A program made the position numbers and the translations under genes. A stretch of 25,855 nucleotides of DNA. It comes from a virus. Shown here one piece after another: positions 1-25,855 of this stretch (its first letter is position 1; every line of letters begins with the position of its first letter). The stretch spans positions 1 through 25,855 of IMG/VR virus record IMGVR_UViG_3300042562_000434. The stretch is one strand, 5' to 3'. Under the pieces are notes generated by a model, which did no database searches, was not told the DNA's origin, and saw nothing but the letters and a program-made list of their open reading frames with translations.

Positions 1-304
1 GTAAATAACCTGCAGAAACATTCTCTCTATTTGAAATAAATTCTAGATTGTTAACATGATTATTCATTTTATTAGCATCCATATGATTAACTACTAGAGT
101 TGTATCTGCTGGGACACCTATCCAAGCTAATGCTACTGCTCTATGACATCTTAGTGATTGATTATCCACTTTAACTTGTCTGTAACCGCTACTGTTAACT
201 GAAGTTGCTAATGGAAATTCAGATCCTATTCTTCTGATGTTTCCGATTGGGTTGACTTCGTAATTTACGAAACCAGGTACTGTTTTAAATTCATTGTTGT
301 TCAT
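1..304 (-). CDS. HNH homing endonuclease, partial (cut by window edge)
   Basis: Starting at the ATG at 304, an open frame runs to the left edge without a stop, giving 101 visible residues. The N-terminus (FKTVPGFVNYEVNPIGNIRR) has the form of a NUMOD4 module, which binds DNA in phage homing endonucleases. It is followed by an HNH core: CHRAVALAW (H54), VVNHMDANKMNNHVNNLEF (H74 and the Asn-rich turn), then the typical NREN trailer. Proteins of this kind nick or cut a specific DNA site and spread their own gene. The gene stands alone behind a terminator at 442-468, so it probably has its own promoter. The C-terminal DNA-binding part lies outside the window. Family assignment is confident; the target site is unknown. 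Confidence 0.82.
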   Translation of the reverse strand, partial: MNNNEFKTVPGFVNYEVNPIGNIRRIGSEFPLATSVNSSGYRQVKVDNQSLRCHRAVALAWIGVPADTTLVVNHMDANKMNNHVNNLEFISNRENVSAGYL

Positions 305-327
305 CTTTATTAGATTATTTTTGATTC

Positions 328-346
328 TATCTCTTTTAAAAAGATA
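328..346. promoter_or_regulatory. Imperfect palindrome upstream of the HNH gene
   Basis: A 19-bp near-perfect inverted repeat (arms TATCT and AGATA around a TTTTAAAA centre, one mismatched pair) lies 24 bp upstream of the HNH start at 304. Its position suits an operator or promoter-overlapping site, but in such AT-rich DNA it could arise by chance. Regulatory role is inference. Confidence 0.25.
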
Positions 347-405
347 TACCATATTTATCTACATTGGGTTTGCGGAAACTTGGCGGAATAGAGATTTAGT
401 GATTT

Positions 406-422
406 GTTAACGTAAAGTTAAC
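406..422. repeat. Paired GTTAAC hexamers, one helical turn apart
   Basis: The palindromic hexamer GTTAAC occurs at 406-411 and 417-422, 11 bp apart. A second pair of short related repeats, TTGCGGAA at 370-377 and TTGGCGGAA at 380-388, lies nearby with similar spacing. Both are in the intergenic stretch 305-441 upstream of the HNH gene. Spacing of one helical turn fits binding by a dimeric protein on one DNA face. No protein is assigned. Confidence 0.25.
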
Positions 423-441
423 ATTAGGAACCATAATCCAC

Positions 442-468
442 AAAAAAACCAGCGGTTTAAGGCTGGTT
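442..468 (-). terminator. Rho-independent terminator of the replication operon
   Basis: Read on the minus strand, a 7-bp stem (AACCAGC/GCTGGTT, 8-nt loop) is followed by seven T. It lies about 60 bp after the stop of the 67-aa gene at 529 and closes the gene set that starts at 2950. It also separates that operon from the HNH gene at the left edge. Confidence 0.85.
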
Positions 469-528
469 CTAATGAAATCAAAATTAATCCGAACAAGAAT
501 AATCATCTTATATATCCAATCTATTTAT

Positions 529-732
529 TTACTTCAAATATAATCCAACCAGACCAAATTCATCCGAAATAGCACCAATTTTATCAATTCTAACTAAGAA
601 TCTGATGGAAGACCATATTTCTGTAACTGAACAACCATATTCGTTAGCTAGATCAATCGGATTGGTATTTAGATAATCAGATTCAGTATAGTATTTTAAT
701 TCATCTAACAGTTTTTGTGTTTCTTTTTTCAT
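529..732 (-). CDS. Small helix-turn-helix-like protein, 67 aa
   Basis: Last gene of the replication operon. Its ATG overlaps the stop of the 139-aa gene by one base (TAATG), so translation is probably coupled. The segment NPIDLANEYGCSVTEIWSSI (about residues 25-44) has the spacing of a helix-turn-helix, and the following residues (IDKIGAISDEFG) could form a small wing. It may be a DNA-binding regulator or replication accessory factor. I cannot name a family. A terminator follows at 442-468. Existence of the gene is well supported by coupling and position; function is a guess from the fold pattern. Confidence 0.6.
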   Translation of the reverse strand: MKKETQKLLDELKYYTESDYLNTNPIDLANEYGCSVTEIWSSIRFLVRIDKIGAISDEFGLVGLYLK

Positions 733-1151
733 TACCTTTCTGATATTTTTTTTATTAGTTTTTCAACATGTTCACGTAGGAGCGTTCTATTGAACGATTT
801 ATCCGTTGTGAATGTCAATGTATGGGAAACCATATTTTGTTCAGTAGTGGCTGTCTTAAGATGTATACGGAAGGGATTAACCTTATTCTTCTCGTGCTCT
901 ATACATTTAGAGATATGAGATACCGATAATAGTCTTTGGTCAACCTTAACGAAAAACGGAATGGACTTAAGGTGCATCTGATCAGTACCTAATGAATTTA
1001 TCCACATAACTAGTGAGGCTTGCATACTGAATGGGATTTTACTAAACATTTCTAAAGAATTACTTTCATTAGAATAATCGGAAGAAGCTAAAAATACTTC
1101 TTTAAGTCTCGCCCAATAAGCAAGACTTAGTGTTTTCTCTATTGGATTCAT
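732..1151 (-). CDS. Unknown protein of the replication operon, 139 aa
   Basis: A 139-residue protein placed directly after the helicase loader. Its start overlaps the loader's stop (TAATG at 1151-1153), and its own stop overlaps the next start in the same way. No membrane segment, signal peptide or catalytic motif is visible. The N-terminal half looks helical (IEKTLSLAYWARLKEVFLAS); the C-terminal half is more mixed and ends in a basic helix (LREHVEKLIKKISER). The tight coupling suggests a role in replication or recombination, perhaps as a partner of the loader or initiator. That is inference from position only. Confidence 0.6.
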   Translation of the reverse strand: MNPIEKTLSLAYWARLKEVFLASSDYSNESNSLEMFSKIPFSMQASLVMWINSLGTDQMHLKSIPFFVKVDQRLLSVSHISKCIEHEKNKVNPFRIHLKTATTEQNMVSHTLTFTTDKSFNRTLLREHVEKLIKKISER

Positions 1152-1675
1152 TATAACTTTCTGTATGATTTACCAACTACTTCAACTACATTACACAATT
1201 CATATAATCTATCCTCTACATGATCTCCGTATATAGTTCCCATTTCAGTTAGAGATTTATTAGCAGTGATAAAAATTAATGGTTTAATTATGCTATCTTG
1301 ATAATCATCATAGAATATTTCTATTAGTTCCTTAAAGGGTTGGTAAATAGTACCATAAACGGAAACTGGGGATTCCCTACCGACATCATCAATAAATAAT
1401 GATTTCTTACCTCTAAGATCATTAATAGAAGCGTATTGAGTTGCTCTATAATTTGAACATAATGTATTAATCTTTAAATAGTGTGTACCAAACCATTTAG
1501 GTTCCTCGTCTTCATACTCCTTAAATTTCGGGTAGGACTCGAGATATTTTTTCATCCCAGTAGATTTACCAAGACCAGGAAGACCAACTATAATAATTCC
1601 TTTAGTTCTATCCAATTCGTCAGACTCTAATAAAAATTCTATTAGATCGTCTCTTTCTATTTTATACTTTATCAT
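1151..1675 (-). CDS. DnaC-like AAA+ helicase loader
   Basis: From the ATG at 1675 the protein is 174 aa. It shows an AAA+ core: Walker A GLPGLGKST (31-39), Walker B LFIDD (93-97), a sensor-1 ITAN (136-139) and a conserved EDRLYEL box with a candidate arginine finger (154-160), ending GKSYRK. This is the DnaC/IstB-type layout. Such proteins load the replicative helicase at the origin and hydrolyse ATP. The frame stays open upstream to a TTG at 1729, but I choose 1675 because the leader AAAATAAACAAACAA matches those before other starts in the window and because that start overlaps the initiator's stop by only 14 bp. The upstream initiator and this loader form a lambda O/P-like pair. No helicase gene is in the window, so it may recruit the host helicase. 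Confidence 0.85.
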   Translation of the reverse strand: MIKYKIERDDLIEFLLESDELDRTKGIIIVGLPGLGKSTGMKKYLESYPKFKEYEDEEPKWFGTHYLKINTLCSNYRATQYASINDLRGKKSLFIDDVGRESPVSVYGTIYQPFKELIEIFYDDYQDSIIKPLIFITANKSLTEMGTIYGDHVEDRLYELCNVVEVVGKSYRKL

Positions 1676-2627
1676 TTGTTTGTTTATTTTTAGGAATGTA
1701 TACTTTTGTGTTTTCATCAACCAAACCAAAAACTGAAGATCTAGTTGTAGATTCGTAGGCTTTCATCGCTAAAGAACCTGAAGATCCACCAACTCCTAAT
1801 ATAGGTTTAGTCCACATTCTATTTTCGATATAATTCTGAGGGGAAACTAAATACTTTCCATTATAATTCTCAGGAAGTAAACCATTAGCAATATACTTTT
1901 CTGAATGTTCTTTCATCAGTTTATTTAGTGTTAGTGCATCATCTTTAGAAATATCTTTAGGAATAACACTATCGATAGCAGTCCAAAGAATATTTCTTCT
2001 AGTTGTTTTAGGATATGCTTCTAACCAATCTTCAGAAATCCATTTCGTTAGAATATGATATGGTGTAAGCTTAACAGGAACTGAAGGTTCATTATCCTGC
2101 TGTTTCTTAACCCTAGGTTTACGAACTGGTTTCTTAATCGGAACTGAAGGTTTAATTAATTTTGGTTTAGTTGCAAGCTCGCTTGCTTTACTCTCTTCTT
2201 TCTTTCTTATATTCTTTCTTTCTTTTAGTGTGTGCGGTTGTTGTTCACTTGTTGTGCGGTTGTTGTTCACTTGTTGTTCATTTTGTTGTTCAACTTCAGT
2301 TCCATTTGACTGATATTTGCTCCAATTCGCTATTGTTATTAAGCGATTCTTGTTGCTCGTCTGTTGTTCAATTAGCTGTTCAACTTTTTCAAAATATTCA
2401 AGAATTCTCTGTATTTTATTCTCATCCATATTTAACTCATTTGCCAGTTGTTTACGTCCTGTTGTGAGCTGACCTGGTTGTAATTTGATTGGTTTCCCAC
2501 CAAACATTTCCTCTCTTTTTCCATAATTAGCCTTGATCAATAGGTGCACAAAAACATGGACCTTTTCGGAATCTTTATAAAATGCTTTGTCAGCAAGTGC
2601 TCTATATAGTTTTAACCATCCTTCCAT
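1662..2627 (-). CDS. Replication initiator, DnaD / lambda O-like
   Basis: A 321-aa protein. Residues 1-106 form a winged-helix type region (GWLKLYRALADKAFY..., PGQLTTGRKQLANELNMDEN, IANWSKYQ) typical of phage replisome organisers and DnaD-like initiators. Residues about 107-190 are a Q/N-rich then Lys/Pro-rich, probably disordered linker. Residues about 190-321 form a helical C-terminal region, a likely contact for the helicase loader encoded next. Such proteins bind the phage origin and bring in the loader and helicase. The linker DNA carries a 22-bp tandem repeat, a candidate origin. Its start overlaps the stop of the 107-aa gene (TAATG). Role by family resemblance; not confirmed by search. 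Confidence 0.75.
   Translation of the reverse strand: MEGWLKLYRALADKAFYKDSEKVHVFVHLLIKANYGKREEMFGGKPIKLQPGQLTTGRKQLANELNMDENKIQRILEYFEKVEQLIEQQTSNKNRLITIANWSKYQSNGTEVEQQNEQQVNNNRTTSEQQPHTLKERKNIRKKEESKASELATKPKLIKPSVPIKKPVRKPRVKKQQDNEPSVPVKLTPYHILTKWISEDWLEAYPKTTRRNILWTAIDSVIPKDISKDDALTLNKLMKEHSEKYIANGLLPENYNGKYLVSPQNYIENRMWTKPILGVGGSSGSLAMKAYESTTRSSVFGLVDENTKVYIPKNKQTNDKV
2198..2229. other. Polypyrimidine/polypurine tract beside the iteron-like repeats
   Basis: On the plus strand this stretch is nearly all C and T (TCTTTCTTTCTT-type runs), with one short TATA interruption. It abuts the tandem repeats at 2231-2274 inside the initiator gene, where it encodes a Lys/Glu/Arg-rich linker. A strongly strand-biased, easily melted tract beside initiator-binding repeats resembles the arrangement at the lambda origin. 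Function is inferred. Confidence 0.35.
2231..2274. repeat. Two perfect 22-bp tandem repeats; candidate replication origin
   Basis: Two adjacent identical 22-bp units (2231-2252 and 2253-2274), each starting TGTGCGG and containing TTGTTGTTCAC, lie inside the initiator gene. The unit is not a multiple of three, so the two copies are read in different frames (QVNNNRT, then TSEQQPHT); the repetition is therefore of DNA, not of protein. Partial copies of the TTGTTCA core continue to about 2380. In lambda the origin iterons lie inside gene O in the same relative place, between the DNA-binding domain and the helicase-loader-binding domain. Confidence 0.5.
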
Positions 2628-2950
2628 TATCCATTAATTATTTTTAAAATGTTCTCCCATTTGATAATAAAATATTTAATACCAAATAGGCCTTTTCCTG
2701 CATCTTCTACAAGGAACTCTTTTTCTAATATCTTAAGATGCTTTTTAATTTCAAACCTAGATCTTCTTGTGTCCTCGCATATTTCAGAAAACTGTTTAGC
2801 AAATTTTTCATCCGGGGATTCTAATGAATATTCCATTAGTTTGTTAAGTGTTACAGTTTCAAGTATACCCAAGGTGGAGCATAAATTTTTACTAAGCCAT
2901 AAGATCTCTTTGTCGCTTAATTTTTGTAATAGTGTTTCTTTTGTTTCCAT
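2627..2950 (-). CDS. Small winged-helix-like protein, first gene of the replication operon
   Basis: 107 aa. The region 62-93 (RRSRFEIKKHLKILEKEFLV, then a Gly-rich turn and IKYF) has the pattern of a recognition helix followed by a beta wing. The N-terminal half is helical (LSDKEILWLSKNL, LNKLMEY). It may be a transcriptional regulator or a DNA-binding replication accessory protein. It is the first gene after the terminator at 3070-3097 and is coupled by TAATG to the initiator. The leader is A-rich (AAATAAAATAAAAAA before ATG). I do not recognise a specific family. Confidence 0.6.
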   Translation of the reverse strand: METKETLLQKLSDKEILWLSKNLCSTLGILETVTLNKLMEYSLESPDEKFAKQFSEICEDTRRSRFEIKKHLKILEKEFLVEDAGKGLFGIKYFIIKWENILKIING

Positions 2951-3069
2951 TTTTTTATTTTATTTTTGTTATAGATTATATATCCACTATTGTATTTTGT
3001 TTCATAGTATTTACTAAAATATTTTCAAAATAATGTCTATTTATATTGATTCTAAATAACAACCCACAA

Positions 3070-3097
3070 AAAAAGACCAAATCACTTCAGTCTTTTT
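3070..3097 (-). terminator. Rho-independent terminator after the nuclease cluster
   Basis: An 8-bp stem (AAAAAGAC/GTCTTTTT, 12-nt loop) is followed on the minus strand by a run of T, because the A-rich left arm continues outward to 3068. It separates the GIY-YIG gene (stop at 3206) from the replication operon (start at 2950). The rest of 2951-3205 has no ORF. It must hold the replication promoter, but I see no clear match to the Bacteroidetes TAnnTTTG box. Confidence 0.75.
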
Positions 3098-3205
3098 CTA
3101 TCACAATCTTACTCACTATCGTTTATACCCACCATAGCGACACGATAATCATTTTTAAATATCTCAATATGGTTAGATCAATTATAGTGCTTTAAATGAC
3201 TTGTT

Positions 3206-3523
3206 TTATCTATCACTAATACTAGGACATTTCTGTTTTAATATTCGTTCTCCAAATAAATCTTGGAGTATTAGTAGACATTCATATCTTTTTGCAGTAA
3301 CTCTAGTTGGGAATTGTTCGATTGGGATTAGTTCAATTTGATCTATTCCTTCTTCTCTCAGGAAATTATACAATTCCTTGTCTTCATTCTTTTTAATTCC
3401 ACTATTATGTTGTGTCTGTCTACGGGTTAAATCATTAGTAATACCAATATAACGGATTATTCCACCAATTTCAACCTTATAAACCCAAGTCTTCCCCTGG
3501 GATTTCCTTTTCCGTAATGCCAT
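3206..3523 (-). CDS. GIY-YIG family nuclease
   Basis: 105 aa, a single compact domain. The motif pair is present: VYKV (Y15) in the GIY position, and RYIGITND (24-31) for YIG, followed by DLTRRQTQHNSG with the catalytic Arg (R34 or R35) and His39, and YECLL with the metal-binding Glu81. These are the key residues of GIY-YIG nucleases, which cut DNA using one divalent metal ion. No separate DNA-binding domain is attached, so it resembles small stand-alone phage GIY-YIG proteins (homing-type or repair-type) more than long homing enzymes. Its start overlaps the 92-aa gene by 47 bp. A terminator lies downstream. Confidence 0.82.
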   Translation of the reverse strand: MALRKRKSQGKTWVYKVEIGGIIRYIGITNDLTRRQTQHNSGIKKNEDKELYNFLREEGIDQIELIPIEQFPTRVTAKRYECLLILQDLFGERILKQKCPSISDR

Positions 3524-3755
3524 TTGCTTGTTTATAAGTTTCTACTCGAAAGTCCAACTCTTTTTTAATAACTGCGCAATATTCATACTCTTCCTCTACC
3601 TCAAAATTCCACAATAGAATCTCTAGGACCTCCATTGTCTCTAATGTATGTGGTTCGATAGCTATGATTAATGAGAAATCTGATCTAGTTAAATACTTTT
3701 TTATTTCTCTTGGCATCATATAAAGGATGTCCGATGGGTTGAAGTTATAATTCAT
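3477..3755 (-). CDS. Small protein with a UVR-like helical hairpin, 92 aa
   Basis: Residues about 42-72 (LEILLWNFEVEEEYEYCAVI followed by KKELDFRV) have the pattern of the UVR motif of UvrB/UvrC and related small phage proteins: an acidic helix, the E-x-C-A-x-I-K core and a second helix. In UvrB and UvrC this hairpin mediates protein-protein contact. The gene overlaps the HNH gene upstream by 11 bp and the GIY-YIG nuclease downstream by 47 bp. UvrC itself is a GIY-YIG nuclease with a UVR motif, so the adjacency could mean a split partner pair; that link is speculative. Confidence 0.55.
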   Translation of the reverse strand: MNYNFNPSDILYMMPREIKKYLTRSDFSLIIAIEPHTLETMEVLEILLWNFEVEEEYEYCAVIKKELDFRVETYKQANGITEKEIPGEDLGL

Positions 3756-4242
3756 CAGCTATTAGATTATTTTTAATAAATTTTAAATATTCGTCTCTTG
3801 CTTTTTCTTGTGTATCAAATAATCCTAGATTTTTTATTTTTCCATTTATATAAATTCTAGATCTCCATTTATTTGTTATATTGTGAAATGTTACCCCTCT
3901 ATATTTTCCAGAATCCTGCAATTTTCCGTAATATAAATGTACATTTTCTCTTTGTGTTACTATTCTTAAATTTTCTATATTATTATCTAATTTATTTCCG
4001 TTTATGTGATCTATAACTAATCTATGACCTGATAATTCATGATTTAAAAAAACCATTGCCATTAATTTATGTATATAAAATCCTTTCGGTGAATTATTTT
4101 TTCTTAGCATAATATGTCTATATCCAGAAGTTATTCCTCCAATCATTATTTTTTCTTTATTATATTTTAATGATTTAACTCTTCCGATATTACTAATTTG
4201 ATAATTAGAATATCCCTTTATTTCCTTCCAATATTCTTCCAT
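3745..4242 (-). CDS. NUMOD4-HNH-AP2 homing endonuclease
   Basis: 165 aa with three recognisable parts. NUMOD4 at about 3-30 (YWKEIKGYSNYQISNIGRVK) is a DNA-binding module. HNH at about 57-100 has IHKLMAMVFLNH, VIDHINGNKLDNNIENLR and the trailing QREN; H79 and the following Asn residues are the metal and catalytic site. An AP2-like DNA-binding domain spans about 112-155 (KYRGVTFH, KWRSRIYINGKIKNLGLFDT). This is a complete free-standing phage homing endonuclease. It sits between the lysis genes and the 92-aa/GIY-YIG pair, so it is probably an insertion. Its DNA looks even more AT-rich than the neighbours, consistent with separate acquisition. Confidence 0.9.
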   Translation of the reverse strand: MEEYWKEIKGYSNYQISNIGRVKSLKYNKEKIMIGGITSGYRHIMLRKNNSPKGFYIHKLMAMVFLNHELSGHRLVIDHINGNKLDNNIENLRIVTQRENVHLYYGKLQDSGKYRGVTFHNITNKWRSRIYINGKIKNLGLFDTQEKARDEYLKFIKNNLIADEL

Positions 4243-4272
4243 AATTTTATTTTTTTCTATTTATTATTTTTT

Positions 4273-4656
4273 TCATAATGTGATTGGTAATTTATCTTCG
4301 ACGATCTTTTTCATGGTTGCTTCTAAGATTTCCCGGTCTCTTTTTATGTACAAATAAGCATCACCCTGACACAACCATTTAATATTTTCTAATCTCCAGT
4401 CATAAAAATTACCATTTAGAAAGTAAAATCCTGGTTTAATACCTAATATTTTTCCAAGTATTGCCCTTTTTGAATATCTTTTATGGTACATTTCATCAGA
4501 ATACCATTCGGAACCATCAGATCTTGTGTATATTTCTATTCCATCATCAGGAACTAGTGCTCCACATAGCGGATAATAAGTGAATGGGTATCCTTCTTTT
4601 CTGATCGGATCCGAGAGATCTATTTTTGGATATTCGAAATCAAAGAGTGTTATCAT
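4273..4656 (-). CDS. Degenerate HNH-like protein, 127 aa
   Basis: I choose the ATG at 4656 because the upstream in-frame ATG at 4698 lies inside the terminator hairpin of the holin operon. The stretch KRAILGKILGIKPGFYF then LNGNFYDWRLENIKWL (about residues 63-95) has the spacing and the N-G-N...LEN-W signature of an HNH core, but the His residues of the normal DHI-x-G-N motif are replaced (FYFLNGN). It may be an inactivated or repurposed homing-endonuclease relative, perhaps a DNA-binding protein. No NUMOD or AP2 module is visible. The gene is clearly open and codon use looks normal; the function is uncertain. Confidence 0.5.
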   Translation of the reverse strand: MITLFDFEYPKIDLSDPIRKEGYPFTYYPLCGALVPDDGIEIYTRSDGSEWYSDEMYHKRYSKRAILGKILGIKPGFYFLNGNFYDWRLENIKWLCQGDAYLYIKRDREILEATMKKIVEDKLPITL

Positions 4657-4686
4657 AGTTATAAGTTTGTCTATATATCCGCTTAC

Positions 4687-4714
4687 AAAAAAGCCCATAC
4701 ATTATCGCATGGGC
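4687..4714 (-). terminator. Rho-independent terminator after the holin gene
   Basis: On the minus strand a GC-rich 6-bp stem (GCCCAT/ATGGGC, 10-nt loop) is followed by six T. It begins 25 bp after the holin stop at 4739 and ends the fibre-lysis transcription unit. Confidence 0.88.
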
Positions 4715-4738
4715 CTACTACAATACAAATACAATAAA

Positions 4739-5218
4739 TTATTCTTTTTTATCCTTCATTATATCACCAAGATCCGCTTTTAATTCCTTTCCTTTTGCAA
4801 ATAATTCTTTTAATAGTATCCAAAATGATTTATTTCCTAATTTCATTGATGTTTCATCTAAACTTTTTAATTCAATATAAGAGAAAAGAAGAGTTACACC
4901 CTTTGCTAATAAAAGAGAAATTCCCATAATAACCCCGCCGAATATGAAAGTATCTAAAAGGAATGCTAATAAAATACCTCCCATATAGAACACAGTTTTG
5001 ATAACAACATTAAATAATTTATTACTTCTAAAAGAAACCATCCCATTTAATTTGATAGTTGTATATATTGCTAAAGTAGTATCAGCAACTACAAATAATG
5101 AGATGATAATAATAAATGCTTTTATTGGGGCTAATACAGTTAATAAACTAATAAAAAGTCCTATTAGAGTGGATTTCATTTCTTGTGGTGTTATTTTACT
5201 TAAAAACAATGGTTCCAT
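4739..5218 (-). CDS. Holin, phage_holin_4-like
   Basis: 159 aa with about four hydrophobic segments (roughly residues 16-37, 38-56, 73-92 and 95-115) and a charged, Lys-rich C-terminus (ELKADLGDIMKDKKE). The pattern TLAIYTTIKLNGMVSFRS between the second and third segments fits the toxin-secretion/phage-lysis holin group. Holins collect in the inner membrane and open it at a set time, letting the endolysin reach the wall. It follows the endolysin directly (6-bp gap), which supports the role. A strong terminator follows. Confidence 0.82.
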   Translation of the reverse strand: MEPLFLSKITPQEMKSTLIGLFISLLTVLAPIKAFIIIISLFVVADTTLAIYTTIKLNGMVSFRSNKLFNVVIKTVFYMGGILLAFLLDTFIFGGVIMGISLLLAKGVTLLFSYIELKSLDETSMKLGNKSFWILLKELFAKGKELKADLGDIMKDKKE

Positions 5219-5224
5219 ATCATG

Positions 5225-5695
5225 TTATTGTTTAGTTATTATAGGATAACCTGATTTATCTTTAGGAAATGTTGAAAGGATTCTCCAATTATTGTAACCT
5301 ATTTTATCGAAATGTGGCATATCTTTAAATGAAGTCCAAGAACCACCCCATGACCATCCATGTTTAGCAAATATTCTAACACACTCATCCCAATCTGCAA
5401 CTCCATCCTTGTCCCAGTCCTTATGTGTATCCCAACTTGCAGTCTTACTATCAATTATAAGGCACATATCGACAGCAAATCCATAGTTATGTACAGATTG
5501 ACCACCTTTAGCATTTGTTACCTTAGGTCGTTGTTTATATAATGCATCTTGTTCTGCAAATGTTCTTAAACCTTGAGTAATCCTAACTTGAGAATTACCA
5601 TTCAATACAGCATTACACTCACTGATAATAAGATTCATTTCCTCTCTTACCAATGGGTGTAATTTACTTATTCTTTCTTTACTTACGTTATCCAT
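5225..5695 (-). CDS. Endolysin, M15-family L-alanyl-D-glutamate peptidase with EF-hand-like loop
   Basis: 156 aa, a single catalytic domain without a signal peptide. Zinc-site motifs are SVHNYGFAVD (H69, D76) and DMPHFD (H128); the conserved Arg is in QGLRT (R44), and WSWGGSW precedes the last ligand. This is the VanY/Ply500/T5-endolysin type, cutting the L-Ala-D-Glu peptide bond of peptidoglycan. Between the zinc motifs is a perfect 12-residue EF-hand consensus, DWDKDGVADWDE (93-104: D, D, D, G, D, E at positions 1, 3, 5, 6, 9, 12), suggesting calcium control. I recall an EF-hand-like calcium site in the T5 enzyme. Its start overlaps the 44-aa ORF by 8 bp; the holin follows. Confidence 0.9.
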   Translation of the reverse strand: MDNVSKERISKLHPLVREEMNLIISECNAVLNGNSQVRITQGLRTFAEQDALYKQRPKVTNAKGGQSVHNYGFAVDMCLIIDSKTASWDTHKDWDKDGVADWDECVRIFAKHGWSWGGSWTSFKDMPHFDKIGYNNWRILSTFPKDKSGYPIITKQ

Positions 5696-5822
5696 TATCT
5701 TCTTGTATTTCTTCTTGTACGATTATGTAAATTCCTTCATAAGCCTCTGCTTGTTCTAGTGATAATGTTTCAACGTATCCATTATCACTTATATTCAACA
5801 TTCTATATTTTGTTAGTATCAT
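5688..5822 (-). CDS. Small protein between fibre and endolysin, 44 aa
   Basis: An ATG at 5822 opens a 44-codon frame (begins MILTKYRMLNISDNGYVETL, ends EEIQEDNG). It starts 12 bp after the fibre stop and overlaps the endolysin start by 8 bp, filling the gap exactly; that fit is the main evidence that it is real. It is acidic, has no membrane segment, and resembles no family I know. It may be a short virion or lysis accessory protein. Confidence 0.6.
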   Translation of the reverse strand: MILTKYRMLNISDNGYVETLSLEQAEAYEGIYIIVQEEIQEDNG

Positions 5823-5834
5823 AATTTTATATTT

Positions 5835-7724
5835 TTAATTTAATGCTCCTCTTATCATTGCTGGAAATGTCAATCCAATGTAATCTACATAGATAATTGC
5901 TATAGCAACTGCACTTACTGTATTTACTCCAAATACTACATTAGCTCTTGGTGTGGTACTTTGTATATTAGTTGTAGATGATTGATTAAATAATTCAGTT
6001 CCAACCATATTATATACTGTAAATGTAACAGTATTAGTACCACCAACCACACTTTCTTTTAATCTAATATGATACCAAGTATTTGCTGTCAAAGTGAATG
6101 TACTTGTTGAACTTTGTACACCAAAATTTCTTGTAATTCCAGCAAGAGTTGTTCCATTTATTTCAAAGTAATTACCATAACTTGGTGCATTGACAACAAT
6201 TGAACCAAAAGTATTTCCAAATCTAATATAATTATTTGTTGGATTTGGTAGCAATTTGAATATTAAATCAGTTTGTAATCCATCTGTAAATATTGTTGAA
6301 TAACTATTAGTATTTGTATGTGTTGCAATAAAACCACCACTATTTGGAGTACCAGCAAATGATGAAATTTGTTGAACCCCTGGGTGATTAGCATCAATTA
6401 TATTATTTACAAGTCCCAATTGACCAGCTAAAACTGTACTAAATGCATAAGGTGCTAGATTTGCAGTTAGGGGTGATAGTAAATCAGTTGATACTGTATA
6501 TCCAAGTCTTCTATTTACTAAATCTTCATTTGCATTAGCTGGTGTATATCCTAATGCAGTTGATATTGTTTTATTCTTCCATAAACCTGTTGCAGATTCA
6601 TAAACTACTATCTCATTGTTGGTTACTGCTGAAATAGTTACATCTTGTAAATCATCTAACTTTAAAACAGGCACAACTGTTAATGGTACTGGTACTAATG
6701 TTCTTACAGGAGTTATTCCACCAAATTGAAATTGATAAGTTGGTGTTGCACCACCACTAATTCTATTAGCATAAAATTTAAGTACAATCCTATCTGTTGA
6801 TAGAAATTCACCATCATTCCAAATACCTGTTGAAGAAAACTCAACAAATGCACCACTATCCAAAACAGGAATAGTATTATCACTAGTAGCAACTAATGTT
6901 TCTACACCTGTACTGGTTCTTTTATATGCTCTAAAAAAGAAGGATGCTGTTCCAGAACCACTTATTTTTCTAATATTCCCAATTGTTGTAATATTAAATA
7001 CACCAGGGTTTCCTATTAATATGTTTGTTGGACTTGCTAAACTTGAAATTAACTGAGCAGTAGTTGTTATACCCCCAGTACTTATATTTACAGCTGTTGT
7101 ATTGTAACTTGGGTCTGTAATAGATGTTACCATTTTACTATAACCAGCAATATCAGAAGCAACATCTGTAGGATATAATATTAAGTTAGATGGTAAATCA
7201 TTTAATGAAATAAAATGTGATATTCCATCATCACCATCATTTATAAGTTGAGATGTATTTGTAACTGGGGTCTGTGAGGTAATTGCAATCCAAGCACCAT
7301 CTTTTCTAGCATAAGTAGTTCCGTTGATAGGAGCATCACTAATCTTAGTATTTAAAGAAGTAAATATAGTATCAATTTCCCCAATAATAGTATTAAGAAT
7401 GGTATTGATAGATGATAATTCATTTTGAATAGCTGATATATCGACAGTATAGGTTGTAATCTTAACCAATTGATTAAGACTGTTCTGAAGGTTGTTTATA
7501 TCACTTATAACGTGAGTATGTCCTATTTGGCTATATCCTATAATGATACTATTAATAGACGTTTCTAGGGCATCTATTTGAGTATTATATGTAGATAGGT
7601 CCACATATCCAGAGAACTTCTCATCTAGATATGTAAAATTAGCTTTAACTTTATCAAATGATGCCTTTAAGGTATCACCTAATCCGCTGTTCTGCGGTTC
7701 GTTGTTGATAGGTAGTAAACTCAT
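5835..7724 (-). CDS. Long tail fibre protein, probable receptor binding
   Basis: 629 aa. The N-terminus INNEPQNSGLGDTLKASFDK (about 6-25) is a virion docking motif shared with the 149-aa gene upstream. Then come a heptad-like helical region, TPVTNTSQLINDGDDGISHF (a common fibre linker), a beta-rich middle domain, the fibre motifs LDDLQDVTISAVTNNEIVVY and ALGYTPANAN, and a C-terminal domain with TANTWYHIRL and IIYVDYIGLTF, which looks like a concanavalin/LamG-type lectin fold. The C-terminal domain is the likely host-surface binder. The start overlaps the upstream stop (TAATG). Low-complexity Thr/Asn/Ser content is typical of fibres. Confidence 0.8.
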   Translation of the reverse strand: MSLLPINNEPQNSGLGDTLKASFDKVKANFTYLDEKFSGYVDLSTYNTQIDALETSINSIIIGYSQIGHTHVISDINNLQNSLNQLVKITTYTVDISAIQNELSSINTILNTIIGEIDTIFTSLNTKISDAPINGTTYARKDGAWIAITSQTPVTNTSQLINDGDDGISHFISLNDLPSNLILYPTDVASDIAGYSKMVTSITDPSYNTTAVNISTGGITTTAQLISSLASPTNILIGNPGVFNITTIGNIRKISGSGTASFFFRAYKRTSTGVETLVATSDNTIPVLDSGAFVEFSSTGIWNDGEFLSTDRIVLKFYANRISGGATPTYQFQFGGITPVRTLVPVPLTVVPVLKLDDLQDVTISAVTNNEIVVYESATGLWKNKTISTALGYTPANANEDLVNRRLGYTVSTDLLSPLTANLAPYAFSTVLAGQLGLVNNIIDANHPGVQQISSFAGTPNSGGFIATHTNTNSYSTIFTDGLQTDLIFKLLPNPTNNYIRFGNTFGSIVVNAPSYGNYFEINGTTLAGITRNFGVQSSTSTFTLTANTWYHIRLKESVVGGTNTVTFTVYNMVGTELFNQSSTTNIQSTTPRANVVFGVNTVSAVAIAIIYVDYIGLTFPAMIRGALN

Positions 7725-8173
7725 TATGCTTCAAGTGCATTTAATCTTTGTTTAATACTAAGAATATCAGCATTAATCTGAGTTATTAATCCATTTTGTG
7801 TGTTGATAGTTTGTAACATTGCTGCTAAAGCACTATTAATATCTGTAATATCATTACTATTTGCAATACTAGCATCTTGCAAATCTGCAATATCATTTAC
7901 AGTATTAGTAGTATCAGCCTGCATTGAAGTTAAAGTAGTTTGTAAATCAATAATATCAGCAATCTCCCAAGTAGATGGTACATCACCAATAGTAATATAA
8001 CCAGCATCATTAGTTAATTCTGATACAAGAGTAGGAAAAGCACCAATTGATGTAAATAATGTATCAACATTATCATATAATTCAGTAGTCATTGCATTAA
8101 CTTTATCAAAAGATTCTTTTAATGTATCTCCGTTACCGCTATTTGCTGGACTATTATTTATTTCTTGTCTCAT
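7724..8173 (-). CDS. Short coiled-coil fibre or fibre-adaptor protein, 149 aa
   Basis: Begins with INNSPANSGNGDTLKESFDK, nearly the same docking motif as the long fibre. LVSELTNDAGYIT (a fibre linker seen in many phages) follows, then about 80 residues of Thr/Asp/Ile-rich heptads (ADIIDLQTTLTSMQADTTN, NDIADLQDASIANSNDITDI) ending in a Leu-zipper-like tail (IKQRLNALEA). It is probably a trimeric stalk without its own receptor domain, co-assembling with or supporting the long fibre. It is coupled to the long fibre by TAATG. Confidence 0.7.
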   Translation of the reverse strand: MRQEINNSPANSGNGDTLKESFDKVNAMTTELYDNVDTLFTSIGAFPTLVSELTNDAGYITIGDVPSTWEIADIIDLQTTLTSMQADTTNTVNDIADLQDASIANSNDITDINSALAAMLQTINTQNGLITQINADILSIKQRLNALEA

Positions 8174-8255
8174 CTTTCTTTTCTTTTTTTAGTTTTTCGT
8201 ATAACGCATTAATCAATCTAATGTGTTCTTTCTTTATTTCATATTGGCTAGCCAT
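8154..8255 (-). CDS. Small charged helical protein, 33 aa
   Basis: An ATG at 8255 lies 1 bp after the connector stop and opens a 33-codon frame (MASQYEIKKEHIRLINALYE, then Lys/Glu-rich) that overlaps the next start by 20 bp. It would be a single amphipathic, highly charged helix. It occupies an otherwise unexplained gap and is coupled on both sides, which supports translation. No family is recognised. Confidence 0.45.
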   Translation of the reverse strand: MASQYEIKKEHIRLINALYEKLKKEKKDETRNK

Positions 8256-8256
8256 C

Positions 8257-8763
8257 TTAACAGCCCTTTCTTTTTAATGACCACCCTCCGACATTTATTC
8301 TATTTGAATGTCTATTGGTATCTTCTTTAGGGTATTCAACAACGTCTTTATCCTTTATCCAAGCCAAGAATTGTCTTTCGTAGTGATTGTAAATCTTTCT
8401 TGCAGATTGAACAAGATAATCAACCTCTTCTTTTGATACTGATTCATTTGAATCTGATTTCATCTTAGAGATACCATTATTAGATACCATATAAGCACCT
8501 TGGGAAAGATAGATTTCACTGGATGAATGAATAACCATTTCCTTGATATAGTCCTCATACATTTCAAGATAATCCCCAGCAAGATCATCATTCTCAAAAT
8601 CAAGACAAATCTTATCATATAGAGTTTTACCAAGTAACGGTTTGATCATTGTGTTTTGAGCAATCTTTATCATAGGTAGGTATCTATCAACATCGATATT
8701 CCCACCCATTATAGTGTTTCTTGTAAGCTCGTCCGGCTTTAATAATATAGTAGTTAGTGCCAT
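8257..8763 (-). CDS. Head-tail connector / adaptor protein
   Basis: 168 aa, mainly alpha-helical: LPMIKIAQNTMIKPLLGKTL, YEDYIKEMVIHSSSEIYLSQ, VDYLVQSARKIYNHYERQFL. This is the pattern of the adaptor proteins (HK97 gp6-like; DUF6712-like in Bacteroidetes phages) that sit under the portal ring and start the neck. It follows the portal gene directly (2-bp gap), the usual place for this protein. A basic C-terminal tail ends in WSLKRKGC. Confidence 0.7.
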   Translation of the reverse strand: MALTTILLKPDELTRNTIMGGNIDVDRYLPMIKIAQNTMIKPLLGKTLYDKICLDFENDDLAGDYLEMYEDYIKEMVIHSSSEIYLSQGAYMVSNNGISKMKSDSNESVSKEEVDYLVQSARKIYNHYERQFLAWIKDKDVVEYPKEDTNRHSNRINVGGWSLKRKGC

Positions 8764-8765
8764 AA

Positions 8766-10187
8766 TTATAGTTTTGTTATATTGATTCCAATTCCAGGTA
8801 ATTGATCTATCACATCTTGATTATTATCATAATGAATTGCAATCCTCAATTCTAATACCTTTTCAACTTTGGCTTTATTAGAACCAGTTGCATAAATTCT
8901 AGATAATGGAATGCCATATCTTGCACCAAATTTATCTAATTCTGTTTCGTCTTGTCTAGCAGAGATGATATAGATCCTATTACCTTTAGCTATTTCTGAC
9001 TCCAATAAGGCTTTTCCTTTGTCTGTTGTTAGTGTATTATCAAAATCAAAAGATATTCTCTTAGACGCAGCCATTTGAGTTGGTTGAGCAGGGTTTGTCT
9101 CTGTTTTTATTCTTAATTCTTCAAAATCTATAAATTCTAATTTAACAGTAGGAGAATTTACCTTAAGTGCTTTTTCTAAACCTTTAGTTAGAATTTTTCT
9201 CATTGGATTGATCTGACTTCTATAAAGAATTTTTAATGACTGAACCATTTGGTCGGCAACACTAGAAAATCCACTAGTCATTGGTAATCCGAATAAACTT
9301 GGATCGTTAACTTTGTGGGACAACATGATATTAGTTTGTGCTTCTTTACTTAATGTTTCAAATTGTTGATAAGCATCAGTTACCTCGATATTTTCTACCG
9401 TTGTTGCATTTTCTTTATTTGAATTGAAGGATACTATAATATTACCAGCTACAGAAGTTCCTCTTACTTTAGCAAGAATGGCTGCTTCTGCTTCATCCTG
9501 TGCTTCATCAGTATCTGGGATACCTTCATTAACATTAATAATCTTACCCGCAGAGAAGTTATTCTTAATGTGATTATTATAATAGTTAGATAATTCCTCT
9601 TGTACTTCACAATATTGTAATCCGGATTGATAATCAGGTAAAGCAAATAACGGTTGTGGTGATTGTCTTTTGATATAAAGAATTTCACTTTCGTTATTCT
9701 CACCAAATCCAAAAGCAGGAACGGTATAAGGCTTGAATTTAGTTTTATTTTTCCAGTCAAAACAATACCAATATTTCTCAATATCTTCAGTCATATCATC
9801 TTGTTTATAAATAGCTACTGATTTAGTTGGAATATAAAGCATTTGTGCAACCTTTTTTTCCCTGCCTTTAGCATAAATTACTTGAACTGCACAGTTACCA
9901 TGTATCTTAAAATCCGTAGCAATCATTCTCATTTCTTCTTCTTCTAGAATTTCTTCTAGATTGATTGTACCAGAAGCATCAACTAAACCATCCCCCAATA
10001 TATAGTTGACATAATTGTCAATAATTGCTTGATTAGTTGGTGATCCCAAGTAACGATTTTCTACGTAATAAAAGAAATCATTGTCAGTTCCATTAGTAAC
10101 ATATTTATTAGTTTGGATAACTAATGTATGTGGGTCTGGTTTAACGTAATTATTTAGATTTAATACCGTGATTCTATCTTTTTTCAT
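8766..10187 (-). CDS. Portal protein with C-terminal HAD-type phosphatase-like domain
   Basis: 473 aa. Residues about 1-365 form a portal-type protein (YVENRYLGSPTNQAIIDNYV, FKIHGNCAVQVIYAKG, YIKRQSPQPLFALPDYQSGL, a Ser/Gly-rich segment around 310-320, and long helices around 322-350 for the stem and crown). The portal ring is the DNA gate of the capsid and the terminase docking site. Residues about 375-473 form a compact HAD core: DFDNT (D381, D383), IYIISAR (S409), Lys near 428-430 and HYDNN (D454), so all four HAD motifs are present. A phosphatase domain on a portal is unusual; it may be a virion-borne or capsid-bound enzyme, or a structural crown domain. The connector gene follows directly. 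Confidence 0.8.
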   Translation of the reverse strand: MKKDRITVLNLNNYVKPDPHTLVIQTNKYVTNGTDNDFFYYVENRYLGSPTNQAIIDNYVNYILGDGLVDASGTINLEEILEEEEMRMIATDFKIHGNCAVQVIYAKGREKKVAQMLYIPTKSVAIYKQDDMTEDIEKYWYCFDWKNKTKFKPYTVPAFGFGENNESEILYIKRQSPQPLFALPDYQSGLQYCEVQEELSNYYNNHIKNNFSAGKIINVNEGIPDTDEAQDEAEAAILAKVRGTSVAGNIIVSFNSNKENATTVENIEVTDAYQQFETLSKEAQTNIMLSHKVNDPSLFGLPMTSGFSSVADQMVQSLKILYRSQINPMRKILTKGLEKALKVNSPTVKLEFIDFEELRIKTETNPAQPTQMAASKRISFDFDNTLTTDKGKALLESEIAKGNRIYIISARQDETELDKFGARYGIPLSRIYATGSNKAKVEKVLELRIAIHYDNNQDVIDQLPGIGINITKL

Positions 10188-10189
10188 AT

Positions 10190-10603
10190 TTAAAATTTAA
10201 TAATTTTTGATGCGTTCGGAACATTCATTTTGAATTCTTGCATATCCGTTTGATTTGTACAATATAGTTTACCTCTCCATAATAATTTATCAGATAAATC
10301 GTTAACAGTAACCTCGAATGAAGTACCGTCATTAACATCAGATAGAATAAATGGAATCTCCATATAACCACTAGCATTAATAACAGTGCATTCTTGACTT
10401 ATTGTTTGCTCTAATAGTTCATCCCAAAGGATAAACTTAACTTCAGTAGGATATTCTCTAGGAGTAATTGTAATTGAATAAGTACTTGGTTCTCCTATAA
10501 TAGTAGCATCAACAGTAATATGTGTGTTATCTACAGTTATGTTAGTTGTGTCAACAGTTAATGGTTGAGAATTATAGTTATTATTTATATGTAGTATCTT
10601 CAT
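10190..10603 (-). CDS. Structural protein, beta-rich, 137 aa
   Basis: Placed between the tail-tube candidates and the portal. The N-terminus contains a short internal repeat (TVDTTNITVDNTHITVDATI), followed by alternating beta-strand patterns (YSITITPREYPTEVKFILWD, ASGYMEIPFILSDVND) and LLWRGKLYCTNQTDMQEF near the C-terminus. This looks like a small beta-sandwich head or neck decoration protein. The ending resembles small structural proteins of other Bacteroidetes phages in my memory, but I cannot name a family. It has a TGTTTTTAA leader 22 nt upstream of its start and a terminator before that. Confidence 0.55.
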   Translation of the reverse strand: MKILHINNNYNSQPLTVDTTNITVDNTHITVDATIIGEPSTYSITITPREYPTEVKFILWDELLEQTISQECTVINASGYMEIPFILSDVNDGTSFEVTVNDLSDKLLWRGKLYCTNQTDMQEFKMNVPNASKIIKF

Positions 10604-10611
10604 CGCCTATT

Positions 10612-10625
10612 TTAAATTAAAAACA
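10612..10625 (-). promoter_or_regulatory. TGTTTTTAA leader element upstream of the 137-aa gene
   Basis: TGTTTTTAATTTAA begins 22 nt before the ATG at 10603. The same element occurs at matching distance before three other morphogenesis genes (11298, 14754, 23061). It is a candidate late-promoter or mRNA-leader element. Confidence 0.4.
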
Positions 10626-10651
10626 CCTTACTATTGGATTGTCATATAAAT

Positions 10652-10680
10652 AAAAAACCCTATCGGTTAAGATAGGATTT
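10652..10680 (-). terminator. Terminator after the second tail-tube paralogue
   Basis: On the minus strand a 6-bp core stem (CCTATC/GATAGG, loop TTAACC, plus outer A-T pairs with one mismatch) is followed by six T. It lies in the gap after the stop at 10741. Its sequence is closely related to the terminator at 11350-11380. Confidence 0.8.
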
Positions 10681-10740
10681 AGTAATTATTTAGTCACACA
10701 TTTGACCTGGGTGACAAGGTATTATAGGTGAAGGTGTAGT

Positions 10741-11298
10741 TTAGTCTTCAGTTATCCAAGAATCTATAACAATACTTGATAAATCTTCGATTGCACCAGC
10801 AGATAACCAATAAATAGGTTCAGATTCTTTAGCAGTAGCAGTAAAAGTATAACCATTAATTCCATCTATAGTTCCACCTAAATCTGATTTACCCGTTATC
10901 TGACAACCGTTTTCAGTTCCCATTATGAAATGTTTACCATTATTCATCTTACATATCAAAAATGGTCTACCCTTAGCCATCATCTTGAATTGATATTCCA
11001 TCTCCTTACCTAAATTAGGTAGTACAAAGGTTAAAGAAGGTGAATACATAGTAGTAAAGTTATCTTCACTAAATGTTTGTGTTTGAGTAAAAGCATTAGT
11101 TGTATGCCTTAATTCAAATTTAGCAGAAGAAGCAGCTGGTATTAATCCAGTAGAAAGTAATTCATGACCAGCTTCATTTGAAACTGTTTGTCCATCAAAT
11201 GCTCCTTCTAAGAAATTCATTAAATATATTGATTTGATTCCTGCTGTTAAATTTTTACAAGATAATAGTTTCTTACCTTTTGTTATATTACAACCCAT
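10741..11298 (-). CDS. Tail-tube protein candidate, paralogue 2
   Basis: 185 aa, clearly homologous along its length to the gene at 11400-11981. Shared blocks include CNITKGKKLLSCKNLTAGIK against CNISKGKALLTCKNLTAGIK, FELRHTTNAFTQ, MYSPSLTFVLPNLGKEMEYQ and GTENGCQITGKSDLGGTID. The two differ mainly in the loop around residues 30-58 and at the C-terminus. Position after the major capsid gene, the beta-rich pattern and separate terminators (suggesting high expression) point to a major tail (tube) protein or related virion protein; capsid decoration is the main alternative. After the TAA the same frame stays open for 16 codons (TTPSPIIPCHPGQMCD). Confidence 0.6.
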   Translation of the reverse strand: MGCNITKGKKLLSCKNLTAGIKSIYLMNFLEGAFDGQTVSNEAGHELLSTGLIPAASSAKFELRHTTNAFTQTQTFSEDNFTTMYSPSLTFVLPNLGKEMEYQFKMMAKGRPFLICKMNNGKHFIMGTENGCQITGKSDLGGTIDGINGYTFTATAKESEPIYWLSAGAIEDLSSIVIDSWITED

Positions 11299-11309
11299 AA
11301 TTTGTTTAT

Positions 11310-11323
11310 TTTAATTAAAAACA
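11310..11323 (-). promoter_or_regulatory. TGTTTTTAA leader element upstream of tail-tube paralogue 2
   Basis: TGTTTTTAATTAAA begins 25 nt before the ATG at 11298, then AATAAACAAATT to the start. It matches the leaders at 14754 and 23061 in sequence and distance. Confidence 0.4.
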
Positions 11324-11328
11324 CTTGG

Positions 11329-11343
11329 ATGACAAATTGTCAT
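11329..11343. promoter_or_regulatory. Perfect 15-bp palindrome ATGACAA-A-TTGTCAT
   Basis: An exact inverted repeat with a single central base lies between the terminator at 11350-11380 and the leader of the gene at 11298. The one-base centre is too small for an RNA loop at full pairing, so a protein-binding site is more likely than a hairpin. Only the right half (TTGTCAT) is kept in the related intergenic region near 10639. Confidence 0.35.
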
Positions 11344-11349
11344 ATAATA

Positions 11350-11380
11350 AAAAACCCTATCTGATTAGGATAGGGTTTTT
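11350..11380 (-). terminator. Strong terminator between the tail-tube paralogues
   Basis: A perfect stem of at least 11 bp (AAAACCCTATC/GATAGGGTTTT, 7-nt loop) is flanked by T on the minus strand and is symmetrical enough to work on both strands. It lies just after the stop of paralogue 1 at 11400. Confidence 0.9.
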
Positions 11381-11399
11381 AGATTATTTAATGGATTAA

Positions 11400-11981
11400 T
11401 TATGCAGGAAGATCTTCTCCAACAAATAAAGTAGAAGTCATAGTACCCAATCCAGTTATTGCACCAGCAGATAACCAAAAGATTGGCTCTGATTCTTTAG
11501 CAGTAGCAGTAAATGTGTACCCATTAGCAGCATCAATTGTACCACCTAAGTCAGATTTACCTGTTATTTGGCAACCGTTTTCAGTTCCCATTACGAAATA
11601 TTTTCCGTTATTCATTTGACAGAACAAGAATGGTCTTCCCCAAGCCATCATTTTCCATTGGTATTCCATTTCTTTTCCAAGATTTGGTAGTACAAATGTC
11701 AATGAAGGAGCATACATAGTAGTGTAGTTATCTTCACTAGCTGTTTGTGCTTGAGTAAAAGCATTAGTTGTATGTCTTAATTCGAATTTGTAAGCTTTTG
11801 TAGTAGGAGAATCTGCTGTTAAACCTGCAACTGTATTTAATATATGACCAGTTTCGGTAGAAGTGGTACCACTAGGTGTTAATCCTCCGTCTTTGAAATC
11901 TACTAAATATATTGCTTTGATACCTGCTGTTAAATTCTTACAAGTTAAAAGGGCTTTCCCCTTTGATATATTACAAGGCAT
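11400..11981 (-). CDS. Tail-tube protein candidate, paralogue 1
   Basis: 193 aa. It is a full-length paralogue of the 185-aa gene downstream, with an extended loop (LTPSGTTSTETGHILNTVAG, about 34-53) and a different C-terminus (GEDLPA). It directly follows the major capsid gene. Beta-rich, without membrane segments; two Cys near the N-terminus (C3 and C14) are conserved in both copies. Likely the main tail-tube subunit or another abundant virion protein. Flanked by a hairpin after the capsid gene and a strong terminator downstream, as expected for an abundant transcript. Assignment rests on position and abundance signals rather than a recognised domain. Confidence 0.6.
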   Translation of the reverse strand: MPCNISKGKALLTCKNLTAGIKAIYLVDFKDGGLTPSGTTSTETGHILNTVAGLTADSPTTKAYKFELRHTTNAFTQAQTASEDNYTTMYAPSLTFVLPNLGKEMEYQWKMMAWGRPFLFCQMNNGKYFVMGTENGCQITGKSDLGGTIDAANGYTFTATAKESEPIFWLSAGAITGLGTMTSTLFVGEDLPA

Positions 11982-12009
11982 AGTTTATTTATTTATTTTT
12001 ATTATTAAT

Positions 12010-12034
12010 AGGGGATCCTAAAATAGAATCCCCT
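12010..12034 (-). terminator. GC-rich hairpin after the major capsid gene
   Basis: On the minus strand GGGGATTC pairs with GGATCCCC (one G-T pair) around a 7-nt A/T loop. It is followed by an AT-rich stretch rather than a pure T run, so it may be a weak terminator or a 3' mRNA-stabilising hairpin. It sits 20 bp after the capsid stop at 12054. Confidence 0.55.
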
Positions 12035-12053
12035 TTAATTTAATTTACTCTAC

Positions 12054-12956
12054 TTATGCAGTAGCTCTAGAGTAAACGATTTGATTACCAAATGAATAAC
12101 CAACACCAGCGTTGAATACCATTTTAGTTCTGATATTACCAGACAAATCAGATTCGTCCATATCTTTAACAGTTACGTTGTTTAAGTCAGCTTCTAATCC
12201 TGTAAGGAAAGCTACATTTTTAACTCTATATGCTATGATAGTAGATGCAGGAAGACCTCCAATTGATACCATTTTAACACCTAAGTAATCAAGATCTTTA
12301 TCTCCTACTGGAGTACCGATATTAAGAGCAGCTTGAGCTTGTTTGTAAGCTTTAGCAACACCAGTTGATACTGCGAAGATTAAATCAGATTCTTCAGCAA
12401 CTGAGTCTGGAACTAAGTTGTAAACTGCATCTAATTGAGCAATTACGTTAGCTTTTGTAGTAGCAGCAACTGAAGCGATGTCAATTACATCAGCATCAGC
12501 TAAGAATTTAGGTAAAAGACCAGCGAATTGTCCACTAGTACCAGCACCTTGCCAGATTTGAGTATCTACTAAAGCACCCATATTAGTAACCATTGCAAGT
12601 AAGATAGCTTCTTGAATAGTAGCAGGTATTTCATCATTAGCACCGAATAAACCAGCTGATTGAGCTTGAAAAGTTTGGTGAAACTCATCTTTACATAATT
12701 CGTGTTCGATTTTGAATTTTTTAGTGATTACTTCTTTATCAGAATAATCTACAGTTCCATTACCTGACCATCCACAAGCGTAGTCAACTAGACCAGATGT
12801 GTAAGACAATTTTGGTAAATAACCACTACCAATAACGTTTGGTAATACAGTGATAGCACCTTTAGAGATAGTATCAGATTTTTTAAAAGCTTGAACGAAT
12901 ATCTCTCCAGCTTGTACTCCTACGAAAGAAGAATTTACATTTAATGTTGTTGCCAT
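12054..12956 (-). CDS. Major capsid protein, HK97-fold candidate
   Basis: 300 aa. It directly follows the protease/scaffold gene, the standard place for the major capsid protein. The pattern fits an HK97-type coat: an N-terminal arm (NSSFVGVQAGEIFVQAFKKS), an E-loop-like part (SYTSGLVDYACGWSGNGTVD), a long helix (IQEAILLAMVTNMGALVDTQ), a mixed region with SDLIFAVSTGVAKAYKQAQA, and a C-terminal strand pattern (VFNAGVGYSFGNQIVYSRAT). Cleaner, slightly more GC-rich codon use than its neighbours fits very high expression. A hairpin follows the stop. Confidence 0.85.
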   Translation of the reverse strand: MATTLNVNSSFVGVQAGEIFVQAFKKSDTISKGAITVLPNVIGSGYLPKLSYTSGLVDYACGWSGNGTVDYSDKEVITKKFKIEHELCKDEFHQTFQAQSAGLFGANDEIPATIQEAILLAMVTNMGALVDTQIWQGAGTSGQFAGLLPKFLADADVIDIASVAATTKANVIAQLDAVYNLVPDSVAEESDLIFAVSTGVAKAYKQAQAALNIGTPVGDKDLDYLGVKMVSIGGLPASTIIAYRVKNVAFLTGLEADLNNVTVKDMDESDLSGNIRTKMVFNAGVGYSFGNQIVYSRATA

Positions 12957-12975
12957 TTGTTTTTGTTTTTATTTT

Positions 12976-13551
12976 TTATTTATTTTGAACTATTCTTGAT
13001 AATGCCTCCATTGTTGATTCTGCCCCTTTAGATTTAACTTGATTAGCTTTTAATCTTGTGTCTTTCGGTTTAGCGGATAGTTCTGCATTTAAGTTTAAAA
13101 CACTGTCTCTTTCTTGTGTTATAATTTCAAGTTGCTTAGAAAGAATATCAATCTTTTCTAAAAGTTTATCAATGTCAATTTGTTCTATTGGTTGTTCAAC
13201 CTCTATTGCAATATCTTCAGCTACTGTCATAATCTCCTCGATTGCTGCATCAGATGCTTCATTCATTTCAACAGGTTCAACTTCCGTAGCTGGTTCCATT
13301 TCTGGTTCAACTTCTTCTTGTACTACTTCTACTTTTTCAACGATTTTACCAGTTTCATCAGTAGTGTAAGTGTACCCTTCATACTCGAAAGTTTGGCTTA
13401 CTAATGGTAATTGCTCACCTTCTGTTTCTTGATAAACAACGTTATCTAATTCGAAAGCATCAGCTGTAAGATTACCGAATCCTTCAACCATCATAGTAGC
13501 TAATTTTACATCAGCACTAAACATTTCAATTAATTTTTTTAACATACTCAT
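12976..13551 (-). other. Internal in-frame start: candidate separate scaffold protein, 191 aa
   Basis: Within the 592-aa gene, codon 402 is an ATG at 13551 preceded by a strongly A-rich leader (AAAATTAAAAAAGAAAAAA), like the real starts in this window. From there the frame encodes an acidic, Glu/Val-rich stretch and a coiled coil (LLEKIDILSKQLEIITQERD) ending in a basic tail (SRIVQNK), typical of phage scaffolds that bind the coat protein through the C-terminus. In lambda the scaffold Nu3 is made from an internal start in protease gene C. The same arrangement is inferred here. Confidence 0.5.
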
Positions 13552-14754
13552 TTTTTTCTTTTTTAATTTTAGTTTTGTAACATTCTTTGGTAGAAATACT
13601 TCTTCATTTATAGATAATATTAAATCGTCAACTTCCTGTTGGTCTATAAGGATCCAATTATCGGATGGCTGACCTTCACCTTTTGTTATAAAAGTATCTA
13701 TTATCTCCGAAGGTACCTCTTCTTGATTAGAAACACTACAATTGCATTCTGTTACATTTTCTTTGGAAAGTCTCCAGTGATTGTTAGCAGAACTCGCTGT
13801 TTGTGATACTTCTGATGGATTAACCTCCAAGATGGCTTTAACAGCATCTGCTTTAGATAAACCACCTATATAGTCTAATGCTTCTTTAAGTGTCATACCA
13901 GTAGCATTATTTTTATTTAGATAAATCTGTCTCAACCAAGCATGTCTGCAATTAACTCCACCTTTATATTTGAAAAGGTTGTAGTAATCTGATCCATTAG
14001 GTCCGAATCCGGGATTAACTGATCCAGCCGTTAGTATATCTTCTTTTCTGTAAACAAGATCAGCAGTGGTCATTCTAATGCAAAAATCTCTAGAGTTTAA
14101 ACTAGTTCCTGAAGGTGAATATTTATATCTAACCTTGAATAGTTCATTATCTTGTTCACTTATTGCATCTGGGTTTGCATCTATTGCTTGTGCTAATTCA
14201 ACTTGTGCTTGTGCATTCATTAGCACCTTTTCCATTTGAATGTAACTATCAATTGAAAATCCTTTAGCCACACCGGTTGTAATATATTCATCCCAAAGTG
14301 GTTGTGATAACTTCATAGTAATCATCCAAGTTCCCATTGGTAAACCTTTGAAATTTAATGCGTTAGCTTTATCATTCTTTGGATCAACTATTAGCCAACT
14401 TTCTACTACTGATGTTCCATCCAACCATAACTTATCGTCGTGATTATATGTTGTATTTCTCTGGTAACCCTTAGTTAAGAAATCTTGAGATAGTCTTTCT
14501 ATAACTGGTTCGTCAAAATAGATTTCGTATTCCGAACCATCTTTATTAACTCTTGGTATTCTTTGATTTGGAATAAGAACCACACCAGTTAATAATCTTT
14601 TTTGGGAATCGCTTACTTGTAAATTAACTACCTTTCTACCTTCTTTAGATAAGGTTAGAAAGTCATAAAGATTAGCTGGATTATCTACTATAGATATTCC
14701 ATAAAGATCTCCGTCGGTTTCGTCATTATAAACAATTTTATATAGTTCCTTCAT
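12976..14754 (-). CDS. Prohead protease (XkdF-like) fused to MuF-like and scaffold-like regions
   Basis: 592 aa. Residues 1 to about 185 resemble XkdF-type phage serine proteases: TTYNHDD (H105), VVESWLIVD (E118, S119), PMGTWMITMKL and TTGVAKGFSID. Residues about 205-330 resemble the Mu F/SPP1 gp7 head-morphogenesis ending: SRDFC (C225), YRKEDI, FKYKGGVNCRHAW (C269, H271). Residues about 402-592 are acidic, then coiled coil, like a scaffold. The protein should mature the prohead and nucleate capsid assembly; the capsid gene follows 19 bp later. A TGTTTTTAA leader lies 24 nt before the ATG. A slippery heptamer A-AAA-AAG sits at 13564-13558, just before the internal start. Confidence 0.75.
   Translation of the reverse strand: MKELYKIVYNDETDGDLYGISIVDNPANLYDFLTLSKEGRKVVNLQVSDSQKRLLTGVVLIPNQRIPRVNKDGSEYEIYFDEPVIERLSQDFLTKGYQRNTTYNHDDKLWLDGTSVVESWLIVDPKNDKANALNFKGLPMGTWMITMKLSQPLWDEYITTGVAKGFSIDSYIQMEKVLMNAQAQVELAQAIDANPDAISEQDNELFKVRYKYSPSGTSLNSRDFCIRMTTADLVYRKEDILTAGSVNPGFGPNGSDYYNLFKYKGGVNCRHAWLRQIYLNKNNATGMTLKEALDYIGGLSKADAVKAILEVNPSEVSQTASSANNHWRLSKENVTECNCSVSNQEEVPSEIIDTFITKGEGQPSDNWILIDQQEVDDLILSINEEVFLPKNVTKLKLKKKKMSMLKKLIEMFSADVKLATMMVEGFGNLTADAFELDNVVYQETEGEQLPLVSQTFEYEGYTYTTDETGKIVEKVEVVQEEVEPEMEPATEVEPVEMNEASDAAIEEIMTVAEDIAIEVEQPIEQIDIDKLLEKIDILSKQLEIITQERDSVLNLNAELSAKPKDTRLKANQVKSKGAESTMEALSRIVQNK
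13558..13564 (-). other. Slippery heptamer A-AAA-AAG in the protease/scaffold junction
   Basis: In the zero frame the codons read TTA-AAA-AAG, so the heptamer matches X-XXY-YYZ exactly, the most efficient -1 frameshift type in bacteria. A -1 shift would add 10 residues (EKNEYVKKIN) and stop, giving a 409-aa protease-MuF product without the scaffold part. It lies between the MuF-like and scaffold-like regions. Use in vivo is unproven. Confidence 0.35.
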
Positions 14755-14764
14755 ATTAGTTTAT

Positions 14765-14778
14765 TTTATTTAAAAACA
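14765..14778 (-). promoter_or_regulatory. TGTTTTTAA leader element upstream of the protease gene
   Basis: TGTTTTTAAATAAA begins 24 nt before the ATG at 14754 and is followed by ATAAACTAAT to the start. It matches the elements before 23061, 11298 and 10603. Confidence 0.4.
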
Positions 14779-14800
14779 TATTATTTTCTGATTGTTCTTA

Positions 14801-16546
14801 TTATAAGAATGTTGCAGAATTTAATCTTGCTCTATCAAGTGATTGCTGATTAGTAACATCGCTACCAACTACATAAGCTTTAATAGGTTGGTTTTGTTGT
14901 TTACCTATTGTAGCAGCTAGTTGGTTAGTACCTGAGGAACCTACTACGTTAAATTGTGCTTGTGGAGCAGGTGGAGCAGTTGTTGAACCACCGGCATCAC
15001 CACCACCACCAGCTCCAAGTATTTTCTTAGCTTTATTAATGTTACCAATAATCATAAGTGCAGAACCTGCATAGGAAAGTCCAGTAGCAATAGGACCTGC
15101 TAAAGGTGCTGCTGGTCCAGCTGCCTTAGCTGCTTCTTCACCAGCTTTAAGTGCCATTGGTACTGCAGTAGAGAATGCTTTTGCAGTATCAATACCGATA
15201 GCAGTTAATGCTAATCCTTTTTGAATACCTATTGTTGCTTTACTTCTACCAATACCAGCTGCTTCAATTTTCTCCATCCAGGCTTGACCGTCACTAACTA
15301 ATCCTGTTGCTGCATCATAATAATCTTGTTTAGATTTTATCTTAGCATCATTCATTTCAATTTCTCTCTGAAGTTTTGCATCTTCTGAATCATAAATAAG
15401 TTGAGCATTTTCTGCTTCAAATTTACTTTGAGCATCTAATGTATCTTGTTTATATGTAGTATCTTTATCTCTTTTAGCTTGATTGGTTGAATCTATTAAT
15501 GTTAATTCATTTTCTGCAGTTGAAATATCTATATCAGATAGTTTTTGTGCTTCTATTTCTTTTGCTTCAACTTTTGGTGATTTTTTAGTAGGGTCAATAT
15601 ATGTTGATTTAGTTTCTAATTTACCAGCTGCAATATTTGCTTTAATAGTTTCTTCTGATGCTAATTTAGTATACTTAGCCTGTTCTTTTTGAGTATCTAT
15701 TACTTTCTCTGCTATTGTTGTAGCAACAGCACTATATCCTAATAATGCTATCTTAGCTTTATCATACCAAGTAAGTTCAACTGCTTCACCAGATGCTAAT
15801 TTAGCTGCTGCTTCTGCAGCTTTACCAACAAATAAGGCTGCTGTTGCTTTTGCTATCTGAGATTTAATATAGTTGTCGGTATTAGCAATCATTTTACGCT
15901 CAACCTCATCAAGAGTATTAACTTTACCAAATGCTTCACCTAATGTATCGTTATAGGTTTTTACTGCATCAGATTTCTTTATAATACCTTTCTTAGCCTC
16001 ATTAACAGCTTCATTAACTGTTATTAAACTTTTATATACATCAGTTAAACTCTTAGTCACATCAGCCTGTGCTTCTGCATAAGCTTTGGTTTTAAATGTT
16101 GCTCCAGTTACAGCATCAGTTACCTTATCCCAATTTGCTATAAGCAATCCTAATCCAATAATAAACAAACCTATACCTGTTGCTGCTAACGCTAATTTGA
16201 ATCCTTTCATTGCACCAGTAGATTCACCTACAATTAATGCATAAATTTTTTGATATGCTGCTCCAATTTTAGATTCAGTAGTAAATAAATCCATTGATTC
16301 AACTGCATCTTTAAAATCCATCGCAAGACCACCAGTAGCATTAGATAATAATCCCATTGCTCCCCCATTCTCTAAAATACCTTTTCTATTCTTATCTAAT
16401 GATTCACTATGTAAATTAGTTGAACTAGTTACCTTAGTTGTTGATGTTTCTAATCCATCAAGTGAATTTGATACTTTATTAATACCTTCTACACCAGCAG
16501 CAGTATCTACATTTATTACAATAGTTTTTTCTATTTTATCGCTCAT
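14801..16546 (-). CDS. Tail tape measure protein candidate
   Basis: 581 aa, Ala/Lys/Thr-rich and mostly helical. A hydrophobic segment (LALAATGIGLFIIGLGLLIA, about 118-137) is typical of tape measures, which insert in the host membrane. Long helices with coiled-coil character follow (about 340-430: ENELTLIDSTNQAKRDKDTT, REIEMNDAKIKSKQDYYDAA), then a second Ala/Gly-rich hydrophobic area (about 435-510) and a Gly/Pro-rich hinge before a short C-terminal domain (AYVVGSDVTNQQSLDRA). Tape measures set tail length and guide DNA entry; at about 0.15 nm per residue 581 aa would fit a short siphovirus tail. Gene order after the distal-tail genes is reversed from the usual order. Confidence 0.75.
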   Translation of the reverse strand: MSDKIEKTIVINVDTAAGVEGINKVSNSLDGLETSTTKVTSSTNLHSESLDKNRKGILENGGAMGLLSNATGGLAMDFKDAVESMDLFTTESKIGAAYQKIYALIVGESTGAMKGFKLALAATGIGLFIIGLGLLIANWDKVTDAVTGATFKTKAYAEAQADVTKSLTDVYKSLITVNEAVNEAKKGIIKKSDAVKTYNDTLGEAFGKVNTLDEVERKMIANTDNYIKSQIAKATAALFVGKAAEAAAKLASGEAVELTWYDKAKIALLGYSAVATTIAEKVIDTQKEQAKYTKLASEETIKANIAAGKLETKSTYIDPTKKSPKVEAKEIEAQKLSDIDISTAENELTLIDSTNQAKRDKDTTYKQDTLDAQSKFEAENAQLIYDSEDAKLQREIEMNDAKIKSKQDYYDAATGLVSDGQAWMEKIEAAGIGRSKATIGIQKGLALTAIGIDTAKAFSTAVPMALKAGEEAAKAAGPAAPLAGPIATGLSYAGSALMIIGNINKAKKILGAGGGGDAGGSTTAPPAPQAQFNVVGSSGTNQLAATIGKQQNQPIKAYVVGSDVTNQQSLDRARLNSATFL

Positions 16547-16695
16547 TATCCTTTATATTTATATTTTCTTATCCACTTAGTTTTGATTGCTTTGAATCCA
16601 ACTGGAATCTCGTTTTTCCCCTTGGCAATCTCAACCAGATTACTAATATTGTAGAATGGATGGGATTGTAAAAGTTCTATAGTTTGTGTTATCAT
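16546..16695 (-). CDS. Small basic protein upstream of the tape measure, 49 aa
   Basis: An ATG at 16695 opens 49 codons (begins MITQTIELLQSHPFYNISNL, ends KWIRKYKYKG) and its stop overlaps the tape-measure start (TAATG), so translation looks coupled. The C-terminal third is very basic. It fills the gap between the 1297-aa gene and the tape measure. A TGTTTTC-AATAAA variant of the leader element lies 18 nt upstream. No family recognised; it could be a small tail-assembly factor. Confidence 0.55.
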   Translation of the reverse strand: MITQTIELLQSHPFYNISNLVEIAKGKNEIPVGFKAIKTKWIRKYKYKG

Positions 16696-16730
16696 ATCTT
16701 TTTATTGAAAACATTATTATCATTTAGTGT

Positions 16731-19700
16731 TTATTCTACTAAACCATTTTGAGTAACTAATACTTGAGTAAGTATTCCATTTACTGTAAAGTTTAATATC
16801 AATCTTCTTGATAAATAAACTTCTGGTGGGGTTTGACTAGCTTTTTCTTTTATTAAAATAGTTAATGTATCTCTTTTAGGATATGATAATTCAATCCATT
16901 CAGTACCAAATCCATCTTCCCTAGCTTCTACCGACCATATTGCATCTTTTAGTACATTAATATCAAAGTATTTGCTACCAGCATTCATTACAATCTCATT
17001 AGTTGATAATAGCTCTATAGAATATTCTTGAATAGGTCCAACAGTTGTAAATGCAATAGACAAATCAGCAATCATAATACTAGGACCAAAAGGTAGATTA
17101 CCATATACTTCAGTACCAATTACAAAAATATTGTCATATCCAGCTGGTAGTTCCCTAAAGATTGTACCATTTGAATTAAGAATAATGTTACCATTTTGAA
17201 TAATAGTTCCATTATAGATAGTTGCATTAGATGTTACTAAAACTTTATCAGTATGAATTAATCTAATATCTGTAACCAATCCAGCAAATCCATTTCCACT
17301 ATTGAAAGAAGTGTCAAGTTGTCCACTTGGTAATATCTTAACAATACCCCAAGCAGTTTCACCAGCATATCCACTAATATCCCCACCAACATAGATTGAA
17401 TCACTTTCTGATTGAATAACTTTTAAATAAGAACTATATTCTGAAGTTAGTACCTGTGGAACAAATGAAGTAACTTCACCAAATCCAGTAGCATCAATTG
17501 CTATAATATGAGGTCTACTATTACCATTGTGTTCATCAAATACTCCCACTACATATAGAGTATTTGGATTATTCTTAGCAGCAACCATAGAAGTTATAGC
17601 ATTGTTAAACCCAACACCACCTGTATTAATAGAGATATTGTTACCATTTGCTGCATCAACCTTAACAAAATAATCTGTTTGGTATGCTGTTAATCCATTA
17701 TAATCTAAGAATGAACCACCTATAAGAAATGATTCAGATGTTCCGTAAGGTGCAATAGTTGTAGTTGCTCCATCAAATCCTACCCCAGGATTAAATCCAC
17801 TATGAGTTAAACCATTAATGTCTATATAAGCAATATTGTTTGTACTTACCCCATCGTATTTATCAAAAATACCAGTAACAATCATTCTTCCATCAATGTG
17901 TTGTAGAATAGATGCTCCTAATCTTTGGGGAGCCATTGTAAGTCCATCAGATAGTGTAAATCCATCTCCAAAACTTGTATACTGATAAGGTGTACCATCA
18001 AAATTCAGTCTAATAATAACATTGTTAGTTGCTCCATCATAAGAAGTGAAGTTACCATATAAAGTAATATAACTTTGTGCAGTATCTACATAGTAATCTC
18101 TAAGTACCCATTCTTGGTGCACATCATCTGAATCATAATAATCAAATGAACCAAATGTTTTACCCAGTTCATTAATTTGAGAATGGTTCCAATCGTAGAT
18201 GTCATTGAATAGTGTAAGAACTCCTTTGCCAGTAGTAAGGTCAATCTTATAGTCATTAATTTTAAATCTATTATTATTAATAATCACTCTATCATTCAAT
18301 GATAACTCCTGTACATATCTAGGTGGTAACTGAACATTGTAAGTGAACTTACGTTGTTTTAGAGAGTAGATAGTGTCTATCCAATCTTTCCAATAGTTTT
18401 TAAATAAAGATTTATCAGCCTTAGCTAAATGCCAAGGGTCTATTTCTTCGCCATAATTAAGGGTATTAGTAACTTGTTCTAATATTGCATCATTTGTATT
18501 TCCAGCTTGGTATGAATAGATGAAAGGAACAGCTGTTTCATTTCCATATTTAAAATAAACTGGAGCATCTGGATGAGACATTAAACCATTATTAAAGAAT
18601 ATAATAGGTTTAGTGTTATTTTTAGATAAAGTATTACCATCTAATTTACAGGCTTGTCCTATAGTGATATTAGTTTGTTTATTTGCACCTATACCTGGTT
18701 TAAGTATTCTCTCAAATAACATATTTTCAAAAGGTAATTCAACTGTTAATACATCCTTAGATTCTATGATTGCTATTTTAGAATTTAAGTCACCATATCC
18801 AATGAGATTTGATGGATTATTAGTTTCTCTAAATTTCTTACCATTTACATTTTCTGTTTTTTGGTATTTAAAATCAATCGACTTATAGATAAGTGGTCTA
18901 TCAATTTGAATAGTCTTTTCATCAACGTATTGATTAATGTTAAGAATATTTCCATTATCATAATATGAATTTAATGTATCTAAGTAAAAGATACTATCAG
19001 AAACAGGTCTAATAATAAGTTTGAACTGTTTCATCAATCCCTGTATAAAATCAATCACCTTCATTTTAGGTAGAATATTGCTAAAAGTAATACCCCATAC
19101 ACTAACTTGCCAAATACCACCTGTTGATGGTTGATTATTTATCTGAACATAATTACTCCAATCTGGTGCTAATAGTATTATTGTATAGTAGTAATTGAAT
19201 AGACTATCTGATTTAATTTCATAAGTTATTTTATGAGAACCACTAGTATTAACAGAGATGACATTCATTCCTTTTAATTCCTCAGATTCAGATAATTTTA
19301 TACCATTATCATATACAATTAGTTTATAACTAACATCCTCAAATCCAACAGCATCATCAATATATATTTCTACACTTCTATTTTGTTCTGTTGATACATA
19401 GGAAATACTATTATCTGTATTATTAACAGTAAATCCATTTGCAGTAGCAAAAGCTAGTTGAGTAGGTGTAGCTTCAATATCCAATAATTGATAATCTCCA
19501 AATGAAGATAGAGATGGGTCAGTCCACATATAGGCATTATTCATCACTTCCAAACCAAAGAAGTCTCTAGTAAATGTAATACCATACTTATTTTCTATTG
19601 CTTCTATAATTCTCATTAATCTAATTGCTGGTCTTAGTTCAGTATTTAGTATAGCACCAACAGAAGTTCCAATATCAATAGTATTTGCTGTTCCGTAGTT

Positions 19701-20624
19701 CCAATCTCTATCAGCATAGGCTATAAGTGGAGTAATAACATTACCATCCATAAAAGATGGGTCAGACATAGTACGAAGGGTATTAGCAGATGTGCTTTCA
19801 TAGTTAAACTGTGACAACTTAGTCCAAGTAGGTTCCAAATCTGTTACACCAAATTGGTCTTTATTATAGTCTAATTTATCTATAGTATCTTCACCAAGTA
19901 AATCTGTAAGTTGTTTCAAACCCCCAAAGAATGTTATCTTATATGCATAAGGTTCTCCATCCTTCATTTGAACACCTTCTAATTGAAACTTACCATTTCT
20001 GAATACATAAGTATCAACCTCTATATAAGCATTCACTCTGATATTAGCATTAAATTGGTAATCATCTTCAGCTGAATAATCAAAGTAATATTTAAGTGCT
20101 GCACTATTAGTAGGAGTTGCTGGGATGGTAAATGAATCACTAAAATCAGTAAAGATATTAGATAGCTTTTCAATATCTGCTAACTTACTTGTGAACTGAA
20201 TAGACTCATCTTTGAATAAATCTAATTCAGTATAACTTTCTGTATTATCAACAAGAGTATCAATCACATAAACTTGCTCTGGTTCAGTTGGTCCAGAAAA
20301 GATTAATAGGTCATAAAATGTAAATAACGATGTAAATGTTGTTGATGTTGTTTCATCTACTACATATTCATTCATACTAAAATCATAGATACCTAATTCT
20401 GCTTGTAAGTCATTAACATACTGCATAAATGCTTCTATAAATAACTGTAAAGTTGCTTGGTCATTATGTATCATATCAGATTCAGTAGTTCCAAATCTAA
20501 ATGAGTAGGTAGTTCCATTCATTATGAATGAAATCTGTCCCCCTGTTACAGGAATAGCTTGCCACTCTAAGTTAAGAGTACTAGGTCCTAAGTTTTGTTG
20601 TCCTACGTATAATTTTACTTCCAT
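16731..20624 (-). CDS. Large distal-tail protein with delta-60-type propeller and BACON-like C-terminus
   Basis: 1297 aa. The N-terminal part (1 to about 830) is a tail hub/baseplate-like region; landmarks are LSNIFTDFSDSFTIPATPTN (about 154-173) and FRNGKFQLEGVQMKDGEPYA. From about 840 to 1190 there are six repeats of the G-x-F-x-x-Y-x-G type (YGNFTSYDG, TGIFDKYDG, GGSFLDYNG, VGVFDEHNG, GGDISGYAG, SNATIYNG), the fifth continuing KILPSGQLDTSFNSGNGF, as in delta-60 (DUF5122) propellers. From about 1213 a BACON-like domain ends the protein (DAIWSVEAREDGFGTEWIEL, then TQVLVTQNG). The C-terminal half is a likely carbohydrate- or surface-binding device at the tail tip. Coupled by TAATG to the 498-aa gene. 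Confidence 0.75.
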   Translation of the reverse strand: MEVKLYVGQQNLGPSTLNLEWQAIPVTGGQISFIMNGTTYSFRFGTTESDMIHNDQATLQLFIEAFMQYVNDLQAELGIYDFSMNEYVVDETTSTTFTSLFTFYDLLIFSGPTEPEQVYVIDTLVDNTESYTELDLFKDESIQFTSKLADIEKLSNIFTDFSDSFTIPATPTNSAALKYYFDYSAEDDYQFNANIRVNAYIEVDTYVFRNGKFQLEGVQMKDGEPYAYKITFFGGLKQLTDLLGEDTIDKLDYNKDQFGVTDLEPTWTKLSQFNYESTSANTLRTMSDPSFMDGNVITPLIAYADRDWNYGTANTIDIGTSVGAILNTELRPAIRLMRIIEAIENKYGITFTRDFFGLEVMNNAYMWTDPSLSSFGDYQLLDIEATPTQLAFATANGFTVNNTDNSISYVSTEQNRSVEIYIDDAVGFEDVSYKLIVYDNGIKLSESEELKGMNVISVNTSGSHKITYEIKSDSLFNYYYTIILLAPDWSNYVQINNQPSTGGIWQVSVWGITFSNILPKMKVIDFIQGLMKQFKLIIRPVSDSIFYLDTLNSYYDNGNILNINQYVDEKTIQIDRPLIYKSIDFKYQKTENVNGKKFRETNNPSNLIGYGDLNSKIAIIESKDVLTVELPFENMLFERILKPGIGANKQTNITIGQACKLDGNTLSKNNTKPIIFFNNGLMSHPDAPVYFKYGNETAVPFIYSYQAGNTNDAILEQVTNTLNYGEEIDPWHLAKADKSLFKNYWKDWIDTIYSLKQRKFTYNVQLPPRYVQELSLNDRVIINNNRFKINDYKIDLTTGKGVLTLFNDIYDWNHSQINELGKTFGSFDYYDSDDVHQEWVLRDYYVDTAQSYITLYGNFTSYDGATNNVIIRLNFDGTPYQYTSFGDGFTLSDGLTMAPQRLGASILQHIDGRMIVTGIFDKYDGVSTNNIAYIDINGLTHSGFNPGVGFDGATTTIAPYGTSESFLIGGSFLDYNGLTAYQTDYFVKVDAANGNNISINTGGVGFNNAITSMVAAKNNPNTLYVVGVFDEHNGNSRPHIIAIDATGFGEVTSFVPQVLTSEYSSYLKVIQSESDSIYVGGDISGYAGETAWGIVKILPSGQLDTSFNSGNGFAGLVTDIRLIHTDKVLVTSNATIYNGTIIQNGNIILNSNGTIFRELPAGYDNIFVIGTEVYGNLPFGPSIMIADLSIAFTTVGPIQEYSIELLSTNEIVMNAGSKYFDINVLKDAIWSVEAREDGFGTEWIELSYPKRDTLTILIKEKASQTPPEVYLSRRLILNFTVNGILTQVLVTQNGLVE

Positions 20625-22120
20625 TATTTGAATGATTTTATTGTCTTGTGTGATAATTTAACCTTTAATGTATAGTTGATTAACTTATCATTATATTGTG
20701 TCTTAAAAGTAACCGTATCATCTACTCTTGTTACTGGATGTACTTCAAATGTTGATTGACTTCTTATCCACATCTCTTCAGATAACATAGCTTGTCTGAT
20801 TACATCATTATTAAATTCTGGTATATAATCAGTATTAAGAGTCCATTGTTCCCCACCATTAGTATTGAACTGTTTTGTAGTGTGTCTAAGAGGATTATAT
20901 GAACCATTAATATCAACTATGTTTCTACTATAATCTTCACTTGTAACCGTTAGGTTCTTAACTGATTTTTTAGTTAATGGTAGAGTTTGTAAGAACCCTG
21001 TCTTATCCTTGAATATTAAATCCCAAACTTCATTCTGACATTCAGTAATAAGGAAGTATTTCTTACTCATTGTAAATGGTTCTCCACCTATACTATATAT
21101 TGCAACATATTTAATCCACTTTTCGCTAAGTATATCAACCTCTGTGGCATTATCTACTACACCTACACTAGCTATATAGTCTGTTGATAGATTAGGGTCA
21201 AATGATAATGTTCCACTAGGACAAGAGTGTTCAGTAGATGGGTCACTTGAGACGTAGTAACCTATTTTAACTAAATCTTGCATCTTAAAGTAACATCTTT
21301 CTGGTGAAAACATTGAAATACTCTTAGTAATACCACCTTGAAATAGTGAATTTAATGAATTAGCTTGTACTTCATTATTGTTTATATATCCATCTGTTAT
21401 GTATAGGTGCTGTGTTGTAGTATGTTGAACTGTGTCGAATAATTTATTAACCATTTCAACAGCACACCATTTACCTTCAGTTTCTCTAATAGGAATAGGT
21501 CCTAATGTGTGTTGATTAGCCAGGTAATAGTCAATATCAGCTGAGAATCCTTCTCTTACCAAATACGATATGTTACTATAAACTATGCTTTGTAATCTTT
21601 GTACTTTTTTCTTTATCTTAGAGAATCTTACTGGAACATCTATAAAGGTATCGAATAAACCATTATAAACTTTTATGTTAAATACTGTGGTATCAAAAGT
21701 TTGTGTATCTTGGGATAGTGCTAAATATGGACTTCTCACCACTGTATCTCTTCTAACTATTGCTGGTTCTGGTGGAACTCCCTCACCAAAGATTACTGAT
21801 TCATTTTTACCATTATAAGAATAGTTAAATATATCACTACCATTCATAGTTCTCATGTAAACTACATTATCCACAACAACTACTTCAAAGTTACCACCAT
21901 AATCTAATACAAAAGCATTCCCATATAGAGTAGCTTGGTCGTTATTGGAAGTTCCAATAGTTGTTTGACCAGGATTAATTCTTGCATCTTGGAAAACTTC
22001 TCCTCTAACAAATTCTACTGAATCTGTAGGGTGGTCTCCCCAAAAAGATAATGTTAATATATCATCTATTGAACATAGGTCTACGAATGTTATTGTTAAA
22101 TTTTGTACTGGTGCTGGCAT
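20624..22120 (-). CDS. Distal-tail structural protein, 498 aa
   Basis: Beta-rich throughout, without membrane segments. It precedes and is coupled to the 1297-aa tail protein. The N-terminal 130 residues contain ITFVDLCSIDDILTLSFWGD and a SNNDQATLYGNAFV segment that echoes IHNDQATLQLFIEAF near the start of the 1297-aa protein, suggesting a shared N-terminal module. The middle has a Cys-containing stretch (SPERCYFKMQDLVKIGYYVS, EHSCPSGTLSFDPN), and the C-terminal 130 residues form a strand-rich domain (TKQFNTNGGEQWTLNTDYIP). It is likely a distal tail or baseplate component. Specific role unknown. Confidence 0.6.
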   Translation of the reverse strand: MPAPVQNLTITFVDLCSIDDILTLSFWGDHPTDSVEFVRGEVFQDARINPGQTTIGTSNNDQATLYGNAFVLDYGGNFEVVVVDNVVYMRTMNGSDIFNYSYNGKNESVIFGEGVPPEPAIVRRDTVVRSPYLALSQDTQTFDTTVFNIKVYNGLFDTFIDVPVRFSKIKKKVQRLQSIVYSNISYLVREGFSADIDYYLANQHTLGPIPIRETEGKWCAVEMVNKLFDTVQHTTTQHLYITDGYINNNEVQANSLNSLFQGGITKSISMFSPERCYFKMQDLVKIGYYVSSDPSTEHSCPSGTLSFDPNLSTDYIASVGVVDNATEVDILSEKWIKYVAIYSIGGEPFTMSKKYFLITECQNEVWDLIFKDKTGFLQTLPLTKKSVKNLTVTSEDYSRNIVDINGSYNPLRHTTKQFNTNGGEQWTLNTDYIPEFNNDVIRQAMLSEEMWIRSQSTFEVHPVTRVDDTVTFKTQYNDKLINYTLKVKLSHKTIKSFK

Positions 22121-22132
22121 AGTTATTTGTTT

Positions 22133-22609
22133 TTATTTTATTTTATTATCTATTTCGTCCATTAAATCATCGGCTACCGAGTTTGCAAGTATGTTAGCAA
22201 ATTGATTCATCTTAGCATCGAAATCGATAGATATGAATAAGGTTGGTCTGATACCGTTTTTATAGATACTTCTTGCTATTGCAAATTGTAATCCTTTTCT
22301 TGATTGGAACTGTCCTCTTCCGTTTCTTGGTGCTATTCCCTTTCTAACTATCCATTTGTCAAACACACTAGCAGGTGGCATTCTATTGGTATAAGAATAT
22401 GGGGTATTGAATTTACGTTCTGTCCCACTAACCCCTTTGTCTAGGTACTTACCATAGTTAGCCATTAGAATTTCGATTGTGTTGTCATCATTGATAACAA
22501 AGTCGATTGATTTAGCTAATTCTCCACTTGCTACTGGAACTCTGTTTCTTAGAGTATCACAATATTCGTTAAAGAATTGGGAGATAGTTTGGTGTTGATT
22601 TACTAACAT
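22133..22609 (-). CDS. HK97 gp10-like neck / head-tail joining protein
   Basis: 158 aa. The signature RVPVASGELAKSIDFVINDD, then ILMANYGKYLDKGVSGTERK is the pattern of HK97 gp10-type proteins (VdTG.LR.SI..... YA.yve.GTr), followed by SIYKNGIRPTLFISIDFDA near the C-terminus. These proteins form the ring joining head and tail completion proteins. It overlaps the tail-terminator-like gene by 7 bp, a usual neighbour. Confidence 0.75.
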   Translation of the reverse strand: MLVNQHQTISQFFNEYCDTLRNRVPVASGELAKSIDFVINDDNTIEILMANYGKYLDKGVSGTERKFNTPYSYTNRMPPASVFDKWIVRKGIAPRNGRGQFQSRKGLQFAIARSIYKNGIRPTLFISIDFDAKMNQFANILANSVADDLMDEIDNKIK

Positions 22610-23061
22610 ATGCTTATAACATCATTTGGAGCCATCAAAGTTAATTGTAGAACTAACCCATCCAGTATATTGAAATCTTTCATTAGAAGCGGTGTAGCGC
22701 TTGTAACGCTGTCTAAAATGATCTCGTATTCATTCTCCTGAAGTGTAAGGTAGGTTACCAAGTCATTCAATATAGCATAACAAAGATTTAGATTATCTAT
22801 TACATTATCGTTACCTTCAAACTTAGTATTAGTGTCTTCCTTATTGATATTTCTTTGTTCGAATACACCAACCTCAAAAGTAAACATAGATACCTGGGAG
22901 TTTCTAAAAGGTATTTCCATTGGATTGATATGAGCTAATGGATAGATTGCCTTTTTATATAAATCTTTCTCTTCTGTTCTAGAGAAGACAACAGTATTAA
23001 CCTGCTCGTTCGATTCGAGTCTAGCTTTTATTAGATTTACTGCATTATAGAAATTATTCAT
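22603..23061 (-). CDS. Tail-terminator-like protein
   Basis: 152 aa, mixed alpha/beta. Landmarks are a first helix (NFYNAVNLIKARLESNEQVN), a central strand region (YPLAHINPMEIPFRNSQVSM), a helix LNLCYAILNDLVTYLTLQEN, and the ending LDGLVLQLTLMAPNDV. This order (helix, strands, helix, strand) and the neighbour HK97 gp10-like gene fit the tail-terminator group (lambda gpU-like), which caps the tail tube. It starts with a TGTTTTTAA leader at 25 nt, directly behind the stop of the frameshifted chaperone. Assignment by pattern and position. Confidence 0.6.
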   Translation of the reverse strand: MNNFYNAVNLIKARLESNEQVNTVVFSRTEEKDLYKKAIYPLAHINPMEIPFRNSQVSMFTFEVGVFEQRNINKEDTNTKFEGNDNVIDNLNLCYAILNDLVTYLTLQENEYEIILDSVTSATPLLMKDFNILDGLVLQLTLMAPNDVISIC

Positions 23062-23072
23062 AGTTGGTATTA

Positions 23073-23086
23073 TTTATTTAAAAACA
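23073..23086 (-). promoter_or_regulatory. TGTTTTTAA leader element upstream of the tail-terminator gene
   Basis: TGTTTTTAAATAAA begins 25 nt before the ATG at 23061, immediately after the TAA of the chaperone frameshift ORF. Same element and distance as before 14754 and 11298. Confidence 0.4.
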
Positions 23087-23386
23087 TTAAACATTACTTG
23101 TGTTTTGCGATCTGGCAATTCTGGCTGCATCCAGTTGGGATTTCCTTGTATAGAAGTTCATGAATGTTAGAAATTCGATGGCTGGGGATTGGAGAACCTC
23201 TTCTATTTTTAGATAGTCTTCCTTAGCTGCAATGTATAACATTGGGTACCAACCAAACTCCTCTGCAAATTCCTCTTCATCTCCTACGAAATCGGTTGGA
23301 TTCCCTTCTGGTCCTTCTTCTACTACTTCTTCCCTTTGTTTGTATAAATATCCACACCTATCAATAAATCCTTGTTTAGTTCCCAA
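23087..23386 (-). CDS. Tail assembly chaperone extension (GT-like), made by -1 frameshift
   Basis: This frame has no ATG near its beginning (the first codon that could start is a TTG inside the T9 run) and overlaps the 180-aa gene by 64 bp, as expected for an extension reached by frameshifting. A -1 slip on the T9 run joins 160 residues of the upstream protein to LGTKQGFIDRCGYLYKQR and on to SQNTSNV, giving about 259 aa. The part is acidic first (EEVVEEGPEGNP, GDEEEFAEEFGW), then helical. In lambda the G and G-T proteins are made this way and hold the tape measure during tail assembly. Confidence 0.7.
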   Translation of the reverse strand: MGTKQGFIDRCGYLYKQREEVVEEGPEGNPTDFVGDEEEFAEEFGWYPMLYIAAKEDYLKIEEVLQSPAIEFLTFMNFYTRKSQLDAARIARSQNTSNV

Positions 23387-23865
23387 AAAAAAACCATCGC
23401 TCCTAGATAGATTTCTATTGATACCTTCTTCATGGTATTTATATCTTCTTTAGTGGTACCTCTATATTGGGATAACCTATAGTTTTTATTCTTCTTGTCT
23501 TTACTAACTATTGGTCTATATAATATTGATAACATTTCAGGAATCGCGGTTTCTTCTTTTTGAAAATCATCCAGATCTATATACTCCGCAGTTGTTATCT
23601 CTTCAAGATTTGGTATGAATCCATATTCTGTCCCGCGGTATTCGAATCTTTCTATAAATCTTGGGGGTTGTGCTAATAGATCTAGGATTCCACTTATGAT
23701 AGTTGAACTCTCCTTAATTGTGGATTCATCAAAATAGTAATCAGCTATGCCTTTTAATATTTTACCATCATCCTTCTTATAAACCCCAATTATCATTTTC
23801 ATATGTAGATAATCTTCTACTGAAATGTCATTCAATGTTTGTGGTATTGGTCTTCTTAATTTCAT
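23323..23865 (-). CDS. Tail assembly chaperone, short form (G-like)
   Basis: 180 aa. Begins with a TAATG overlap with the large terminase. Helical and acidic, with LRRPIPQTLNDISVEDYLHM, FIPNLEEITTAEYIDLDDFQ and MLSILYRPI, a pattern I associate with chaperone-like tail proteins of Bacteroidetes phages. Near the 3' end the sequence GAMVFFWEL is encoded over a run of nine T, where a -1 shift leads into the 99-residue extension frame. Role: binds the tape measure and tail-tube subunits. The odd point is position, directly after the terminase and far (more than 6 kb) from the tape measure. Confidence 0.65.
   Translation of the reverse strand: MKLRRPIPQTLNDISVEDYLHMKMIIGVYKKDDGKILKGIADYYFDESTIKESSTIISGILDLLAQPPRFIERFEYRGTEYGFIPNLEEITTAEYIDLDDFQKEETAIPEMLSILYRPIVSKDKKNKNYRLSQYRGTTKEDINTMKKVSIEIYLGAMVFFWELNKDLLIGVDIYTNKGKK
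23385..23393 (-). other. T9 slippery site between chaperone frames
   Basis: The minus strand reads G followed by nine T then GGG. In frame this is GTT-TTT-TTT-TGG; the heptamer T-TTT-TTT fits X-XXY-YYZ for a -1 ribosomal slip to TTG-GGA-ACT. A nine-base homopolymer also allows RNA-polymerase slippage. Location 60 bp before the zero-frame stop is as in other G/GT pairs. Confidence 0.7.
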
Positions 23866-25175
23866 TATCTTATTCTAAATTTTTTAACTGTTGGCGTGAG
23901 GGTAAACCACATCCTCATCATTATGGTATCACTGTAATCAGGAGATCTTCCTATTAACTGTTTAACCTCGGTTTTAGGCATTATTTTTAATTTACCATCT
24001 GAATCTATATCTGCCGCTTTTATTTGCTCTAATTCTTCAATTATTGCATCTTGTTGTGCCTGGGATAGTTCTGCTGATATATATATCGAATCAGAATTAA
24101 TCATGTCTGCTAATTTATAATAACATTGGGTTTTTAGATTCTGGAAATTCTCGTCATTTAAACATTTTGAGTTGTTAACAAAATCCTTGATTCTAAGGTT
24201 GTCAACTAAACCTCCACCCACACCATCACCATCGGCAATTATATGGTTACTACTAACATTGTATCTATTCTTTAAACCCAGAATAGCAGTTTGGAGATCT
24301 GTAATTTTACTCGTAGCATAATCAAATATGTCAACGAGTTCAAAACCTCTCCATAAACATATAACAGCCTTATCAGACCCAAATCTTGCGACATCACAAG
24401 TAATATAATATCTATCATTTTCATTTCGTACGTATGTGTTTGTGAATAGATTCAATATGTTATCGTATTCAACTAATTTTGTAGGATCGTCATCAGATTC
24501 CCAGTTACCTAATAATAGTCTTGACTTTTGTGCCTTAGGTAGAGACATTAAGTTGTCAATATAGTGTTGTGATATGAATGGATTATCTGTTACTAAAGCT
24601 TGGATAAAACATTTATGTGGTTCTATATCATTTATCTTTTGTGGTTTGTAGAATTCTTTATAAACCCAATTCTTGGATGGATTACAAGTTCCTAATATTT
24701 TTGGTATTAGCCCATACTCATCTAGCTTGTATCTAATACGGGATTTAACTATCTGCCAAGCTAATGCAACGGTTTGGTTAACCTCATCAATAAATGCTCC
24801 CGTTATCTCTAACGAACCTAATTCATCAAATTGTGGATCGGCAGGATAGTAAGCTAAATCTTTCATTAGTATCTCTGAACCATTTATGAAATGGATTGTG
24901 TTTGATGAACCGTTAATAGTGAAATGTGTTCCATTAATAACTCCTTGCATCTTACATACTTCTAGAAATGAATTAAGTGTTGTCTCCTTAAGAGTCTTTA
25001 ACTTCTTTCTCCCCATTAACCATCTAGTTCCAGGATATTTCAAACACATCTTTAATAACCAATAACAACCAAGAATAGATTTAGCTGAACCAGCACCACC
25101 TCCGAAGATTATCTCTTTGTGGGTAGAGTCTTCTAGAATGTCTAGAGCTTCCGTTTGCTTACGTGTTAGTACCAA
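23865..25175 (-). CDS. Terminase large subunit
   Basis: 436 aa with both enzyme halves. ATPase: Walker A FGGGAGSAKS (24-33), Walker B ending FIDE (128-131), coupling motif LGTCNPS (161-167). Nuclease (RNase H fold): ITCDVARFGSDKA with D261, HIIADGDGVGGG with D315, and SPDYSDT with D413/D416. This is the PBSX/Terminase_3-type motor that packs DNA into the prohead and cuts concatemers. There is no ATG before the Walker A motif: the frame opens after a TAA at about 25184, so the first usable codon is a TTG at 25175, 17 bp inside the small-subunit gene. A TTG start with translational coupling is the best reading. Confidence 0.92.
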   Translation of the reverse strand: MVLTRKQTEALDILEDSTHKEIIFGGGAGSAKSILGCYWLLKMCLKYPGTRWLMGRKKLKTLKETTLNSFLEVCKMQGVINGTHFTINGSSNTIHFINGSEILMKDLAYYPADPQFDELGSLEITGAFIDEVNQTVALAWQIVKSRIRYKLDEYGLIPKILGTCNPSKNWVYKEFYKPQKINDIEPHKCFIQALVTDNPFISQHYIDNLMSLPKAQKSRLLLGNWESDDDPTKLVEYDNILNLFTNTYVRNENDRYYITCDVARFGSDKAVICLWRGFELVDIFDYATSKITDLQTAILGLKNRYNVSSNHIIADGDGVGGGLVDNLRIKDFVNNSKCLNDENFQNLKTQCYYKLADMINSDSIYISAELSQAQQDAIIEELEQIKAADIDSDGKLKIMPKTEVKQLIGRSPDYSDTIMMRMWFTLTPTVKKFRIR

Positions 25176-25680
25176 AACTATTTATATCTTCATTTCCAAG
25201 ATCTTTTTTATCTGGGGTATAACTCTTAGTTTCATTCCAAGTTATCTTATTAATAGATTCACCATTAGTTGTTATATCCATCTTTCTAGTTTCAAATCCT
25301 GCTATCTTACTTAATTGTGCTAATGCTTTTAATGATGATTGTCTATCTGGTCTGGATATTACTCTTCCTGTGGCCGGGTCTCTCTCAGTTATTTCCAGTT
25401 TAACCTCCTCCACTATAGATTTAAGTTCTTTAACAACCCAAGACAACTTAATGTCCTCCTGTATAGCTATATGAGCTTGTTTATTTTCAATATAATTCTT
25501 AACCCTAGGTAATGCTAATAATTTATGTGCTAACACGTCCGCACTTTTATCAGTTACATCTGGTTTTAAATGAAGATATGCTAGTCTACCATTGAAATTA
25601 AATTCAAAATAGGCTTCTATAAATCTCTTTTCCCAGTCATTTATTTTATCAGGATCTTCTTTGGATGCTCTTGCTGCCAT
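25159..25680 (-). CDS. Terminase small subunit
   Basis: 173 aa. The N-terminal part has the Terminase_2 pattern: INDWEKRFIEAYFEFNFNGR (helix), AYLHLKPDVTDKSADVLAHK (HTH) and LLALPRVKNYIENKQAHIAI. A helical middle oligomerisation region follows (VVKELKSIVEEVKLEITERD) and then a polar C-terminus. It recognises phage DNA and hands it to the large subunit, whose gene overlaps its 3' end by 17 bp. Its start follows the 51-aa small ORF by two bases. Confidence 0.85.
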   Translation of the reverse strand: MAARASKEDPDKINDWEKRFIEAYFEFNFNGRLAYLHLKPDVTDKSADVLAHKLLALPRVKNYIENKQAHIAIQEDIKLSWVVKELKSIVEEVKLEITERDPATGRVISRPDRQSSLKALAQLSKIAGFETRKMDITTNGESINKITWNETKSYTPDKKDLGNEDINSFGTNT

Positions 25681-25682
25681 TA

Positions 25683-25838
25683 TTATTTACTTATTTTGTG
25701 GGCTAATGCTTTTATGATTGTCTCCACTGGAACAAATCTAACTAAAAATCTTAACCATCTACCAGCACCAGTTGTTGCTTCTGATTTACTGTATTCCATT
25801 GCAGCTTCTTTTACTGCTTGTGTAACTTGTTCTTCCAT
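25683..25838 (-). CDS. Small protein upstream of the terminase, 51 aa
   Basis: A complete frame from the ATG at 25838 (MEEQVTQAVKEAAMEYSKSE) to a stop two bases before the small-terminase start, so the genes are linked. The C-terminal half (GRWLRFLVRFVPVETIIKAL) is amphipathic and basic, perhaps membrane- or DNA-associated. No family recognised. Only 17 bp of upstream sequence are in the window, so its own promoter cannot be judged. Confidence 0.55.
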   Translation of the reverse strand: MEEQVTQAVKEAAMEYSKSEATTGAGRWLRFLVRFVPVETIIKALAHKISK

Positions 25839-25855
25839 TATATATTTATGTTTAA

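Follow-up and report, generated by a model that had tools for sequence, protein, structure and literature searches.

The window analyzed here is the whole of virus record IMGVR_UViG_3300042562_000434 (label G000), 25,855 bases in length. Its large terminase is 53% identical to the counterpart in Flavobacterium phage 11b, with 99% of the query covered, and on the strength of this match the virus likely has a Flavobacteriia host. With almost every gene on the minus strand, cumulative GC skew declines almost steadily along the 25.9-kb record and carries no information on the origin. The replication initiator gene (1662..2627, minus strand) encodes 321 amino acids comprising a wHTH domain, a linker that carries the putative origin, and a C-terminal part, as assigned with PHROG 2514, PHROG 345, PF09681, and tblastn. 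Next to it, as the sequence-only reading had noted, lies a DnaC-like helicase loader (1151..1729, minus strand; PHROG 3277, E 2.3e-11; PHROG 50, E 1.5e-8), whose open frame begins at 1729 and whose probable start, inferred from the sequence, is an ATG at 1675 that overlaps the end of the initiator gene. Downstream of the loader, a 139-aa frame (732-1151, minus strand) was without a Pfam or PHROG match. Upstream of the initiator, a small gene (2627..2950, minus strand) shares one base with the initiator start codon and has a weak HTH match (PF01022, E 0.023; 15.0 bits, below the cut-off of 22). Elsewhere on the minus strand are a small GIY-YIG nuclease frame at 3206-3523 (PF01541, E 4.1e-8); a NUMOD4-HNH-AP2 frame at 3745-4242, which is probably a homing endonuclease; a frame at 8766-10187, in the portal position, whose C-terminal end (FDFDNTL...SARQ) resembles a HAD-type phosphatase by eye; and side-by-side paralogous proteins of 185 and 193 aa (10741-11298 and 11400-11981).

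The initiator matches PHROG 2514 (DnaD-like, E 2.1e-30) and PHROG 345 ('replication initiation O-like', E 1.1e-8), and scores below threshold against PF09681 (Phage_rep_org_N; 22.4 bits, cut-off 23.3) and TIGR01714 (16.3 bits, cut-off 49.8). A tblastn search with the initiator returned 157 phage records at E <= 1e-5. Among the matches listed (the best 40 of the 157), alignment runs through the N-terminal half, and these matches include HK022 O and proteins of Listeria, Lactobacillus, Pseudomonas, and Bacillus phages, with Staphylococcus in the tally. The O-like proteins of HK022, Sf6, and phage L were matched at E 2e-9 to 4e-10 (HK022 O, E 2e-9; phage L, E 8e-10). By these sequence comparisons, the wHTH is homologous to the initiators of HK022 (O), phage L, Listeria, Lactobacillus, and Staphylococcus phages, which places the protein with the HK022/phage L-type O and DnaD-like phage initiators through the N-terminal domain. 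Lambda O was also considered as a wHTH homologue and was dropped, as neither BLASTP (E 4.5) nor hhalign (probability 0.4%) detected sequence homology to it.

In an AlphaFold2 model, the wHTH block (aa 1-106, coded by 2310..2627, minus strand) has pLDDT values mostly of 96-98, with the remainder poorly modeled (mean pLDDT 68.9), and it shows helix 2 at aa 58-65, the recognition helix 3 at 69-81, and a wing at 86-99. VIA-align ranked DNA-binding RbkR first, followed by CRP/CAP, whose DNA-binding domain aligned with the model at Z of about 9.9 over 67 residues; Foldseek with the wHTH model gave no match at E <= 0.001. These likenesses reflect a widespread fold and demonstrate no kinship. Residues 58, 70, and 74 presumably correspond to CAP R169, E181, and R185, going by sequence correspondence.

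Directly after the wHTH-coding part, in the initiator linker where the sequence-only reading had located its repeats, repeat search, Tandem Repeats Finder, and array scoring identified a main array of five units plus a half unit (2231..2292, minus strand). The unit on the minus strand is TGAACAACAAG, whose 11 bp equal one turn of DNA. Units 1-3 lie at 2282-2292, 2270-2280, and 2259-2269, units 4-5 at 2248-2258 and 2237-2247, and the half unit CGCACA at 2231-2236 (all minus strand), giving start-to-start spacings of 12, 11, 11, 11, and 11. The perfect 22-bp duplication reported at 2231-2274 is present (2231-2252 plus 2253-2274). The repeat is real and not due to chance, but each 22-bp copy consists of two 11-bp units, and the true unit is a direct 11-bp repeat; Tandem Repeats Finder reports both periods at the duplicate. 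Unit 4 reads CGCACAACAAG rather than TGAACAACAAG, and its triplet in the stop phase is CGC. The copies do encode different peptides, as had been claimed, since the encoded array peptide EQQNEQQVNNNRTTSEQQPHT is a single DNA unit translated in three frames.

An exact 22-bp duplicate occurred in none of 2000 synonymous-codon and none of 2000 codon-order shuffles of the linker, and the 11-bp array score was matched by 0/1000 shuffles of either kind. The repeat is a real, selected DNA element, and repeats embedded in the initiator gene are preserved at the DNA level both in the window and in its family, in agreement with the earlier proposal of selection on the DNA. Across the window, iteron-like sites with <=2 mismatches numbered 25 against 19.2 expected, and 12 of 100 shuffles reached 25; thus, there is no iteron excess outside the gene.

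The partial copies that the sequence-only reading followed to about 2380 correspond to a second, degenerate block of three units inside the wing-coding part (2349..2382, minus strand). Two units at 2349-2370, in 11-bp register and with 2 mismatches each, were found by score, and the third, TGAACAGCTAA at 2372-2382, was taken from the sequence directly; the spacings are 12 and 11. None of 30 synonymous shuffles reached the two-unit score of this block. On the other side of the main array, the polypyrimidine tract noted on the plus strand is indeed present (about 2190-2229) and is a purine-rich stretch on the coding strand that adjoins the array. Read on the minus strand, this A-rich, purine-rich tract (about 2190..2230) contains AAAGAA motifs and is the presumed strand-opening region.

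To place these features in a family, a sample was assembled with wHTH alignments. Single-protein scans of viral contigs, for which the initiator and the loader of the window served as queries, brought up no relative, and a ten-sequence alignment was too diverse for scanning, whereas two- and three-sequence wHTH alignments worked. The two-sequence scan gave 80 viral loci (the best 80 of 304 confirmed), and the three-sequence scan gave 10 genome loci. Together with the window and nine chosen phage records, these loci made up 100 genes. A family search of 295 genomes of one class found 4 with a match, 3 of them weak, and did not contribute to the sample. L074 was left out of all linker counts because its frame stops just after the domain, and removal of 24 of the remaining 99 linkers as redundant left 75 nonredundant genes, window included. 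As the scan queries ended at the end of the wHTH, the loci were not selected for their linkers. A held-out set was drawn from 239 new viral loci, of which 4 were too short; of the other 235, 125 were dropped as >=75% identical to one of the 99 training domains, and 39 of the resulting 110 were redundant, leaving 71.

The comparison among related phages that the sequence-only reading had called for found the arrangement conserved, with 11 the best lag among lags 5-20 in 66/75 genes. Over the 75 genes, identity at lag 11 averaged 0.562; synonymous shuffles reached 0.424 (z 26.6), and codon-order shuffles 0.335 (z 38.0). With the synonymous shuffles as the null, z was 21.7 at lag 22, 11.7 at lag 33, 6.6 at lag 12, and -3.7 at lag 9. 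An array score of at least 0.8 at period 11 was obtained for 58/75 linkers, 13/225 synonymous shuffles, and 0/225 codon-order shuffles, and elsewhere in the same genes for only 1/73 C-terminal and 0/75 wHTH stretches. At a looser 66% identity, 69/75 genes had an array. The six that lacked a clear one at this identity (L007, L032, L038, L053, L067, and L088) count against the origin reading, with L007 appearing by eye to be a looser 11-12-bp array. Among the held-out loci, the array score passed in 53/70 against 5/70 shuffles; the best lag was 11 in 51/70 linkers and 12 in 12/70, the latter again counting against that reading. Seven of eight further named phages have 11-bp arrays by score; the other, SL25, has no array score and is mixed 11/12 by eye. 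In L012, whose wHTH is 53% identical to that of the window, the spacing is again 12, 11, 11, 11, 11, with CGA in the stop phase.

The flanking features also recur. AAGAAT occurs 30-150 nt past the domain end in 58/75 loci, whereas synonymous shuffles give 29.5 and codon-order shuffles 23.2. Its sites in two reading phases number 116 and 26 against synonymous nulls of 27.1 and 10.7; AAGAAT/AAAGAA is enriched family-wide at the position following the array. In 45/75 genes, where 10.4 would be expected, the 36-mer of lowest stability lies 30-130 nt past the domain. The window gene is an exception, with its least stable 36-mer at 2385-2420 and not in the purine tract, which counts against an origin reading. 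Two-unit matches in the wing-coding part beat synonymous shuffles (at most 1/30 shuffles reaching the real score) in 26/67 loci, window included, where about four would be expected. This excess suggests that the origin often begins within the wHTH-coding part, as is also hinted at by phages L, Sf6, and HK022, whose arrays are split.

An 11-bp unit does not fill whole codons, so each unit is translated in another frame than the one before it. Any TGA or TAA that the unit contains would be a stop codon in one of the three frames, and in that frame CGA or CAA is usually found instead. The stop triplet stands out of frame in at least 2 copies in 33/69 arrays. In the 36 in-frame copies, CGA replaces TGA 14 times and CAA replaces TAA 10 times, so that a plain T-to-C change accounts for 24/36; the 12 other triplets are TGC (3), TCA (2), CCA (2), and CGC (the window), TAT, TTG, TCG, and CAG (once each). 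The remaining eight bases match the consensus at 85% of 288 positions in in-phase units and at 78% of 880 positions in out-of-phase units. In-phase units thus match as well as the others, which implies that selection preserves the DNA unit and that nothing but the stop is avoided. The held-out loci behaved similarly, with 31/61 such arrays, 36 in-phase copies, and the T-to-C change in 31/36 (29 CAA, 2 CGA).

Bases of the iteron covary with residues of the wHTH. A register-free scan, in which each column was corrected for the rest of the domain, was run on 66 loci (the 75 minus 8 without an array at 72% identity and minus L093). The top columns were R58 (0.301), N70 (0.276), and R74 (0.240), and the excess of helix-2/helix-3 columns over other columns was reached by 0/300 permutations. 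A code was then recorded before any new loci were fetched: Q70 with A2, R70 with G2, K70 with GG, R58 with C5, and L/I/V 58 with A5. In 48 of the 71 held-out loci, the hexamer preceding the border could be read; the 23 without a readable one count against the origin reading. Q70 went with A2 in 22/23 held-out loci, R70 with G2 in 9/10, and K70 with G2 in 6/6 (GG at bases 2-3 in 5/6); R58 went with C5 in 22/22, and L/I/V/T at 58 went with A5 in 20/22, with C once and G once. The corresponding Fisher values, which treat loci as independent and ignore relatedness, are 2.5e-6 and 2.2e-11. The held-out exceptions are L287, L158, L175, and L347; in L347, the remaining copies conform. Staphylococcus phage PVL (Ile58) also departs from the residue-58 rule, by reading, and counts against it.

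The covariation was also followed along a tree built without the contact columns and limited to tips in the named residue/base classes (99 and 54 of 106), a restriction that removes exceptions with other bases. For the residue-58 class and base 5, 12 branches carried a change in both (out of 12 residue and 13 base changes; 99 tips), and for residue 70 and base 2, 16 branches did (16 and 16; 54 tips). When all columns were tested against all bases in the 106 loci, with all states kept and changes mapped on a tree, base 2 was best matched by N70 (p 2.9e-14, the runner-up reaching 3.2e-4), base 3 by K71 (p 1.9e-4), base 4 by Q73 (p 3.3e-5; R73 with C4 in 77/81), base 5 by R58 (p 6.7e-9), and base 1 by the wing residue E87 (p 1.7e-5); among all columns, none clearly matched base 6. 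The residue-73 rule was drawn from this combined 106-locus set, and the held-out test covered residues 58 and 70. L010 shares 77-78% of its C-terminal part but only 30-32% of its wHTH with L096 or L098, and the iterons differ, whereas many pairs that resemble each other in the wHTH but have unrelated C-termini, such as L012 and L027, have alike iterons. L033 and L052, at 70% likeness, nevertheless have different bases at iteron position 2 and, along with them, different residues at position 70, and the named Lactobacillus phages Lrm1 (R58, TGTCCA) and phiAT3 (A58, TGTCAA) differ at base 5. The Lactobacillus-type loci L010, L096, L098, L359, and L364, with a common C-terminal part and different wHTHs and iterons, are natural module swaps.

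From these patterns we propose a code in which residue 70 dictates base 2 (Gln-A, Arg-G, Lys-G), residue 73 base 4 (Arg-C), and residue 58 base 5 (Arg-C, aliphatic-A). We consider it probable, on this sequence evidence, that a large initiator class, spread over phages of several bacterial phyla, recognizes its origin by such a near-linear code, with one monomer per 11-bp turn, and that the recurrent peptide EQQxNNKRTTxEQQxNTNKNxKN is an origin in translation, with an Arg that stems from an escaped stop codon.

Taken as a whole, the segment is very likely a phage replication origin embedded in its own initiator gene, with each wHTH reading one unit per turn. The covariation suggests that the array is most probably the binding array of the initiator, and the origin role appears well supported by position and precedent. 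The initiator wHTH would bind one 11-bp unit per helical turn, so that successive monomers would follow one another head to tail along a single face of the double helix. The resulting nucleoprotein array would strain the adjoining A/purine-rich tract, which would then open, and the C-terminal part and the DnaC-like loader would bring in the host helicase. Since the array bases also encode the linker, the unit passes through all three frames, and the stop-phase copy carries a tolerated change.

An initiator-bound array might instead serve regulation (autorepression, copy-number control, or partition), with the origin elsewhere. The binding evidence presented here would fit that role equally, and plasmid iterons often have control roles; moreover, the 25.9-kb record may be a fragment from which other candidate origins are missing. 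Nevertheless, the position of the array matches that of origins annotated in phages L and Sf6, direct-repeat regions inside the rep genes of TP901-1 and Tuc2009 are reported as origins (PMC8965321), and the A/purine-rich tract after the array is conserved (AAGAAT in 58/75 loci against 29.5). We therefore regard a purely regulatory array as improbable. That the DNA repeats are a by-product of repeated peptides in a low-complexity linker is less probable still. The encoded linker is indeed Q/N-rich, and synonymous shuffles retain part of the signal (lag-11 identity, 0.424), but the observed values far exceed those shuffles, 11 is not a multiple of 3, and the periods of 9 and 12 that a peptide would favor are weak. 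Moreover, relatives keep the 11-bp DNA period despite a changed peptide, and the bases are predictable from helix residues. The perfection of the 22-bp duplicate could also be read as recent slippage without function, but the layout recurs in relatives whose wHTHs are about half identical, such as L012 (53%), which makes this explanation scarcely credible. An origin embedded in the initiator gene thus remains our preferred reading.

An origin within an initiator gene is a known kind of arrangement, and 11-bp iterons are in print for one phage (L). The breadth of the pattern, the frame-cycling with stop escape, and the residue-base rules did not turn up when open-licence papers were searched, a body of literature that leaves out most subscription journals. 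Few phage origins have been mapped so far. If the rule holds, sequence would reveal the origin and the specificity of the initiator in many temperate phages, and if the code is true, origin sequences would be predictable from protein sequence. The array is also a clean case of dual coding, in which a binding array is obliged to avoid stops in one frame, and the family supplies numerous natural protein-DNA pairs on which the evolution of winged-helix specificity could be tested.

The sequence-only reading had likened the segment to the lambda origin, and the layout bears this out. In lambda ori, as in the window, the iterons lie in the initiator gene between its DNA-binding and C-terminal parts, an A-rich tract stands beside them, and the helicase-loading gene comes next. 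The likeness does not extend to the repeats: lambda iterons are 18-19-bp inverted repeats with starts 20, 24, and 23 bp apart, whereas the window has direct 11-bp units and no such inverted repeats. Its initiator has no detectable sequence homology to lambda O. Plasmid iterons are about 20 bp long and lie outside the rep gene, and their initiators belong to another family. According to PMC5043065 and PMC7466680, lambda iterons are inverted repeats that bind O dimers, and plasmid iterons are direct and helically phased; in the iteron plasmids of the P1 and RK2 type, the direct repeats are in phase with the DNA helix, as in the window (PMC5043065).

Closer in arrangement are Tuc2009 Rep and r1t ORF11 of Lactococcus phages, in which 11-bp direct repeats are followed by A/purine-rich repeats inside the rep gene, as in the window. 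By eye, their N-terminal sequence looks like another family, and their core (TGGAACC or CAACCA) is unlike that of the window. In the loci representing these two phages (L114 and L115), the 11-bp repeats precede 5/15-bp purine-rich repeats. The TP901-1 and Tuc2009 initiators are reported to bind the direct-repeat regions in their own rep genes (PMC8965321). For 80alpha, complementation of ORF20 in trans reportedly failed, which points to an embedded origin (PMC5499656). The 11-bp period was sought in the initiator genes of 80alpha and TP901-1, which have other N-terminal sequences, and was absent from both, which counts against the origin reading.

The nearest counterparts are Salmonella phage L gene 18, Sf6 gene 43, and HK022 O, which, like the window gene, encode a homologous wHTH followed within the gene by 11-bp direct repeats. 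In P22, by contrast, the repeats are of about 20 bp, and the 11-bp period is absent. The core is TGTCCA in L and Sf6 and TGAACA in the window, the array of the L/Sf6/HK022 group is split in two blocks, unlike the main array of the window, and the next gene is a DnaB-like helicase in L and Sf6 rather than a DnaC-like loader. PMC8022706 describes six imprecise 11-bp repeats in phage L gene 18 as the likely origin and reports that three distantly related initiators each carry different iterons in their genes. In the sequence records of L and Sf6, a putative origin is annotated precisely where the array lies.
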